DNA from: Paenibacillus donghaensis | Lineage (GTDB): Bacteria; Bacillota; Bacilli; Paenibacillales; Paenibacillaceae | NCBI RefSeq assembly: GCF_002192415.1 | Contig: NZ_CP021780.1 | Coordinates: 1,488,001 to 1,552,000, forward strand | DNA length: 64,000 bases | Direction: 5' to 3' | In this document: positions 1 to 64,000 of the stretch, one piece after another | Position numbering within the stretch: position 1 is the stretch's first letter | Layout of the letters: each line of letters starts with the position of its first letter | Program-made: the position numbers and the translations under genes | Notes under the pieces: model-generated | Database searches by the model: none | What the model saw: the letters and a program-made list of their open reading frames with translations, nothing else | What the model was told of the DNA's origin: nothing

Positions 1-2120
1 AGGAAAAAGTAGCACAAATGCTGCAGCTCGTAGCCTCCTATTTCATCGGATCTGGGGAAGACAGCCAGATTACCGGTCCGATGGAGTCACTCGGAATTAC
101 AGAAGAAACGGTAGCACAGGCTGGGACCGCACTAGGTCTTGGCGGTGCGGCCAAGATCATCCAGGTTCAGGAAAACCATATGAAGAATGACCGCCTGGGC
201 ATTCCGTTGATTTTCATGGCGGATATTATCCACGGCTACAAGACGATCTTTCCGGTACCGCTGGCTATCGGCAGCTCCTGGGATCAGGAGCTGGCGGAAC
301 AGAGTGCAGCGATTGCGGCTAAGGAATCGGCTGTGTCGGGATTGCATGTGACATTTGCTCCAATGGTGGACCTGGTGCGTGATCCGCGCTGGGGCCGTGT
401 GATGGAATCGACCGGAGAAGATTCGTATCTGAACAGCCTGTTTGCCCGCGCATTTGTGCGCGGTTTCCAGGGGGAGGATCTGACGAATGATTTCAGCCGT
501 GTCGCTGCCTGTGTGAAACACTTCGCCGCCTATGGTGCGGGTGAAGGCGGACGGGAATACAACACGGTTGATCTCTCGGAGCGTCAACTGCGCGAATATT
601 ATTTCCCGGCCTATAAGGCTGCACTGGAAGAGGGCTGTGAGATGGTTATGACTTCGTTCAATACCGTCCACGGTTCTCCGGCTACCGGGAACAAACCGCT
701 GATGCGCGGGGTGCTTCGCGAGGAATGGGGCTTCGATGGCGTGTTGATCTCGGATTGGGGCGCAGTGATTGAGCTGATTGCCCACGGAGTGGCCGAAGAT
801 GAGAAGGCAGCTGCTCTACTGGCGGTGAACGCGGGTGTTGATATTGAGATGATGACCTCCTGTTATCCTAAATTTCTGCCGGAGCTGGTCCGCAGCGGCC
901 AGGTGGACGAAGCATTGATCGACGAGGCGGTGCTCAGAATCCTGACGCTGAAGAACAAGCTTGGCCTGTTCGAGAACCCGCTGCGCGGAGCAGATCCTGA
1001 AGCGGAGCGTGAGGTCGTCTATTGCGACGAGCACAGAGCGGCAGCACGCAAGCTGGCTTCCAAATCTGCAGTTCTGCTGAAGAACTCCGGCATTCTGCCA
1101 CTTGAGGCGGATCGCAAGCTTGCACTGATCGGACCTTTTGCCCAGAGTACCGATATTCTTGGTCCTTGGGCCTGGAACGGCGCCGAGGGAAACATTGCTA
1201 CCCTTGAAGAGGCATTCAAAGGCAAGATTGAAGCGTCCAATCTGCTGGTCGCTCAAGGCTCCGGCATAGATACGGTAACGACAGGGCAGCTTGAAGAAGC
1301 ACTGCGGACCGCAGCACAGGCCGATGTGATTGTACTTGCACTGGGTGAAAGCTCACCGATGAGCGGAGAAGGCGGCAGCCGGGCGGATATTACCCTGCCT
1401 AAAGCACAGCTTCAGCTGATTGCCCACCTGCGCACCTTGGACAAGCCGATGGTAACCATCCTGTTCAACGGACGCCCGCTGGATCTGCACGGTGTTTATG
1501 ATCAGGTCGATGCGCTGCTGGAAGCCTGGTTCCCGGGCAGTGAGGGTGCACTGGCGATTGCGGATATTATTTTTGGTGCCGTGAATCCGTCCGGACGTCT
1601 GTCTATGTCGTTCCCGCAGGCAGTAGGACAGATTCCGGTCTATTATAATCATTTCAACACCGGACGTCCGAAGAAAGCCTCCGAGCCGGAGAACCGTTAT
1701 GCTTCACAGTATCTGGATATTCCGAATGAGCCCTTATATCCATTTGGCTTCGGCCTTAGTTATACAGAATTTGAGTATAGCCAGATGACGTTGTCTTCGG
1801 AGGAAATGAATCCGCAGTCCGCGCTGGAGGTCAAGGTAACACTCACGAATAAAGGCGTGCTGGCCGGGGAAGAAGTGGTTCAGCTCTATATTCGTGATAT
1901 TACAGGCGAAGTAGTCCGTCCAGTGAAAGAACTGAAGGGATATTCCAAGGTTCTGCTGCAGCCTGGAGAGTCGAAGCAGGTCAGCTTCATCGTTACCGAG
2001 GAGCAGCTTCGTTACCATCATTCGGACCTGAGCTTCACAAGTGATGCCGGAGAATTCGCTGTATTTGTGGGCGCGAACAGTCGCGATGCAGAAGAGAAAA
2101 GATTCCGTCTGCAGAAATAA
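1..2120 (+). CDS. Glycoside hydrolase family 3 beta-glucosidase, 5' end outside window
   Basis: Probable cytoplasmic beta-glucosidase releasing glucose from short beta-glucans. The frame is open to the window edge: codons before the ATG at 18 read EKVAQ, matching the conserved GH3 start EEKVAQML, so the true start lies upstream and ATG 18 is internal. The visible 700 residues contain the N-terminal GH3 barrel with GRVMESTGED and KHFAAYG motifs, the nucleophile region GVLISDWGA (Asp near visible residue 244), the GH3 C-terminal domain (LALGESSPMSGEGGSR) and a C-terminal fibronectin-III-like domain ending around FAVFVGANSR. No signal peptide can be judged because the start is missing. It is followed after 40 bp by a GH94 phosphorylase in the same direction, so the pair is probably one operon. 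The GH3+GH94 pairing resembles the Listeria innocua 1,2-beta-oligoglucan (sophorooligosaccharide) locus, so sophorose is a plausible substrate; this is inference. The family call itself is secure. Confidence 0.93.
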   Translation, partial: EKVAQMLQLVASYFIGSGEDSQITGPMESLGITEETVAQAGTALGLGGAAKIIQVQENHMKNDRLGIPLIFMADIIHGYKTIFPVPLAIGSSWDQELAEQSAAIAAKESAVSGLHVTFAPMVDLVRDPRWGRVMESTGEDSYLNSLFARAFVRGFQGEDLTNDFSRVAACVKHFAAYGAGEGGREYNTVDLSERQLREYYFPAYKAALEEGCEMVMTSFNTVHGSPATGNKPLMRGVLREEWGFDGVLISDWGAVIELIAHGVAEDEKAAALLAVNAGVDIEMMTSCYPKFLPELVRSGQVDEALIDEAVLRILTLKNKLGLFENPLRGADPEAEREVVYCDEHRAAARKLASKSAVLLKNSGILPLEADRKLALIGPFAQSTDILGPWAWNGAEGNIATLEEAFKGKIEASNLLVAQGSGIDTVTTGQLEEALRTAAQADVIVLALGESSPMSGEGGSRADITLPKAQLQLIAHLRTLDKPMVTILFNGRPLDLHGVYDQVDALLEAWFPGSEGALAIADIIFGAVNPSGRLSMSFPQAVGQIPVYYNHFNTGRPKKASEPENRYASQYLDIPNEPLYPFGFGLSYTEFEYSQMTLSSEEMNPQSALEVKVTLTNKGVLAGEEVVQLYIRDITGEVVRPVKELKGYSKVLLQPGESKQVSFIVTEEQLRYHHSDLSFTSDAGEFAVFVGANSRDAEEKRFRLQK

Positions 2121-2160
2121 GCAGACATATAGAGAGAGTAGAAGTGGAGGAATTACTGGA

Positions 2161-5100
2161 ATGAAAAATAACCATTTGCTTACGTTGACTGCTGGCAGTC
2201 TGACGTTTACATTTTTGCCGGGCGGAGATTTGTTTGAGGCTAAATCCGGATCTACGATGATTAATCAATGGCTTGGCAATACAGTGGACGGTTCACTCAA
2301 TAATATCTACCTGAGGCTGCATGGGGACAAGGGAATTCAGGCATTCCCATTGCTGGGTGTGAAGTCGGGCAGTCGGGTTAGCCAGCAGGGCAACCGCCTG
2401 GTGTATGCTGGTGAAGCTGCAGGTGTGCAGTATGAAGTGCTCTTCACACCAACGCAGCAGGGTGTCTGGTTCTGGGATGTTAAGCTTACAGGAAACGGCA
2501 AACTCGTTGATCTGATCTATGCACAGGACATCGGGATTGCCGATCCGGCAGCTGTCCGCAGCAATGAAGCTTATCTCTCCCAATATATCGATCACACGGT
2601 ATTTGAGGATGAGGCTCAAGGCTTCGTGGTCTGCTCCCGTCAGAATCAGCCGCAAGCCGGCGTCTTCCCTTATGTTCAGCAGGGTTCGCTAACCCGCACC
2701 ACCGGATATTCAACCGATGGCTTCCAGTTCTTCGGGTTGTCCTATAAAGAAACCAATCAGGCGCAAGCGCTCGGCCAGGCTGCCTTGGCGAATGAGGTAT
2801 ACCAATATGAATTCGCCTATACAGCTCTGCAGTCTGAGCGTGTTCAACTGGATGGAGAGGCCCAGTTCGTATTCTACGGCTGCTTCAAGCCGGATCATTC
2901 CGCTGCGATTACCGAACTGGAATTCGCTGCGGATGTTGCCGAAGCCCGTCAATCGCTGCTGGACATGGCCTTTGGAGAGAGTAAGTCCCTGAAGCCGGTA
3001 GCTGTGCTGCCATCGTTTGGTACGCCACTGCAGGTGCAGGACCTGACAGAAGAGGAATTGCACCGCTTCTTCCCTGAACGTCGTCAGGAGGAAGTGGAAG
3101 ACGGTACGCTGCTTGCTTTCTTCACGGATACCTATGAACATGTCGTGCTGAAGGAGAAAGAGCTGCGGACTGAACGTCCTCACGGCCATATTCTGATGAG
3201 CGGCGACAATGTCAGCCTGAAGAAGCCTGTAATTACGACCACCTCCTATATGTACGGGATCTTCAATTCCCAGGTTGTGGTGGGTAATACCAACTTCAAC
3301 AAAATGACCACCAATGCCAGAAACGCGCTGAATGTTCCCAAGACCTCAGGCCAGCGGATCTATGTGGAGCTGGATGGAATCTACCGTCTGCTGACCATGC
3401 CTTCCGTGTTCGAAATGGGCTTCAACTATGTGCGCTGGTTCTATAAAACGGCTGATGATCTGCTGATCATCACTAACTATACAACAGTGAATTCACCGGA
3501 AGTACGCCTGAATGTCCGTTCGGAGCAGGGCAGAGCCTATAAGTTCCTGATTACCAATCAGGTGACCATGACGGTTAATGAATATGAGCATCCTTATCAG
3601 CTTAAGGAAGAGAACGGATATGTCTCGCTGCAGGCAGATAGGGCTGCACTCAGCGCCGATGTCTATCCTGATCTGGAATACCGGATACATCTGTCCGGCA
3701 GCAGCATGACGATTGGTGATGAGTCTAAGCTCGTCAGCGGTGCAGAGCCGGGAGAAGCTTCGCTGCTGGTCATGGAGCTGACAGCCAGTAAGGATTGGAC
3801 GCTCACGGTACAGGGACTGCTGCATGGCGGCGACCTGCCGCTTGCTGAGACTGATTTTGCCGCCGAGAAGGAGTTGTACCGCAGCTTCTTGGGCAAGGTG
3901 ATGAACGGTTTCCGTCTGTCAGCTACGAAGGGGAATGAGGCAGAGCTGTTCAAAGTGAACGGTCTGGCCTGGTGGTATACCCATAATATGCTGGTGCATT
4001 ATTCGGTGCCGCATGGTCTGGAGCAATATGGCGGTGCGGCCTGGGGTACCCGGGATGTCTGCCAGGGCCCTGTGGAATACTTCATGGCTACGCAGCAGTA
4101 TGAGCAGGTACGCGCCACCTTGTTGACCATCTTCACCCATCAATTTGTGGAGGATGGCAGCTGGCCACAGTGGTTTATGTTCGATAAATATACCAAGATC
4201 CAGCAGGAAGAGAGCCATGGTGATATTATTGTCTGGCCGCTTAAAGTGCTGGGGGATTATCTGAAGGTAACTCAGGATTACAGCATCCTGGAAGAACAGA
4301 TTCCGTATACAAGCAAACACGGCTTTGACTTCACTGCGGAAACCGCCAGCGTGCTTGATCATGCTTACAAAGAAATCGGCTATATCAAAGACAATTTCCT
4401 GCACGGTACCCACCTGTCTTCTTATGGTGACGGGGATTGGGACGATACGCTCCAGCCGGCGAATGCCTTGCTGAAGCAATATATGGTCAGTTCCTGGACG
4501 GTGGCGCTCAGCTACCAGGCCTTCAAGCAATTCTCGGAAGTTATGGAAGCCGTGAACGCGGATTCTGCTGCCGAGCTGCACAGTCTGGCTGATGGCATCC
4601 GCAACGACTTTAACCAGTATATGCTGCAGACTGAAGTCATTCCGGGCTTCCTCTATATGGAGAATCCGGAACAAGTGAATCTGATGGTTCACCCGAGTGA
4701 TACGGTAACCGGCATCCATTACCGGCTGCTGCCGATGACACGCAGCATGATCAGTGAGCTGCTGACACCGGAGCAGGCCGCGTCGCATTACAAGATCATC
4801 CGCGAGCAGCTGTTCTGCCCGGATGGTGTGCGCCTGATGAACCGTCCGGCCCACTATGCCGGCGGCGTAAGCAAGCACTTCAAACGCGCCGAGCAGGCAG
4901 CGAACTTCGGACGCGAGATCGGGCTGCAATATGTGCATGCTCATATCCGCTACGTGGAAGCGATGGCCAAGCTGGGCAAGGAAGATGAAGTATGGAGCGG
5001 TCTGGCCCGCATCAACCCGATTGGCATCCGCGATGTGGTGCCAAATGCCGAGCTGCGCCAGAGCAATGCCTACTTCAGCAGCTCCGACGGCAAGTTCAAC

Positions 5101-5499
5101 ACCCGTTACGAAGCGCAGGAACGCTTCAGCGAGCTGCGCACCGGTGATGTAGCGGTTAAGGGCGGCTGGAAAATTTACTCCAGCGGTCCGGGGATCTACA
5201 TGAACCAGCTGATCTCGAACGCCTTGGGCATCCGTCAGGAAGCAGGCTCCCTGATCATTGATCCGGTGTTGCCGGAGTCGCTGGACGGGCTGCAGTTCGA
5301 CTTCGAGTATGCAGGTTCTCCTGTACAGTTCGTCTACCACTTGAATAGTGGTGAGTCACGGATCGTAGTCAACGGCCAGGCTGTGGAAGCGGAGTTCACG
5401 GATAACCGCTACCGCACCGGCGGCTTGCGGATTACCCGTGAATCCTTCGATGGTGCCGCAACAGCTGCAGGCATTACTAAGGTTGAAATTTTTCTCTAA
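2161..5499 (+). CDS. GH94 phosphorylase, probable 1,2-beta-oligoglucan phosphorylase
   Basis: Large 1112-residue cytoplasmic protein of the GH94 inverting phosphorylase type. It would split a beta-glucan from the non-reducing end with phosphate, giving alpha-glucose 1-phosphate. Start chosen at ATG 2161 behind GGAGG (about 2146); an upstream in-frame ATG at 2041 lies inside the GH3 gene and is rejected. An N-terminal beta-sandwich domain is followed by a helical (alpha/alpha)6 catalytic domain. The motif GDGDWDDTLQP (residues 756-766) matches the GH94 DWND-type acid motif; Asp 759 or 761 is the likely general acid. There is no signal peptide. The length of about 1100 residues is much longer than cellobiose phosphorylase (about 800) and fits 1,2-beta-oligoglucan phosphorylases, which also sit next to a GH3 enzyme in Listeria. 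That specificity is inferred from size and neighbour, not from a specific substrate residue. A strong terminator follows at 5535. Confidence 0.85.
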   Translation: MKNNHLLTLTAGSLTFTFLPGGDLFEAKSGSTMINQWLGNTVDGSLNNIYLRLHGDKGIQAFPLLGVKSGSRVSQQGNRLVYAGEAAGVQYEVLFTPTQQGVWFWDVKLTGNGKLVDLIYAQDIGIADPAAVRSNEAYLSQYIDHTVFEDEAQGFVVCSRQNQPQAGVFPYVQQGSLTRTTGYSTDGFQFFGLSYKETNQAQALGQAALANEVYQYEFAYTALQSERVQLDGEAQFVFYGCFKPDHSAAITELEFAADVAEARQSLLDMAFGESKSLKPVAVLPSFGTPLQVQDLTEEELHRFFPERRQEEVEDGTLLAFFTDTYEHVVLKEKELRTERPHGHILMSGDNVSLKKPVITTTSYMYGIFNSQVVVGNTNFNKMTTNARNALNVPKTSGQRIYVELDGIYRLLTMPSVFEMGFNYVRWFYKTADDLLIITNYTTVNSPEVRLNVRSEQGRAYKFLITNQVTMTVNEYEHPYQLKEENGYVSLQADRAALSADVYPDLEYRIHLSGSSMTIGDESKLVSGAEPGEASLLVMELTASKDWTLTVQGLLHGGDLPLAETDFAAEKELYRSFLGKVMNGFRLSATKGNEAELFKVNGLAWWYTHNMLVHYSVPHGLEQYGGAAWGTRDVCQGPVEYFMATQQYEQVRATLLTIFTHQFVEDGSWPQWFMFDKYTKIQQEESHGDIIVWPLKVLGDYLKVTQDYSILEEQIPYTSKHGFDFTAETASVLDHAYKEIGYIKDNFLHGTHLSSYGDGDWDDTLQPANALLKQYMVSSWTVALSYQAFKQFSEVMEAVNADSAAELHSLADGIRNDFNQYMLQTEVIPGFLYMENPEQVNLMVHPSDTVTGIHYRLLPMTRSMISELLTPEQAASHYKIIREQLFCPDGVRLMNRPAHYAGGVSKHFKRAEQAANFGREIGLQYVHAHIRYVEAMAKLGKEDEVWSGLARINPIGIRDVVPNAELRQSNAYFSSSDGKFNTRYEAQERFSELRTGDVAVKGGWKIYSSGPGIYMNQLISNALGIRQEAGSLIIDPVLPESLDGLQFDFEYAGSPVQFVYHLNSGESRIVVNGQAVEAEFTDNRYRTGGLRITRESFDGAATAAGITKVEIFL

Positions 5500-5534
5500 T
5501 CTAAGATGGATTATTAGCAAGCACCTATGATGAA

Positions 5535-5569
5535 AGATGGAGCAGATTGAATCTGCTCCATCTTTTTTT
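5535..5569 (+). terminator. Rho-independent terminator after GH3-GH94 operon
   Basis: Perfect 14-bp inverted repeat (arms 5535-5548 and 5550-5563, AGATGGAGCAGATT) followed by a run of seven T. It ends the GH3-GH94 transcript. Confidence 0.9.
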
Positions 5570-5642
5570 GTTATAAATGTTGAGTTTGATGGGAGGAATG
5601 GTATGTTGCCTGAAATGTGTGAAGTAAAAAGATGCAGTTTCG

Positions 5643-5960
5643 GTTGCTACTTAGCTCCCGATAAGGATGTACAAGGCTACACTAGAACTTTTAGAGAAAT
5701 TAGATGCGAAACTGCATCTAATTTCAGCTGAAACTCATGTTAACGGGCAAATAAGTGCAAATCTGCAACTAATCTCGAGTAAACCGCTTCTTGAGCGCTC
5801 CAAATCCGAAATTAGATGCGCTTTCGCACTTATTTGCTCCAAAACGGAAAAAATCAGCGAATTAGATGCGTATTTGCACTTAAATCGGTGGGTGCTCTGA
5901 TGTGGCAATCCAGCAGCTAAGTCTTTGCGGCTCATATCCTGCGAAGGCCTAAGCAGTAAC
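5643..5960 (+). mobile_element. Tetrad element copy A (full length, 318 bp)
   Basis: Non-coding element with inverted ends GTTGCTACTTAGC (5643-5655) and CCTAAGCAGTAAC (5948-5960). It is flanked by a near-perfect 8-bp duplication, CAGTTTCG at 5635-5642 and CAGTTTCA at 5961-5968. Inside are four 20-bp palindromic units starting at 5701, 5752, 5813 and 5862 (spacing 51, 61, 49); the first is TAGATGCGAAACTGCATCTA. Joining the flanks rebuilds another unit (AGATG-CAGTTTCG-CAACTA), so this copy sits inside a unit of an older copy. Short open frames across it are by-products of the repeats. This is the reference copy for the family. Confidence 0.8.
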
Positions 5961-6019
5961 CAGTTTCACAACTAATTGTTCGGCCCCCTAGTGATGGAGC
6001 TGAGTCTGTGTAGTTATAT

Positions 6020-8371
6020 TCACAGTTCCATCGGCGGACCTGATCTCGGACTGGAACCAGAGCTGGAGCTGTTCTCCCGGTATTGGCCGGGCGTCATGCC
6101 TTCCTGCTTGCGGAAGGAGCGGATGAAATTCTGCGAGTTGTTGTATCTCAGCTTGGCTGCGATGTCCTTGATCGGCATATCGGTTTCCTCCAGCCATTTC
6201 TTGGCCATCTTGAACCGGTACATGGTGAGATATTCGCTGAAATAATATTGCGTCTCCTTGCGGAAGACACTGCTGATATAGTTCGCATTGTAATGAAGGC
6301 GGGAAGCACATTCCTCAAGCGTAAGATCAGTATCATAGCCGTGCTGCACCAAATCGATGATTTTCTCGGATATATTATGGTATTGCGCATTCTGGCGGCT
6401 GTTGAAGATCTTGATCATCGGATAGATGACTACGCTCCAGAACCAGTCCTCAATCTCGGCTACAGTATGCAGGTCCAGCAGCTCCTCGAACAGCGAGCCG
6501 TTGGCATGATAGATCTGGCTGAGGCTGATACCCGATTCCTGCATCATAACCAGCGTGTTGTTCAGCAGCCGGGTGAGCGGGATCTGATATTCCTGCGGGG
6601 ACAGCTCCAGCGCGAAGATCGATTTGAACAGCTGATGGACCAGTTCCTTGGCCTTGTCGGCTTCGGCAAGCTTAATGGCATCCATCAGATCGTTCTCCTT
6701 ATGTACCGGATAGTTCAGGTTCAGGTAATGCTTCCCGGAGTTGATGTTCTCGTACTGAATGATGACGCCCTTGCCCAGCTTGATACGGTGCTTCAAGGCT
6801 TCCACACCTTCGCTGTAGGCTATCGACAGCTTGTGGAAGGAGTTGAACGGCAGGCTGAGGCCAATGCTGACCTGCAGCTTCAAGTAAGTATTGATCTGCT
6901 GCTGCAGCCGCTCCGTCAAGGAATACAATGTCTTATGAAAAGACTCCGTGTTGCCGTCTGTGCTGCCGATCAAGGTGACAATCGCATGGTCCATAATGAC
7001 CGGTGCCAGCCGCTGGTCCGGGCAAACCAGCTCCTCAATGATATTGTGGGCGGCGAAGAGCAACAGGTTCAGATCTTTTTTCTCATAAGGGGAATCCTCG
7101 GAGAAATCAATCGACAGCGTAAGGACCGCCATGTTCTTCCATTCCTCCAGCTGGGTGCCATAACCGAATTGCTCCAGCTCCTCCATTAGCTCGCGTTTCT
7201 TGATGCTGCCGTGATAGGCCTTGATCAGGAAAAAGGATTGCAGCTGCTGGATATGCTGGCGGACCTCGTTCTCCAGCTGTGTTTTGGACTGAAACAGATG
7301 GTGCACCTGCTCGCCGATAATCTGAAACTCATTGGTATGTCTGGAGCGGACGTCGGCCTTGCGCTGGCCCATCTGGTTAAGCAGCCTTTCGATAGGGGTA
7401 TACATCCGTCGTGAGCCCAGCCAGGCCAAGAGAATGGACAGCAGCAGCATCAAGGTGCACACATAGATGGTATAGGTGCCGATTTTGTCCGATTCTTTCG
7501 TCAGACTGTCAATGGAAGTCACGGACAGATAGACCCAGCCGTTAAGCTGGGAGCGCAAATAGGAAACCGAATAATCCTTGCCGCTCATCGCCGTTGTAAA
7601 TTGCCCGGAAAGGTTGGCCGGATCAGAGATAACTGCTGTGTCCAGGAATCCGCTCTGCTTGACAGACTTGCCGATCAGCGAACGGTCCGGGTGCAGCAGA
7701 ATCGTCTGGTGCTCATCGAGCACCATAATGCTGTCCAGCGGTTCTACATCGGAATTAATGAAGTCCTGCAGACTGCAGGCCGGAATATTGGCCATCGCGA
7801 GCCCGTATTTCTGCAGCTTGGAGGTGGGCAGCTTCTTGATCAGGCTAATGGTGTAATCGCATCCGGTGACACTGAGACTCTCCTCGCTGTAGAACCAGGA
7901 GGAAGGGCTCAGCACCCAAGAGCTGTCTTCAGAGTTATTCATCAGATCGGTCAGCTGCTTATAATCCTTGTATTGATCCAGCCTGTAGAGGCCGGAGTTC
8001 TTGACCATCCAGTTCTGCCGCTGATTGAGCAGAATCACATCCTCCAGCTTGGTGTCGAAGGACTGCATATTGCGGATTTCGTTTCTTAAATCGTTATAGA
8101 GAATGAAATCGTTTACATCAAGCGGGTTGTCCAGTGCTTTTTTTAATACCGTTGAGCTCACGACTTGGTTTAAAGTTTGATTGACAGTAGTCAGCTTATG
8201 TTCTACATTTGAGTTAATTTGTAAAATGAGCTCCATTTTGCTTTTGTTAACATTTTTTTGAATTTCGCGGGAAGATGTGAGATAAGAGAAGGAGCCGATG
8301 AACAGCACAGGCAATGTGCTGATGACAAAGGCGAATAAGGTTAGTTTGGTTAGAAAGCTTAATGATCTCAC
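6020..8371 (-). CDS. Membrane-anchored AraC-family transcriptional regulator with extracellular sensor
   Basis: Single-protein sensor and regulator, divergent from the binding-protein gene at 8543 and likely its controller. After a short cytoplasmic start there is a membrane segment (LTLFAFVISTLPVLFIGSF). A Cache-like extracellular region of about 260 residues follows, then a second membrane segment (YVCTLMLLLSILLAWLG), a HAMP-like linker, a long middle domain, and a C-terminal AraC double helix-turn-helix of about 100 residues (DLTLEECASRLHYNANYISSVF, then MPIKDIAAKLRYNNSQNFIRSF region). I chose GTG 8371 because AAAGG lies about 10 bases upstream of it; a TTG at 8407 would add 12 residues but has no ribosome site. 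The protein is about 783 residues. Similar regulators in Paenibacillus commonly sit beside sugar ABC transporters, and the inducer is probably the imported oligosaccharide. The 3' end lies 52 bp from the duplication flanking tetrad copy A. Confidence 0.88.
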   Translation of the reverse strand: MRSLSFLTKLTLFAFVISTLPVLFIGSFSYLTSSREIQKNVNKSKMELILQINSNVEHKLTTVNQTLNQVVSSTVLKKALDNPLDVNDFILYNDLRNEIRNMQSFDTKLEDVILLNQRQNWMVKNSGLYRLDQYKDYKQLTDLMNNSEDSSWVLSPSSWFYSEESLSVTGCDYTISLIKKLPTSKLQKYGLAMANIPACSLQDFINSDVEPLDSIMVLDEHQTILLHPDRSLIGKSVKQSGFLDTAVISDPANLSGQFTTAMSGKDYSVSYLRSQLNGWVYLSVTSIDSLTKESDKIGTYTIYVCTLMLLLSILLAWLGSRRMYTPIERLLNQMGQRKADVRSRHTNEFQIIGEQVHHLFQSKTQLENEVRQHIQQLQSFFLIKAYHGSIKKRELMEELEQFGYGTQLEEWKNMAVLTLSIDFSEDSPYEKKDLNLLLFAAHNIIEELVCPDQRLAPVIMDHAIVTLIGSTDGNTESFHKTLYSLTERLQQQINTYLKLQVSIGLSLPFNSFHKLSIAYSEGVEALKHRIKLGKGVIIQYENINSGKHYLNLNYPVHKENDLMDAIKLAEADKAKELVHQLFKSIFALELSPQEYQIPLTRLLNNTLVMMQESGISLSQIYHANGSLFEELLDLHTVAEIEDWFWSVVIYPMIKIFNSRQNAQYHNISEKIIDLVQHGYDTDLTLEECASRLHYNANYISSVFRKETQYYFSEYLTMYRFKMAKKWLEETDMPIKDIAAKLRYNNSQNFIRSFRKQEGMTPGQYRENSSSSGSSPRSGPPMEL

Positions 8372-8542
8372 AGGATTCAACACCTTTACGTATGCAGAAG
8401 TAGTCAACTAATCTAATTGTATGCAATGCAGGCAATAATCACAATAATCATCTCGCCTAAGGATAATCATCTTCTCTAATTATGACTTCGGATTGCAATA
8501 TCTTCAAGGGATGGTATTAATTTGTATTAGGGGGAAGCAGAA

Positions 8543-10063
8543 ATGTCTTCAAAATCAAAAGGTAGATGGCTATACCGATGCTGCAGTACAGGTATGATTG
8601 TTATTCTTATTCTGTTAAGCGCTTGCAGCAGCAAGGGGGATGAGGTGCTGCAGGGTCCGGGAGGTGTCACAACGCCTACGATTTCAATTCTCGCTCCGCT
8701 GCACTTTCCCCAGCAGCCCTCCAAGGATATCATCGCCGAAATGGAGCGGCTGAGCGGGGTGAAGCTGGATATCCGCTGGGTTCCTGAAGGCGTCTACACT
8801 GATAAGATGAATACGGGATTAACTACAAATTCCTTGCCCAAGGTGACCTTTGTGAAATTTACGGACTATAATCTGGTTAAGAATGCGATCAAGTCCGACG
8901 CCTTCTGGGAAATTGGGCCTTATCTGCAGCAGTTTCCCAATCTGGGGAAGCTGAGTCCTTCGATTCTGAATCAGGCTGCTGTAGAAGGTAAGGTCTATGG
9001 TCTCTACACTGAGCGCCCTTCTTCCAGACAAGGCATTATCATCCGCAAGGATTGGCTGAGCCATCTCAAGCTTGCACCGCCGCAAACCTTGGATGAGTTA
9101 TATGAAGTCATGCGCCAGTTCACTTACAATGACCCCGACGGAAACGGCAAGCAGGATACGTTCGGGCTAGTGGATCGCAATGATCTGGTATATGGCGTGT
9201 TCAAGACACTCAGCTCCTATTTCGGCACACCGAATAACTGGAAACAGGAGAATGGGCAATTTATTCCTGAATTCGTGACTCCCGAATATATGGATACGAT
9301 GAACTTCATGAAGAAGCTGTATGATGAGAAGATTATCAATCAGGACTTTGCCCTTACCAGCAAAGAGGTACAGCGGGACAAGTTCATCCGCGGCACCGCT
9401 GGCGTATTTATTGGAAGCATGACAGATGTGCAGCGGCTCTCCATTGAAGCGAAGATGGTGAATCCACAGGCCGAGCTGGCCTTGATCAACCGTATCGAAG
9501 GCCCACAGGGCTATAAAGTGTGGTCCATTCCCAACTATTTCGGCTTATATCTGTTCTCCAAAAAAGCAATTGTCACCGAACAGGAGCTGCTGCAGGTGTT
9601 AAGCTTCTTCGACCGCTCTCTGGACAAGGATGTATCCAATCTGATGATGTACGGGTTTGAGGGACGGCATTACAGCCTGGAGGACGGCAAGGTGATTCTT
9701 CCGGAAGGCACCTCCCGGCTGCGTGTGGATGAAGTAAGCCCACTGTATTCACTGATGATCGCCAGTGTCAGCAACACCAATATTCTGGAGGTTTCGCAGA
9801 AAGAGCAGCTTACCGCCCTGGCGGACCAGCTCAGCAAGGACAATGAGCAGTTTCTGGTCGATGATCCGACGGTTCATTTAAGCTCACAGACCTATGATGA
9901 GAAGAATGTGGAGCTGTCTGTAATTATAGTAGATGCCACCTACAACTACATTCTTGGCAATCTGACCGAAACCGGATTCCAGCAGGAAGTCAAGCGCTGG
10001 AAGCATAACGGAGGCAGCCAGATGATCCAGGAATACAATGAGGCGGCCAAAGCCCTCAATTAG
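8543..10063 (+). CDS. Extracellular sugar-binding lipoprotein of an ABC importer (first copy)
   Basis: Family-1-type solute-binding protein, 506 residues, anchored outside the membrane. The N-terminus has a charged start, a hydrophobic stretch and the lipobox LLSAC, so cleavage before Cys 28 or nearby is expected. GGGGGA precedes ATG 8543. A DPDGNGKQD loop looks like the calcium-binding-type loop common in Paenibacillus binding proteins. The protein is clearly homologous to the product of 10539 along its length (shared FWEIGP, FPNL.KL.P.IL, RQGII.RKDW, DPDGNGK, FGTPN.W). It is separated from that gene by its own terminator and a tetrad element, so it is probably transcribed separately from the permeases, perhaps as an additional receptor for the same transporter. 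The exact ligand is unknown; the GH105 gene downstream suggests unsaturated or pectin-derived oligosaccharides. Confidence 0.87.
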   Translation: MSSKSKGRWLYRCCSTGMIVILILLSACSSKGDEVLQGPGGVTTPTISILAPLHFPQQPSKDIIAEMERLSGVKLDIRWVPEGVYTDKMNTGLTTNSLPKVTFVKFTDYNLVKNAIKSDAFWEIGPYLQQFPNLGKLSPSILNQAAVEGKVYGLYTERPSSRQGIIIRKDWLSHLKLAPPQTLDELYEVMRQFTYNDPDGNGKQDTFGLVDRNDLVYGVFKTLSSYFGTPNNWKQENGQFIPEFVTPEYMDTMNFMKKLYDEKIINQDFALTSKEVQRDKFIRGTAGVFIGSMTDVQRLSIEAKMVNPQAELALINRIEGPQGYKVWSIPNYFGLYLFSKKAIVTEQELLQVLSFFDRSLDKDVSNLMMYGFEGRHYSLEDGKVILPEGTSRLRVDEVSPLYSLMIASVSNTNILEVSQKEQLTALADQLSKDNEQFLVDDPTVHLSSQTYDEKNVELSVIIVDATYNYILGNLTETGFQQEVKRWKHNGGSQMIQEYNEAAKALN

Positions 10064-10080
10064 AAATTCAGCATCTAGGA

Positions 10081-10114
10081 AGCCCGCTGCGGATTCAACG
10101 CAGCGGGCTTTTGT
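10081..10114 (+). terminator. Rho-independent terminator after first binding protein
   Basis: Perfect 11-bp stem AGCCCGCTGCG (10081-10091) with 10099-10109, a 7-base loop and TTTT. It isolates the first binding-protein gene from the downstream transporter operon. Confidence 0.9.
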
Positions 10115-10123
10115 ATGCAATAC

Positions 10124-10390
10124 GGTACTATTTAGGTCCCAGGAAGGATATGGGCTGTTGCCCTGGAGCTTTCAGAGAAATTAAGTGCGAAACTGCAACT
10201 AATTTCAAGTAAAACTGGACAGAAACGCTCAAACGTTGAATTTAGTTGCATATTTGCATCTATTTACTCCAAATCGAAAAAAAACCGTAAATTAGATGTA
10301 GATTCGCAACTAAATCGCCAGATCTTACTTTTGAAACCATTAGTAGCTGAGTCTTCGATGTCCATATCATACGAGGGCCTAAGTAGTAAC
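10124..10390 (+). mobile_element. Tetrad element copy B (267 bp, one unit missing)
   Basis: Inverted ends GGTACTATTTAGG (10124-10136) and CCTAAGTAGTAAC (10378-10390), flanked by TGCAATAC (10116-10123) and TGCAATAT (10391-10398), a 7/8 target duplication. Only three palindromic units remain, starting at 10182, 10243 and 10293 (spacing 61 and 50). The total length is 51 bp shorter than copy A, exactly one unit-to-unit step. It sits directly after the terminator at 10081. Confidence 0.78.
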
Positions 10391-10538
10391 TGCAATATGG
10401 CCGGGGGATTCACCATAATCATTAGATCAGATCCTTGCAGCAGCGCCCGTTTATGGGCAAATGATTGTTTTCGTAACCCTAGCCAGGCTGTAATGTGGAA
10501 CTCGTAACCAATACTCGTTAAATGGAGGTCAAAAGGGA

Positions 10539-12098
10539 ATGAAAAAGAAATCCTTTACTATGTTGTTGACCGCACTGTTAACCTTCAGTGCAATGTTATC
10601 CGGATGCGGTAACAGTAACAACGAGGCAGCAGCTGATCCAACCACAGCACCAGCAACAGGGGAGAATACAACGAAAGCGGCAGAGACAGAGGCGCCATCT
10701 GAGAAACCGACAGAAATCAAGATCATGCTTCCATTAAATACAACAGAAACACCGCCGGATACGATCAAGGCTGAAGTAGAGAAGCTAACGAACACGAAGC
10801 TGACTTATCAATTCTTCCCGGCAGATACGTATGAAGAGAAGCTGAATTCTTCCTTCGCCACCGGCTCACTGCCACAGGTTACGTACTTGAAGAATCAGAC
10901 CACCTTTATCCAGATGAAGGAAGCGATCAAGGACGGCCAGTTCTGGGAAATCGGACCGCTGCTGAGCGAATTCCCGAACCTGAACAAGCTGAAGCCTGAA
11001 ATTCTCAACAATACCAAGGTGGATGGCAAGCTGTATTCGCTGTATATCGGCAGACCGCTGGCACGCCAGGGTATTATCTACCGCAAGGACTGGGCAGATA
11101 AATTGGGCCTTCAACCACCCGCCAACACGGATGAGCTGTTAGCCATGGCCAAAGCCTTCACAGAGCAGGACCCTGACGGCAATGGCAAAAAGGATACTAC
11201 AGGTATCGTAGACCGCAACGAGTTGACCTATGGCGCATTCAAAACCGTCTCCTCCTGGTTTGGCACACCAAACACATGGGGCGAAGTAGACGGCAAGCTG
11301 GCACCTGAGTTCACCTTCCAGCAATATACCGATACGATGGACTTCTTTAAGAAGATTCGTGAAGGCGGATACATGAACCAGGACTTTGCAGCCACCAGTA
11401 AGACGGATGCCGTCAATATGTTCACCAGCGGCAAGGCTGGCCTGTATATCGGCGGATCGATGCAGGATATTGATACGCTCAACAAAGACCTGATCAAGAA
11501 CTTCCCAGATGCCGTGCTGGATACGCACAGTATGGTCGCCGATAAGGACGGCAAGTTTGCCCAATGGATGATTCCGGGCTACAACAATGTCGTGCTGTTC
11601 CCCAAAACATCGGTCAAGGATGAAGCCGAGCTGAAGAAGATTCTGACCTTCTTTGACAAGATGATGACGCCTGAAGTAGCGAACCTGATGTACTGGGGAA
11701 TTGAAGGTACCCACTACACCGTTGAGGACGGCAAGGCTAAACCTACCGACGACAAAGAGCTAATCGAACGCGAAGTAAAAGGATACAAGGACAGTGTCAT
11801 CGGCGAAGCTGAAACCAATGGGATGTATTTGAGCTTGAACGTGCTTCCAGGCCGCATTCATGCGGAAGAACTGGTGCTGGAGAATGTTAAGGTTGGGGTT
11901 CCTGACCCTACTGCAGCGCTGGATTCCACGACTTACACCGAAAAAGGTGTTGAGCTGCAGCAGATCATTACAGATGCTACCTACAAATATATCTACGGCC
12001 AGATCGACAAAGCCGGATTCGACAAGGAAGTTGAGACTTGGAAATCCCGCGGCGGCGCTCAGATTATCGAAGAATACAACGCAGTTTACAAGAAATAA
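10539..12098 (+). CDS. Extracellular sugar-binding lipoprotein of an ABC importer (second copy)
   Basis: Solute-binding protein of 519 residues with signal peptide and lipobox LSGC (Cys near residue 23), followed by a low-complexity Asn/Ala/Thr/Glu-rich linker before the folded domain. ATG 10539 follows the ribosome site GGAGG. It shares the layout and many motifs of the 8543 product, including DPDGNGKKD and RQGIIYRKDW, so the two arose by duplication. It is first in a probable operon with the permeases at 12231 and 13222 and the GH105 gene. A hairpin at about 12138-12165 between this gene and the first permease may allow partial termination, which would give more binding protein than permease, as is usual in sugar ABC operons. 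No ATPase gene is present; such importers normally share an MsmX-type ATPase encoded elsewhere. Confidence 0.9.
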   Translation: MKKKSFTMLLTALLTFSAMLSGCGNSNNEAAADPTTAPATGENTTKAAETEAPSEKPTEIKIMLPLNTTETPPDTIKAEVEKLTNTKLTYQFFPADTYEEKLNSSFATGSLPQVTYLKNQTTFIQMKEAIKDGQFWEIGPLLSEFPNLNKLKPEILNNTKVDGKLYSLYIGRPLARQGIIYRKDWADKLGLQPPANTDELLAMAKAFTEQDPDGNGKKDTTGIVDRNELTYGAFKTVSSWFGTPNTWGEVDGKLAPEFTFQQYTDTMDFFKKIREGGYMNQDFAATSKTDAVNMFTSGKAGLYIGGSMQDIDTLNKDLIKNFPDAVLDTHSMVADKDGKFAQWMIPGYNNVVLFPKTSVKDEAELKKILTFFDKMMTPEVANLMYWGIEGTHYTVEDGKAKPTDDKELIEREVKGYKDSVIGEAETNGMYLSLNVLPGRIHAEELVLENVKVGVPDPTAALDSTTYTEKGVELQQIITDATYKYIYGQIDKAGFDKEVETWKSRGGAQIIEEYNAVYKK

Positions 12099-12137
12099 GA
12101 TATTGACCCTGAAGTACAGGCAGTAAACCGGAGCTGG

Positions 12138-12168
12138 AAAGGTTGCTTGCAGACTGGCAGCCTTTTCA
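12138..12168 (+). terminator. Possible attenuating hairpin between binding protein and permease genes
   Basis: AAAGGTTGC (12138-12146) pairs with GCAGCCTTT (12157-12165) through one G-U pair and is followed by TTC. It is a weak terminator-like structure that could set the binding-protein to permease ratio. Confidence 0.45.
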
Positions 12169-12230
12169 ATTCCATATCTATCGTAGCAGTGACCGATTGC
12201 CCGAATTATGAAGCAGAAAGGAAGAGTAAC

Positions 12231-13199
12231 ATGCAGGAAGCCACCGCACAGCCCGGTTCATCGCCTGATTTGGAGCCCCGGGTTTATAAAACCAGCAGTG
12301 AGCTCAAAAAGCGGCTGTGGAGAAACAAATTGCTCTATGTAATGCTTATACCGGGAGTGCTGTATTTCCTCGTATTCAAATACATTCCGATGTACGGAAT
12401 GATTATCGCCTTCCAGGACTACAAGCCCTACCAGGGAATAACGGGCAGTGACTGGGTGGGAATGAAGCATTTCAGCAGACTGTTCACGGAACCGGATTTC
12501 CTCAACATCTTGATGAACACCCTCATATTGTTCGGGATGAATATTCTGATCTATTTCCCAATTCCGATTATTCTGGCTCTAATGCTGAATGAAATGCGCG
12601 GCAACTTATTCAAGCGGTTATTCCAGACCCTGTTCTATCTGCCTCACTTTATGTCATGGGTTATCGTCGTTTCCATTTCGTTCGTTATGGTAACGATGGA
12701 TGGCGGGATTATCAATGAATTGCTGGCTTACTTTGGATTCGAGAAGATCAATTTCCTGCTGGCTCCAGGCTGGTTCAGGCCCATGTATATCCTGCAGGTC
12801 ATCTGGAGAGAAGCGGGCTGGGGAACGATTATCTATCTGGCTTCCATTGCGGCCATTGACCCGGGATTGTATGAAGCCGCACGGATGGACGGAGCCGGAA
12901 GGCTCAGACAAGTCTGGCATATTACGCTGCCGGCCATCAGAGGCGTTATTATCACACTGTTTATTCTGAAAATCGGTTCCGTGCTCGATCTTGGATTTGA
13001 ACATGTCTACTTGCTGCTTAACTCCATGAACCGGGAAGTTGCGGAAATTATCGATACGTATGTGTATACCGCTGGTTTGAGACAAGGTCAGTTCAGTTAC
13101 AGTACAGCCATTGGCTTCTTTAAGTCCATTGTCGGGCTGATCATGGTAGTGTCGGTGAATAAGGTCTCCAAGAAAATGGGCGAAGAAGGCGTATATTGA
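12231..13199 (+). CDS. Sugar ABC transporter permease, LplB/YtcQ-operon type
   Basis: Inner-membrane permease of a carbohydrate importer. Start chosen at ATG 12231 (AAGGAAG about 12 bases upstream), giving 322 residues; the frame extends further up without a ribosome site. The N-terminus is cytoplasmic and is followed by about six membrane segments, beginning LLYVMLIPGVLYFLVF. The EAA loop that contacts the ATPase is visible as EAARMDGAG followed by ITLPAIR. It is paired with the second permease 22 bp downstream, and both follow the binding-protein gene, so together they form the channel. The substrate is inferred from the neighbouring GH105 enzyme as a short, possibly unsaturated, plant-cell-wall oligosaccharide. 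LplB-type permeases are very numerous in Paenibacillus, so the specificity cannot be read from this protein. Confidence 0.92.
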   Translation: MQEATAQPGSSPDLEPRVYKTSSELKKRLWRNKLLYVMLIPGVLYFLVFKYIPMYGMIIAFQDYKPYQGITGSDWVGMKHFSRLFTEPDFLNILMNTLILFGMNILIYFPIPIILALMLNEMRGNLFKRLFQTLFYLPHFMSWVIVVSISFVMVTMDGGIINELLAYFGFEKINFLLAPGWFRPMYILQVIWREAGWGTIIYLASIAAIDPGLYEAARMDGAGRLRQVWHITLPAIRGVIITLFILKIGSVLDLGFEHVYLLLNSMNREVAEIIDTYVYTAGLRQGQFSYSTAIGFFKSIVGLIMVVSVNKVSKKMGEEGVY

Positions 13200-13221
13200 G
13201 ATTGTTGCGGGAGGAATCAAA

Positions 13222-14097
13222 ATGGTAGAAGATCGCACGATTGGCGGCAGAATCTTTTCAATTATTAACTTTACATTATTGGCGCTTATTGCATTAATCA
13301 CAGTGTTGCCCTTTGTTCACGTAGTGGCAGGCTCTTTCACAACCAGTGCTGAAATTGCAGCCAACAAGTTTGTGCTGATTCCGAAGGTATGGAGTCTGGA
13401 AGCGTACAAGTTTATTTTCTCAACTAATACGATCTTCAAGGCGATGGGCGTATCGATCGGAGTAACGTTAATCGGAACTCTGTTTAGTATGCTGATCACC
13501 TCCCTGATGGCTTACGGTCTTTCCAGACGCGATCTGGACGGACGCAATGTAGTCAACTTTATGGTAGTGTTCACCATGCTGTTTCACGGCGGAATGATTC
13601 CAACCTTCCTCGTAGTGAAGGAGCTGGGGCTGATCGATTCCTATGCGGCACTTATTCTGCCGTCGGCCATCAGTGCGTTTAACCTGATTATCCTGAAGAA
13701 CTTCTTTCAGAATATTCCGGAGGGTCTGGAGGAGTCGGCCAAAATTGACGGGTGTAACGATTTCGGCATCCTGTTCAAAATTGTGCTTCCGTTGTCCATG
13801 CCTGCGATTGCAACGATTTCCTTGTTCTACGCAGTAACCTACTGGAATACGTACATGAGTGCGATTCTGTATCTAGATAACAGTGCGAAATGGCCGATTC
13901 AGGTCCTGCTGAGACAGATCGTAGTGCTTGCCAGCGGGATGGACCACAGTTCAACCCTGGATGCTGCCGTACCTCCGCCGGATCAGACCATCAAAATGGC
14001 GGTTATCGTTGTAGCAACCATTCCTATTCTCATGGTGTACCCGTTCCTGCAGAAGCATTTCGCCAAAGGCGCGATGCTGGGATCCATGAAGGGCTAA
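13222..14097 (+). CDS. Sugar ABC transporter permease, YtcP/LplC type
   Basis: Second membrane subunit of the importer, 291 residues, with ATG 13222 placed behind a good GGGAGGAATC ribosome site. Six membrane segments are predicted from the hydrophobic blocks, starting with IINFTLLALIALITVLPFVH. The EAA loop reads EESAKIDGCND followed by KIVLPLSMPA, and the C-terminus AKGAMLGSMKG is typical of the YtcP/LplC group. It is adjacent to the first permease and 50 bp upstream of the GH105 gene in the same direction, consistent with one transcript. No odd features were seen. Confidence 0.93.
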   Translation: MVEDRTIGGRIFSIINFTLLALIALITVLPFVHVVAGSFTTSAEIAANKFVLIPKVWSLEAYKFIFSTNTIFKAMGVSIGVTLIGTLFSMLITSLMAYGLSRRDLDGRNVVNFMVVFTMLFHGGMIPTFLVVKELGLIDSYAALILPSAISAFNLIILKNFFQNIPEGLEESAKIDGCNDFGILFKIVLPLSMPAIATISLFYAVTYWNTYMSAILYLDNSAKWPIQVLLRQIVVLASGMDHSSTLDAAVPPPDQTIKMAVIVVATIPILMVYPFLQKHFAKGAMLGSMKG

Positions 14098-14147
14098 CCG
14101 TTTAGCGAACGTATAGACAAAATATTCAAATGATGGAGGGCGTGGAG

Positions 14148-15248
14148 ATGATCGTCAGCTTACCAGCAACACCAATAGAGTGGGCTAAGAAGGCCTGCGA
14201 TTCACTCATGGACGTTTACGAGGCAGGAGAACTGCCTCCAGCCCATCGCTGGCACTATCATCAAGGCGTATTCCTGTGCGGCATGGAGCTGCTGTGGGAA
14301 AAAGTCCGTGAGGACCGTTACCTGGATTATATCCAGCAATACGTGGATGATCTGGTGGATGAGCAAGGCAATCTGTATTTTGCCCGAGACGAGCTGGATG
14401 CCGTTCAGGCCGGGCTGCTGCTGTTCAATCTTCATGAACGGACAGGCAAGCTGAAGTACAGAATTGCTGCCGAGAAGCTGAGGAACCTGCTGCTTACGCT
14501 GAATAAAACCACGGAAGGCGGCTATTGGCACAAGGATAAATATCCGAACCAAATGTGGCTGGACGGATTGTATATGGCTGGTGTGTTCTCTCTGAAGTAT
14601 GCCAATTTCTATGGAGAAGCGGGCTTGCGCGGAACGGTTCTGCATCAGGAGAAATTAATGCGCAAGCATATGAAGGATGAAGCAAGCGGCTTGCTGTATC
14701 ACGCGTGGGATGAGAGCCGCCGGATGCCTTGGGCGAATCCGCAGACCGGCTGCTCTCCGGAGTTCTGGTCCCGTTCCTTGGGCTGGTACGGCCTGGCGGT
14801 CGCCCAGTTCATGGATCTGCTGCCTGCCGAAGATCCGGGACGGGCAGAGCTTGCCAAGGAGCTGCACGACTTCGTGCATGCCCTGATCCGCTATCAGGAT
14901 CAGGAGAGCGGCCTATGGTATCAGGTTGTCGACAAGGGTGACCAGCCTGACAACTGGCTGGAGACCTCAGGGTCCTGCCTGTTCGTCTACACCATTGCCA
15001 GAGCTGTGAAGCAGGGGATTGTAGGCGAGGACGCAGCTGAGGCAGCCCGCAAAGGCTATAAGGGACTGATACAGGTGCTGCAGTGGGATGAGCAGGACCG
15101 GCTGATTCTGCCGGATATCTGTATCGGCACCTCGGCAGGGGATTACGAGAATTATGTAACCCGGCCAACGGTCAGCAATGATTTGCATGGTGTAGGTGCT
15201 CTGGTCATGGCCTGTGTGGAGATGGAGTCTCTGATCAAAGGCAGATAA
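14148..15248 (+). CDS. GH105 unsaturated glucuronyl/galacturonyl hydrolase (YteR/YesR type)
   Basis: Cytoplasmic (alpha/alpha)6-barrel enzyme of 366 residues that removes the unsaturated uronic acid made by polysaccharide lyases from the non-reducing end of an imported oligosaccharide. Start chosen at ATG 14148 with GGAGGG 8-13 bases upstream; an in-frame ATG at 14130 lies before the ribosome site. MWLDGLYMA carries the expected catalytic Asp (Asp 139), matching the YteR position near residue 143. Other GH105-like segments are HRWHYHQGVFL, WSRSLGWYG and YENYVTRPTVSND. It has no signal peptide, which agrees with action on material brought in by the preceding ABC transporter. It is last in the transporter operon and gives the best clue that this locus handles pectin or rhamnogalacturonan fragments, although GH105 enzymes also act on other unsaturated uronides. 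Confidence 0.9.
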   Translation: MIVSLPATPIEWAKKACDSLMDVYEAGELPPAHRWHYHQGVFLCGMELLWEKVREDRYLDYIQQYVDDLVDEQGNLYFARDELDAVQAGLLLFNLHERTGKLKYRIAAEKLRNLLLTLNKTTEGGYWHKDKYPNQMWLDGLYMAGVFSLKYANFYGEAGLRGTVLHQEKLMRKHMKDEASGLLYHAWDESRRMPWANPQTGCSPEFWSRSLGWYGLAVAQFMDLLPAEDPGRAELAKELHDFVHALIRYQDQESGLWYQVVDKGDQPDNWLETSGSCLFVYTIARAVKQGIVGEDAAEAARKGYKGLIQVLQWDEQDRLILPDICIGTSAGDYENYVTRPTVSNDLHGVGALVMACVEMESLIKGR

Positions 15249-15307
15249 TGCCATAACTTGTCTGCGCAGGCTTGATGTTCAGACGTATAGCTCAGATTTA
15301 GTATGCA

Positions 15308-15345
15308 GAATATCCCGGTATCCAGTTACAGGTGCCGGGATATTC
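15308..15345 (+). terminator. Hairpin between GH105 and MFS genes
   Basis: Perfect 11-bp arms GAATATCCCGG (15308-15318) and 15335-15345. There is no T run, so it may be a weak terminator or a 5' leader hairpin of the MFS gene. Confidence 0.5.
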
Positions 15346-15386
15346 GGATTGTCATGATCATTTTACATCGTAAAGGAAGAGAAAAG

Positions 15387-16610
15387 ATGAAACGTGTTCA
15401 GAACAAAGAACTGGCCATTGTGCTGAGTATGGTTGCGATATTTTTTATGTGTACCAATATGTATCCTTCCTTTGTATCGATTCTGATCACCGAGTGGGGA
15501 GGGGACTATAATTCCGTTGGCATCATTATGACCTTGGCCAGTCTGGCCCCGCTATTGGCCGCGATTCCGGCAGGCTTTGCGATCAGGAGATGGGGATTGC
15601 GGCTGCCTTTATTTTCTGCCAGTCTGGTCAGTGCCGCTTCCTGTTTCCTGCTGTTTATGTTTCCATCCATTGTGCAGCTGCTGCTGATGTTATCCGTTAT
15701 GAAAGTGGCTGAGATTTTTTTTGCCGTTGGTCTTCAGACTCATATCGCAAATATAAGCAGCAAGCATAGCAACGAGCTGGATAAGAATTATAGCTGGTTT
15801 ATGGTGTATGCTTCGGTCGGTGCGTTGATCGGTCCCATTCTGGGTGGGCTCCTGGTGGACTATGGCAGCTACAGTATGATCTGGCTGATACTGACGGTTA
15901 CCTTAGCAGGTCTGTCGTTCTTTTCTTTCTACCTGACCGATCTGGTAAATGGCCGAAAGACTACGCAGACCCGAGCTAAATTCAGCTTCAACGAGCTACG
16001 CAGAATTCTGAATTGGCGGATAACGATTGGCATGCTGGTAGGCAGTGGAGTGCTTTTTGCTCATGGAGCTAGATTTCTGTTCCTACCCGTGTACTTGCAA
16101 ACGGTGGGATACACCTTAACTTCCATTGGAATTATTATGGCTGCACGATCCTTAGCCGCAATATTCAGCAGATCCATTCTGGAGCCAGTCATCAAAATCG
16201 CCCGGGGTCGTTCCGGAGCCTTAGTGTCCTGTTCAGTCGTACTTGCTGCTTCTATTGCGCTTATTCCCGTGTGCACAAGCTTCGTGCTTCAGCTGGTTAA
16301 TTCGATCGTTATAGGTTTGGCTATGGGGATTGCGATCCCTCTTAGCAATAGTGTAGTGGCGGACAGCGCTGATCCTGAGGAACGTTCGATTACGATCGGC
16401 ATCAGTCAGACCGTGAATCGGGTAGGACAATTGCTTAGCCCTATGGTTTTTGGCATGTTCTCGCAGAACATGGGAGTCAATGCCTCTTTTTACTTCGGTG
16501 GTATTCTGTTGCTGCTGATTTCAATAATCGTTATTTATCTGCTGGTATTTGGTCATCATCGGGAAACGGCGGCGGCTTCAAAAGATAAGGGGACTCCAAA
16601 AGCCATGTGA
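15387..16610 (+). CDS. Major facilitator superfamily transporter
   Basis: Integral membrane transporter of 407 residues. I start it at ATG 15387 behind AAGGAAG; the longer open frame from 15303 runs through the hairpin at 15308 and has no ribosome site. About twelve hydrophobic segments are visible in two halves separated by a charged loop near residues 195-210 (LVNGRKTTQTRAKFSFNELR region). The first half carries an MFS loop 2-3 type sequence, AGFAIRRWGLRLP. The fold is that of small-molecule efflux or sugar MFS proteins. The substrate cannot be determined. It lies 138 bp after the GH105 gene in the same direction and may share regulation with the saccharide locus or be an independent efflux pump. 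Confidence 0.88.
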   Translation: MKRVQNKELAIVLSMVAIFFMCTNMYPSFVSILITEWGGDYNSVGIIMTLASLAPLLAAIPAGFAIRRWGLRLPLFSASLVSAASCFLLFMFPSIVQLLLMLSVMKVAEIFFAVGLQTHIANISSKHSNELDKNYSWFMVYASVGALIGPILGGLLVDYGSYSMIWLILTVTLAGLSFFSFYLTDLVNGRKTTQTRAKFSFNELRRILNWRITIGMLVGSGVLFAHGARFLFLPVYLQTVGYTLTSIGIIMAARSLAAIFSRSILEPVIKIARGRSGALVSCSVVLAASIALIPVCTSFVLQLVNSIVIGLAMGIAIPLSNSVVADSADPEERSITIGISQTVNRVGQLLSPMVFGMFSQNMGVNASFYFGGILLLLISIIVIYLLVFGHHRETAAASKDKGTPKAM

Positions 16611-16623
16611 ATGGCTATTTTTC
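16601..16623 (+). terminator. Terminator overlapping end of MFS gene
   Basis: AGCCAT (16601-16606) pairs with ATGGCT (16611-16616), followed by ATTTTT. The stem spans the stop codon of the MFS gene. Confidence 0.6.
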
Positions 16624-16791
16624 TCTTTTTGAAGAGTTGACAGGAGCACAGTTATTCCTTTATATGAAATGATGGGTCCTGACGATGGTATAAAGCTGTA
16701 GACCGCGTTTCCGGGCGCGGAAGTGGAGCAATTGCTGCAGCAGATCCACTCATTCAGACAGAACTAAACTCAAGTTTGTATCCTTTGCAGG
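16624..16791. other. Gap between MFS and helicase genes, no gene recognised
   Basis: A short frame near 16709-16770 reads TAFPGAEVEQLLQQIHSF and is followed by a terminator, so it may be the tail of a lost gene. No start codon, ribosome site or known motif is evident. Confidence 0.3.
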
Positions 16792-16830
16792 ACCTGCCTC
16801 CGATTTAAGCGTGGGCAGGTTATTTTTTTT
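16792..16830 (+). terminator. Rho-independent terminator in gap before helicase gene
   Basis: ACCTGCC (16792-16798) pairs with GGCAGGT (16814-16820), followed by eight T within ten bases. No intact gene ends here, suggesting a remnant or a small transcript upstream. Confidence 0.75.
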
Positions 16831-16840
16831 GAGATATTAA

Positions 16841-16896
16841 TTTCTCACAGAAACGGATGCCGCCTCTTTCATAGGACGGCGAAGCCGGTTCTTCTT
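16841..16896 (+). repeat. Two-stem structured repeat, copy 1
   Basis: Outer stem AGAAACGG (16849-16856) with CCGGTTCT (16885-16892), one mismatch. An inner stem uses GCCG/CGGC with GA between the inner and outer 3' strands. It shares TTCTC-CAGAAACGG, the inner stem and GAAGCCG with 27202-27256. Changes in the stems keep or restore pairing, which argues for a structured RNA or a palindromic repeat rather than chance. Confidence 0.55.
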
Positions 16897-16993
16897 GTGT
16901 TAATTTCTATCCTATGAGATAATAGAGTTTTTCCGCTTAATTGATATCCTTCAGACATTGACATGTCTGATTCTAATAATGGAGGTAAACTTG

Positions 16994-18952
16994 TTGGCGA
17001 ATCCTTATCCTTTTACGTATGACCGCACCAGACCTTTCATCGAGCAAGTTGGAGAATGGGTGGGCGATGTATTTTATGAGATTCTTCCCGAGGCAGGGTT
17101 CGAGGTTCGAGATGAGCAGATCTATATGGCGTATCAGCTGGAACGGGCGTTTGCGGACAAGAAGACGATTTTTGCCGAAGCCGGGGTAGGTACGGGCAAA
17201 ACGTTGGTGTACCTGCTCTACAGCATCTGTTATGCGCGGTATACCGGCAAGCCGGCGGTAATCGCCTGTGCGGATGAGTCGCTGATTGAGCAGCTGGTGA
17301 AGCCGGAAGGCGATATCGCCAAGCTGGCCCGTCATCTGGGGATGGAGATTGATGCCAGATTGGCGAAGTCGCCGGACCATTATCTATGTCTCAAGAAGCT
17401 GGACCAGGCTCGCAATCATGATAATGACAGTCTGCCGCTGGAGGTGCTGTATGAGACGCTGCCGGATTTCGTCTACTCCCATGCGCCGCTGCAGCAGTTT
17501 CATGCTTACGGGGACCGCAAGAACTATAAGGATCTGAACGATGAGCAGTGGAACCAGATCAATTGGGATGCCTTTCAGGACTGCTTCACCTGTGATCTGC
17601 GCCACCGCTGCGGACAGACGCTCTCCCGGGAATATTACCGCAAGGCTGGCGATCTGATTATATGCTCCCATGATTATTACATGGAGCATATCTGGACCTA
17701 TGAAGCCCGCAAACGGGAAGGTCAGATTCCGCTGCTGCCGGAGCATTCCGCCGTTGTGTTTGATGAAGGCCATCTGCTGGAATCCGCCGCCATGAAGGCA
17801 CTGGGCTATAAGATTAAACATGTGATCTTCGAGGAGCTAATCTCGCGCCTGCTGCAGAACGATATCCGTGAAACTCTGGCTGTGCTGATTGATGAGGTCA
17901 TTATGCAGAGCGAGCAAATGTTTGAAAGCATCCGCCGTCAGTGCCGCGCTATTCCCGGTTCAGACCGGATGAGCATTGAGCTGGACGCGCCGCTCCTGCG
18001 TGAGGTGCACCGTCTGCGCACCGTGATTGCAGCTATCGAGGAGCAGCTGGTGTTTGAAAGCGAGCTGTACACACTAGATGAGTATCAGCTGCGGATTGTG
18101 GAAGAAAGGCTGGAGATGATGGAGGTCGCCCTGAAGCTGTTCGAGGATTCGGGAGCGCTGATCTGCTGGGCTACGGAAGACATGGACGGACTGACGCTGA
18201 ATGTAATGCCACGTGATGTCAAGCAGGTGCTCGCCAGCATGTTCAGCCAGCATAAGCCGATTGTGTTCTCCTCAGCAACGTTGTCTGTGGACAAGTCGTT
18301 TGAATACCTGCAGGCCGGCCTTGGTGTAGAGGATTATCTGTCATTCTCCGTTGATTCGCCTTATGATTACGGCAGCCAGATGCAGGTCTATGTACCTGAA
18401 CAGCTTACCGGGGATTTCTCGGAGAAATTCGAAATCGCCATGAGCCTGATCCGCCGCACCGAAGGCCGGGCATTGCTGCTGTTCCGCACCCGTGAGGAGC
18501 TGGAATTGTTCAAGGAGATGTCCAGCCTTGCGCCGGAGTCAGGCAGCTATACGTTCCTGTTCGAAGGGGATCAGGAGATCAGCCATCTGATCTCCGCCTT
18601 TCAGGGCGACGAGCACAGTGTGCTCTGTGCCGTGACCTTATGGGAAGGGCTGGATATTCCCGGTCCTTCGCTCTCCAATGTGATCGTCTGGTCCTTGCCG
18701 TACCCTCCGCTGGACCCGGTATTCATGGCCAAACGTGCCGAAACTGCCGCTCCGTTTGAGGATGTGGATCTGCCCTATATGCTGCTGCGGCTGAAGCAGG
18801 GCATGGGCCGGCTGATCCGTACTAGCAGCGACCAGGGCATAGTGAGCGTGCTGGCTGAAGAGGAAGGCCAGCATCCGGTGCTTGACTACATTGCTTCGGT
18901 GATGCCGAAGGGGACGGAGCTACAGAAGCTGGAGAAGTTGTCCCATAAGTAG
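16994..18952 (+). CDS. XPD/DinG-family ATP-dependent DNA helicase
   Basis: Superfamily 2 helicase of about 652 residues related to DinG/YoaA, which unwinds 5' overhang and structured DNA with ATP. Start chosen at TTG 16994, 8 bases after GGAGGT; TTG 16991 is also possible. Walker A is AEAGVGTGKT near residues 63-72 and the DEAH-type box is VFDEGHLLE near residue 255. Between them are cysteines in YLCLKK, DCFTCDLRHRCG and nearby, spaced as in the iron-sulphur domain of XPD/DinG proteins. C-terminal motifs include SSATLS, LWEGLDIPGPSLSN and QGMGRLIRT (motif VI). There is no N-terminal exonuclease domain such as that of Bacillus DinG, so this is the helicase-only form. It stands alone with no operon partners and a role in DNA repair or replication-fork maintenance is likely. 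Confidence 0.9.
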   Translation: MANPYPFTYDRTRPFIEQVGEWVGDVFYEILPEAGFEVRDEQIYMAYQLERAFADKKTIFAEAGVGTGKTLVYLLYSICYARYTGKPAVIACADESLIEQLVKPEGDIAKLARHLGMEIDARLAKSPDHYLCLKKLDQARNHDNDSLPLEVLYETLPDFVYSHAPLQQFHAYGDRKNYKDLNDEQWNQINWDAFQDCFTCDLRHRCGQTLSREYYRKAGDLIICSHDYYMEHIWTYEARKREGQIPLLPEHSAVVFDEGHLLESAAMKALGYKIKHVIFEELISRLLQNDIRETLAVLIDEVIMQSEQMFESIRRQCRAIPGSDRMSIELDAPLLREVHRLRTVIAAIEEQLVFESELYTLDEYQLRIVEERLEMMEVALKLFEDSGALICWATEDMDGLTLNVMPRDVKQVLASMFSQHKPIVFSSATLSVDKSFEYLQAGLGVEDYLSFSVDSPYDYGSQMQVYVPEQLTGDFSEKFEIAMSLIRRTEGRALLLFRTREELELFKEMSSLAPESGSYTFLFEGDQEISHLISAFQGDEHSVLCAVTLWEGLDIPGPSLSNVIVWSLPYPPLDPVFMAKRAETAAPFEDVDLPYMLLRLKQGMGRLIRTSSDQGIVSVLAEEEGQHPVLDYIASVMPKGTELQKLEKLSHK

Positions 18953-18960
18953 TTATGCTG

Positions 18961-18998
18961 CGAATGGATGAATGGACGAATGGACGAATGGACGAATG
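18961..18998 (+). repeat. Short tandem repeat, 8-bp unit
   Basis: About four imperfect copies of GAATGGAC directly after the helicase stop codon. No coding function is seen. Confidence 0.7.
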
Positions 18999-19083
18999 TT
19001 ACAGCCGTCTTGTGTCTGAGCCCGATATTGCCTGAGCGCAACTGGAATGCGGGTTATGGAGTTCTACGTTACGCTTATCGATA

Positions 19084-19258
19084 CGGACTGTATGGCCGCT
19101 ATTGGTGAAGATATCACCACTTTTGCAGTGGTAGCGGACTCCAGTGCCCTCCCGACAAATGAGTGATAAACCAACGGTTCTAGCTCATATAAGAGCACTG
19201 GGGTCCGTTAACCTAAGAAATAGGCAGTTTTTGGTCAAATAGCGGCGCTGGTGTCCGT
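19084..19258. repeat. Tetrad repeat with CGGAC/GTCCG units, no visible ends
   Basis: Four related 20-bp units: two in one direction starting at 19084 and 19135, and two inverted starting at 19189 and 19239 (spacing 51, 54, 50). The inverted pair read ATAAGAGCACTGGGGTCCGT and ATAGCGGCGCTGGTGTCCGT. Unit type and geometry match the element at 40712-41009, but no GTTACTACTTAGG ends were found here. Confidence 0.65.
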
Positions 19259-19279
19259 TAGCATATCCGTTATCATAAG

Positions 19280-19326
19280 AGGCTGTCCCACATGCCATAC
19301 AATGGCTGCCGGGACAGCCTTTTTAT
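19280..19326 (+). terminator. Rho-independent terminator-like hairpin
   Basis: AGGCTGTCCC (19280-19289) pairs perfectly with GGGACAGCCT (19311-19320), followed by TTTTT. It lies about 330 bp after the helicase gene and 275 bp before the SDR gene; the gap otherwise holds only repeats. Confidence 0.75.
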
Positions 19327-19600
19327 TCTGCGCTCAAGAAGTTATGCTGAGAAAAGGTTCCCTATATGCCATAATTATCAGCCATTAGCCCAGTTTTAGT
19401 GGTAGTTATTCCCTATAACCACTCATGTATTTCTACTTGGTTGGTGTAAATCTCCTTAGGGAAGGCCAGAGACCTAAGGAGTAACGGAAAAAGCAGATAC
19501 AATAAAAATAAATGACAAAAATATAATATTGTCATTTGTAATTCCGTGTGATATGCTACTACCAACAAGCAGTTACCCTGTGATGAAAGAAGGAATATAC

Positions 19601-20341
19601 ATGCAAGCATTAAGCGGGAAGGTCGCTATTATCACCGGCTCTTCGAGAGGGATTGGACGTGCGGTTGCGGAGCAATTGGCCGGATTGGGAGCAGCTGTGG
19701 TCATTAATTATTCCAGCAGTCCAGAGAAGGCGGCAGAGGTGGTAGAGGGCATACGCTCCAAGGGGGGATCGGCGACGGCCATTCAGGCGGATCTCAGCAA
19801 ACTGGAGGATGTGGAACGGTTGTTTGCCGAGACGGTTGCCGCCTTCGGCCAAGTCGATATTCTGATTAATAACGCCGGGCTGATGATCACGAAACCGATT
19901 GCCGAGGTGACAGAAGCCGATTTCGACAAACAGTTCGCCGTGAATGTGAAGGGTACCTTCTTCGCCTGCCAGCAAGCGTTCAAGGTAATGGAGAACCACG
20001 GAAGGATCATCAACTTCTCCACCTCGGTGACAGGCCAGATGTTCCCTGCCTACAGCGTGTACGCAGGAACCAAGGGAGCGGTAGAGCAGTTCACCCGCCA
20101 GCTGGCGAAGGAATTTGGCTCCAAGCAGATTACGATCAATGCCATTGCCCCGGGACCGGTCAATACCGAGCTGTTCACCGTAGGGAAATCGGAGCAGCAG
20201 ATTGAAGGCATTAAGCAGATGAATGCGTTTGGACGCCTCGGAGAACCAGAAGACATTGCCAATGTCATTGAGTTTCTTGTCAGCGCCCAGGCGCAATGGG
20301 TAACCGGCCAGACCCTGCGGGTCAACGGCGGGTTTATCTAA
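19601..20341 (+). CDS. Short-chain dehydrogenase/reductase (FabG-like)
   Basis: Classical SDR of 246 residues that oxidises or reduces a small alcohol or ketone with NAD(P). Start at ATG 19601 behind AAGAAGGAA; the frame extends to 19529 without support. The nucleotide-binding motif TGSSRGIG begins at Thr 12, NNAG is in INNAGLM, and the catalytic YxxxK is Tyr 154/Lys 158 (YAGTK). The C-terminal VTGQTLRVNGGFI is typical of FabG-like enzymes. Arg after the first glycine motif and the SSS segment in the second strand suggest NADPH. The substrate is unknown. It ends convergently with the DUF2812 gene on the other strand, overlapping it by 4 bp, with no operon partner. Confidence 0.9.
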   Translation: MQALSGKVAIITGSSRGIGRAVAEQLAGLGAAVVINYSSSPEKAAEVVEGIRSKGGSATAIQADLSKLEDVERLFAETVAAFGQVDILINNAGLMITKPIAEVTEADFDKQFAVNVKGTFFACQQAFKVMENHGRIINFSTSVTGQMFPAYSVYAGTKGAVEQFTRQLAKEFGSKQITINAIAPGPVNTELFTVGKSEQQIEGIKQMNAFGRLGEPEDIANVIEFLVSAQAQWVTGQTLRVNGGFI

Positions 20342-20889
20342 GCTTTAAGTCTGCGGATGCGCAGACGATATGCCGTGTATACCATGAGTGAAGGCACCAG
20401 CGGTATGATCAGAATGGATAGTGCTACCCATGCCGTATGGCGGACGGTCGCATTGTCCCATACCACTGCGGACAGGCAGAACAGCAATGCGGCGGCAAGT
20501 GTCATCGCCAGCAGGCTGAAGGCAAGGAGCTTACTGGTGCGGAAGATCTGCGTGTATTTGTCCAGCAGAGTGGCGGTGTCTGTGTAGATGGGAGCCGTGC
20601 CCGGCTCTGCCGCGAAGATATGGAATTCTCCGCCTGAGCACACATGCTGCCACTGGCCTGCTGCAAATATCTCCAGATAATCCTCGCGTTCACCTGCTTC
20701 CAGCCTCCTCATATCCAGGCAATAGATCAGCTTATGTGCGGGTGCCCTGCGCAGTCTGTAACCAAATAGGGCGAACCGCTCCAAGAACCAGCCCTGCTCT
20801 GACAGCTGGCTCAGCTTGTTCATCTCGAGCTGCTCTCCAAAAGCCAGCCCGACAGAAGGCTTGTAGCGTGTAGTTTTATTGGACTTCAT
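20338..20889 (-). CDS. DUF2812 membrane protein
   Basis: Protein of 183 residues with a soluble N-terminal domain of the DUF2812 type (EQGWFLERFALFGYRLRRA, YCLDMRR) and two membrane segments near residues 118-138 and 150-172, ending in a basic tail. Its biochemical role is unknown. DUF2812 genes are typically encoded directly after a PadR-family regulator, as here: its start overlaps the end of the PadR gene by 14 bp, indicating translational coupling. The pair probably forms a small self-regulated unit that responds to membrane or compound stress, which is inference from the general behaviour of PadR systems. Confidence 0.8.
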   Translation of the reverse strand: MKSNKTTRYKPSVGLAFGEQLEMNKLSQLSEQGWFLERFALFGYRLRRAPAHKLIYCLDMRRLEAGEREDYLEIFAAGQWQHVCSGGEFHIFAAEPGTAPIYTDTATLLDKYTQIFRTSKLLAFSLLAMTLAAALLFCLSAVVWDNATVRHTAWVALSILIIPLVPSLMVYTAYRLRIRRLKA

Positions 20890-21226
20890 CTGTATCCCCC
20901 TCAGCGTTCAGCAAGGCAAGATTGCCATGCCGCGACATTCGTAATCTCCGTTCGATTTCGTCAGCGATCAGGGTACGGCCCTTCTCCGTAATACTGTAGG
21001 TCTTCCGACGCTCCTCCCCATCCTCATCCAGCAGAATCAAGCTGCTTTCCTGCATTTTTTTGATTAGTGTATACAAGGTAGCCGGTCCGATCTTAATCTC
21101 GTCATCTGTGAGCTCTTCAATATACTTCATGATGGCATAGCCGTGTCTTGGGGTCAGCAGGGCCAACAAAATGTAATAAGCAGAGTCGGTAAGCTGGTCC
21201 ATCTGCAGTGAATTCTTGCGGGACAA
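20876..21226 (-). CDS. PadR-family transcriptional regulator
   Basis: Winged-helix repressor of 116 residues. The TTG start at 21226 is supported by GGAGGTGA six bases upstream. PadR features are visible in order: LTDSAYYILLALLTPRHGYAIMKYI, the recognition region IGPATLYTLIKKM, and the wing LLDEDGEERRKTYSITEKG. It is followed by a short acidic C-terminus that overlaps the DUF2812 gene. PadR proteins usually repress their own operon until a ligand binds. A perfect palindrome, ATGGATATATCCAT, about 36 bp upstream of the start is a good operator candidate. Confidence 0.9.
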   Translation of the reverse strand: MSRKNSLQMDQLTDSAYYILLALLTPRHGYAIMKYIEELTDDEIKIGPATLYTLIKKMQESSLILLDEDGEERRKTYSITEKGRTLIADEIERRLRMSRHGNLALLNAEGDTDEVQ

Positions 21227-21261
21227 TAGGTGTCACCTCCGTTAGCAGTGATAGGTCTGTA

Positions 21262-21275
21262 ATGGATATATCCAT
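21262..21275. promoter_or_regulatory. Candidate PadR operator
   Basis: Perfect 14-bp palindrome ATGGATATATCCAT in the PadR promoter region. A related ATATAACCAT half-site follows at 21281-21290. The role is inferred from symmetry and position. Confidence 0.5.
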
Positions 21276-21402
21276 TATTGATATAACCATTAGTGATATA
21301 ATAATCAATTGTTTATCGATTGTCAATATTTAACTGGCACGGACGATTGCTGATTACTTTTGCGGTGAGCGGTTAAAGATAAGAAAGAGGAGGTGTGCTG
21401 TT

Positions 21403-21597
21403 ATGAACAAAGATTTGCCGCCTGAGGTGCCTCCAGTCCCTGTGCCAGAGGTGATCCCGGACCCGATTCCGGAACCGAAGCCGCTGGATATACCGCCGGA
21501 GGTTAAACCTGACATCCAGCCGGAAGTGAATCCCCCGGAGAAGACGCCGGAGATTCAGCCTGGAACCACACCGGAATTTAACAGAGATATTCTATAA
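21403..21597 (+). CDS. Small proline-rich protein
   Basis: A 64-residue protein built almost entirely of short Pro/Glu/Val/Ile/Asp repeats such as PPEVPPVPVPEVIPDPIPEP. It has no signal peptide, no membrane segment and no cysteine. A strong GGAGG site (GAGGAGGTGTGCTGTT) precedes ATG 21403 and a strong terminator follows at 21609, so it is probably a genuine monocistronic gene despite its size. Codon third positions vary between repeats while the protein pattern is kept. The function is unknown; the composition suggests an extended, acidic, disordered polypeptide. No family is recognised. Confidence 0.7.
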   Translation: MNKDLPPEVPPVPVPEVIPDPIPEPKPLDIPPEVKPDIQPEVNPPEKTPEIQPGTTPEFNRDIL

Positions 21598-21608
21598 ACC
21601 CGGAATTA

Positions 21609-21655
21609 CAGAAGCAGCAGGCTTCCGCATATGCGGTGGCCTGCTGCTTCTGTTT
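21609..21655 (+). terminator. Rho-independent terminator after proline-rich gene
   Basis: Perfect 14-bp arms CAGAAGCAGCAGGC (21609-21622) and 21639-21652 followed by TTT. Confidence 0.8.
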
Positions 21656-21744
21656 AAATGGCGTTCCATATACATAAACCAGGGATCATATTATAATTTT
21701 GGCATAGAGTGTGGAGCAAGCATGAACTGACAGGAGAGTAGAGG

Positions 21745-22434
21745 ATGAAATTTGACTGCCTGATTGTGGATGATGAGATGGAGCTTGCCGAGACCACCTG
21801 CGAATATTTCAATCTGTTCGATGTACATACCGCCTTCGTGACAAGCGCTGAAGCCTGCCGGGAATTCTTGCGTGAGCATGAGGTATCCCTGCTGCTGCTG
21901 GATATTAACCTGGGCGGTACGTCTGGCTTCCAGCTGTGCAAGGAGCTGCGCCTGACTACCAGTATCCCCATTCTGTTCATCAGTGCACGCTCCAGTGAGG
22001 ACGATGTGCTGATCGCGCTGGATATCGGCGGAGATGATTATATCCATAAGCCGTATACGCTGCGGGTACTGCTGGCCAAGGTCAAGGCGGTGCTGAAGCG
22101 CTGGAGCAATGAACCCATCCCGGAAGAAGACGGCGGCTTGCTTCAAGCCGGACCGGTACAGATTGATACCAAGCTGCGTAGAGCTACGCTGAACGGAGAG
22201 CCGCTGAAGCTGAAGACGATGGAATACAAGCTGCTTCATTATCTGGTACAGCATAAGAACCGGGTGATTCCCAAGGAGGAGCTGTTCAGCGGGGTATGGG
22301 GGGATATTTTTGCCGGAGACGGGACCTTGAATGTACATATCAGACATCTGCGCGAGAAGATCGAGGTAAGCCCGAAGGAACCTCAATTGATCTGCACCGT
22401 CTGGGGTATCGGCTATGCGTTCGAGGGGGAATAG
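21745..22434 (+). CDS. OmpR/PhoB-type response regulator
   Basis: Two-component response regulator of 229 residues. The receiver domain has the acidic pair DDE near residues 9-11, the phosphorylated Asp 53 in LLLDINLGG, and the conserved Lys in HKPYTLRVL. The C-terminal winged helix includes LKTMEYKLLHYLVQHKNRVIP and NVHIRHLREKIE. ATG 21745 follows GGAGAG. The histidine-kinase gene starts 4 bp downstream. The most likely target is the ABC transporter operon at 23878, upstream of which TTAAG repeats occur with 11-bp phase. The gene order RR-HK-ATPase-permease is that of antimicrobial-peptide or envelope-stress response modules. Confidence 0.92.
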   Translation: MKFDCLIVDDEMELAETTCEYFNLFDVHTAFVTSAEACREFLREHEVSLLLLDINLGGTSGFQLCKELRLTTSIPILFISARSSEDDVLIALDIGGDDYIHKPYTLRVLLAKVKAVLKRWSNEPIPEEDGGLLQAGPVQIDTKLRRATLNGEPLKLKTMEYKLLHYLVQHKNRVIPKEELFSGVWGDIFAGDGTLNVHIRHLREKIEVSPKEPQLICTVWGIGYAFEGE

Positions 22435-22437
22435 GAC

Positions 22438-23706
22438 ATGCTGAAGAGGCTGCTGACTGTCCTGATCGTCACAGTTCTGGCCGCCCAACTCGCCCTGTGG
22501 CTGGTGCAGTCCAGTCTGCCTGTGGATGTGCAGACCGACCGGGCTGCGATCAACGAGATTGTTAAGCTTACCGCAATGAACTGGGGAACGCTGGACGACG
22601 GCGTATATAAGCTGAGCCCCTATGAATTTGCCGTTGTGGATGATCACGGCAGACTGCTGTATCAATCGGCTGAAGGCGTGTCCACGACCCTTAACGAGGC
22701 CATCAACCGCCGGGATACGATGATTGATGTCACTGTAGACGGTATCACGGCGGGTAAGGTAATTATCAACAATGATTATGAGAGTGCAGCGGACCGGTTC
22801 AGAAAGACTTTATATTATATAACGGCGGGTGCCATGCTGCTGCTGCTTCTGCTGGGCATCGGATATCTTCTGTATCTGAATCATTCGGTGTTCCGGCCGT
22901 TTGGCAAGCTGCAGCAGTTCGCCAGACATATCGCCAGAGGAGAGCTGGATTTCCCGCTGGAGATGGACCGCAATCATCTGTTCGGGGCGTTCAGCGAGAG
23001 CTTTGATATGATGCGTGAGGAGCTGGCGGCGGCGCGGCATAGTGAGTATCTGGCCAACAAAAGCAAAAAGGAGCTGGTCGCCAGCCTCAGTCATGATATT
23101 AAGACACCGGTCTCCTCCATCAAGGCCATCACGGAGCTGATGCTGCTTCATCCCCGGGATGACAAGACCGGCCGGCAATTACAGACGTTGTATGCCAAGG
23201 CAGACCAGATTGACCGGCTGGTGACGGATATGTTCCATGCCACGCTGGAGGAGTTGAATGAGCTGCAGGTGAATGTCGCCGACCATGACAGCCGGCTGCT
23301 GGCTGAGCTGATTGAGAATGCCAACTATTATGACAAAATCACGGCGGGATCTGTTCCTGCCTGTCTGATCAGCACGGACCCGCTGCGGCTGCAGCAGGTG
23401 ATCGACAATGTGATCAACAATGCCTATAAATATGCCGGAAGCAGGATACGGATTAACTGTGCCATCCGGGAGGAAGAGCTGGAGGTCGAGATTATGGACT
23501 ATGGACCCGGAGTGCCCACCGGGGAGCTTGCGCTGCTCTTCAACAAGTTCTACCGTGGCAGCGGCGCGGCCAGCCACAATGGCACGGGGCTGGGTCTCTA
23601 CATTTCACGCTATCTGATGCGTAAGATGCAAGGAGAGATTGTTTGTGCCAACCGGGAAGATGGCTTCACCGTGAAGCTGCTGATTCCGCTCGCTGGAACG
23701 ATTTAA
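22438..23706 (+). CDS. Sensor histidine kinase
   Basis: Membrane kinase of 422 residues and partner of the preceding regulator. Membrane segments are near residues 3-22 (LLTVLIVTVLAAQLALWLV) and 125-146 (ITAGAMLLLLLLGIGYLLYL). Between them is an extracytoplasmic domain of about 100 residues, so it is not the short-loop intramembrane BceS type. A HAMP linker, the DHp motif SLSHDIKTPVSS (phosphorylated His 219) and a HATPase domain with NVINNAYKYA, DYGPGVP and GTGLGLYISRYL follow. The signal is unknown. The start is 4 bp after the regulator stop, indicating coupled translation. Confidence 0.92.
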   Translation: MLKRLLTVLIVTVLAAQLALWLVQSSLPVDVQTDRAAINEIVKLTAMNWGTLDDGVYKLSPYEFAVVDDHGRLLYQSAEGVSTTLNEAINRRDTMIDVTVDGITAGKVIINNDYESAADRFRKTLYYITAGAMLLLLLLGIGYLLYLNHSVFRPFGKLQQFARHIARGELDFPLEMDRNHLFGAFSESFDMMREELAAARHSEYLANKSKKELVASLSHDIKTPVSSIKAITELMLLHPRDDKTGRQLQTLYAKADQIDRLVTDMFHATLEELNELQVNVADHDSRLLAELIENANYYDKITAGSVPACLISTDPLRLQQVIDNVINNAYKYAGSRIRINCAIREEELEVEIMDYGPGVPTGELALLFNKFYRGSGAASHNGTGLGLYISRYLMRKMQGEIVCANREDGFTVKLLIPLAGTI

Positions 23707-23740
23707 GAATTGGTTAAGGAATGCGCAAAGACATGTTAAG
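23703..23740 (+). promoter_or_regulatory. Candidate response-regulator boxes (TTAAG, 11-bp phase)
   Basis: TTAAG occurs at 23703, 23714 and 23736, offsets of 11 and 22 bp, as expected for direct-repeat sites of OmpR/PhoB-type regulators. It lies between the kinase gene and the ABC genes but upstream of the hairpin at 23760. Confidence 0.45.
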
Positions 23741-23759
23741 AACCTTTACGGTACGATGA

Positions 23760-23796
23760 GGCTGCAGTCGGGAATCAAGCTGCAGCCATTTTTTCT
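23760..23796 (+). terminator. Terminator or attenuator before ABC genes
   Basis: GGCTGCAG (23760-23767) pairs perfectly with CTGCAGCC (23780-23787), followed by ATTTTTT. It ends the two-component transcript, or acts as a leader attenuator if transcription starts beside the TTAAG boxes. Confidence 0.75.
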
Positions 23797-23797
23797 G

Positions 23798-23832
23798 CCG
23801 GTACGTTATTGCTTGAGCGGTACGTTATTGCT
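23798..23832 (+). repeat. Short direct repeat in ABC leader
   Basis: CGGTACGTTATTGCT occurs twice, at 23799 and 23818, with a 19-bp period, between the terminator and the ABC ATPase gene. The role is unknown; it could be a regulator site or local duplication. Confidence 0.6.
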
Positions 23833-23877
23833 CGCGGCAAGGAAACAATGAGCATGATCATAAATGGAGTGTATGTG

Positions 23878-24651
23878 ATGAGCAGAAATAATGAAGAGGT
23901 GCTGGTGCAGACGCGCAAGCTGGGCAAGACCTTCTCACATGGAGGCGTCCAGCAGCATGTGCTGAAGAATCTGGATGTGGCTGTGCACAAGGGGGATTTC
24001 ACGATTATTATGGGCAGCTCGGGTTCAGGCAAATCCACGCTGCTCTATGCGCTATCCGGGATGGAGAAGCCTACCCTGGGCGAGATCCTGTTCGAAGGCA
24101 AGGACATTACCCGGATGAGCAATGACCAGCTGGCCGTCTTCCGGCGCAAGCACTGCGGGTTCGTCTTCCAGCAGATTCATCTGCTGGATACGATGAGTGT
24201 GCTGGACAATGTACTGTCCAGTGCTTATTTGGTACAGCGTGACCGCAGGAAGGCTGTTGCCAAAGCCAAGGAGCTGCTGACCCGGGTAGGACTGGGCGAA
24301 GGGACCTGGGGCAAGTTCCCGGCGCAAATCTCCGGCGGAGAAGCGCAGCGGGCCGGAATTATCCGCGCGCTGATCAACGAGCCAAAGGTGGTGTTCGCCG
24401 ATGAGCCAACCGGTGCGCTGAACAGCGCTTCGGGCGCAAGCGTGCTAGGGGTATTGACCGAGGTGAACCGCAGCGGCCAGAGTATCGTTATGGTGACGCA
24501 TGATCTCAAGACGGCGCTGCGCGGCAACCGCATCCTCTATCTGCGCGACGGTGTGATTGTCGGTGAGCTGCAGCTGTCTCCGTTCCATGAGGACAGCGGG
24601 CCGGAGCGGCAGGATCAGCTGCAGGCTTTTCTGACAGAGCTGGGGTGGTAG
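23878..24651 (+). CDS. ABC transporter ATPase (MacB/LolD type)
   Basis: ATP-binding subunit of 257 residues for the FtsX-type permease that follows. Walker A GSSGSGKST is near residue 47, the Q-loop is in FVFQQIHLLD, the signature is ISGGEAQRAGIIRAL, Walker B is VVFADEPTGAL, and the switch His is VMVTHDLKTAL. Start chosen at ATG 23878 with GGAG 9 bases upstream; ATG 23848 (AAGGA upstream) would add 10 residues. The LolD/MacB subfamily exports lipids or peptides, or signals from antimicrobial peptides. The permease begins 3 bp after the stop, so the two are co-translated. Confidence 0.93.
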   Translation: MSRNNEEVLVQTRKLGKTFSHGGVQQHVLKNLDVAVHKGDFTIIMGSSGSGKSTLLYALSGMEKPTLGEILFEGKDITRMSNDQLAVFRRKHCGFVFQQIHLLDTMSVLDNVLSSAYLVQRDRRKAVAKAKELLTRVGLGEGTWGKFPAQISGGEAQRAGIIRALINEPKVVFADEPTGALNSASGASVLGVLTEVNRSGQSIVMVTHDLKTALRGNRILYLRDGVIVGELQLSPFHEDSGPERQDQLQAFLTELGW

Positions 24652-24653
24652 GG

Positions 24654-26999
24654 ATGAAGACAAGTGTAATCGTGAAGCTGGCCCTGGCCAATATCCGCAG
24701 GCGCAAAAGCACGGCAGCCACCTTGTTCCTGATGATTCTGCTGGCTGTGCTGCTGCTGAACATCGGTGCGTCTATCTTCTTGAAGCTGGACACGTTCCAG
24801 CAGGAGAAGCTGGAGGAGCTGCGAACACCTGACATGATTGCCTATTTCAAAAGTAATGAACATCTGCCTGAATATGAAGCACTTGTGAGTCAAGCGCCGG
24901 CTACGTTAACCTGGGAGAATGAATCCGTGCTGCTCCTCAGCGATGCTAAATTTAAGTCCGGTGAGAGTACAACTACTGCCAACCTGCTCATGTTAAATGC
25001 GGACCAAGAGCGGAACATGGCTCCCATGCATACTACGGAACAAGTTACCAACAAGAGTGAGCAGCTGATTTATCTTCCTTACATGCTGCATGTCAGTACG
25101 GGGCTTAAGCTTGGAGAGGAATTCTCGTTCACCTATGGCGGCAGTAATTTCACCTATCTGGTTGGAGGTTTTGTAGAGGATGCCTTGCTTGGCACCTTCA
25201 GCAACGGTGCGCTAAAGGTGTTTGTCAGCGGTGAGGCCTATAGCGAGCTGCAAGCCAGTAGTGGAACGACTGCAGATTACAGCCTTTTGTCCGTTAACTT
25301 CAAGGAGGATGTGAAGCCAGATAAGCTGGACGAGAAGCTGGGCGACCGGCTGTTTGCTTCGGGAACTACAGACGCTTTTTCGATCATGCTGGTGGATGGA
25401 GGTGTGGAGGGGAACCGGATGCTGGTAAGTATTCTGGCAGCCATTCTGATCGCGTTCGCTCTGATTATGGTAGGGATCTCCCTGATTGTTATCCGGTTTC
25501 AGATTCTCAGCCATATTGAAGACCATCTTGTGAATATTGGGGTGCTAAAAGCGAATGGCTACACCTCCGCACAAATCAGCGGCTCCTTGCTGCTGCAGTT
25601 TGCTGTGATTGCCATTGCCGCGGCACTGCCGGGCATTGCGCTAGCGTATATAGCGATGCCGCTGGTGGGCAATCAGATCTCCGCCTTCATCGGTCTGTTA
25701 TGGCCCACTTCCTTCGATATGCTTAGCGTCTTGATCAGTGTTGCCAGCGTGACGCTGCTGGTGCTGCTGGTCACCTTCCTCTCCAGTAAACGGGCCCGGA
25801 CGATTACTCCAATCGCCGCGCTGCAGAGCGGAATGAACACGCACAGCTTCAAGCGTAACCCGTACCCGCTGGAAGGCACACGGCTTCGCCTGCAGCTGGC
25901 GCTGGGGCTCAAAGCCCTGACCCGGCAGTTGAAGCAGAACGTGATGATTGTAATCATAGTGGCAGGCCTCACCTTCTCCAGCCTCTTCTGCTCCATCCTT
26001 AATTTCAACTTTACTTCAGACACCACTGCCATTCTGAAGCTGGTAGGGATTGAGCACAGCAGTCTGCTGATGGTGCTGAAGGATAGTACACAGCAGGAGA
26101 AGTTGTTCGCTGAAGTTGCAGCGATGCAGGGAGTGTCCAAGATCACCCCGCTGGATACCCATTCCGCCTCCATCGGCGATAGCAGATTCGTGTTACAGGT
26201 GACCGATGACTTCAGTAGAATGGAGACGGAGACCGTATTTAAGGGCCGTCAGCCCAAATATGACAATGAGATTGCTCTCTCAGCCAAAGTAGCCAAGCTG
26301 GAGGGCAAGCAGCTTGGGGATGAGGTGACGATTGTACTGGGAGCGGCGAGCGCACAATATCTGGTGACCGGGCTTAGCCAGCAGATTACACAGGAAGGCA
26401 AAGTCGCCACCATGACGACAGAAGGGATGCTAAGACTGCAGCCTGACTTCAAATCCAAGATAATCAATGTGTATCTGGATCAGGGAGTGGATGCTGCCCG
26501 GTTCAGCGAGCAACTGGAAGAGCAATATCCCGGCATGTGGAACATTGTGAACATCGAAGAGGCGATGCAGAGCACGCTCGGCAGCTTCACCACGGCAATC
26601 TCCTCGATGGCAGGCGTGATCACAGTACTTACGATCCTTGTAGTCAGCCTGATTCTGTATCTTGTCATCAAAAGCCTCATTCTGAAGCGCAAGCGTGAGT
26701 TCGGCATTCTGAAGGGGCTTGGTTATACAACCTTTAATCTGATGTCGCAGATCACCTTCAGTCTGCTGCCTGTCATAGCTGTGGGTGTGCTGGCGGGCAG
26801 CGCCGTAGGGTATTTCTACTCCGACTTTCTGTTCGTGAAGCTGCTGTCCGGCTTAGGTATCTACAATGCCGAACTGGCCGTTAGCCTGCCGCAGGTACTG
26901 CTGCTCTGTCTGGCCATCCTGGCTACGGCCTATGCCGTCTCCATGCTGGTGGCCCGGCGTATCCGCAAGATCAGCGTGTATGAGATGCTGGTGGAGTAA
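24654..26999 (+). CDS. FtsX-like ABC transporter permease
   Basis: Membrane protein of 781 residues with two FtsX blocks. An N-terminal membrane helix (AATLFLMILLAVLLLNIGA) is followed by a large extracytoplasmic domain, then three helices around residues 255-385. A second helix-plus-domain unit begins near residue 425 (NVMIVIIVAGLTFSSLFC), and three final helices end at the C-terminus. The length and double layout match MacB-like lipoprotein, peptide or antimicrobial-resistance exporters more than the 10-helix BceB type. It is the last gene of the RR-HK-ATPase-permease module. The substrate is unknown; a stress-response or peptide-detoxification role is inferred from the neighbouring two-component system. 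A MITE begins 13 bp after its stop. Confidence 0.9.
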   Translation: MKTSVIVKLALANIRRRKSTAATLFLMILLAVLLLNIGASIFLKLDTFQQEKLEELRTPDMIAYFKSNEHLPEYEALVSQAPATLTWENESVLLLSDAKFKSGESTTTANLLMLNADQERNMAPMHTTEQVTNKSEQLIYLPYMLHVSTGLKLGEEFSFTYGGSNFTYLVGGFVEDALLGTFSNGALKVFVSGEAYSELQASSGTTADYSLLSVNFKEDVKPDKLDEKLGDRLFASGTTDAFSIMLVDGGVEGNRMLVSILAAILIAFALIMVGISLIVIRFQILSHIEDHLVNIGVLKANGYTSAQISGSLLLQFAVIAIAAALPGIALAYIAMPLVGNQISAFIGLLWPTSFDMLSVLISVASVTLLVLLVTFLSSKRARTITPIAALQSGMNTHSFKRNPYPLEGTRLRLQLALGLKALTRQLKQNVMIVIIVAGLTFSSLFCSILNFNFTSDTTAILKLVGIEHSSLLMVLKDSTQQEKLFAEVAAMQGVSKITPLDTHSASIGDSRFVLQVTDDFSRMETETVFKGRQPKYDNEIALSAKVAKLEGKQLGDEVTIVLGAASAQYLVTGLSQQITQEGKVATMTTEGMLRLQPDFKSKIINVYLDQGVDAARFSEQLEEQYPGMWNIVNIEEAMQSTLGSFTTAISSMAGVITVLTILVVSLILYLVIKSLILKRKREFGILKGLGYTTFNLMSQITFSLLPVIAVGVLAGSAVGYFYSDFLFVKLLSGLGIYNAELAVSLPQVLLLCLAILATAYAVSMLVARRIRKISVYEMLVE

Positions 27000-27011
27000 C
27001 TTAATGTTTTA

Positions 27012-27111
27012 TAAGATGAACTTAAGAATGCTGAGGTGGAGTTGTCAGAAAGCCTGGTGCATAGGGCTACCCCGGCAACTCCGGATTTAACATTCTTAAG
27101 TTCACGTTCTA
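27012..27111 (+). mobile_element. TA-targeting MITE, copy 1
   Basis: 100-bp element with long terminal inverted repeats: TAAGATGAACTTAAGAATG at the left and CATTCTTAAGTTCACGTTCTA at the right. It is flanked by TA at 27010-27011 and 27112-27113. Inner arms GGAGTTGTC and GGCAACTCC also pair. It is non-coding. Related copies are at 30431, 51806 and (half) 40494. Confidence 0.8.
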
Positions 27112-27126
27112 TAGATGGAAGATGGA

Positions 27127-27155
27127 AGCGGCTGCCCTTGAGGCAGCCGCTTTCT
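27127..27155 (+). terminator. Terminator-like hairpin after MITE copy 1
   Basis: Perfect arms AGCGGCTGCC (27127-27136) and 27142-27151 followed by TTCT. It could end transcription from the ABC operon through the MITE. Confidence 0.6.
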
Positions 27156-27201
27156 ACAAATATAAGAAAGTATATGTTTCACAATATCCTTTATCCTTCT
27201 A

Positions 27202-27256
27202 TTTCTCGCAGAAACGGTTACCGTTCCTAAAGGGACAGTGAAGCCGTTTCTACTTG
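27202..27256 (+). repeat. Two-stem structured repeat, copy 2
   Basis: Outer stem AGAAACGG (27210-27217) with CCGTTTCT (27244-27251), perfect pairing; the inner hairpin is CCTAAAGGG with short arms. It matches the motif at 16841-16896 in sequence, order and stem positions. It lies about 190 bp upstream of the GH28 gene. Confidence 0.55.
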
Positions 27257-27355
27257 GTTCTACAGGAATGTTAACGATGTCATTTTATTGACATATTATC
27301 TATAGAATAAGCACAAACAATTATGCACACGTGAAAATTATATTGTCAGCATTTA

Positions 27356-27373
27356 TATGGAAGCGCTATAATT
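27356..27373 (+). promoter_or_regulatory. Possible CcpA (cre) site before GH28 gene
   Basis: TGGAAGCGCTATAA resembles the catabolite-repression consensus TGNAARCGNWWWCA with one core mismatch. It is 70 bp upstream of the polygalacturonase start, which would suit carbon-catabolite control. Confidence 0.4.
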
Positions 27374-27441
27374 AACAAGAATGAGCGGATGTAGAGGCCT
27401 ACATAAATTTATAAGTGTTTGAAGAAGAGGAGCGAATGCAG

Positions 27442-28790
27442 ATGTATAACATTATTGATTATGGAGCACAGAAGAACAGTGAGGCACTGGCGACCGAAGC
27501 CATTGCCCTAGCGATAGCGGCGGCCAGCGAGGCGGGCGGGGGACGGTGCTTGTGCCGGCAGGAACCTACCAGACCGGAGCGATTACGCTAAGAAGCAATA
27601 TCGAGCTTCATCTAAGTCCTGGAGCAGTGCTGTCCTTCAGTACAGATCCGGCACATTACCCTCCGGTGGAGAACCGCTGGGAGGGTGTGAAGCAGCAGGT
27701 ACACAGCCCTTGTATTTACGGTGAGAACCTGAGCAACGTATCGGTTACAGGGAACGGCACGCTAGAAGGGAACGGCGCCCCTTGGTGGGATAAACAACGC
27801 AATCACAGCGAACAGCTCGAATATCCACGCCCGACGCTGATCGGTTTCAACGGCTGCCAGAGAGTGACGCTGAAGGATCTGAATCTGACGAACTCCCCAA
27901 GCTGGACGGTGAATCCGGTCGGCTGTACCAATGTTACCATTGATAATCTCTCTATTCTCAATCCGGCGGATTCCCCGAATACGGATGGCATCAATCCCGA
28001 ATCCTGCTCTAATGTACGGATCAGCAACTGCAACATCGATGTAGGCGATGACTGTATCGCCATCAAGGCAGGCACAGAGGATACCGCAGAACGTGTGCCT
28101 TGCGAGAACATTACGATTACTAACTGCACCATGGTCCACGGACATGGAGCGGTGGTGCTGGGCAGTGAGATGAGCGGCGATATCCGCAATGTAACGATCA
28201 GCAACTGTGTGTTCAAGCAAACGGACCGCGGCATCCGCATGAAATCCCGGCGTGGTCGCGGCGGGATTGTGGAGGACATTCGCATCAGCAATATTGTCAT
28301 GGAGGATGTGCTGTGTCCGTTCACGATGAACCTGTATTATTTCTGCGGACCGCGGGGCAAAGAGAAATATGTCTGGGATAAGAATCCCTATCCGATCACG
28401 GCAGAGACGCCTTGCTTCCGGCGGATTCATTTCGCCAATATTACGGCACGTAATGTTCATGCTGCGGCTGGATTTATGTATGGACTGGCTGAGCAGTATG
28501 TGTCGGAGGTAACGTTTACCAACATTGACATCTCCATGGCCAAGAATGCGGTTCCCGGCCACCCGGATATGATGACAGGTATGGAGAATATGAACAACCG
28601 CGGCTTCTATCTGTCCAATGTAAGGGATGTGCTGTTCCATCAGGTCACGGTGGAGAATCATGAAGGCCCGACCTTTTATATTGAGAACAGCGACAATGTT
28701 GAGGTCATTCACTGTCATTCACGGAACACAGTGAAACCGGAGCAATTGGTGAAACGGGTAGTCAGCGAAGTCTCGCCAGTAACGCCGTGA
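27442..28790 (+). pseudogene. GH28 polygalacturonase, broken by a 1-base frameshift
   Basis: Pectin-degrading right-handed beta-helix enzyme, about 449 residues if intact, without a signal peptide, so probably acting on imported oligogalacturonides. The 5' part starts at ATG 27442 (GAGGAG 8 bases upstream) and reads MYNIIDYGAQ... to EAGG. The frame then shifts at a run of five G (27538-27542). With six G the sequence would read EAGGGTVLVPAGTYQTGAI, the normal GH28 start, in the frame that continues to 28790. Catalytic motifs are intact: NTDGIN (about residue 179), DDCIAIKAG (about 202), GHGAVVLGSE (about 233) and RMKS (about 264). The defect is a homopolymer contraction: a recent pseudogene, a phase-variable tract or a sequencing error. 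A possible cre site lies upstream and a terminator at 28841. Confidence 0.85.
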
Positions 28791-28800
28791 ACTAACTAAA

Positions 28801-28977
28801 CCTGCAAATATACAGGAATTATTGCTAGATAGAGCCTACAAGAGGGAGTGCCTGCAAAAGTGCAGGTATTTCCCTCTTTATTTGTTCCACAGACGATATT
28901 TAAGCTAAAAAGATGTAAGTTTGCAGGAATTAGCTGCTCACAACCCATGACTCCAGAAAAAGATGTATTTTCGCAGG
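28801..28977. repeat. Tetrad repeat with CCTGCA units, containing a terminator
   Basis: Two 16-bp units CCTGCAAATATACAGG (28801) and CCTGCAAAAGTGCAGG (28850) are followed by two inverted related units at 28911 and 28962 (GATGTAAGTTTGCAGG, GATGTATTTTCGCAGG). Spacing is 49, 61 and 51 bp, the same geometry as the tetrad elements but with another unit sequence and no recognised ends. Confidence 0.6.
28841..28883 (+). terminator. Rho-independent terminator after GH28 gene
   Basis: AGAGGGA (28841-28847) with TCCCTCT (28871-28877) encloses the inner palindrome CCTGCA/TGCAGG and is followed by TTATTTG. It uses one tetrad unit as its inner stem. Confidence 0.75.
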
Positions 28978-29119
28978 AATTTCTAAATTGCTATTCAAAG
29001 TATAGCGAATTAGGTACAACGAGTTAAACCTAGGGTAATCTGATTTCCGTAATCTGAGATATTTAGAATTTTAGAGTTTTGGCTTGAAACATCATTCGGC
29101 GCATGTAGTCGCGAGAATG

Positions 29120-29507
29120 GTTACTTCTTAGATCCCAGAGAGGATTTAGATGGTGCTCTATAACGTTCGGAGCAATTAGATGCGAATCTGGTTACTACTT
29201 AGGTCCAGCGTGAATTTAGAATGTTGCCTGGAATGTTCGGAGCAAATAGATGTAAAACTGCAACTAAATTCCGCTGGATCACCAACCAACGGATGAATAA
29301 GTGCGATTGTGCAACTAATTTTGAGTAAATCAAGCTTATTTCGCTCAGAAGGCCAAATTAGATGCCTTTTTGCATCTGTTTTGTTCAATGAAGGAAAAAT
29401 TCGTAAATTAAATGCACTTTCGCAACTAATCGGCGGATTGGACTTATGAAACTATCACGGAACTGAGTTTTCGATGTTCTCAACGTCCGAGGTTGCTTCG
29501 AACGCTC
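29120..29507 (+). mobile_element. Nested tetrad elements, copy C (right end lost)
   Basis: The outer copy begins at 29120 (GTTACTTCTTAGATCC); its first unit starts at 29177. That unit is cut after TAGATG-CGAATCTG by an inner copy beginning GTTACTACTTAGG at 29191. The inner copy has units at 29248, 29299, 29359 and 29409 (spacing 51, 60, 50). Its right end, expected near 29507, is degenerate after CGTCCGAGG. The region 28978-29547 holds no credible gene. Confidence 0.7.
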
Positions 29508-29547
29508 TAAGCATCATCCCTAGATAGTGACCGACCCTGAATGCATC

Positions 29548-30402
29548 CTATTTCTGCTTGTTAATGGTACGTAACGCTTTCGTGACAATCCTCGACGTTT
29601 CCTTGGTGGCGGATTGTTTGCGCCAGCGGTCGCAGACGGACTGCACCCAATCCGTGTGCGATTTGGCGGCATCGTTCAGCCAGTTGCCCACAGAGTCCTG
29701 CACATATTTGGCCGGATCGGAGCGGACAGCTTCCAGCAGGTGCAGGCCTAGCGCCGGCTCGTTCTTAAGTGCAGTGATATGCTTGGCCCACACTCCCTGA
29801 GGGCGGGTCGCTTCTATCGCAAAACGGCGGATATTGGCATCGGGGTTCTGGACCCAGGTGTCCAGCAGTGCCAGTGCCTGTGGTAACTGGAGGATGATCG
29901 CCTCTCTAACCGCCATCCAGGAAATCTCGCGCACCCCGAAATGGGCATCGGCGGCGAACGCGCGGATACCGCTCAGCCGATCCGCCAGTTCCAGCTGCGG
30001 GTCCAGCCCAATGATATAGGCCGCCCAGCAGCGGACACTGTCGGACGGATGCGTAGCCAGTGACTGGAATACCTCTTCACGGCGCTCGATAGTTAGCTTG
30101 TTGAGGAACTGCAGCCAATCGGCGGCAAAAGCTGGAATCAGCTTCATGATCCGCGTCTCTGTAGGATGCTGGTTCCACCTGCTAAGCATATCTTGGCACT
30201 CCACTTCCAAGTCCAGCGACTGAACTACATGCTGGAACAGCAGCTGATGATCCACAGCCAGCCACTCCGTCAGATTGACGCTCTGGATCTGGCCGCTATT
30301 CAGCAGGTTCAATACCTCTGGCGGGATCTCGCTGACCTTGCGAGCGCCTTTGCGCTCTTGTATCCATGCGGCAACCGGAATCTCTGCCTGAATGGGTTCC
30401 AT
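29548..30402 (-). CDS. AlkC-like HEAT-repeat DNA alkylation repair protein
   Basis: All-helical protein of 284 residues made of HEAT-type repeats, resembling the AlkC/AlkD-class DNA glycosylases that remove alkylated bases without flipping. Repeats are visible from about residue 95 onward, e.g. SDSVRCWAAYIIG, HFGVREISWMAVREA, DANIRRFAIEATRPQGVWAKHI, then DPAKYVQDSVGNWLNDAAKS near the C-terminus, which is typical of the AlkC-like group. ATG 30402 is preceded by TAGGAGG. It is monocistronic and on the opposite strand from most neighbours. The biochemical activity is inferred from family resemblance; the N-terminal 60 residues are less recognisable. It is flanked by a tetrad element on one side and a MITE on the other. 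Confidence 0.72.
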   Translation of the reverse strand: MEPIQAEIPVAAWIQERKGARKVSEIPPEVLNLLNSGQIQSVNLTEWLAVDHQLLFQHVVQSLDLEVECQDMLSRWNQHPTETRIMKLIPAFAADWLQFLNKLTIERREEVFQSLATHPSDSVRCWAAYIIGLDPQLELADRLSGIRAFAADAHFGVREISWMAVREAIILQLPQALALLDTWVQNPDANIRRFAIEATRPQGVWAKHITALKNEPALGLHLLEAVRSDPAKYVQDSVGNWLNDAAKSHTDWVQSVCDRWRKQSATKETSRIVTKALRTINKQK

Positions 30403-30430
30403 ATCTTCAACCTCCTAAATTCCATGCTAT

Positions 30431-30529
30431 TAAGATGAACTTAAGAATGAAGCGGTGGAGTTGTCAGAATGCCTGGTGCATAGGGCTATCGGACAACTCC
30501 TAATATAACATGTTTAAGTTCACGTTCTA
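30431..30529 (+). mobile_element. TA-targeting MITE, copy 2
   Basis: 99-bp element with TAAGATGAACTTAAGAATG at the left and GTTCACGTTCTA at the right, inner arms GGAGTTGTC and GACAACTCC. The right flank is TA. It lies 28 bp upstream of the AlkC-like gene, so it could affect its promoter or carry it. Confidence 0.8.
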
Positions 30530-30587
30530 TAGCCTGAAGCATACCGTGGAATAGGTGACTTAAGCTGTAATCCCGATTACAACTCCA

Positions 30588-31271
30588 CTAATTCCAGGCC
30601 TCGTTATGCAAGGCATCACGGTTCACCGCCACAGACTTGAAGCCGGTTCGGATCAAGCCTTGCCGGGCCAGCTCCTGCAGCGCTCCACTTACCGCTTCAC
30701 GTGAGGCGCCTGCCAGATGCGCCACCTGCTGATGGGTCAGCGGCAGTCCAATCGTCACATAGCCATCCTGCTCCCCGCTCCCAAACAGACCGGCCAGTCT
30801 TAGCAGAACATGCAGTATCCTGTGATGCAGATCGCCAAGAGCAAGCTGATGGGCCAGAGAGGTCAGCTCGGCAATCCGGCGGCCCAGCACCTCCATCAGG
30901 CTCAGCATAAACCGGGGATGGTGGAGCAGGAAATCGGCAGCCCGCTCCTGATCCAGCAGACAGATATCACATTCCCCGATGGTTTCGATAAACAGATCGC
31001 GGGTACCGAAGGAGAGGCCGTTCAGTTCGCCGAATACATTGCCTTCACCCAGGATATCAAGCGTGAATTGTTTGCCTTCGGCACTCAGCTTGTAGAGCCG
31101 AAGTTTGCCTTTTTTGACAAAATAAAAGCCTTCTCTGAAGGTCTGCGGCGTCTGGATCAAGCTGTTCTTCGGGAAGACAGTAATGGAAGTGAGCTGGTCC
31201 ATCTCCAGCAGGTCTTCCGGGGATAAGCTGTTCATCAACTGAAATTGAGAGAGATATTGTATATTGTTCAT
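30588..31271 (-). CDS. Crp/Fnr-family transcriptional regulator
   Basis: Regulator of 227 residues with an N-terminal cyclic-nucleotide-type beta-roll (FPKNSLIQTP...GKLRLYKLSAEGKQFTLDILGEGNVFGEL), a long dimer helix, and a C-terminal helix-turn-helix (LTHQQVAHLAGASREAVSGALQELARQGLI). ATG 31271 follows CAGGAGG. The four N-terminal Fnr cysteines are absent, so an oxygen-sensing iron-sulphur cluster is unlikely, and the ligand is unknown. The gene is divergent from the GNAT gene at 31323; the two share a 51-bp promoter region, so the regulator may control both. Confidence 0.88.
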   Translation of the reverse strand: MNNIQYLSQFQLMNSLSPEDLLEMDQLTSITVFPKNSLIQTPQTFREGFYFVKKGKLRLYKLSAEGKQFTLDILGEGNVFGELNGLSFGTRDLFIETIGECDICLLDQERAADFLLHHPRFMLSLMEVLGRRIAELTSLAHQLALGDLHHRILHVLLRLAGLFGSGEQDGYVTIGLPLTHQQVAHLAGASREAVSGALQELARQGLIRTGFKSVAVNRDALHNEAWN

Positions 31272-31322
31272 GGTTCCTCCTGGAGTATATTAAATTACAT
31301 CATACAGTAAGGAAGCGATAAT

Positions 31323-31886
31323 ATGGCAAAACTAACAACCGAACGTTTAATTCTGCGCAGATTCAGAGCGGAGGATGGTGAGGATCTATACCGCTACTTG
31401 TCCCAGGAGACGGTGGTGAAATACGAGCCTTACGGGGTGTTCACACGGGAGCAGAGCCAGACTGAAGCGGAAAGACGGGCAACGGATTCCGCTTTCTGGG
31501 CCGTCTGCCTGAAGGAAGAGGGAACGCTGATCGGCAACCTGTACTTCCAGCAGCAGCAGCCGGAGAGGTTTGGAACATGGGAATTAGGATATGTGTTCAA
31601 TACGGAATTTCAGGGACAAGGCTATGCCACGGAAGCCTGCCGGGCACTCTTGGCCTATGGTTTCGGAGAGCTGCAGATCCGCAGAGTGATTGCGCGTTGT
31701 AACCCGGATAATACTTCATCCTGGAAGCTGCTGGAGCGGCTCTCCTTACGCCAAGAGGGGCATGCGCTGCAAACGGTCTTCTTCAAAACGGATTCAAGCG
31801 GTGCGCCGATCTGGCATGATACGTTCGCCTATGGGATGCTGGCGTCAGAGTGGGTGCCAAGCAGCCAATTAGAGCTACAGCCCTAA
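31323..31886 (+). CDS. GNAT acetyltransferase, RimJ/RimL type
   Basis: Acyl-CoA-dependent N-acetyltransferase of 187 residues. It starts TTERLILRRFRAEDGEDLYRYLS, the usual opening of RimJ/RimL-like enzymes. The acetyl-CoA binding motif is ELGYVFNTEFQGQGYATEACRALL near residues 89-112, and RRVIARCNPDNTSSWKLLERL follows. The substrate could be a protein N-terminus, an aminoglycoside-like compound or a metabolite; nothing visible decides. ATG 31323 follows AAGGAAGCG. It is transcribed divergently from the Crp/Fnr gene and followed by a strong terminator at 31918. Confidence 0.88.
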   Translation: MAKLTTERLILRRFRAEDGEDLYRYLSQETVVKYEPYGVFTREQSQTEAERRATDSAFWAVCLKEEGTLIGNLYFQQQQPERFGTWELGYVFNTEFQGQGYATEACRALLAYGFGELQIRRVIARCNPDNTSSWKLLERLSLRQEGHALQTVFFKTDSSGAPIWHDTFAYGMLASEWVPSSQLELQP

Positions 31887-31917
31887 TAGAATAGAAGAGG
31901 ACAGCTATAGGACTGCC

Positions 31918-31940
31918 AAAAGGACAGCTGTCCTTTTTTT
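31918..31940 (+). terminator. Rho-independent terminator after GNAT gene
   Basis: AAAAGGACAGCTGTCC is a compact palindrome continuing directly into seven T. Confidence 0.85.
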
Positions 31941-32039
31941 CATGCTTTTCCTGCACTATCTTAAAGTATGGATGGCAGTGGAAGGAGATACTCTGAATGA
32001 TGGATACAGGATTGCTGGTGATCCGGGAGGTTATTCACT

Positions 32040-32141
32040 GGATACCCTGTTACAATAAGCGTAAGCGGCCGTGACAATGTCGGCACGATGAAGCTCTGCG
32101 ACGACATTCTGGCTGCTCTTGCTGCAAGCAGCAAGCAGTAA
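32040..32141 (+). pseudogene. Possible C-terminal remnant of a lost gene
   Basis: An open stretch reads GYPVTISVSGRDNVGTMKLC followed by DDILAALAASSKQ and a stop. It has protein-like composition but no start codon, and the codons upstream are interrupted by stops. The family is not recognised. The rest of the 31941-32229 gap shows nothing else. Confidence 0.3.
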
Positions 32142-32229
32142 GATTGCAATGGATTTCACACGATTTGCAATGGAGCTGAAATATCGTAAACTGTAGAAAT
32201 ACTAGCTTACGAGAATGGAGCACCTAGCT

Positions 32230-32889
32230 ATGGAGCCGCAGCGCGAGGATAGGCTGAACCAGCTGCTGGAGCTGGTGAACAGCGATTTGTTAACCGGGGT
32301 ATCTATCCGAAGTATGGATCCCCATGAGCCGGTGGAGATTCTGCGATTGCCGCAGCCCTGGAATAAGCTGGGTACAGGGAACTATGCAGCCGTATTGGGG
32401 CACCCGGAATATATGGAATATGCCGTAAAGGTGTACGCTCCAGGCAGGCCGGGTATAGAAGAGGAGGGTGAGGTATACCGCAGGCTGGGACAGCATCCCT
32501 CCTTCTCTGAATGTTATGCGGCCGGAGCGGGTTATCTGCTGCTGAAGCGTCTGCAAGGGACAACCTTCTACGACTGTATCCAGCGCGGAATCCCGATTCC
32601 CGTTCAGGCTATTGCTGACATTGACCAAGCGCTCGCCTATGCGCGTACGTGTGGCCTCTCCCCTCATGACGTGCATGCCAAAAATGTGATGCTGCAGAAT
32701 GGGCATGGTCTGATTGTCGATGTATCGGATTTCCTGAAGACGGAGGATTGCGGGATGTGGGAGGATTTCAAGCAGGCTTATGAGCGGCTGTACCGGCCGA
32801 TTGCCTCCCGCTGGGTGTTCCCAGTTCCCCGCTTTGTGCTCGAAGGAGTCCGCAGGGGATATCGGTTATGGCGGAGACGAAAGTCCTAG
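32230..32889 (+). CDS. Protein-kinase-like protein
   Basis: Protein of 219 residues with Ser/Thr-kinase-like motifs. A glycine loop LGTGNYAAVL is followed by the ATP-anchoring Lys in EYAVKVY, a Glu in EEEGEVYRRLG (possible helix-C Glu), the catalytic loop SPHDVHAKNVML (Asp and Asn in place) and a metal-site segment IVDVSDF, in which the usual DFG reads DVS. The C-terminal lobe is very short, ending in a basic tail (YRLWRRRKS). The start is set at ATG 32230, with GGAG 9 bases upstream; ATG 32215 has none. It may be a small active kinase or a degenerate one. No membrane or sensor domain is present and there is no operon partner, so its target is unknown. Confidence 0.72.
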   Translation: MEPQREDRLNQLLELVNSDLLTGVSIRSMDPHEPVEILRLPQPWNKLGTGNYAAVLGHPEYMEYAVKVYAPGRPGIEEEGEVYRRLGQHPSFSECYAAGAGYLLLKRLQGTTFYDCIQRGIPIPVQAIADIDQALAYARTCGLSPHDVHAKNVMLQNGHGLIVDVSDFLKTEDCGMWEDFKQAYERLYRPIASRWVFPVPRFVLEGVRRGYRLWRRRKS

Positions 32890-32899
32890 AGAGGAAACA

Positions 32900-32924
32900 C
32901 CGGCGCAGATTTCGCCGGATTTTG
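32900..32924 (+). terminator. Terminator after kinase-like gene
   Basis: CCGGCG (32900-32905) pairs with CGCCGG (32913-32918), followed by ATTTTGTT. Confidence 0.7.
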
Positions 32925-32954
32925 TTGACAATGAATCCCCTTACATGTTATCGT
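32925..32954 (+). promoter_or_regulatory. Sigma-A-like promoter of the PTS operon
   Basis: TTGACA (32925-32930) and TATCGT (32949-32954) with an 18-bp spacer, just upstream of the antiterminator target. Confidence 0.5.
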
Positions 32955-32990
32955 TCTAGACAGAAGAACAATTGAATATCCAATTCAAGA

Positions 32991-33019
32991 CGTGTTACTG
33001 GTCAAGCAGGCAGGATCTG
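32991..33019 (+). promoter_or_regulatory. LicT-type RNA antiterminator target (RAT)
   Basis: CGTGTTACTG then GCAGGCAGGATCTG reproduces the LicT/BglG target pattern (GGATTGTTACTG...GCAGGCAAAACC). Its 3' half overlaps the 5' arm of the following terminator, so the two structures are mutually exclusive. The LicT-type protein encoded at 36553 is the natural ligand. Confidence 0.85.
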
Positions 33020-33080
33020 ATTTGGAGAAATATGTACATTAGTTATTAATGTGGATATTTTTCCGGTTGGATCTTTTTTT
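33013..33080 (+). terminator. Leader terminator of the PTS operon
   Basis: The segment 33014-33033 (GATCTGATTTGGAGAAATAT) pairs, with G-U pairs, with 33055-33073, followed by seven T. Transcription passes only when the antiterminator binds the RAT. Confidence 0.82.
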
Positions 33081-33138
33081 GTTTCTTACAACAATCATCG
33101 GGCATAGGATTGGCCGATCAGACTTGGAGGAAATGAAT

Positions 33139-35040
33139 ATGGACAGAACCAAGCTTGCTTCCGAAATTATCAAGAATGTCGGCGGCAAAGACAATGTGGG
33201 CAGTGTGATCCACTGTATGACCCGCCTGCGCTTCACGCTTAATGACAACAGCAAGGTTAATGAAGCAGAATTGAAGCAGCTCCAGGGCGTCATGGGAGCC
33301 ACCGATAACGGGGGCCAGTATCAGGTTATCATCGGCAACGATGTGCCGCTGGTATTCCAGGAGGTTGCCAAGCAGCTTCCGACAAATCCCAATGATAGCG
33401 TGGCCCATACGACCGGCAATGAGAAGAAGAAAATGAATGTTTTCCTGCAGATGATCAACGTGTTGTCGTCGACGATGGCCCCGATCGTACCGGCCTTGGC
33501 CGGTGCTGGTATTCTGAAGGTCATTCTAACCCTGCTGGTGATGGCCGGTATTCTGGAAACTACTGATCCGACGCATTATTACATCAGCTTCTTCGCCGAT
33601 ACGGTCTTCTATTTCCTGCCATTCCTGTTGGCATTCTCATCGGCAAGCAAGTTCAAAGTCAATCCGTACCTCGCGGTGTCGATTGCCGGAATCATGCTTC
33701 ATCCGAAATTCGGAGAACTGGTAGCAGCCAAGGAGCCTTCGGCCCTGTTCGGGCTTCCGGTGACCTTGATCAACTATAGTTCCACTGTACTTCCTATTAT
33801 AATTACCGTCTGGATTATGTCCTACATTGAACGTTTTGCCGATAAGGTATCTCCGTCGGTGATCAAAATCTTCTTCAAGCCATTGCTTGTTATTATCATT
33901 ACCGCACCGCTGGCATTGATTGTCATTGGTCCACTAGGCTACCATATGGGGAATGGACTTGCTGCGGGAATCTACTTCCTGCAGGATAGGGTAGGCTGGC
34001 TGTCACTGGCTCTTCTCGCTGCCTTTAAACCGCTGATCGTTATGACCGGGATGCACTGGGCGTTCACACCGGCGATCATTACCTCCATCTCTACTTATGG
34101 CTATGACGGCTTAATGCTGGTGAGCTCTCTGTCAGCAATCTTCTCTCTGACCGGTGCTTGTCTGGCTGTAGCGATACGCACCAAAGACAGCAACATGCGC
34201 CAGATCGCGTTGTCGGCAGGGACTACGTCGCTGCTGGCCGGAATTACTGAGCCTGCGATCTTTGGGGTTGCTTTTAAACTCAAAAGAGTGCTCGTTGCGA
34301 CTATTATCGGAGGCGGACTGTCCGGGGTCTACGCCGGGATTACACAGCTGAAGATCTTCGCTCTGGTTACACCGTCCATTCTCAAGCTGCCGACTTTTGT
34401 CAGCGAGGAATATCCGAACAATTTCATGAACGCAATTATTACGGCAACGATTGCCCTCGTGGTTTCGTTCGTCATGACACTTGTACTTGGCCTTAAGGAG
34501 AACGTGCCTGTGGTGCAAGCAGCCGGAGCAGTTAGCGAAACGGTAGTAACGGACACGCCTCCAGCCCCTGCCGTAATCAGAGAAAAGACGCAAACGCCGG
34601 TATACAGCCCGTTGAACGGGCAATCGGTTCATCTGTCCCAGGTGAATGACAAGGTATTCTCCGAGGAATTTATGGGTAAAGGCATTGCCGTCATTCCAAC
34701 CGATGGTACCGTGGTATCCCCGGTAAAAGGGACCGTCACCACGCTAACCAAGAGCAAGCATGCGATCTCCATCACCTCTGACGAAGGCATTGAAGTGCTG
34801 ATTCATATCGGACTGGATACGGTGAAACTGAAGGGCAAACACTTTGAGAATCTGGTAGCTGTAGGCCAGGAAGTAAATGTGGGAGATCTGTTGATTGAAT
34901 TTGATCTGGAGGGCATCAAGAACGACGGGTTCGAGATTATTACCCCGATCATTATTACCAATACCTCTGAATATCTCGACGTAATCGGCAATGAGAAGAC
35001 AGGGGTCTGCCAAGGCGATGAGCTCATATCGGTACTCTAA
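33139..35040 (+). CDS. bglP: Beta-glucoside PTS permease, EIIBCA
   Basis: Three-domain sugar phosphotransferase permease of 633 residues that imports and phosphorylates beta-glucosides. Start chosen at ATG 33139, 8 bases after GGAGG; the open frame continues up to 33049 but would translate through the leader terminator. EIIB occupies about residues 1-90 with the phosphorylated Cys 26 in VIHCMTRLRF. EIIC spans about 105-460 with around ten membrane segments and the GMHWAFTP sugar-site region. EIIA is at the C-terminus with the active His 556 in VLIHIGLDTVKLKG. The B-C-A order is that of the BglP/BglF class. It is first in an operon with the GH1 phospho-glucosidase and the LicT-type antiterminator and is controlled by the RAT/terminator leader. 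Confidence 0.95.
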   Translation: MDRTKLASEIIKNVGGKDNVGSVIHCMTRLRFTLNDNSKVNEAELKQLQGVMGATDNGGQYQVIIGNDVPLVFQEVAKQLPTNPNDSVAHTTGNEKKKMNVFLQMINVLSSTMAPIVPALAGAGILKVILTLLVMAGILETTDPTHYYISFFADTVFYFLPFLLAFSSASKFKVNPYLAVSIAGIMLHPKFGELVAAKEPSALFGLPVTLINYSSTVLPIIITVWIMSYIERFADKVSPSVIKIFFKPLLVIIITAPLALIVIGPLGYHMGNGLAAGIYFLQDRVGWLSLALLAAFKPLIVMTGMHWAFTPAIITSISTYGYDGLMLVSSLSAIFSLTGACLAVAIRTKDSNMRQIALSAGTTSLLAGITEPAIFGVAFKLKRVLVATIIGGGLSGVYAGITQLKIFALVTPSILKLPTFVSEEYPNNFMNAIITATIALVVSFVMTLVLGLKENVPVVQAAGAVSETVVTDTPPAPAVIREKTQTPVYSPLNGQSVHLSQVNDKVFSEEFMGKGIAVIPTDGTVVSPVKGTVTTLTKSKHAISITSDEGIEVLIHIGLDTVKLKGKHFENLVAVGQEVNVGDLLIEFDLEGIKNDGFEIITPIIITNTSEYLDVIGNEKTGVCQGDELISVL

Positions 35041-36537
<1,497 letters not shown>

Positions 36538-36552
36538 AGAGGGTGAAGGCAA

Positions 36553-37389
36553 ATGCGGATCATAAAAAAACTGAATAACAGCGTCGTGGTGGCGAAGGAT
36601 GATAACGATCACGAGGTTGTAATTATGGGCAAAGGCATCGGCTGCAATTATGAGATGGGCTATGTGCTCAGCCGGGATGAGTTCGAACGAGTCTATGTGC
36701 TGGAGGATGAGAAGGCCTCGGATGCCGTTATCCGGCTCTCCCGTGACGTTCCCGATGTCTACTTCGAAATTTCACGCAAAATCATTGATTACGCCAAGCA
36801 GAATATTACCACCAAATTGAATGAGCATATCTACGTGGCTTTGACCGACCATATTTATTTCGCGGTGCAGCGACATAAGGATAATATCACAGTGCAGAAC
36901 CGGCTGTTCTGGGAAGTGAAGAAATTCTATCCCAAAGAGTTCAAGGTGGGCTTGTACGGGCTGGGCGTCATGTTTGATGAGCTGAATATTCTATTTCCCG
37001 AAGAAGAGGCTGGCAATATCGCCTTCCATCTGGTGAATGCCCAGCAGTATACGGATGACCTGTCCCAAAGCACGTTCATAACGACTGTGATCAAGGATAT
37101 CCTCAACATCGTGTCTTATCATTTCGGAGTGACGCTGGACCATGATTCGCTGAATTATTCCCGTTTTGTAACGCATTTGCAATATTTCTCACAGCGCCTG
37201 ATTGAGAAGGTCGATACCGAAGCGGATGATGGATTCCTGTATGACCAGGTGCGGACGATGTACCAGAAGGAGTTCGAATGTGCGATGAGGATCAAGAATT
37301 ATGTTCAAAAAACGTTCGAGCGCGAGATATCCAACAGTGAGCTGATCTATCTGACGATTCACATTAACCGGGTGATTAACCGGGGTTAA
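36553..37389 (+). CDS. licT: LicT/BglG-family transcription antiterminator
   Basis: RNA-binding antiterminator of 278 residues. The N-terminal co-antiterminator domain (about 1-55: KKLNNSVVVAKDDNDHEVVIMGKGIG) binds the RAT at 32991. Two PTS-regulation domains follow. PRD1 has His in LTDHIYFA and AFHLVNAQ; PRD2 has His in THLQYFSQR and LTIHINRV. These histidines are phosphorylated by the PTS to couple binding to sugar supply. Here the gene is last in its operon, whereas in the E. coli bgl operon it is first. ATG 36565 would be too short, and 36553 follows AGAGGGTGA. The operon therefore activates itself once beta-glucoside is present. Confidence 0.93.
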   Translation: MRIIKKLNNSVVVAKDDNDHEVVIMGKGIGCNYEMGYVLSRDEFERVYVLEDEKASDAVIRLSRDVPDVYFEISRKIIDYAKQNITTKLNEHIYVALTDHIYFAVQRHKDNITVQNRLFWEVKKFYPKEFKVGLYGLGVMFDELNILFPEEEAGNIAFHLVNAQQYTDDLSQSTFITTVIKDILNIVSYHFGVTLDHDSLNYSRFVTHLQYFSQRLIEKVDTEADDGFLYDQVRTMYQKEFECAMRIKNYVQKTFEREISNSELIYLTIHINRVINRG

Positions 37390-37418
37390 TGTTGTATGTC
37401 CTTACACATGTATTCAAA

Positions 37419-37463
37419 AGAGAGCCATTCCTGGGCCTGCCGGTCCGACAGATGGCTCTCTTT
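37419..37463 (+). terminator. Rho-independent terminator after PTS operon
   Basis: AGAGAGCCAT (37419-37428) pairs with ATGGCTCTCT (37452-37461), followed by TT. It lies between the convergent PTS operon and glycosyltransferase genes. Confidence 0.75.
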
Positions 37464-37494
37464 GCTGTGTGCTGGTGCTAGGCGGAAGATCTGC

Positions 37495-38652
37495 TTATGC
37501 GCTGAAAATCTGTGTGCTTCCACCGCGCTGCCTGGTATCTAGAATGGCTGAATAATCCCCGATCAGCCGGTCAAACACCTGCTCCCATGACCGTCCAAGC
37601 GCCAGCCGCCGGCTCTCGGCGCCCAGCGCAGTCAGCCGCTCGGGCTGGCTGCTTAACATGCAGATTTCTTCAACCAGCGCCTGCGGATTGCGCGGCTCAA
37701 ACAGGCTGCCGGATTGTCCCGGCACGACCAGATCACGGACGCCGCCGGCATTGGCTGCAATGACCGGCAGCCCCGAGGCCATCGCCTCCAGCACCACATT
37801 GCCGAAGGTTTCCGTGCTGGAGGGGAACACGAACAGATCGGCTGAGGCGTACAGCTGCGCCAGCTCTTCCCCATGCTTGTAGCCCGCGAAGGTGACATTG
37901 GGCGGGGCTTCGGTCCGCAGCTCCGGCAGCAGTGGGCCGTCTCCGACGATCAGCCAATGCACCTGGGACTGCAGAGATTCCGGCAGCTGCCGCATGGCTG
38001 CGGCGAGGGTGGAGATGTCTTTTTCCGGGGCAACCCGGCCTACATAGAGCAGCAGAAGGGGGGCAGTGATGCCATAGCGTTCACGGACTTCAGCACTGCG
38101 CCTCGCGGGGGAGAACAGCCGGCAGTCCACACCTCTGGACCACAGCTTCACCCGCTCGAAGCCCTGCTCCTGCAGAGCGCCGATCGTTTCCTGCGAGGGT
38201 GCAAAGGTGGCATCACAGGAACGGTGAAACCATTTCATATATTTCCAGTACAACGGGACGATTCTGCGCATCCGGTAATAGTCAAGATATCGGTCGAAGT
38301 GGGTATGGTAGGAAACGACATGGGGCAGATTGTGCCTGTGCGCATAGCGGAGGCCACAGAGTCCGATATTGAACGGTGTAGCCATGTGCAGAAGATCGGG
38401 CTTGAAGGCGTCCAGCTGGCGGCGGATGACAGACATGCTGGGCAGGGCCAGCCTGCACTCGGGATACATGATAAAAGGGATGCTGGCCAGGGGGCGGACG
38501 GGATCGGGGTAGCTGTCTTCGGGGGCAGACTTGGGGGTGAAGAGCAGATGCTCTATCCCTCTGCGGTTCAGATGCCCGGTTAACCGGCTGAGTGTCAGGG
38601 CCACACCGTTGGTTTGCGGAAGAAAAGTATCCGTAAATAAGGCTAGACGCAT
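37495..38652 (-). CDS. GT4-family glycosyltransferase
   Basis: Retaining glycosyltransferase of 385 residues with a GT-B fold. The N-terminal acceptor domain starts MRLALFTDTFLPQTNGVALTLS, typical of the MgtA/PimB/diacylglycerol glucosyltransferase subgroup. The donor domain contains YVGRVAPEKD and the E-x7-E motif in SSTETFGNVVLEAMASGLPV. Basic and aromatic clusters around residues 120-160 (RYLDYYRMRRIVPLYWKYMKWFHRS) suggest contact with the membrane surface. A role in making glycolipids or lipid-linked glycans is plausible, which would fit the LTA-synthase-family gene elsewhere in this window, but they are not adjacent. ATG 38652 follows AGGGAGG. The gene is monocistronic. Confidence 0.87.
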   Translation of the reverse strand: MRLALFTDTFLPQTNGVALTLSRLTGHLNRRGIEHLLFTPKSAPEDSYPDPVRPLASIPFIMYPECRLALPSMSVIRRQLDAFKPDLLHMATPFNIGLCGLRYAHRHNLPHVVSYHTHFDRYLDYYRMRRIVPLYWKYMKWFHRSCDATFAPSQETIGALQEQGFERVKLWSRGVDCRLFSPARRSAEVRERYGITAPLLLLYVGRVAPEKDISTLAAAMRQLPESLQSQVHWLIVGDGPLLPELRTEAPPNVTFAGYKHGEELAQLYASADLFVFPSSTETFGNVVLEAMASGLPVIAANAGGVRDLVVPGQSGSLFEPRNPQALVEEICMLSSQPERLTALGAESRRLALGRSWEQVFDRLIGDYSAILDTRQRGGSTQIFSA

Positions 38653-38887
38653 GGGTATCCCTCCCTCTATTCTTGTCGCCCTGATCTTAGCAGGCCACTA
38701 TTTCAGGGGGGTTAACCGCAGGTTAAAGATAGGGGTTGTTTTTGGGCGGAGGAAGGGCATGCTGTCAGATTTTCTATTGTTTTTTATATTGCGCTAACAT
38801 CTAAGATACACCGGCCTAATCTTATTTGCCTATAATTTATGAATTAGCCGAGAACACTCGTGACTTTAGTCGTGAGATGAATTGCTT

Positions 38888-38921
38888 CGGACAAGGCGTA
38901 TCTTTAGATACGCCTTGTCCG
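38888..38921. repeat. Perfect 34-bp palindrome in left part of IS element
   Basis: Arms CGGACAAGGCGTATCT (38888-38903) and 38906-38921, separated only by TT. There is no T run after it. It may block readthrough into tnpB or be a recombination remnant. Confidence 0.75.
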
Positions 38922-39081
38922 ACAGGTGTTTCTTGAAAACAATCAAAACACTGTTATTTAGAGATAATCACTCGAATGATTCAACCTATGATATCCTGTA
39001 TTTGAGGTCACAACTTCAGAATTGAAAGTGATTGTGATTATGTTCATCTAACCATTCAACACCAGAAAGTGAGGTGAAACC

Positions 39082-40185
39082 ATGTTGGTAAATAAAGCCT
39101 ACCAATTCCGTCTCTATCCCAGCCCAGCACAAGAAGTCCTCATCGCTAAAACCATGGGATGCTGTCGGTTTGTGTTTAATCACTTCTTAGCCAAGTGGAA
39201 CGATAGCTTCCAAGCAACCGATAAAGGATTATCGTATGATTCCTGTTCTTCGGAACTGCCGAATTTGAAGAAGGAACTCCCTTGGTTAAAAGAAGTCGAT
39301 AGCATTGCGATCCAATCGTCTGTGAAGAACCTTGCGGATGCCTTCACTCGATTTTTCAAGAGACAAAACGATGCCCCCTGTTTCAAGTCCAAAAAAAACA
39401 AGGTTCAGGCGTATACAACGAAACACACGAGCGGAAACATTGCGGTGGACGGAAATCAGATGAAGTTACCCAAACTTGGACGTGTACGTTTCGCAAAGTC
39501 CAGAGAAGTCGAAGGTCGCATCCAATCCGCTACCATCCGGCGCAATCCTTCCGGTACATACTTTGTCTCGTTGGTAGTGGAAACCGAAGTGCATGCCTTG
39601 CCCAAAACCAACCAAGAAGTCGGAATTGATCTTGGGTTAAAGGATTTCGCGATTCTATCGAATGGTGAAGTGTTTGCGAATCCCAAGTTTCTACGGAAGA
39701 TGGAGCAAAAACTCATTCGGGAAGAGCGGATCTTATCCAGACGGGTGAAGGGGTCATCGAACTGGAATCAGCAGCGAATCCAAGTGGCTCGAATCCACGA
39801 ACGTATAGTCAATGCCAGAACCGATTACTTGCACAAGATTTCAACGCACATTGTCAAAAACCACGACCTGATTGCGATTGAAGATTTGCAAGTCTCGAAT
39901 CTGATGAAAAACCATAAGCTGGCGAAAGCGATTAGCGAAGTCTCTTGGTATCACTTCCGAACCCTACTTGAATATAAAGCGAAGTGGTACGGACGCAGGG
40001 TGGTTACTGTAGGCAAAACCTTTGCCTCTTCGCAGTTGTGTTCGTGTTGTGGAACCAAAAACAAAGACGTAAAGGATCTGAAGCTACGACAATGGACGTG
40101 TACGAACTGTGGAACTCATCATGATCGAGATTTCAATGCCAGCCTGAATATTCTATCTGAAGGAAAAAGACTGCTTACCGTGTAG
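39082..40185 (+). CDS. tnpB: TnpB, RNA-guided nuclease of IS200/IS605 family
   Basis: Transposon-encoded nuclease of 367 residues, ancestor type of Cas12. RuvC residues are intact: Asp 183 in [12 protein letters not shown], Glu 267 in [11 protein letters not shown], Asp 350 in DRDFNASLN. The zinc finger between the last two motifs has CSCC and CTNC cysteine pairs ([24 protein letters not shown]). The N-terminus [17 protein letters not shown] is typical. The spacing of catalytic residues is close to that of ISDra2 TnpB. ATG 39082 follows GTGAGGTG. No frameshift is seen, so the protein is probably active. It would use the RNA made from its own 3' end and the element right end to cut target DNA, helping retain the element. 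Confidence 0.93.
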
Positions 40186-40300
40186 CGATTACACGAACTG
40201 TCGGAACGACAGGGATAGCTTGGTGGTATATATTACCAATTCTGTTCGGTAGAATGGACTACCCAAGAATCTCGTGGCTTTAGCCATGAGAGGTTCAAAC
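40175..40300 (+). ncRNA. Probable omega (re)RNA scaffold of TnpB
   Basis: The 3' end of tnpB and the region up to the element end contain four consecutive hairpins: GTGTAGCGATTACAC (40180), CTGTCGGAACGACAG (40198), TTGGTGGTATATATTACCAA (40220) and CTCGTGGCTTTAGCCATGAG (40271), ending AGGTTCAAAC. This is the position and style of TnpB guide-RNA scaffolds. The guide would be the bases just after about 40300, i.e. the flank leading into the broken MFS gene. Confidence 0.68.
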
Positions 40301-40353
40301 GTTTGCTGGTGAAACGGGAGATGAAGAAATAAGATGGGGAAAGGGACAAGCTG

Positions 40354-40493
40354 ATGAGAGAAAAATCTGCGGTGCGGGCCTGGATCATGTATGATTGGGC
40401 AAATTCGGCGTATGCGACAACGGTGTTGGCAGCGGTTCTGCCGATCTTTCACAGCTCCGTTGCGGCAGGAAGCCCCCTATGCATCAGAATTTC
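40354..40493 (+). pseudogene. N-terminal fragment of an MFS transporter (UMF1/Atg22-like)
   Basis: The frame from ATG 40354 reads [20 protein letters not shown] then [11 protein letters not shown], a very typical first membrane segment of UMF1-family transporters. After about 40 residues the similarity stops. Just downstream lies half a TA-MITE (40494) and then a tetrad element. No remaining part of the transporter is found in the window. The gene is a remnant cut by repeat activity; the promoter side abuts the IS element right end. Confidence 0.8.
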
Positions 40494-40529
40494 TGGCAAC
40501 TCTACTGTTCCATTCTTAAGTTCATCTTA
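40494..40529 (-). mobile_element. TA-targeting MITE, half copy
   Basis: GGCAACTC followed by CATTCTTAAGTTCATCTTA matches the terminal half of copies 1-3 and is followed by TA. The other half is absent, replaced by the MFS fragment. Confidence 0.7.
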
Positions 40530-40545
40530 TATAGCCGGAAATGTG

Positions 40546-41132
40546 GTCCCTACTTAGGACTCCGTATGATAAGAACACTTCCGAATTAGTTGCGAAACTG
40601 CATCTATTTAGCCGTTTTTTCCTGTGTTGGAGGAAATAAGTGCGAAAACGCACCTAATTTAGGATTTTGAGCGTAATAAGCTTGCTTTACTTGAATTTAG
40701 ATGCAGATATGGTTACTACTTAGGACCCTGCGACACTCCAAGCCCTTGAACTAGGTAACCTGCATTTTAGCGGACCGTATAGCCCCTATTTCCTCCTATC
40801 TGCGATCTTTTGAAGTCTTACGGACCGTATAGCCCCTAAGTCGTCAAAACAGGCTCAAAAGCGAGGGTTTTCTGTGATATAGAGGCTCCTGGGTCCGTTA
40901 ATCCTGCAAAACGGCCTATGTACAGCAAATAGAGGCTCCTGAGTCCGCAACCGTCTGAAATCGAAGCGAGGGTTACGAGCGAAGAGGGCTAGGGGACCTA
41001 AGTAGTAACCAGATATGCACTTATTATCCTGATAATGGACGTTTCGGCTGAAATTAGTTGCAGTTTCGCATCTAATTCCACTGAAGGTTCCAGGGCAACA
41101 CTCTAAATCCTAGCTGGAGCCTAAGCGGTAAA
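40546..41132 (-). mobile_element. Tetrad element copy D, interrupted by a second element
   Basis: Ends GTCCCTACTTAGG (40546) and CCTAAGCGGTAAA (41120-41132), flanked by a perfect 8-bp duplication GAAATGTG at 40538-40545 and 41133-41140. Units start at 40587, 40637, 40698 (interrupted) and 41055. After removing the inner insert and one duplication the spacing is 50, 61, 51 and the length 281 bp. Compared with copy A it is inverted and lacks about 37 bp in one arm. The 40530-41316 region has no intact gene. Confidence 0.82.
40712..41009 (+). mobile_element. Variant tetrad element nested in copy D
   Basis: 298-bp insert with ends GTTACTACTTAGG (40712) and CCTAAGTAGTAAC (40997-41009), flanked by a perfect 8-bp duplication CAGATATG at 40704-40711 and 41010-41017. 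Rejoining rebuilds the unit TAGATGCAGATATGCACTTA. Its own units differ from the main family: CGGACCGTATAGCCCCTATT at 40771, a near copy at 40821, and inverted ATAGAGGCTCCTGGGTCCGT at 40879 and 40929 (spacing 50, 58, 50). Confidence 0.82.
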
Positions 41133-41316
41133 GAAATGTGAGAACAAGCCTCTCTTCCTATAGCGGAAGAGGGGCTTGTTTGGTGAGGTATGTGTTGCTG
41201 CTTAGACTCCTTGGCTTCTGATATAGCTGTTAGATTCTAAGGAGTAGCTACCTTGAATCCCTATTCTGAGAGCAACTAGCGGTAAGAAATCCCTCTAATA
41301 TGTCACAACCGTATCC

Positions 41317-42303
41317 TTAGCTGCTGACATGCTGTTCCCAGATCGGTTCTGAATACTGATTCTGAAGATTGCTGCTGCATTCTTTGCCTGTGTCATAGGA
41401 ACGATCACCCAGCACCAGCTTGAAGGCTTCCAGCCGGGAATTTGCTTCGGCGGCAGAAGGACTGAACAGCCAATCGGCCAGCGCTTGCAGCACCGTGCGG
41501 CCTTCGGCCATGGCCTGCTCCCACAGCTCAGCCACGCTGTCCGTCCGCGCTTCCGAATAGAGCGCCGAATGTCTCCACTCGGTATGATGACCATTCAGAT
41601 AATCCAGTTGCTGCTCATCCTCGGTGAGCTTCTGGTAAAAATAACTGCGTGCCTTCTTCCTTAGCAACGCCTTTTTCCAGCCATGCGGATCATAGAGGCA
41701 TTTATGGGCCAGCACCATATCCAGATAAGATTCCTCCCAGATCTCTGCGGGAAGATATTTCATCGCTTCGGGATACCAGGTGGCAGCCGTGTCCTGCAGA
41801 ATGGTCTGGATCGGCTCGGGCAATCCGCTGCTGCCGATGTCGATTTGCTTCCAGGCGGCCAGCCGCCAGGTGTCCAGCCCGCGAACCTTGTTCATAAAAA
41901 CCGTGTCCAGGGCAAGCTCGAACCGACCGTGATCCCGCTGCTTGTAGCCTGCCTTCCAGTTGATGTAGGGATGCAGATTGCGGTCCAGCAGATGATGGGT
42001 CAGATAACCCAGGAAATACAGCTGAGTCTGTACCGATTCCGCAGGCGGGAGTGCTGAGGCGCGCTGCCAGAACTCAACCAATACAGGCCCGCAGCTGTGG
42101 CTGTGCATCAGATCGCCCAGCCGGGCAGCGCTGCGCTCTTTTCGCCAGGGCAGAAAGCTGTGGTAGTAGAGGGAATCAGGTCCTTGGCAGCCGAAGCGGT
42201 ACAGATTTCCGTATTGTTTAAGCCCGCTCAGGAAAGGCAGACGGTCTGCAAACTCTGCGGCCAGCTGCTTGCCGTACTCCAGGTGCATCCAGATGTTAGG
42301 CAA
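41317..42303 (-). CDS. Zinc-dependent phospholipase C-like protein
   Basis: Protein of 328 residues resembling the zinc-dependent phospholipase C / S1-P1 nuclease fold common in Firmicutes genomes. The N-terminus PNIWMHLEYGKQLA and the segment FGCQGPDSLYYHSFLPW are typical. Candidate zinc ligands include His in GDLMHSHSCG and GYLTHHLLDRNLHPYI, plus Asp/His in QRDHGRFELALDTVF. There is no signal peptide, so unlike secreted PLCs it would stay in the cytoplasm. The TTG start at 42303 is supported by AAAGGAG 9 bases upstream. Substrate and role are unknown; the gene stands alone, convergent with the repeat-rich region downstream. Confidence 0.82.
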   Translation of the reverse strand: MPNIWMHLEYGKQLAAEFADRLPFLSGLKQYGNLYRFGCQGPDSLYYHSFLPWRKERSAARLGDLMHSHSCGPVLVEFWQRASALPPAESVQTQLYFLGYLTHHLLDRNLHPYINWKAGYKQRDHGRFELALDTVFMNKVRGLDTWRLAAWKQIDIGSSGLPEPIQTILQDTAATWYPEAMKYLPAEIWEESYLDMVLAHKCLYDPHGWKKALLRKKARSYFYQKLTEDEQQLDYLNGHHTEWRHSALYSEARTDSVAELWEQAMAEGRTVLQALADWLFSPSAAEANSRLEAFKLVLGDRSYDTGKECSSNLQNQYSEPIWEQHVSS

Positions 42304-42485
42304 TTAGAACACTCCTTTCATTGATGATCTATAGTTTAACTATGAGGGTGACTTGTTATAGAGATTTTAAATTCGCTGCAGAGAAATGTAATGTTTTGAA
42401 TTTACATATCTTTAACTTAAGTCGAGTCTATTGAGAATACTATGCTTCTAAAATGATTAAAACGATCAATAGGAGTGACAACGAC

Positions 42486-45400
42486 TTGAACCCAACAGGA
42501 AAAACTATGATCTCTATTCTGCTAGCCGCTGAAATGCTGCTTGGCACCACGCTCGCAGCCGGTTCATCCGTTGCAGCCAATGCTGCCCCAGCCGGTGCTC
42601 CATATACAGCCGAGGGCAATTATGATGTGAAGGTTCCCCACGTAATTATTAACCAAATTTATGGCGGTGGCGATGCCAAGACCACGGGCGGCTACTTCTC
42701 CTCAGGCTACATCGAGCTATATAACCCAACGGACTCCGATATTCAATTAAACGGCTGGGCCCTGCAATATTCCGATCCGACGATGAAAGGGCAGTGGAGC
42801 AAGCTGGACCTCAGCGGTACCATTAAGGCACAGTCCTCTTACCTCATTATAGACGGTAAAAGCAATCCGGAATATCAGATCGATATCCGTGGCTGGGGTG
42901 ACCAGAGCTGGCCGGAGCAGATTTTTTATCATAAAGGCATGAAGGTTGTCCTGCTCAAGGGTACGGAACTGCTGCAGGCGGCTAACCCATTCCTCGACAA
43001 AACCGCGGATTACGTGGACATGATCGGCACGGCCGGCAATGATGAAGGGCTGACCATTGACGGCTATGAAGGCGACTATCCGACCGGCAAAACGGCAGGC
43101 ACCTCCAAGCAGAAATCCGTCCGCCGCGACAGCTTCGCCGATACGGACCATAATAAAAATGACACAAAGCAGATCAGCTTCGATTCGCTTAACGCTGCAG
43201 AGTTCAGCAGGCTGAAGCCCCATAGCAGTGCTGACGGACAATGGAGCTTGACAGTGCCGGAGCTGGGGATTTCCACATCCAGCTTGCCAGAGGCGAGCGC
43301 GGGTGCACCTTATGCTGTGACGCTGGCCGTATACGGCGGACTGAAGCCTTACAGCTTCGAGGCGACTGGTCTGCCGGAGGGTCTAGCCATAGACAGTCAA
43401 TCTGGCCAGATCAGCGGAACCCCAGCTGCCATGGGAACGGCAACAGTCAGCGTCTCCGTATACGATGCTTCCAAACCGAGTGTAAAGGCTCAGGCTGATT
43501 ATTCGCTGAAGGTAAATGAACCGTTAACGGCGGACAGGCTCAGCATCACCAAGATTGGCGGGTACGCGGTAGGTACAACCAGTGAAGACGGCGGGGTGGC
43601 AGAGATCGTCCGCTACAACCCGGACAATGGCAGATTCTATCTGGTGAATGGTGCTTCCCAGCCGGCTACGGTGGATATTGTCAACCTGAAGGATGGGACT
43701 CAGCCTGAGAAGGAAACCAGCATCAACGTAGAGCAGCTGTCAGAGACAGCGGGATTCACCTACGGGGACCTGACCAGTCTGGACATTAACACGGCCACCG
43801 GACGGATTGCGATCGCGGTGCAGGAGGAAGATGCCATGAAACCGGGCAAAGTGCTTGTGCTGGACTATGAAGGCAAGCTGCTGGCCGAGTACCCCACAGG
43901 AGTGCAGCCCGACATGGTCAAATATACGGCGGATGGCCGTTATATCCTGACGGCTGACGAAGCAGAGCCGCGTACTCTGGCCGGTGACCCGGAGGGCAGT
44001 GTGACTATTATAGATACACTGAGCGGCAAGGTGACGTCTGTGAAATTTGACCAGCCGGAGATTATTGACGATTCGGTGTATATCCGCGGTGCGGTAGACC
44101 CCGAGACGAAGCTGATTACAGGCAAGGGTTCCAAGGCTGACGCTGTGCGTGATCTGGAGCCGGAGTTCATTACCCTGTCGGACGACCAGAAGACAGCGTA
44201 CGTCTCTCTGCAGGAGAACAATGCGATTGCGACGATTGACATTGCAGGCGGGGCTGCAGTTTCGGTCAAGGGTCTCGGAACGAAGGGTTTCAGCCTGGCA
44301 GGCAATGCTCTCGACCTGCTCAACGACGGCCAGATCAAGCTGGAGAATGTTCCTTTCCGTGGTCTCTACATGCCTGATGGAATCGACCAGTACACCACTG
44401 GAGGCACAACCTATCTGTTCACGGCAAACGAAGGCGATGCTACCGAATGGGACAGCATGGAGAATGCCAGCAAGATCGGGGACATGAAGGGGCTGCTGAA
44501 CCCCGCTTCACCTGCTGCACAATTCCTGAATGGCAGCAAGCTGTATGACAATGTGGAAGTGATGTCCGGGCTGGACAATGAGAGCCTGTATTTATACGGG
44601 GCGCGTTCCTTCTCCATCTGGGAGGCGGGTACGATGAAGCAGGTGTATGACAGCGGCAGCGATTTCGAGCGGATCACGGGTGAACGTCTGCCTGATTTTT
44701 TCAATGCCAGCAATACCAACACCACACTGGACAGCCGCAGCCAGAAAAAAGGACCGGAGCCTGAATACGTCAAGGTGGGCAAGGTGGGGCAGAAGGCGCT
44801 TGCGTTCATCGGCCTGGAGCGGATCGGCGGTCTCATGACCTATGATGTGACTGATCCGGCACAGGCGAGCTTCCTGAGCTATATCAATACCCGTGAATTT
44901 ACGCCCAAAAATAACCTCGCGACCGATACCGGGCCGGAGGGCATTGAGTTTATTCCGGCAGCAGCCAGCCCCAGCGGCTTGCCGCTTGTATTGGTAGCCA
45001 ATGAAGTTGGCGGCACGGTTGCGGTCTACCAGCTGAATGTGGCGAAGGTCTCGCTGGACCAAACAGCGGTCTCGCTTAAGGCCGGAGGAGAAGCGGTAAC
45101 TCTTCAGGCAACCGTGGTTCCGCCAGCTGGCGGAGATTCCGCGGTTAGCTGGACCTCCTCCAATCCGGCTGTGGCCGCTGTAAGCACCAGCGGAAGAGTA
45201 ACTCCGCTTGCGAAGGGAACTGCGGTGATCACTGCGGCCACCGCAGATGGATACGGCACTGCTGAAGCGGCAGTCGCGGTTGCCGCCGCTGATCCGGTGA
45301 TCCCAGTACCGGGAACGCCAGCACCAGGAACGCCAACACCGGGAACGCCAACACCGGGAACACCAGCACCAGGAACGCCAACACCGGGAACACCAGCACC

Positions 45401-46727
45401 AGGAACGCCAACACCGGATCAGGGAAATCCTGTGCCGTGGATTCCGGCACCATCAGCTCCGGTGCCTTCAGCAACCCCTGCACCAGGAACCCCTGCGTCT
45501 GCTCCAGGGATCATCAATAACGGCAGCCAGGTGATTGTTGAGCTTGAACCCGCTGCCGATACAGCTGGTACTCTGCTGGCAGCCGCTACGCTGGAGCAGG
45601 TGGAAGCCGCCCTTAAGGCAGCTCCTGCTGGTGGCGGAGAACTGGTTCTACGCTCGGCGGCTTCGGTGGGAGGAGCGGGAATGAAGCTGAGCCTGCCTGC
45701 AGCGGCTGTTCAAGCTATCGCCAGCAGCGGAACGACAGCCCTAATTGTAGAGACGGGTAGCGGCAGCTTGTCTCTGGACCGCAGTGCGATCTCTGCGGTT
45801 AACGCAGCGGCGAACGGGGAGATGGTTACGCTGACCTTCACGGCGGGTGATGGCGGCACAGACTGGAGCAAGCTGACTCCTGTAGGCCAGGCAGCAGCCC
45901 AGGCGAAGATTGGCAACCGTCCTATCCTTGAAGTGGGGCTGCAGGCAGGAAGCCGCACGCTGTCCAGCCTCGGCTCAGGCACTGCGCAGCTAAGCCTCGC
46001 CTATCCAGCAACGTCCGCTGAAGATCCGCTGGCAGTCGTTGGCTATCGCTTGACGGAAGCGGGAGAACTTGCCGTAATCCCAGGCAGCAGCTATGACAGC
46101 ATGGACGGAACCTTGAGCCTCACGGCACAGCTTGGCACGACGTATGCCGTAGGCTACAATCCCGCAGCGTTCAGCGATATTTCCGCAAGCTTTGCCAGGG
46201 ATTCGATTAAATACCTGGCGGCGCGGGAAGTGATCCACGGAATCGGCGAGGACCGATTTAGCGGCAAAGCCAAGCTGACCCGTGCTGATGCCGCCCTGCT
46301 GCTGGCGCAGCTGGCAGGACAGGCTGCGGAGGCCGGAACAACCGGCTCATTCGGCGATGTGCCGACAGAGGCTTATTACGCTGATGCAGTGGCGTGGGCT
46401 TCCGCCAGCGGCATTGTGAACGGCGTCGGCGAGGGACGCTTCGACCCGTCAGCCGAGATTACCCGCGAGCAGCTGGCTGTGCTGCTGGTTCGCTTCGTGG
46501 TGTGGATGGACTGGAGCCTTCCGGCCGGCGGCGCAGCCGCTGGGTTCGCGGATCAACAGTCCATCAGCCCTTATGCCGCCGCTGCTGCGGGCACGCTGCA
46601 GCAGGCAGGCATCCTCAGCGGCAGACCCGCTCCGGGTGCCGCTGCCCTAAACTTCGCGCCGCAGGACTCTGCTTCGCGCGAAGAAACGGCCCATCTGCTG
46701 GCTAAATTGCTGAAGCTGGGCCGGTAA
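42486..46727 (+). CDS. SLH-anchored surface protein with lamin-tail and choice-of-anchor I domains
   Basis: Very large secreted protein (1413 residues). Start chosen at TTG 42486 with AGGAGTG 8 bases upstream; ATG 42453 would add 11 residues. A signal peptide (MISILLAAEMLLGTTLAAGS...ANA) is followed in order by: a lamin-tail domain (about 50-170, VIINQIYGGGDA, YIELYNPTDSDIQL); an Ig-like putative-Ig domain (about 260-350); a choice-of-anchor I beta-propeller (about 360-850, with PDGIDQY and GPEGIEFIP); a bacterial Ig-like group 2 domain (about 855-935); a Pro/Gly/Thr linker; an Ala-rich domain; and three SLH repeats (FSDISASFARDSIKYLA, FGDVPTEAYYADAVAWA, FADQQSISPYAAAAAGTL) that bind pyruvylated wall polymer. 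The function is unknown; choice-of-anchor I proteins are often linked to phosphate or nucleotide hydrolysis outside the cell. A strong terminator follows. Confidence 0.9.
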   Translation: MNPTGKTMISILLAAEMLLGTTLAAGSSVAANAAPAGAPYTAEGNYDVKVPHVIINQIYGGGDAKTTGGYFSSGYIELYNPTDSDIQLNGWALQYSDPTMKGQWSKLDLSGTIKAQSSYLIIDGKSNPEYQIDIRGWGDQSWPEQIFYHKGMKVVLLKGTELLQAANPFLDKTADYVDMIGTAGNDEGLTIDGYEGDYPTGKTAGTSKQKSVRRDSFADTDHNKNDTKQISFDSLNAAEFSRLKPHSSADGQWSLTVPELGISTSSLPEASAGAPYAVTLAVYGGLKPYSFEATGLPEGLAIDSQSGQISGTPAAMGTATVSVSVYDASKPSVKAQADYSLKVNEPLTADRLSITKIGGYAVGTTSEDGGVAEIVRYNPDNGRFYLVNGASQPATVDIVNLKDGTQPEKETSINVEQLSETAGFTYGDLTSLDINTATGRIAIAVQEEDAMKPGKVLVLDYEGKLLAEYPTGVQPDMVKYTADGRYILTADEAEPRTLAGDPEGSVTIIDTLSGKVTSVKFDQPEIIDDSVYIRGAVDPETKLITGKGSKADAVRDLEPEFITLSDDQKTAYVSLQENNAIATIDIAGGAAVSVKGLGTKGFSLAGNALDLLNDGQIKLENVPFRGLYMPDGIDQYTTGGTTYLFTANEGDATEWDSMENASKIGDMKGLLNPASPAAQFLNGSKLYDNVEVMSGLDNESLYLYGARSFSIWEAGTMKQVYDSGSDFERITGERLPDFFNASNTNTTLDSRSQKKGPEPEYVKVGKVGQKALAFIGLERIGGLMTYDVTDPAQASFLSYINTREFTPKNNLATDTGPEGIEFIPAAASPSGLPLVLVANEVGGTVAVYQLNVAKVSLDQTAVSLKAGGEAVTLQATVVPPAGGDSAVSWTSSNPAVAAVSTSGRVTPLAKGTAVITAATADGYGTAEAAVAVAAADPVIPVPGTPAPGTPTPGTPTPGTPAPGTPTPGTPAPGTPTPDQGNPVPWIPAPSAPVPSATPAPGTPASAPGIINNGSQVIVELEPAADTAGTLLAAATLEQVEAALKAAPAGGGELVLRSAASVGGAGMKLSLPAAAVQAIASSGTTALIVETGSGSLSLDRSAISAVNAAANGEMVTLTFTAGDGGTDWSKLTPVGQAAAQAKIGNRPILEVGLQAGSRTLSSLGSGTAQLSLAYPATSAEDPLAVVGYRLTEAGELAVIPGSSYDSMDGTLSLTAQLGTTYAVGYNPAAFSDISASFARDSIKYLAAREVIHGIGEDRFSGKAKLTRADAALLLAQLAGQAAEAGTTGSFGDVPTEAYYADAVAWASASGIVNGVGEGRFDPSAEITREQLAVLLVRFVVWMDWSLPAGGAAAGFADQQSISPYAAAAAGTLQQAGILSGRPAPGAAALNFAPQDSASREETAHLLAKLLKLGR
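45305..45420 (+). repeat. 12-bp tandem repeat encoding PGTP linker
   Basis: About nine copies of the 12-bp unit encoding Pro-Gly-Thr-Pro with Ala or Thr, inside the surface-protein gene. The near-identical DNA makes copy number likely to vary by slippage. Confidence 0.85.
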
Positions 46728-46755
46728 CGGCCCGCTGCGCATCAAGCCAGCGAAC

Positions 46756-46797
46756 CAACAAGCCCCCCTCTGCGAATGGCAGGGGGGGCTTGTTTGG
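46756..46797 (+). terminator. Rho-independent terminator after SLH protein gene
   Basis: ACAAGCCCCCCT (46758-46769) pairs with AGGGGGGCTTGT (46782-46793), followed by TTGGGTT. The stem is very GC-rich with a short T stretch. Confidence 0.75.
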
Positions 46798-46831
46798 GTT
46801 AAAAGAAAATAAAGTCTTAGACTGATGATTC

Positions 46832-46868
46832 GTCATTGAGCTAACAGGCAGGATAACATAACCAAATA
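46832..46868 (+). repeat. Left direct repeat flanking the MarR cassette
   Basis: GTCATTGAGCTAAC (46832-46845) is identical to 49181-49194, and similarity continues with GG, CAG and ATA. Translated in one frame, both read VIELTG, so they may be copies of a gene tail. Confidence 0.6.
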
Positions 46869-47034
46869 CAACTATATAACTCCATTATATTAGGTATAAT
46901 CTTCGGTTGATGAGGATCAAACAGCTCTAACTCGATTTGGAATAAAAGAGAGATCGAGCCTTTTGCAGTGACCGAGGAGGAATACAGTTCCAGATATGAA
47001 GAAAGGCGGGGTGTTGATGTGTTATAACAATGTG

Positions 47035-47065
47035 TTGACACAAAAGTAATTAGGTTCCATACTAT
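47035..47065 (+). promoter_or_regulatory. Promoter of MarR gene with possible operator
   Basis: TTGACA (47035-47040) and TACTAT (47060-47065). TTAGGTTCC (about 47050-47058) between them is shared with the operator-like palindrome at 47677. Transcription would begin at or next to ATG 47070, so either the message is leaderless or translation starts further downstream. Confidence 0.45.
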
Positions 47066-47069
47066 ATAT

Positions 47070-47636
47070 ATGAACAACAATAATAAAATAATAAATGACA
47101 TTGACGCTATTCCCTCGCTTGTACAATCCAAGCGTCAGATTGATCGCTATAACCTAGACATAGACGCACAGGCTATACTCGTCGCGTCTAGGCTAATGGC
47201 AGCGGGAGCCAAGCTTGGACATGCCTCGGAGATTCATTTCTCTAGATTCGGTTTATCAACAGGGCGATATCGTTTATTGGCAGATCTTGAAGATAACGAA
47301 GGAGAAGAGTTGCCTTCGCAATTAGCGGAGCATCTAGGTGTTACACGTGCTACAGTGACTGGTCTTATCGACATTCTTGAACGAGATGGCCTAGTATCTC
47401 GGCGATCAAGCTCAGACGATGGCCGTCAGAGATCGGTCATTTTGACGGAAGAAGGAGCGAAGAAGCTCCGTGAAATGGCTCCTGAGCATTTCACTCGGCT
47501 GGAAGCAATGGTGGGCTTACTCAATATCGATGAGCGCAGCGTATTTCTCGACTTGCTAGGCCGAGTTACACAAGGCATCTCAGCACTTACGGGCGAACTA
47601 GGCTCGAAACCAAAGGGAAACATCAGTAATGAGTAG
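47070..47636 (+). CDS. MarR-family transcriptional regulator
   Basis: Winged-helix regulator of up to 188 residues. The core is clear: SEIHFSRFGLSTGRYRLLADL, the recognition helix region QLAEHLGVTRATVTGLIDILERDGLV, and the wing SSDDGRQRSVILTEEG, followed by a C-terminal dimer helix. The start is uncertain: ATG 47070 has no ribosome site and overlaps the predicted promoter, and the N-terminal Asn/Ile-rich 20 residues look unusual. It is followed by a small terminator and then a membrane-protein/NmrA gene pair that shares the TTAGGTTCC motif upstream. A repressor of that pair and of itself is a reasonable inference. Base composition here is lower in GC than in the flanking genes. Confidence 0.85.
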   Translation: MNNNNKIINDIDAIPSLVQSKRQIDRYNLDIDAQAILVASRLMAAGAKLGHASEIHFSRFGLSTGRYRLLADLEDNEGEELPSQLAEHLGVTRATVTGLIDILERDGLVSRRSSSDDGRQRSVILTEEGAKKLREMAPEHFTRLEAMVGLLNIDERSVFLDLLGRVTQGISALTGELGSKPKGNISNE

Positions 47637-47640
47637 AATG

Positions 47641-47664
47641 GGCTAGTGATGCTAGCCTATTTTT
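47641..47664 (+). terminator. Terminator after MarR gene
   Basis: GGCTAG (47641-47646) pairs with CTAGCC (47652-47657), followed by TATTTTT. Confidence 0.65.
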
Positions 47665-47676
47665 ACTCTTATATAG

Positions 47677-47688
47677 TTAGGTTCCTAA
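47677..47688. promoter_or_regulatory. Candidate MarR operator
   Basis: TTAGGTTCCTAA has inverted arms TTAGG/CCTAA, 57 bp upstream of the membrane-protein gene. The same TTAGGTTCC occurs in the MarR promoter at about 47050. Confidence 0.45.
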
Positions 47689-47744
47689 TTATATCTCACT
47701 GAAAGCAATCGTTGAACTATTTCAAAGAAGAAGGGAGCAACTAA

Positions 47745-48254
47745 ATGAACCAGATGAAATACCCGAATCAGACAGATGATGTTTACGGCATCAAGGCTGC
47801 TGGTTCCAAGAAAAAGACTTTTGTACTATGGCGTGAAGTTGTAATGGCCTATGCTGCTCCTGCCATCATGGCAGGTATCGGAGGGTTGGTTACTGCCGAT
47901 AGGGGGCTTCAAATAGGGGCATTGACCACAATCGGCGGTGCATCGGCCTTGATGGCCTTGATGATTGGCCTATTGTTGCGCAGCCGAGTGGGCCATATAC
48001 GATGGATCATCGGTGCACCTCACTTGGTTGTGGTAGGGGTGTTCGCATTGGCCGGTTCCTCGTTTGGCCTATACGCCGCATGGGTGACATCTGGTTTACT
48101 AGAAATTATGATTCCGAGCAATCACTTGGCCTGGGTCGGTCGTGTCTGGATCGATTTCCCGTTGTCTGGATTCATAGCAAGCACGATAGTGACATGGCGG
48201 TGGCGTCTTGCCGTCACAACTAATTTTTCATCCAAAAGGAGAAGAAAAAAATGA
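47745..48254 (+). CDS. Four-helix membrane protein of unknown function
   Basis: Hydrophobic protein of 169 residues with about four membrane segments (VVMAYAAPAIMAGIGGLV, ALTTIGGASALMALMIGLL, APHLVVVGVFALAGSSFGLY, and DFPLSGFIASTIVTWRW) and a basic C-terminus SSKRRRKK. The family is not recognised. ATG 47745 lies 8-12 bases after a GGGAG site. Its stop overlaps the start of the NmrA-like gene by 4 bp (ATGA), so the two are translationally coupled. Together with the MarR regulator it forms a compact cassette between direct repeats. A role in redox or compound tolerance is only a guess from the neighbours. Confidence 0.75.
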   Translation: MNQMKYPNQTDDVYGIKAAGSKKKTFVLWREVVMAYAAPAIMAGIGGLVTADRGLQIGALTTIGGASALMALMIGLLLRSRVGHIRWIIGAPHLVVVGVFALAGSSFGLYAAWVTSGLLEIMIPSNHLAWVGRVWIDFPLSGFIASTIVTWRWRLAVTTNFSSKRRRKK

Positions 48255-49117
48255 TAGTTATTATGGGAGCAACAGGTACGATAGGCAGTGCGCTTTTGGA
48301 ACGTTTGGTTGATCTTGGCTTACCCGTCAGGGCGCTGAGCAGAGGGCTAGAGAAGTTGCGTGATCAGATCGGAGAAAAAGGCCGATCGACTATCGAGGTC
48401 GCATTGGCGGATGCTTCCGACCCCGAATCGCTGCGCCGCGCGTTTGCAGGTGCTATCCAGCTCTTCCTTGCCATGTCCAACAGTCCAAGACAAATCGAAT
48501 TGGAAACTTCAATCATTCAGATTGCCGCTGAATCTGGAATCAAACACATCGTAAAAATATCCAGCCCTGCCTTTGAGCAGAGTTCTCCAGTGGCAGTGGC
48601 TGGCTGGCATCAAGAAATCGAGAAAACGCTGAGGGAATCGGGTCTCACCCACACCGTGTTGCGCCCTTATGCGTTCATGCAAAACTTAATGCGCCTTGCA
48701 CCAACGATCACAACCCAAAATGTTTTCTTCGGCTCCATGGGCGATTCACCGTGTAACTTCATTGACTGTCGCGATATCGCAGATGTTGCCGCAGAAGTTC
48801 TGACCAACCGCGAGGTATCTGGCCAAATATATACGCTTACTGGTTCGGAGATTTTCAGTTATCCCCAGATCGCGAGTCAACTATCCGCCCTGCTTAATCG
48901 GCCGATAAGCTACATCAACATGGAACCCCAAGTACTACTCCGCAATCTTATGGAGAACGGGCATATGCCTCCTTGGCTCGCGAACCACGTTGTGGAAATT
49001 CAAACCATGTCTACGGTGGTGCTAGAAAGTCCAAATGACACTGTGAAGCGCTTGCTCGGCAGAGAGCCACGCACGTTAGACGCCTTTCTGCATGAGTGTG
49101 TAGAAAATTTCAGGTAG
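48251..49117 (+). CDS. NmrA-like NAD(P)-binding protein (atypical SDR)
   Basis: Atypical short-chain dehydrogenase of 288 residues. The N-terminal nucleotide motif is VIMGATGTIGSALLERL. LPVRALSRGLEKL marks the second strand, where NADP-type proteins have Arg. HIVKISSPAF and HTVLRPYAFMQNL are typical of the NmrA/QOR2/azoreductase-like group, and the SDR Tyr-Lys pair is absent. Such proteins act as quinone reductases, redox sensors or epimerases. It starts within the stop of the membrane-protein gene (ATGA overlap). It is the last gene of the MarR cassette and its distal side ends at the second direct repeat (49181). Confidence 0.87.
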   Translation: MIVIMGATGTIGSALLERLVDLGLPVRALSRGLEKLRDQIGEKGRSTIEVALADASDPESLRRAFAGAIQLFLAMSNSPRQIELETSIIQIAAESGIKHIVKISSPAFEQSSPVAVAGWHQEIEKTLRESGLTHTVLRPYAFMQNLMRLAPTITTQNVFFGSMGDSPCNFIDCRDIADVAAEVLTNREVSGQIYTLTGSEIFSYPQIASQLSALLNRPISYINMEPQVLLRNLMENGHMPPWLANHVVEIQTMSTVVLESPNDTVKRLLGREPRTLDAFLHECVENFR

Positions 49118-49180
49118 AGGCGGAGTCCACCTATTTTGAAATTTGTGTCGTTGGCAGCATTTTGTTCCGATCTCAGACAA

Positions 49181-49217
49181 GTCATTGAGCTAACGGGACA
49201 GTATAGTTAAATAATAG
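49181..49217 (+). repeat. Right direct repeat flanking the MarR cassette
   Basis: GTCATTGAGCTAAC (49181-49194) is identical to 46832-46845. In frame it continues AAFCSDLRQVIELTGQYS and a stop, so it may be the end of a lost gene. Confidence 0.6.
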
Positions 49218-49266
49218 GCGGCAGTCTAGGACTGTATTTTCTAGTCCATGGCTGCCGCTCTTTCTA
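49217..49266 (+). terminator. Terminator after MarR cassette
   Basis: GCGGCAG (49218-49224) pairs with CTGCCGC (49252-49258), with an inner GGACT/AGTCC stem, followed by TCTTTCT. Confidence 0.65.
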
Positions 49267-49308
49267 TTGTTGGGGTCAATATAATACTTTATTATCCTTG
49301 GATAGTTG

Positions 49309-49344
49309 GGGCTATGCCCCGCGCGAAGGTGCGGGGCATAGCCC
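49309..49344. repeat. Strong GC-rich hairpin
   Basis: Perfect 14-bp arms GGGCTATGCCCCGC (49309-49322) and 49331-49344 with an 8-base loop and no T run. Its function is unknown. Confidence 0.7.
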
Positions 49345-49377
49345 AGCAGCGCGCGCTTGGATGACGCGCAGGCAATA

Positions 49378-49550
49378 ACTAACTCCCGGCGTCCCGTATG
49401 ATCCATCGTCATGACAAGCTTCCCGCAAGCCGTATGCCCTCCGCCAACCAACTCCCCCGCACCATCATATGCCTCCCGCCGACTAACTCCCCGCTTCATC
49501 GTATGATCCTCCGTCCCGACTAGCTGACCCGTGTCACCGTATGGCCTTCC
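49378..49550. repeat. Degenerate ~36-bp tandem repeat
   Basis: Five diverged copies, each with AACTCCC-like and CGTATG segments; GTATG or ATATG recurs at 49395, 49431, 49466, 49500 and 49538. Very few G in runs and no coding signal. The remainder of 49118-50106 holds only the hairpins and a tetrad copy. Confidence 0.6.
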
Positions 49551-49623
49551 TTAAACCAACCAACGAACCAACGAACCAACTCCTCTAAGCACCCGTCCAG
49601 CCACAATTTCAAGTGCAAGACTA

Positions 49624-49862
49624 GTTACTTATAAGATCCAGCTAGGAGTTAAAAGGTTATTCTGGAACGTTTGGAGCAATTAGATGCGAAACTGCAACTA
49701 AAATCCGCCGAATCGTGACTCAGCAGGCGTTTAAGTGCGATTCTGCAACTAATTTCGAGTAAATCTGGAATGGGACGCTCAAAAGACGAAATTAAGTGCC
49801 TTTTTGCATCTATTACCTCCAAAACGGAAAAAAACCGTAAATTAGATGCACTTTCGCAACTA
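49624..49862 (+). mobile_element. Tetrad element copy E (right end lost)
   Basis: The left end GTTACTTATAAGA starts at 49624. Units start at 49681, 49732, 49793 and 49843 (spacing 51, 61, 50). The right arm after 49862 does not match other copies. The bases before the left end, AAGTG-CAAGACTA, look like the first part of another unit, as if this copy too entered a unit. Confidence 0.7.
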
Positions 49863-50106
49863 AATAAGACGACTCCAAGCTGAATGAGCCTTCTACCGGA
49901 GAGCAGCAGCTACAGTAATACAAGCTTCCAACGGAGGCAGCAATGAGCTCAACAGCCGGCAACGTTCGATGCATCAGCAGTTCAGTCAGCAGTCTTAATT
50001 ATCAGCAAACAGCCAACCCCCAATAATCAGGGATTAGCTGCTTGGTATGTCCGGTTATTCCAGCCGGTTGTTCCAGCACGTTGTTGCGCCTGGTTACACC
50101 AGCCCG

Positions 50107-50586
50107 TTAATCAAATGCAATCATATCCCGGTAAGCACCGGGAAAAGAATCTTCGATGATCGTAGCTCCGAGGGTTCTCTGATAGAAGGGGATCGCTTCT
50201 TCAGCCCAGCCGATGACGGCGTAGGCGTAACCGTTCTCATGCATCGCATGCATGCAGGCTAGCAGCAGCGCCTTGCCGATCCCGCTGCCGCGGTGACCCT
50301 CCAGAACCCCGGTCGGTCCGAAGAAATTCTTCACCAGCACATCATGGCAGGCAAACCCGATGATCTGTTTGTCCTTCACGGCCACAAAGCAATGAACCGG
50401 GAGGTGGGCGAAGGCGGCTTCACATTCATTGCGCCAATTGGCCGAGAAATGACTGGCAACAAAATCAACGACCCGGTGTTTGTCTGCGGTCATCGCACGT
50501 TTGATCTGGATTCCCTGCGAGCGCAGCTTCAGCAGCAGCTCCTGGGAGTCCGGCAGATTGTACAGCTTGACGAGCATGTCAGGCAT
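50107..50586 (-). CDS. GNAT acetyltransferase
   Basis: Acetyl-CoA-dependent acetyltransferase of 159 residues. The core shows HCFVAVKDKQIIGFACHDV, the CoA motif FFGPTGVLEGHRGSGIGKALLLACMHAM, and a C-terminal strand AIGWAEEAIPFYQRTLGATI. ATG 50586 follows a GCGGGGA site. It is encoded 16 bp after the glycosidase fragment on the same strand, so the two may be co-transcribed. The substrate is unknown. The motif order, with a FFGPTGV segment before the CoA loop, is common in Paenibacillus GNAT proteins of no known function. Confidence 0.87.
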   Translation of the reverse strand: MPDMLVKLYNLPDSQELLLKLRSQGIQIKRAMTADKHRVVDFVASHFSANWRNECEAAFAHLPVHCFVAVKDKQIIGFACHDVLVKNFFGPTGVLEGHRGSGIGKALLLACMHAMHENGYAYAVIGWAEEAIPFYQRTLGATIIEDSFPGAYRDMIAFD

Positions 50587-50602
50587 AGTCTATCCCCGCT
50601 TT

Positions 50603-51397
50603 CTATTCAATGATCTGAAGATCTGCAATGAGCAGCTGCAGTTGCTTCTCGTATAATTCCGGGCGGTAGAACCGCGAGAGAATGAACAGCTCCGCCATCT
50701 CTTGCGGCAGCAGTTGTGCCAGCACCCGGCGCATATTCTGCTTGGCGGCGAGCAGGTCGCTATAGCCCATTCTATACTTTTCCTTCAAAAAAGTAATCAC
50801 TTCCTCGCTGTCCGGCGACCAAGCCCCGCGAAACAGCAAGGTGGGCAGCGGCGAACGCCGGGCCGCCGGCAGCTCGAACCGGATCATGGCATCGATCAGC
50901 TCGGCCGTAGGCAGGTTCCGCGTAATCAGCGGCAACAGCTGCGGAATCAGCTGATAATAATCGGTGATTGTGTAATCGGCCCATTCCGCATGCTCCATCT
51001 CCGCTAGGCTTACTCCATGGAATTGATGCAGAAACCGCTCCAGATAAGTATCGGCCGCGGCCTGGAAATTCCAGCTCAGGTCTGCGGGGAAATAAGCCGG
51101 ATATCGTGAGGTCTCGAACAAGCCGTGCGGACTGCCAAGCGAGAAGGGGCAGCCCCAGTTGGTGTGGATGATGCCATCCAGCTGCTCTGAGCGGGCCAGC
51201 TCGATCCAGTCTGCAATATTATGGACCCGGTTATGGATCACCGGGTAATTCTGTTCGCCGCTATCGTCCCAGCAGCGTACAGAAGAAGCGCCGATCACTT
51301 CAATCCCGGCCTCCTGCAGGGTATGCAGAATCCGGCGGGCAGCGGCTTTCATCCGATGCCCGCCATAGATCCAGACTACGACCACTAATGAGGTCAT
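50603..51397 (-). pseudogene. C-terminal fragment of a GH20-like glycosidase
   Basis: The 264-residue frame begins abruptly at VVVVWIYGGHRMKAAARRIL, resembling the late part of a GH20-type (beta-N-acetylhexosaminidase-like) barrel, and continues IEVIGASSVRCWDDSG, IIHTNWGCPFSLGSPHGLFE and a helical C-terminus. The N-terminal half, including the expected catalytic Asp-Glu pair, is missing. The ATG at 51397 lies inside a 12-bp inverted repeat (51390-51417), so MTS at the start comes from that junction. A tetrad element starts 25 bp further on. The protein is probably non-functional unless it has been re-used. The GH20 assignment rests on motif resemblance only and could be another barrel glycosidase. 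Confidence 0.55.
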
Positions 51398-51417
51398 TTC
51401 AACTATGAAATGACCTC
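51390..51417. repeat. Fold-back palindrome at gene truncation point
   Basis: Perfect 12-bp arms GAGGTCATTTCA (51390-51401) and 51406-51417 with loop ACTA. The left arm belongs to the truncated glycosidase frame; the right arm is its inverted copy, marking the break. Confidence 0.8.
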
Positions 51418-51441
51418 GAGAGACGAAATAAAGGTAAATCT

Positions 51442-51738
51442 ATTACTACTTAGACCTCGGTAGGATGCGACCATCGAAGACTCAGCTTCATGTTAGTTTC
51501 GTAAGCCCAGTCCACCGATTTAGTTGCGAAACTGCATCTAATTAGCCGATTTTTTCCGTTTTGGAAGAAATAGATGCTCAAACGCATCTAATTTGAGCGT
51601 TTGAGCGTTACAGACCCGATTTACTCGAGATTAGTTGCAGCTTTGCACTTATTCGCCTCGTGATAGGAGTTTCAGCTGAATTTAGTTGCAGTTTCGCATC
51701 TATTTACTCCGTACGTTCTAGGGGACCTATGTAGTAAC
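51442..51738 (-). mobile_element. Tetrad element copy F (inner)
   Basis: Left end ATTACTACTTAGA (51442), right end CCTATGTAGTAAC (51726-51738). Units start at 51521, 51571, 51632 and 51682 (spacing 50, 61, 50). It is oriented opposite to copy A. The right flank CAGATCTG-CAACTA is the second part of a unit from another copy. Confidence 0.75.
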
Positions 51739-51909
51739 CAGATCTGCAACTAATTGCTCCAAACGTTCCACAGCAACCTTCTAAATCCTCGCGGGAACCT
51801 AAGTATAGAACGTGAACTTAAGAATGTAACATTCGGAGTTGCCGGGAAGCCTTACATAGCAGGCGCTGCCAACTCAGGCCTTCATTCTTAAGTACATCCT
51901 TATAGTAAC
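51739..51909 (-). mobile_element. Remnant of outer tetrad copy, interrupted by MITE copy 3
   Basis: Contains the last 14 bp of a unit (51739-51752) and the 58-bp arm of a tetrad element ending CCTAAGTA...GTAAC. The end is split by the MITE at 51806-51902. Removing the MITE and one TA restores the terminal CCTAAGTAGTAAC. Confidence 0.75.
51806..51902 (-). mobile_element. TA-targeting MITE, copy 3
   Basis: 97-bp element with TAGAACGTGAACTTAAGAATG at one end and CATTCTTAAGTACATCCTTA at the other, flanked by TA (51804-51805 and 51903-51904). It sits inside the terminal repeat of a tetrad element, so the uninterrupted target sequence is known from other copies. Confidence 0.85.
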
Positions 51910-52174
51910 TAAATCATTCCTAAGTTAAGCCAACAGAGTATAGGCCGCAATCTGACAGCAATATTTTCACATAATCCCCTAACGTGTTACTGAGAGAACA
52001 GAGGGGAATTTCGGAACTGTGGGAGCGATAGTAGCGGTAGTCACACTTTGTTCCAAGAACGTTTACGTTTCTCATACAAAACCGTGCGGGGCATTTAATA
52101 TCCGGCTTCTACAATCGGTATATAGTATAAAGTACCTATTGCAATCAGAAGCTTAGCCCTGGAGGATGATACCG

Positions 52175-54205
52175 TTGAAGTTTGGTTCCTTACATTTATC
52201 TATGAAGTGGAAGCTGATTTTGAGCTTTTCGGCAATTGCGCTGTTTTTCCTGGGGGTCGCGCTGTATCAGGGCCAGAAGGTCAGCCAGGTGGAACGTTCG
52301 ATGGAGACACAGAAGGCCGAGATGGAGAAAAGAATTACCGTCGCCAAAGTCACTCAGCTGCTGCAGGAGCTGGGCGGATTAGAAACCTCGCTGGCAGCGT
52401 CCAGCGATCTGGAATTCGCCGAACCTTTTAAGGACAAGCAAGCCATACTGCTCCAGGAGCTGAATCTGGTCACTTTTGCGGAAGGTGCGCCGGAAGCGAA
52501 GATTTTGCAGTTTTTACATAGCCAGATTGAAGAGTACACGGAGCATTTCGATGCCTTAGTGCAAACGATGAGCGATGAATCGCTGGACCCCATGACGGTG
52601 CTTGAGCAGGTTGACGAGCTGCATACACAAGCACTTGCGCTGAATGCAACGATACTGGAAACGAACGAACAGTTATATGCGGCAGCGGCTGTCAATGCCG
52701 AGCAGGCCCAGACCCATTCCTTTGCTCTACTGGATGATACCGCTTCTATTGGTGTGTATGCCGCCGCACTCGTATTCCTGTTCACGGCTGTTATAGGCTG
52801 GCTATTGATCCGCTCCTTCCTGCAGCCGATCAACCGCCTGCAAATAGCCTTGCGCAGAATATCGGAGGGCGATTTGCGGCAGCGGATCCATTCCCCGTAT
52901 AACGATGAGCTGGGCAGGTTAAGCCATCATTTCGACCACATGGTGGAGCGTGTGCGGGCGATGTTGCAGCAGACCCAGACGGTGGCATCGTCGCTGGCCG
53001 CGTATTCGCATTCTTTTCAGCAATCCTCGGCCATTACGGCCCATACGAATCAGGATATTGTCAGCACGATCCAGGAAATTTCAGCCGGTGCAGGACAGCA
53101 GGCCGGGGAGTCGGAGCAGAGTGCGGTTCTGCTTCAGGGGCTGGGCACAGCGGTGAAGGAGATTACCGAGTCTACTACAGAGATGCTGGAGACCAGCACC
53201 ACAGCCCAGCTTAACAGCCGCAAGGGAGCAGCCGCCGTAATCGCCCTGCGCGAGGTTTCGGCGCATTCGCGAGAATCTGTGAACAGAATATACGCTGCGC
53301 TCAATAAGCTGGCTGTACAGTCGAAGGATATTTCCCGGATCACCAAGACCATTACTGAAATCTCCACACAGACCAATGTGTTATCGCTGAATGCGGCGAT
53401 TGAAGCAGCGCGGGCGGGTTCTTATGGCAAAGGGTTTGCCGTAATTGCGGATGAAGTGCGGCAGCTGTCTGTGCAGAGCAAGGAATCCTCGGTACATATC
53501 AGCGTGATTATCAACGAGCTTCAAGCGGGAATGGCGGAATTCCAGCAGTCGATGCTGGAGACCCGCAGCAGTCTGGAGGAGCAGGATTCTAAAGTGGCGG
53601 AGACGCTGGTTTCCTTCGAGAAGATAGATCACTCCATTGGGGAGATCAGCGGACAGATCAGCCGGATCAGCGACAAGGTGGATCGGACGCAGGCGATGAA
53701 CGAGCGGCTGGCCGTGTCAGTGCATTCGGTGGCTTCGATTGCCGAGGAGACGGCGGCGGGTGTGCAGGAGGTGAATGCTTCCAGTGTGCAGCAGGATCAT
53801 GCCATCCGCGATATTGCGCGCCAGGCGGTAGAGATTCATACGATATCCCAGAAGCTGTTCCAGGAGATTAATGTGTTCAAAATCAATGAAGATACGCCAG
53901 CCGCAGTTGACGCGGAGCAGACGCTGGAGAGTGAAGCCGCGGTTGATGCGGAGGCTCTGGCAGCAGAGCTGGTGCCTGTTCAAGCTCTGACAGCTGGGGA
54001 AGAGGCAGCTCCGGAAGTGGATTCCCATCCCCCCGCCACCCAGACCACTGCCATCGATACGGATATGGGCAGGGATAAGCAAATACTGGCACAAACACAA
54101 ACAGAAGCAGTCTCGCCGCTCAAGGCTGAAACTGCATCTGTGCAACACAAGGTAGACATCGAAAGCCCGCGTGAGGTGAAGGAGTTAGTTTTTGCCAGTA
54201 AATGA
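52175..54205 (+). CDS. Methyl-accepting chemotaxis protein
   Basis: Membrane chemoreceptor of 676 residues. The start is TTG 52175, 9 bases after GGAGG; the ATG at 52166 directly abuts the ribosome site. TM1 is [20 protein letters not shown] and TM2 is about residues 190-212 ([20 protein letters not shown]). Between them is a helical extracellular sensor of about 150 residues (four-helix-bundle like). A HAMP domain ([21 protein letters not shown]) and the signalling domain follow, with the conserved hairpin tip [23 protein letters not shown] and [12 protein letters not shown]. After the signalling domain there is a long Glu/Ala/Pro-rich tail of about 100 residues with no CheR-docking pentapeptide seen. 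The stop overlaps the convergent epimerase gene by 21 bp. The ligand is unknown. Confidence 0.92.
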
Positions 54206-55078
54206 AGCAGCTAATTCTGCAACCAAGGCCGGAAACCATTCGGCAAGCGGCAGGAACGAATAGCCTGCGCTGCGGGCTTTCGTGGTGTCCATCGTCAAGG
54301 AGTCTGGGATGCCAAAAGGAGACTGGTGCTCCTGCGCCGTCTCCGGCTGAACCACGGCTGTAGTTCCAAGTTTCTCTTCTATGATCGAGATCAGCTCCTG
54401 GATAGCCAGCGAGCCGTCTGAACAGGCATTGACCGGCCCGGTCAGCCCTGAGAAGCCCAGCCAGAACAAGAAATCGGCGGCTTCGTCGGAACGGATGAAG
54501 GAGATCCGCGCCTGCGGATTCGGCACGCCGAGCGGCTGGCCTTCGCGGATATGCTCCAGATGGAAATGCAGCCTGCGGGTATAGTCATCGGTACCCAGCA
54601 CAATCGGGAAGCGGACCGCTGCGACCGGGAAATCGGCCTCCTGCAGCAATACCGCTTCCGCCAGCCGCTTGGCTTCCTGGTAGGTGTAGTCGTCTTTCCC
54701 GCCATAGCGCAGCGGATAAGCGGCAGAGTCGGAATCAGCTTCGCTCAGTGCCGCAGGAGCCGGGTCATATACGGACAAGCTTGAGGTCAGGATATAACGT
54801 TTCGTACGGCCGGCGAAGATCCGGCAGGCCGCCTTAGCTTCATCGGGAGAATAACAGATGTTGTCATACACCACATCCCAACTAAGCCCTTCAAGGCTTG
54901 CAGCAAGCGCCTGCGTATCCGTCCGGTCGGCAGCAATCCGTGTGACCTGGTCACCGAAGTCATCTTGGGTCATCCCTCTGGTGACGATGGTTACCTTGCT
55001 GTTTCCATCCAGCAGCAACTGTTCAACCAATCGTTTGCCGAAAAACCTTGTACCGCCCAATATCAATATGTTCCTCAA
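54185..55078 (-). CDS. NAD-dependent epimerase/dehydratase-like protein
   Basis: Extended SDR of 297 residues with N-terminal [19 protein letters not shown], a variant GxxFxG nucleotide motif. It continues with [29 protein letters not shown] (candidate catalytic Ser and Tyr) and [17 protein letters not shown] (Tyr-x3-Lys type). The group is often annotated as a sugar-nucleotide epimerase or reductase-like protein; the substrate is unclear. The TTG start at 55078 follows AAGGCGG. It is encoded 50 bp downstream of the sigma-factor gene on the same strand and could be part of its regulon. The 3' end overlaps the chemoreceptor gene by 21 bp tail to tail. Confidence 0.85.
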
Positions 55079-55128
55079 TCGTATCGCCGCCTTCTCAGAA
55101 TGATTCTTGGTTCCGCTTGCTGCTTCGG

Positions 55129-55881
55129 TTACGCCGCCATCCGCATGACCGGTGCATGACCGCTCTGGCTGCTGTACATTCCCTGCGTCTGCATTGGAGC
55201 AAAATGGCCTACTGCGTCAACCGTTTCTGCTTCATCTTGCTGGTCAGTGTGCTGTGGCTGAACTTCAGGCTGCTGGATCAGCTGCAGCAGAATTTCAAGC
55301 TCCCCTTGCTCATAGGCGAGGGCCATTGCCCTCAGGTTGGCGGCGAATACCGCCCCGTCCGGGAGGGGCGGACCTTCGGCAGCCAGCTCCTCGCGCACAG
55401 GGGGCAGCGCTAGCCGCGCCCTGTGCAGTGCGGCCTTGGCCGCTCCTTCACTTGTGTCTAGCAGCCGGGATGTTTCCGCTGCGGAATAGCCCAGCACATC
55501 ACGCAGCAGCAGTACTGCCCGCTGCAGTGGAGACAGGTGCCGGATCAGCGCATGGAGAACTCTTTCGGTCTCGAAGCGGCCAGATTCACAGGCAATACTC
55601 TGTTTGGCGGATTGCTCCGCCAGCAGCCGGGAATACACCGATCTGCGGCGGACGATATCAATCCAGGTGTTTCTGGCAATCCGCAGCAGCAGTGCTTCGG
55701 GAACAGCCTGGCCATCGGCCAGTAGAACCGGCAGCACCTTAATCCAGGTATCCTGGGCCAGATCCTCCGCATCCCAGCGTGAGCCGGTCAGGGATAGGCA
55801 ATAGCGGTTTAAGCTATTTTGCAGGTTGTGAATGAGGTGTTCCTTGCTCTCTCCGGTGTGCTGTTGATCATGAACAAGCAT
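55129..55881 (-). CDS. ECF-like RNA polymerase sigma factor with C-terminal extension
   Basis: Sigma-70-family protein of 250 residues if started at ATG 55881 (AAGGAG 9 bases upstream); the frame extends 18 codons further without support. Region 2 includes LNRYCLSLTGSRWDAEDLAQDTWIKVL, with ARNTWIDIVRRR for -10 recognition. Region 4 includes LSPLQRAVLLLRDVLGYSAAETSRLLDTSEGAAKAALHRAR. After region 4 comes an extension of about 90 residues, Gln/Glu/Pro rich, ending GMYSSQSGHAPVMRMAA, reminiscent of ECF proteins with extra regulatory tails. No anti-sigma gene is adjacent. The regulon is unknown; the epimerase gene immediately downstream is a likely member. Confidence 0.88.
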   Translation of the reverse strand: MLVHDQQHTGESKEHLIHNLQNSLNRYCLSLTGSRWDAEDLAQDTWIKVLPVLLADGQAVPEALLLRIARNTWIDIVRRRSVYSRLLAEQSAKQSIACESGRFETERVLHALIRHLSPLQRAVLLLRDVLGYSAAETSRLLDTSEGAAKAALHRARLALPPVREELAAEGPPLPDGAVFAANLRAMALAYEQGELEILLQLIQQPEVQPQHTDQQDEAETVDAVGHFAPMQTQGMYSSQSGHAPVMRMAA

Positions 55882-56041
55882 GCTGCATTTCTCCTTTACG
55901 GTGTGATCACTCGCATATGTGGACTGCCAACTCATTTAAAGATATCGCGAATAACTATGGGAAGCAAACCCGGTCTGACCCATGCGGGTATAGCCTGATC
56001 CGGAATTTGCTTTATCTATGTAAACGAATAGAACCTTCAAT

Positions 56042-56093
56042 AAGATACGCCAGGCGGCACATTTGGTTAAATGCGCGGCAGGCGTATCTTTTG
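56042..56093. terminator. Hairpin between sigma-factor and clpP genes
   Basis: AAGATACGCC (56042-56051) pairs perfectly with GGCGTATCTT (56081-56090), followed by TTG. It could act in the leader of the clpP gene. Confidence 0.5.
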
Positions 56094-56154
56094 TATGCAC
56101 AGGACCGTTTACAGAGCGAAGAATAAATGAGTCACTACCAGGAGGGATCAGGTA

Positions 56155-56736
56155 ATGAGTATTGTGCCATATGTTATTGAGCAGACTGCCCAAGGGGAAC
56201 GTTCCTATGATATTTATTCCAGGCTGCTGAAGGACCGGATTGTGTTTGTGGGAGCGGCGATCGATGACCAGCTGGCGAACAGCATTATCGCCCAGCTGCT
56301 GTTTCTGGCGGCGGATGATCCAGAGAAGGATATCCAGATGTACATTAACAGTCCGGGTGGCTCGACTTCCGCCGGGTTTGGCATTTATGATACGATGCAG
56401 GTAATCACGCCAAGGGTAAATACGATCTGCACCGGATTCGCCGCCTCTTTCGGTTCGCTGCTGCTGCTGGCGGGTGCCAAAGGCTTCCGCTGCGCGCTGC
56501 CGAACAGTGAGATCATGATCCATCAGCCGCATGGGGGAGCCCAGGGACAGGCCAGCGATATTGCCATTTCCGCCCGCCGCATTCTGCAGGTGAGAGAGAA
56601 GGTGGTGCAGATAACCGCAGAGCGTACAGGCCAGCCAGTGGAGAAGGTGGCGAACGATATGGACCGGGATTATTTCATGTCTGCGCAGGAAGCATTGGAA
56701 TACGGGATCATCGACAAGATCATAACCAAACTTTAA
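56155..56736 (+). CDS. clpP: ATP-dependent Clp protease proteolytic subunit (ClpP family)
   Basis: Serine protease of 193 residues forming the tetradecameric Clp barrel. The catalytic triad is in the standard positions: Ser 98 (FAASFGS), His 123 (MIHQPHGG) and Asp 172 (DRDYFMSA). Family segments [32 protein letters not shown] and GQASDIAI are intact. [12 protein letters not shown] departs slightly from the usual AASMGAFLL. Such a second ClpP is frequent in Paenibacillus in addition to the main one, but whether another copy exists cannot be seen here. ATG 56155 follows CAGGAGGG. Only 13 bp separate it from a small barrel-protein gene, with that gene's ribosome site overlapping the clpP stop. 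Confidence 0.93.
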
Positions 56737-56749
56737 GGAGGGCTTGCTA

Positions 56750-56956
56750 ATGTTGAACAGCTTGGTGGGCAAGGAAGTAACAGTTGCTTTTCTGGATGGC
56801 ACGTTGGCTACCGGAGGTGTGCTTGCAGAAGCGGATGAACGGTATGTGAAATACCAGACTGAGTACCAGGAGCTGTACATCCCCATCACCTCCATAAGAG
56901 ATGTGACGTTGGATACGAAGCCGCGTGAGCGCAACCGTGTCGGTTTCGGCCAATAG
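56750..56956 (+). CDS. Small Sm-like/DUF2642-like barrel protein
   Basis: A 68-residue protein whose pattern of short strands (GKEVTVAFLDGTLATGGVLAE, RYVKYQTEYQELYIPITSIRDV) is that of a small Sm/SH3-like barrel such as DUF2642 proteins. ATG 56750 is preceded by AAGGAGGG, a near-perfect ribosome site that overlaps the clpP stop codon, so the two are co-expressed. The C-terminus is short and basic (KPRERNRVGFGQ). The function is unknown. Possible roles are nucleic-acid or peptide binding, or an accessory factor for ClpP; the latter is suggested only by the gene pairing. Confidence 0.75.
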   Translation: MLNSLVGKEVTVAFLDGTLATGGVLAEADERYVKYQTEYQELYIPITSIRDVTLDTKPRERNRVGFGQ

Positions 56957-57021
56957 GTAATATTGGTTTGAATTGTTCTGAGGAGCGCCGAATGGTGAAA
57001 TGAGAGGAATTCCTCGCTGGG

Positions 57022-57245
57022 CCTAGGTAGTAACGATGTAGTAACCTTTTTCTGCTTAACCAGCGGGAGGACGGACTGGTTGTGGAAAAGCTGCAGCGGT
57101 GCCTAACGATTGGAACAACGACCTATTCGCGGAGCGTTCACACCTATAGCCTACATCGATCTTGTTCAAAACAATAAGGGTGTCCCAAGCAGCCATTTCA
57201 TGGCTTTTGGGACACCCTTATTTTATTCTTAGGTTACTACCTAGG
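57022..57245. repeat. Two isolated tetrad-type ends facing away from each other
   Basis: CCTAGGTAGTAAC (57022-57034) and its exact inverse GTTACTACCTAGG (57233-57245). A further GATGTAGTAAC follows at 57035. The arms beyond them are diverged or lost. The 57046-57172 stretch between contains nothing recognisable. Confidence 0.6.
57173..57226. terminator. Bidirectional terminator
   Basis: Perfect 14-bp arms AATAAGGGTGTCCC (57173-57186) and 57209-57222, followed by TTATT. It serves the forward clpP operon and lies at the end of the reverse gene at 57218. Confidence 0.75.
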
Positions 57246-57496
57246 CCTCCCGCCTTCTCTCTATAGGTTGGAGTGTTCAAAGTAGAAAACCCTTGTCTGG
57301 CGATTATCAGCCATTCCTCCAGCGACTCCCGGCGTAGATTGCGCTTGACGATAAAATCCACATGTTCGTTCAGGCACACATTCGAAATCTCCAGCGCATC
57401 ATTGCCGGCATCCATGCGTACGAGCAGCGGCAGCCAGGACGACGGTTTTCCATCAGGGAGGGTGACCTGAACCCCATATCCTTTCAGCTGTAACAT
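57218..57496 (-). CDS. Small hypothetical protein, C-terminus formed by repeat sequence
   Basis: A 92-residue protein if started at ATG 57496; the frame runs further up to 57625 but overlaps the lspA start. The N-terminal part LQLKGYGVQVTLPDGKPSSW and VDFIVKRNLRRESLEEWLI look like a folded small domain, perhaps an enzyme-accessory or immunity-like protein; no family is recognised. The last 15 or so residues (TYREKAGGLGSNLRIK) are encoded by the tetrad-type end at 57233 and the terminator, so the original C-terminus has been replaced. The ribosome site is weak. The gene may be decaying. Confidence 0.5.
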   Translation of the reverse strand: MLQLKGYGVQVTLPDGKPSSWLPLLVRMDAGNDALEISNVCLNEHVDFIVKRNLRRESLEEWLIIARQGFSTLNTPTYREKAGGLGSNLRIK

Positions 57497-57599
57497 GAAA
57501 CCTGCGCCTCTTAAGCCGGGAGGTTCTGAAAGGGGCAAACATGAATCCAGGGTCTTCCTGTGATAAGCTGGAGATGGAAAAGCAACAACATTGCAAATT

Positions 57600-58085
57600 A
57601 TGACGAATGCAGAGGGGGTGGCCATTACGTTTTTTTATCTGTTATCCATATTGGTCGTTCTTGCGGATCAGGCTGCCAAATGGGGGGTACGCTCCAACAT
57701 GGAGCTGGGGGAAACCATTCCTGTGTGGAGCGGGCACCTGCAGTTTACGTATTACGAGAACAGCGGCGCAGCGTTCAGCTCTTTTCAGGGCTACGGCCAG
57801 TATTTCGCCATAGTTGCCGTGGCCTTTGTCGCTGCTGTGTTCTATTACAGACGCAAGGGAGAACTGCGCGGACCTTTGCTGGAAGCAGCCAGCGGATTTC
57901 TGGTCGGCGGGGCTGTTGGCAACGCTATTGACCGTGTCATTTACCATCAGGTGACCGATTTTCTCGTATTCGGCAGCCGGGGCGGGATTCTGAATCTGGC
58001 GGATCTGGCGATCAACGCCGGGGGACTGCTGGTTGTGGTGTACTTGTTGAAGGAACCATTGAAGCGCTTAGCTTTTAAAAGATAA
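57600..58085 (+). CDS. lspA: Lipoprotein signal peptidase (LspA)
   Basis: Membrane aspartyl protease of about 161 residues that removes signal peptides from diacylglyceryl-modified prolipoproteins. Four membrane segments are visible. Conserved blocks are DQAAKW, YYENSGAAFS, GGAVGNAIDRV with the first catalytic Asp, and ILNLADLAINAG with the second. ATG 57600 is used, but TTG 57591 is possible, and a GAGGGGG stretch at 57612 suggests that translation might begin even later. It is divergent from the small gene at 57218. It may be one of several LspA copies; lipoproteins encoded in this window (8543, 10539) would be substrates. Confidence 0.9.
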   Translation: MTNAEGVAITFFYLLSILVVLADQAAKWGVRSNMELGETIPVWSGHLQFTYYENSGAAFSSFQGYGQYFAIVAVAFVAAVFYYRRKGELRGPLLEAASGFLVGGAVGNAIDRVIYHQVTDFLVFGSRGGILNLADLAINAGGLLVVVYLLKEPLKRLAFKR

Positions 58086-58178
58086 GATCCCAGTTCCTCT
58101 TTAAATCACTGAGGAGCTATAAAACAGGCTGATGTGCTGTGGGAATAAAAAAAGAGCATTATCGTTGTTGGCGGCGGC

Positions 58179-58268
58179 ATGGGCATGACCCATGGCGACA
58201 CGCAAGAAGTCGTTATCCGCAGCGGATATGTCAATGCGGTTACCTCCGGACTCAATATTCACAACTGA
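58179..58268 (+). other. Possible 29-residue peptide or gene remnant
   Basis: The frame opens after a stop at 58146 and reads KKSIIVVGGGMGMTHGDTQE then VVIRSGYVNAVTSGLNIHN to a stop at 58266. The first ATG is 58179. There is no clear ribosome site. A terminator follows at once (58273), so something is, or was, transcribed here. No family is recognised. Confidence 0.35.
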
Positions 58269-58272
58269 ACCG

Positions 58273-58318
58273 CAAACGAACCCGTTCTCCTGTTCAAGGA
58301 GGCGGGTTCGTTTGTTTG
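58273..58318 (+). terminator. Rho-independent terminator after lspA region
   Basis: CAAACGAACCCG (58273-58284) pairs perfectly with CGGGTTCGTTTG (58303-58314), with an inner CTCC/GGAG stem, followed by TTT. Confidence 0.8.
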
Positions 58319-58521
58319 GGGCAGCAAGCTCATTTCAAACTTATGTTCTTCATTTTTTAGCCCGACAAACTCATATAAATACGCCGGAACGTCGGAAACC
58401 AAGGACTGTGACTTTTTCTTTATTTTACTTCACCGGAGTCTATTTTTCTAACCTTTCAGGTATTTCATTTCACGGATTAAGGTTCTTAATTCTTAGCACA
58501 TTTATTACCGTACAGCACGGC

Positions 58522-60453
58522 TTATTCCTTCACCGCAGCGTCTTCGGTCGCCACCCGGTCCGGCAGCTGCAGCAGATAGCTGTTCGACAAGCTCAGCAGC
58601 CGCTGCATGGCGGTGAACTCAGCTTCGGTGGAGCCGCCGGAGGTTTCGCTATTGTCCAGCAGATTATAATGGGTGCCGTCACTATAGCCTTCACCTGTCA
58701 GGAACAGGCTGGAATCATTAATGAAGGAGCCGGTCGGCAGGAAGTGGATCACCGGCAGCAGGTTGTGGGTCTGATTGAACAGGTCCTCGCCGAAATGCAG
58801 CTGATCCTGGAGCGATACCCCCAGCAGGTTGGCTGCCGTCGGCAGAATATCGACCTGCCCTCCGGTCTGGCTAAGCTCGGCCCGTTGGCCTGCGCCGGGA
58901 CTGTGCACAATGAACGGTACATTGAACATATCAGTATAGCCATATTCCCGGCCCATGATCTCATGCATCAGCTCAATTTCGTCATCGCCCAGCGAATAGA
59001 GCGGCAATCCTTGATGGTCGCCATAGAAGACAATGACGCTGTTGTCCCACAATCCGCTGGTTCTCAGCCCGTCCAGGAACTGGCCCATGGCGTAATCAGC
59101 ATAACTCTGGGCCTTGATATAGTCACCGACCAAGGTGTCGTCATAACGCTCCGGCAGCTTGATTGGTGTCTTCGACTCGGGAAGCTTATAGGGATGATGG
59201 GCGCTCATCGACAGAATCATTGCATAAAAAGGCTCAGCGGCTGCATCCAGACGAGCCAGCTCGGGAACCGTTTTGGCGTACAGCACCTCATCCGAGGAAC
59301 CAAAGGCGATATGATCATCCTCCCCGTAGAAGGCCTGGTCATAATACTTCTCGAATCCGATCGCCTGATACAGAACCTTGCGGTTCCAGAAATCTACACT
59401 GTTGGTGTGGAACGTCACCGTCTGATAGCCGTTGTTCTGCAGCAGCTTCGGCAGACTGGGCAGATTCTTATCCATATATTCAGATGAAGTTGCCGCCTCA
59501 TGATGCGGGACATACGTTGAGGTATTCACCACGAACTCGGCATCCGAGGTCGTTCCTTGTCCGGCATTGCTGTAGAAATTATTGAAATAGAATTCGCTCT
59601 GTGCCAGCCGGTTGAGATTCGGGGTAACCTCCTGCCCCTCGATCTTCAGACCGAGCAGGAAATTCTGGAACGATTCCATCTGGACCACAATCAGGTTGCG
59701 GCCCTTGTCGGCGGCCCAGTGCAGCGGCTGCGACGGCTCGGTGATCCCTTTTAGCTCATTGACCGCCTTCTGGGTAATCTCACTGGAATCTATTAATTCT
59801 TCTTCTTCGGTAGTATCGGCAAAAATCGTATAGACCTCATAGCTGAGCAGCCCCATACTCTCCGCCTTCGTGTTCTCATTCATGCTGGCATGGTTGGGCC
59901 AGACATTGAACAGGCAAAGCGCCAGCGATACGCTGAGCAGACCGAAGAGAACCTTGGGGTTCATGCGCCGCATCCCCCGTGTCTTCCAGATCGCAATATA
60001 TTTGGGACGGAACATAAAGCACATAAATACGATAATATCGACAAAAATGAACAAATAATAGGGATCAAGCAGGGAATAGGTGCTTTCTCCCACCTTCGTG
60101 ACCTTGTCCGCCTGCTCCAGTGCATGATAGGTGGCAATCACCCCGTAATACTTGTAATACATCAGCACAGAGAAGTAGACAAGCGTAATTAACAGATTAG
60201 CTATCATATAATACAGAATCTTGCGTTTGCTGGACATCCATTCAATCAGGCCGAACACGATCAGAAAAAAGGGGATTTCCGTCAGCAGCATGCTCCAGGA
60301 GGGCCCATTACTGAATACGACAAACCATGCGACCGCGCTTTTGATCAGCAGAATCAGACTGAATAAGAGAATCGGACGGTATCTTAGAATATAAGCAGGT
60401 TTATATTTCACTGTATCCTTTATTATTCGATTTGGATCTACTTCTTGCTTCAT
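58522..60453 (-). CDS. LTA synthase-family phosphoglycerol transferase
   Basis: Membrane enzyme of 643 residues. Five hydrophobic segments in the first 190 residues (LLFSLILLIKSAVAWFVVF, FFLIVFGLIEWM, YYMIANLLITLVYFSVLMYY, YYLFIFVDIIVFMCFMF, VLFGLLSVSLALCLF) are followed by an extracellular sulfatase-fold domain. LIVVQMESFQNFLLG carries the metal-binding Glu, and NAGQGTTSDAEF the catalytic Thr near residue 300. FYGDHQGLP and SMSAHHPY complete the metal and substrate site. It transfers glycerol phosphate from phosphatidylglycerol to make lipoteichoic acid or a related polymer. ATG 60453 follows AAGGAG. It is monocistronic and the C-terminus extends about 60 residues past the catalytic domain. 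Confidence 0.92.
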   Translation of the reverse strand: MKQEVDPNRIIKDTVKYKPAYILRYRPILLFSLILLIKSAVAWFVVFSNGPSWSMLLTEIPFFLIVFGLIEWMSSKRKILYYMIANLLITLVYFSVLMYYKYYGVIATYHALEQADKVTKVGESTYSLLDPYYLFIFVDIIVFMCFMFRPKYIAIWKTRGMRRMNPKVLFGLLSVSLALCLFNVWPNHASMNENTKAESMGLLSYEVYTIFADTTEEEELIDSSEITQKAVNELKGITEPSQPLHWAADKGRNLIVVQMESFQNFLLGLKIEGQEVTPNLNRLAQSEFYFNNFYSNAGQGTTSDAEFVVNTSTYVPHHEAATSSEYMDKNLPSLPKLLQNNGYQTVTFHTNSVDFWNRKVLYQAIGFEKYYDQAFYGEDDHIAFGSSDEVLYAKTVPELARLDAAAEPFYAMILSMSAHHPYKLPESKTPIKLPERYDDTLVGDYIKAQSYADYAMGQFLDGLRTSGLWDNSVIVFYGDHQGLPLYSLGDDEIELMHEIMGREYGYTDMFNVPFIVHSPGAGQRAELSQTGGQVDILPTAANLLGVSLQDQLHFGEDLFNQTHNLLPVIHFLPTGSFINDSSLFLTGEGYSDGTHYNLLDNSETSGGSTEAEFTAMQRLLSLSNSYLLQLPDRVATEDAAVKE

Positions 60454-60902
60454 ACTTCACATCTCCTTCATGGGAAAGTGCTGAATTCCAGATAATAATT
60501 CAAAAATTTAACAAATACTCCCCATATACCGACGTTTATTATGCTCCTGGCGTACTTAGGTGTCAAAAGGCAGGGGGCGCATGGAATGCGCCTTACAGGA
60601 AGCTAAATGAAGTTTTAGTGCAGGAATTGCTCCTATACAGCTCTTTGTGAAAAAAAGTGCAGCTTAGAACATAAGGGTTGTTAACGCTTCCTTTAAAACA
60701 AATCTATGAATTCAAATTTTTAACTTCCGTAATAGAGATAAATACTATATTATATTAATTTATATGAATAAAAAAAACATAAACCGCATAATAATGCGTC
60801 CGTTTGCCGCACATTCAAGGTGGCACACTGGGGGGATGCAGGAGATTGGAGGACTCCTGCTGTGATTGTCAGCCAGACCATTTAAACTACGGGAGGTACA
60901 TA
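60454..60902. other. AT-rich intergenic region between divergent genes
   Basis: No gene is supported. It contains the promoters of the two divergent genes, an AT-rich stretch at about 60710-60790, and a hairpin GCAGGAG/CTCCTGC (60838-60844, 60854-60860) 40 bp upstream of the peptidase start that may lie in its leader. Confidence 0.5.
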
Positions 60903-63900
60903 ATGTCGAAGAAATTATTATCCTTATTTATTGCATTCACCCTGGTTATGTCGGGGATTATTCCGGCAGCTTATGCCGCAGACACGACAGCTACAACTGA
61001 GCCGCAGGCCATTGTTGCACCCGCCGCAGTAGATACCGCTCCTGAGAGTACATCCGCTGCTGTAACCTCGGCAGCCCAGGAAGCACCTGAAGCTTCCGTA
61101 TCAGCCCAGGTCTACCAGGCTTCCATGACCGATGCCAGAACCATGGAGCTGACGTTCGACCTGCCGGAAGGCGCGTCGCCGGAACAGCTGCAGTGGACAT
61201 TCGGCCGTAATAGCGAAGAGACCAAACCGCTGGCCGAGTGGAAGAAATGGAACACCAGCGCCAGAAATTACAGCGGTGATCCTTTTGTGACCGTGAAAGT
61301 TGAGACAGTTACCGGATCAACCTACAAAGCCCAGGTCACCTTCGATCTGCTGTACGGTCCCAACCTGTCGCTAAGCGGCATCCGTGCGGAATATGTGAAA
61401 CGGGTGGGTACTTACGACCTGGTTGGCTCCCTGCCAGCTGGCGATGTGGTTGCTAAGCAGCAGGTTAAGCTGAACCCATACGATACCTACCATACGTATG
61501 ATGAGATTAAGCCGGCTATTGACCGCATTACGGCTGACAGCAACAATAAATATGGCCGGTATGTGGAATATCAGCAGATCGGAACGTCCAAACAAGGCCG
61601 TGCGATCCATTTCTCGATCGTAGCCAAAGACAAGGCTTCAGTGGATCAATACCTGAATGAAACCATGCCGCTGATGATGAATGATCCGGCAGCATTGCAG
61701 GAGAAGATTATCAGCGGAGAATTGAAGGACTATAAAGTGCCGATCTGGCTGAACAACATTCATGCTGATGAAGCGAATGGCGTGGATGTGATCGTTAAAT
61801 TTCTGGACACCCTGATGACCCAGAAGGTGGTCAGCTATGACACGGTAGACAAGGATAAGAATCCAATTACCTTAGACCTGGATATTGATGCGGCGCTGGA
61901 TAATGTTATTTTCCTGCTGGATTATGTAGAGAACCCGGACGGACGTGCGCTGAACACACGCGCTACCTCGACGCTGCTTGATCCGAACCGTGATAATTCC
62001 TATCAGACCCAGCCTGAGACGCAGGCTGTAACTGCCCAAATTGCCAAATGGACACCGTTGTCCTTCCTGGATATGCACGGGTTCGTAAATGGCTTCCTGA
62101 TTGAGCCGTGCACACCGCCGCATGATCCCAACGTTGAATATGATCTGATGCTTGACAGTATGTTGGAGCAGGCAACGGCCATGGGACAAGCGGGAATCGC
62201 CAATACCAAATATGATTCCTATCATATCCCTTATCTGGAAAGTGAGAAGTTAAAAGCAGATCCGAACTATGTCTCTCCTTCCGGAACTTATGCTACGGGC
62301 TGGGACGATGCTTCACCGGCCTATACCGCGGTATATGCGATGCATCAGGGTGCACTGGGCCATACACTTGAAGTTCCTGAGTTGAATGAAGATTCACTGG
62401 ACGCCTTCTATTATGCAACGCTGGGAGCTACCAGTTACGTGATCGACAACAAAGAGAAGCTGTTCCTGAACCAGCTGGAAGTGTTCGAACGCGGGCTCAA
62501 CAATACAGATATTGGCGCACCGGTAGACAAGTATCTGATCAATGGCAAGAATGAAGAGATCGGACGTCCGCGCGAGGGACAGACTAATTTCTTCCCTGAA
62601 TATTATGTGCTTCCGGTATCCAAGGATCTGCAGAAGAACCAACTGGAAACCTATACAATGGTTCAATACCTGCTCCGCAACGGAGTGAAGGTAGAGCAGA
62701 CCACGACTCCGGTTGTTGTGGATTCCGTTACCTACCCGGCCGGAACCTATATCGTCAACATGCATCAGGCCAAACGCGGATACGCAAATCTGGTGCTCTA
62801 CGATGGCCTGAACGTCTCTGATTTCGAAGAAATGTATTCTGATACCGTACAGAACTTCGCAGATATGCGCGGGTTCGACCGTTATATCAGCCGTAAGGCC
62901 GGTGCCTTCTCAGGGGTTACAACACCTGTAACCAGCGTAACCGTTCCAGTTACGAACCTGGATAACTACGCCTTCTCGCAGAATTATGTTATTCGTAACA
63001 GCAACAACGATGCGATCAAGGCCGTTAATGAACTGGTTGCAGCCAAAAAAGCGGTAACCCTGCTCTCGAATGACGGATATGGATATGAAAAAGGCAGCTT
63101 CCTGGTTTCCAGATCAAATCTGCTGACCGTAGCCTCTAAATATTTGCTGGATGTGGTGCCTTTCTACGGCGGCGATAGAACTGGCAAGCTGCTGAAGACT
63201 CCTACAGTCGGCATCACCGGAGCAGCGTCCTTTATCGTGGCTGATCTGGGCTTCAAGGTGCAGACTTCAGACCCGGCCACGGCAGATGTGCTGGTGAATA
63301 CAGGCACAGGCCTGATTGCTTCCGGCAAGCCGTTTATCGGCTATGGCAGAACGATGCTGAACACGGTCAAGGGACTGAAGCTGCTGCCTGGGCTGGACTT
63401 CGCCAATCCGGTCAACTCTGCTGGCAAAACGGATGCCCATGAGGGACTGTTCAAGGCGGCTCTCTCACAGGACAGCCTGATTACAGCTCCGTATGATGAG
63501 TCGGAATACCTCTACACCGTTTCGGCAGCTTATATCACCGCTGTTCCTGAAGGCGCAGAAATTCTGGCCAAATACGGAACAGGCGATGATTTCTTCAAGG
63601 CAGGCTGGTGGCCGAACAGCAGCGCGGCCAAGGATCAGGTGCTGGCACTGAACTATCAGACAGATCAGGTTCATGTAACGCTGTTCGCCAATGATCTGCT
63701 TAACAAATATCATCCGCAGAACCAGTTCAGACTGCTGGCGAATGCGATTTATGCGGCTGCACCGGCTGCGACTGAAGCGGATGGCATGGACGCTGGCGTG
63801 CTTATGCCAGAGCCGACTTCAGGTTCACAATATCCATCGGTACCTACAACACCAACAGCGACACCTGCACCAACGGCTACGGCTACACCTGCAACTGAAG

Positions 63901-64000
63901 CCACGCCTGCACCAACAGCAACCCCTGCGCCATCCACGGCACCGGTCAGCTTCAATGATCTGGGCCGGGTATCATGGGCAGCTGCTGCCATTAAGGAGCT
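60903..64000 (+). CDS. M14 zinc carboxypeptidase with C-terminal SLH domain, 3' end outside window
   Basis: Secreted surface peptidase. The frame is open from ATG 60903 (GGGAGG upstream) to the window end, 1032 complete codons. The signal peptide SKKLLSLFIAFTLVMSGIIPAAYA is followed by an Ala/Thr/Glu-rich segment. The M14 domain has zinc ligands His 287 and Glu 290 in NNIHADEANG, His 392 in LDMHGFVNG, and a candidate catalytic Glu 490 in GHTLEVPE. DPNRDNSYQTQP and NPDGRALN are also M14-like. After residue about 560 come two or more less recognised domains, then a Pro/Thr/Ala linker (from about residue 975). The final residues VSFNDLGRVSWAAAAIKEL begin the first SLH repeat. It therefore probably shares the wall-anchoring mode of the protein at 42486. 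The substrate may be peptide or wall material. Confidence 0.88.
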   Translation, partial: MSKKLLSLFIAFTLVMSGIIPAAYAADTTATTEPQAIVAPAAVDTAPESTSAAVTSAAQEAPEASVSAQVYQASMTDARTMELTFDLPEGASPEQLQWTFGRNSEETKPLAEWKKWNTSARNYSGDPFVTVKVETVTGSTYKAQVTFDLLYGPNLSLSGIRAEYVKRVGTYDLVGSLPAGDVVAKQQVKLNPYDTYHTYDEIKPAIDRITADSNNKYGRYVEYQQIGTSKQGRAIHFSIVAKDKASVDQYLNETMPLMMNDPAALQEKIISGELKDYKVPIWLNNIHADEANGVDVIVKFLDTLMTQKVVSYDTVDKDKNPITLDLDIDAALDNVIFLLDYVENPDGRALNTRATSTLLDPNRDNSYQTQPETQAVTAQIAKWTPLSFLDMHGFVNGFLIEPCTPPHDPNVEYDLMLDSMLEQATAMGQAGIANTKYDSYHIPYLESEKLKADPNYVSPSGTYATGWDDASPAYTAVYAMHQGALGHTLEVPELNEDSLDAFYYATLGATSYVIDNKEKLFLNQLEVFERGLNNTDIGAPVDKYLINGKNEEIGRPREGQTNFFPEYYVLPVSKDLQKNQLETYTMVQYLLRNGVKVEQTTTPVVVDSVTYPAGTYIVNMHQAKRGYANLVLYDGLNVSDFEEMYSDTVQNFADMRGFDRYISRKAGAFSGVTTPVTSVTVPVTNLDNYAFSQNYVIRNSNNDAIKAVNELVAAKKAVTLLSNDGYGYEKGSFLVSRSNLLTVASKYLLDVVPFYGGDRTGKLLKTPTVGITGAASFIVADLGFKVQTSDPATADVLVNTGTGLIASGKPFIGYGRTMLNTVKGLKLLPGLDFANPVNSAGKTDAHEGLFKAALSQDSLITAPYDESEYLYTVSAAYITAVPEGAEILAKYGTGDDFFKAGWWPNSSAAKDQVLALNYQTDQVHVTLFANDLLNKYHPQNQFRLLANAIYAAAPAATEADGMDAGVLMPEPTSGSQYPSVPTTPTATPAPTATATPATEATPAPTATPAPSTAPVSFNDLGRVSWAAAAIKE

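Follow-up and report, generated by a model that had tools for sequence, protein, structure and literature searches.

An IS66-family insertion sequence of the ISBst12-like group very probably moves its MITEs into the centres of 20-bp palindromic units in Paenibacillus donghaensis, and a four-unit module carried within one type of MITE (MITE-A) feeds the growth of the family by nesting. The evidence comes from insertions and their duplications, from the precision with which units are split, from nests of elements, from the transposase family, and from the architecture of the module, here and elsewhere. We call the window the whole stretch of DNA that was analysed (64,000 nucleotides). Its most complete example is a MITE inside a unit of another MITE, with the following features.

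40546..41132, unstranded: outer module-bearing MITE of type A, holding the split unit; decayed ends GTCCCTACTTAGG / CCTAAGCGGTAAA
40587..40606, unstranded: outer-module unit TAGTTGCGAAACTGCATCTA, 50 bp ahead of the next unit
40637..40656, unstranded: outer-module unit TAAGTGCGAAAACGCACCTA, 61 bp ahead of the split unit
40698..40711, unstranded: split unit, left part: arm TAGATG (40698-40703), then duplication CAGATATG (40704-40711)
40712..41009, unstranded: B-type MITE (the "second" type) of 298 bp, with 13-bp inverted ends, no transposase and no TAGATG-type units
40769..40949, unstranded: four internal sites of the B-type MITE, starting at 40769, 40819, 40880 and 40930 (spacing 50-61-50 bp)
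41010..41023, unstranded: split unit, right part: duplication CAGATATG (41010-41017), then arm CACTTA (41018-41023)
41055..41074, unstranded: outer-module unit TAGTTGCAGTTTCGCATCTA, 51 bp past the split unit, not counting the insert and one duplication

When the insert and one CAGATATG are removed, the unit TAGATG-CAGATATG-CACTTA (6-8-6) is restored with a perfect 8-bp duplication. Direct reading of the sequence thus bears out the claim of an earlier note on this DNA, that the duplication at 40704/41010 rebuilds such a unit when collapsed. The 13-bp ends of the insert, GTTACTACTTAGG/CCTAAGTAGTAAC, are reverse complements of each other, and three siblings of the split unit were detected. The outer MITE has its own 8-bp duplication, GAAATGTG, which can be read directly at 40538-40545 and 41133-41140; it is not among the end pairs of the sample described below, which allow 2 end mismatches. 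The internal sites of the insert have arms unlike those of the A units, and their layout scores 24 (shuffles: mean 18.1, maximum 23), which is weak for one copy.

Insertions and nests in the genome of P. donghaensis

The genome containing the window is a single contig of 8,542,333 bp, in which the exact 13-bp end occurs 307 times and its reversed control never. We sampled it with 120 stretches of 20 kb on a systematic grid, to which the window was added (2,440,310 bases in total, i.e. 2.44 Mb); a stretch that fell within the window was removed, and the overlapping part of another was masked. When gaps of 0-19 bp were scanned, an arm TAGATG, TAGTTG or TAAGTG was found exactly 8 bp from 58 of the 88 exact ends of the sample, at a gap of 7 from two of them, and at the other 18 gaps from none. 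With a looser pattern, and ends of at most one mismatch, 90/151 ends adjoin a half-unit. Intact units have the same three arm types and a strict 8-bp centre: 283 have a spacer of 8, and each other spacer from 4 to 12 is found 0-2 times.

Among 64 adjacent left-right end pairs, 24 show perfect duplications, 13 match at 7/8 bases, and 27 at fewer; the latter were left out of the insertion count. Adjacent and non-adjacent (nested) pairs, once conflicts were removed, gave 41 insertions whose duplications match at 7/8 or 8/8 bases (29 are perfect); 33 distinct duplications occur among them. The units rebuilt from them have no mismatch in the 12 arm bases in 22 cases, one in 6, two in 1, three in 4, and 5 to 8 in the remaining 8. 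The earlier note had proposed a test for enrichment of insertions at unit centres, and such an enrichment is what we found: 28/41 insertions rebuild a unit with at most one arm mismatch (random positions: 1.1e-4 per site) and 33/41 with at most three (1.7e-3). The note would have abandoned the idea had most insertions fallen outside units, and in this genome's sample 13/41 lie outside good units, 8 clearly so (at least 5 arm mismatches). All 28 duplications in good units run C...G, as does the unit centre, and 21 of the 29 perfect duplications lie in units with at most one arm mismatch. Slots within a module were assigned without strand information; we claim no slot preference, because this assignment cannot tell strand.

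The inserted elements are mostly small. In 37 of the 41 insertions they measure 248-656 bp, with GTTACTACTTAGG-type ends (at most 2 mismatches) and 8-bp duplications, and some of the longer ones are nests. These short elements without transposase, with IS-type ends and duplication length, are MITEs of the ISBst12-like IS. We found three close copies of the transposase, two identical and one 86% identical, and a further match at 26% identity. The three close copies (3/3) lie in unit centres with perfect 8-bp duplications and contain no strict units. The one copy scanned matched Pfam DDE_Tnp_IS66 (1.9e-49) and NCBIfam transpos_IS66 (5.5e-92, 308.8 bits for a cut-off of 180). The IS is 1602-1627 bp long and is filled by one ORF of 501 or 509 aa, with no tnpA/tnpB. 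Other ORFs of at least 80 aa in the two 100%-identical copies overlap the transposase ORF on the opposite strand (for the third copy, ORFs were listed from 150 aa up). With its TnpC transposase, single ORF and 8-bp duplication, the mover fits, judging from its sequence, an ISBst12-like, one-ORF insertion sequence of the IS66 family.

The same target is common to the IS and to MITEs of several inner types, and this produces nests. For example, in locus L035 an IS has entered a unit of a MITE, and this MITE in turn occupies a unit of a further MITE; for the outermost one we found the left end and one more unit, and no right end. The claim that the family grows by nesting is strongly supported.

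Five junctions in the window had been put forward as independent cases of the same arrangement. Besides the focal one, the relevant features, to which we add a MITE outside any unit, are as follows.

5643..5960, unstranded: type A MITE inside a unit; duplications 5635-5642 / 5961-5968; own units starting at 5701, 5752, 5813 and 5863
10124..10390, unstranded: type A MITE outside any unit; duplication TGCAATAC/TGCAATAT
29177..29203, unstranded: half-unit TAGATG-CGAATCTG (29177-29190) adjoining the exact left end GTTACTACTTAGG at 29191
49611..49636, unstranded: half-unit AAGTG-CAAGACTA (49611-49623) adjoining a degenerate left end
51442..51738, unstranded: type A MITE with half-unit CAGATCTG-CAACTA on its right (51739-51752) and an unmatched left flank

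Two of the five are complete insertions, but the other three are single junctions only. The arrangement proposed at 5635 is confirmed by the element at 5643-5960, whose duplications CAGTTTCG/CAGTTTCA match at 7/8 bases. At 29177-29190, 49624 and 51738 the half-unit and the end are spaced as expected, but each case can be checked on one side only. A right partner was sought for the left end at 29191 and none was found. The left end at 49624 has 4/13 mismatches (by eye) and stands beside a module with units starting at 49681, 49732, 49793 and 49843. The flank of the left end at 51442 shares 1/8 bases with the right flank of that MITE.

The four-unit module and the targets of relatives

Modules consist of four units, whose starts are 51-61-50 bp apart in 64 of the 69 modules sampled. 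Their arm bases TA..TG are conserved at 0.99, a value partly built in because modules were chosen by their arms; conservation is 0.84 for the two variable arm bases, and 0.77 for both the six central bases and the spacers. Of the 69 modules, 54 have a transposon end (at most 2 mismatches) on one side or more, 18 of these being flanked on both, and the other 15 have none. B-type MITEs have a module of four other sites, at 50 (same direction), 61 (facing) and 50 bp (same direction). This claim draws on sample-wide spacing counts, which are clear; a single B- or C-type layout scores at or little above shuffles. The B-type sites, of the form AACGGAC...CCCCTA and arranged two facing two at 50-61-50, number 106 in the sample; no end among the 151 lies beside a B-type half-site, and no insertion into B sites was found, so that these sites serve as a negative control. 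A third MITE interior, with TAGGGA..CTACCGCTA sites, was observed at L048:5884-6163, L104:6294-6573 and L125:6093-6468. Its spacing may be similar (51-60-51 in L125), with a score not above the best shuffles.

Several identities of units and modules were considered and rejected. Units are not RNA hairpins: covariation within unit hairpins scores 0.072 (shuffled mean 0.068, with 139/500 shuffles as high), the window has 0 Rfam matches at the gathering threshold, and a search of four module loci at E <= 1 brought up nothing but three matches below threshold, to unrelated families. Pairing across units (1:4 and 2:3) does exceed shuffles (0/500 as high), a signal that relatedness or dyad symmetry at the DNA level can also produce. 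The module is not a simple fold-back, since the identity between its halves is 0.40, equal within and between modules (0.35 for the outer spacers). Nor is it a CRISPR array with unique acquired spacers: spacers are homologous across the 69 modules (mean column identity 0.77), hence not acquired one by one. Finally, perfectly palindromic units are not preferred, as they make up 2/22 of the entered units and 33/283 of the intact ones (small numbers).

We then looked for the module in other genomes. The single-unit pattern has 835 sites here, 0-9 in each of 60 congeners, and 123 (control: 8) in G109, a genome of another genus. Units in G109 are spaced by 50/51 and 61 bp, their spacers vary from one subfamily to another, and no transposon end (allowing 3 mismatches) was found in 15 of the 17 G109 stretches examined. 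Built from 20 modules of this genome and 8 of G109, a covariance model (R1) of the module matches 192 of 394 family genomes at E <= 1e-3, in 17/19 genera; about 127 of the 394 have a best match of 1e-8 or better (hand count). These per-genome matches are floors, because at most 6 candidates a genome were scored under strict filters. Outside the family, it matches 2 genomes of at most 294 (299 were drawn from the phylum, at least 5 of them family members), with a best match of 1.5e-8. Weak matches to the model may be false positives: neither the family loci L295 and L299 (E about 1e-6) nor the outside-family loci L294 and L297 show a clean row of palindromes.

The layout was then fitted freely. 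Of 29 loci from other genomes, 19 score at least 28 (L264, from this genome, scores 32.1), whereas L270, L272, L292 and L293 do not fit four units; none of the 29 has transposon ends within roughly 3 kb. Among 62 neighbouring distances around 29 loci matched by R1, 25 are at 51, 13 at 50 and 12 at 61 bp, a spacing partly built in because R1 was made from 51-61-50 alignments. Support independent of R1 comes from loci reached via the IS (L169, L178, L180, L181) and via single-unit matches. The modules observed at L246-L260 (G109) and L265-L293 (other genomes) have four palindromes at 50/51-61-50/51 bp and free spacers, mostly without transposon ends. Since it is found in many family genomes without these ends, the module is wider than the MITE, and it is probably older.

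The exact transposon end is present in 60 of the 394 family genomes, and a relative of the transposase at 1e-60 in 4 of 100 genomes of the genus, P. donghaensis included. Elements of G109 (4/4) and of P. faecis (4/4) lie in palindromes that resemble the units and whose unit scores are in the top 0.7% of random positions. Palindromes with other arms are the sites of the IS in Cohnella cholangitidis, Cohnella luojiensis and Paenibacillus eucommiae; they again stand in arrays, at 51, 51-52 and 52-62-51 bp, and the direct repeat reads as 9 bp. In the first of these species (L178, L180) the IS splits a 21-bp palindrome contained in 51-bp tandem repeats, again with a direct repeat that reads as 9 and not 8 bp. 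Ends could be resolved in 25 of 80 relative loci; the others were dropped for contig ends, lack of a perfect duplication or lack of an intact ORF, seven Alicyclobacillus copies among them. Overall, the relatives account for 24 distinct insertions in other family genomes; about 13 of these hit unit-like or array palindromes and 11 lie elsewhere, counting once the elements seen in two loci and leaving out L135 (one end) and the MITEs L153-L157. A similar sister palindrome lies at array distance in 10 of the relatives' insertions (L151 has a dissimilar one), and a clean duplication is lacking in one insertion of each group (L139 in palindromes, L149 not). Ten distant IS66 relatives from archaea, Chloroflexota and others (10 of 11 were scored, L209 being left out) have palindromes at chance level, with scores of 1-5 for a null mean of 2.5.

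Array-targeting transposases occupy three places in the tree, all inside the Paenibacillaceae branch. A single clade is rejected (AU p 0.0002, on a quick tree and for a group named after the data were seen). Hence, either the specificity has arisen or disappeared repeatedly, or it varies with the host. These results qualify the earlier idea that the family targets its own units. Unit-centre targeting is strongly supported and holds for the family, but not for each element, as the insert at 40712-41009 has no internal unit; moreover, four-unit modules exist without transposon ends in other genera, and relatives enter those or other regularly spaced palindromes with different arms.

Target choice and alternative explanations

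The exact placement, the sparing of B sites and the identity of duplications with unit centres argue that the target is chosen at the integration step. The transposase, or something acting with it, would select the centre of TA-NN-TG-C-N6-G-CA-NN-TA, and insertion splits the 20-bp unit 6-8-6 and duplicates its central 8 bp, presumably through an 8-bp staggered cut around the unit axis. The lack of preference for perfect palindromes and of hairpin covariation argues for a protein reading two inverted half-sites on duplex DNA. This could be the transposase itself, perhaps reading the two arms as a dimer, or a host protein, and the diversity of arms among relatives is compatible with either. In P. 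donghaensis, a module lies between the transposon's ends, and MITE-A may have arisen by capturing one. When a MITE-A enters a unit, it spends one target and adds four. The family thus feeds its own growth by nesting, and self-targeting may have driven its expansion.

It is possible, although doubtful, that the transposase is guided to the phased arrays by a host protein that binds them, in which case the arms would differ among species as the protein does. This would account for arrays that hold spacings of 50-52 and 60-62 bp while their spacers can be unrelated, and for related transposases entering different arms in different species, but B-type modules of equal geometry are not entered here. 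We consider it unlikely that DNA shape (a cruciform or hairpin formed by the palindrome), and not arm sequence, determines the target. Insertion does fall at the symmetry axis, and relatives enter palindromes with quite different arms (TAACGG..CCGCTA, TAACGATG..CATCGTTA and TAGTTA..GAACTA). However, each IS may have its own arm specificity, perfect palindromes are not favoured (on the small numbers above), and arm pairs show no compensatory change beyond shuffles.

Near-random insertion, with nested copies surviving because they are harmless to genes, is a very improbable source of the pattern. Nests within intergenic repeats should do no harm, and about a third of the insertions are outside good units, but placement is exact to the base, essentially at one of 20 gaps, and the B-type sites of equally harmless MITEs are not entered. 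Such safe-haven selection may nevertheless add to the unit-centre pattern. Gene conversion or recombination between units, which the earlier note had named as a potential refutation, has very little chance of having made the flanking half-units: L019 and L072 have exact ends with two good but different half-units, and the 27 end pairs without a good duplication fit later recombination between copies, but these processes do not yield perfect duplications equal to the centre of the rebuilt unit. The half-units are equally improbable as an extended inverted end of the element, despite their one fixed distance on most ends, since the 8 bp beside the ends vary among copies and agree across the two sides of each copy, identical ends are also found without half-units, and many interrupted units retain sister units at 50/51/61 bp.

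The best reading is thus a REP-targeting-like IS, new for IS66, whose MITEs have captured its landing platform. Spacings of 51 and 61 bp correspond closely to 5 and 6 helix turns, which from general DNA geometry would suggest helical phasing. A broader reading is possible but tentative. Palindrome arrays of Paenibacillaceae (sites of about 20 bp at 51/61 bp, with variable arms and spacers and constant geometry) would be a family-wide, helically phased class that has no name so far and binds a conserved nucleoprotein assembly, on which a lineage of ISBst12-like transposons would have evolved to land. Here, the platform would have been packaged in MITEs, such that the supply of targets grows with each jump, making an autocatalytic, host-sparing transposon.

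Related systems and neighbouring repeats

Insertion sequences that split REP palindromes are already known from the IS3, IS110 and IS4 families: PMC1525189 describes IS1397, ISKpn1 and ISPsy8 (IS3), IS621 (IS110) and ISRm22 (IS4) as targeting REP/PU palindromes. As here, dispersed intergenic palindromes are entered with short direct repeats, and insertion at the symmetry axis, as in ISPsy8 and ISRm22, is known for such elements, which belong to several IS families (PMC1525189). The term IS66 does not occur in the main text of that article. The elements described here resemble this class in that most copies are inserted at the axis of a dispersed palindrome (28/41, and 3/3 transposase copies), but differ from it in their IS66 transposase, their 8-bp duplication, the four-site modules of fixed spacing, and the location of modules inside the IS's own MITEs.

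IS1111 belongs to the IS110 family. In Coxiella burnetii it enters the GTAG palindrome of QMITE2, so that there too a palindrome inside a MITE is the target of an IS; PMC10969869 reports two IS copies in two MITE copies. Here, by contrast, the IS and the MITEs, which share their ends, insert into units of one MITE family, nests included. The ISBst12 group, e.g. ISDge4 with its ends GTGACTACTCAGCA / GTAACTGCTCAGCA, shares with our IS the single ORF, the 8-bp direct repeat and similar ends (PMC12898284). Palindrome targeting is a feature of the elements studied here, and the accessible part of PMC12898284 mentions no target palindrome for the group. CRISPR-like arrays also have palindromic repeats of about 20 bp at regular distances, but the present modules have four repeats at 51-61-50 with homologous spacers, and are dispersed in many copies. 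Mobile elements that enter their own kind are also known in bacteria as nested group II introns (twintrons), whose mobility is RNA-guided retrohoming. The likeness stops at this entry, as a DDE transposase and DNA palindromes are at work here.

Our literature search, which had few subscription papers within reach, turned up neither IS66 elements that insert into palindromes nor MITEs that insert into their own units, and the four-unit module was likewise absent from it. As far as it shows, the novelty lies in palindrome targeting by the IS66 family, which thereby joins those seen using palindromic repeats, in a target carried in many copies by the IS's own MITEs, and in the four-site module and its spread. 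Target choice usually limits the damage done by transposons. Self-feeding, host-sparing spread finds a clean natural model in an element that brings along the target it prefers and makes more of it with each jump, and a widespread repeat architecture of strict spacing and free sequence calls for a binding protein and a function.

Other repeats occur in the window and beyond. The site GAAATGTG-AGAATA/AGAACA is common to several MITE ends (40538-40545/41133-41140, L071:14130, L096:11809, L127:15074) and is perhaps a hot spot within another repeat family. Another interspersed family (TAAGATGAACTTAAGAATG...) is found at 27010-27121, 30431-30539, 40475-40541 and 51804-51864. Finally, a 15-bp tandem repeat of the CCGGGAACGCCAACA type at 45279-45428 possibly codes for a repetitive peptide.
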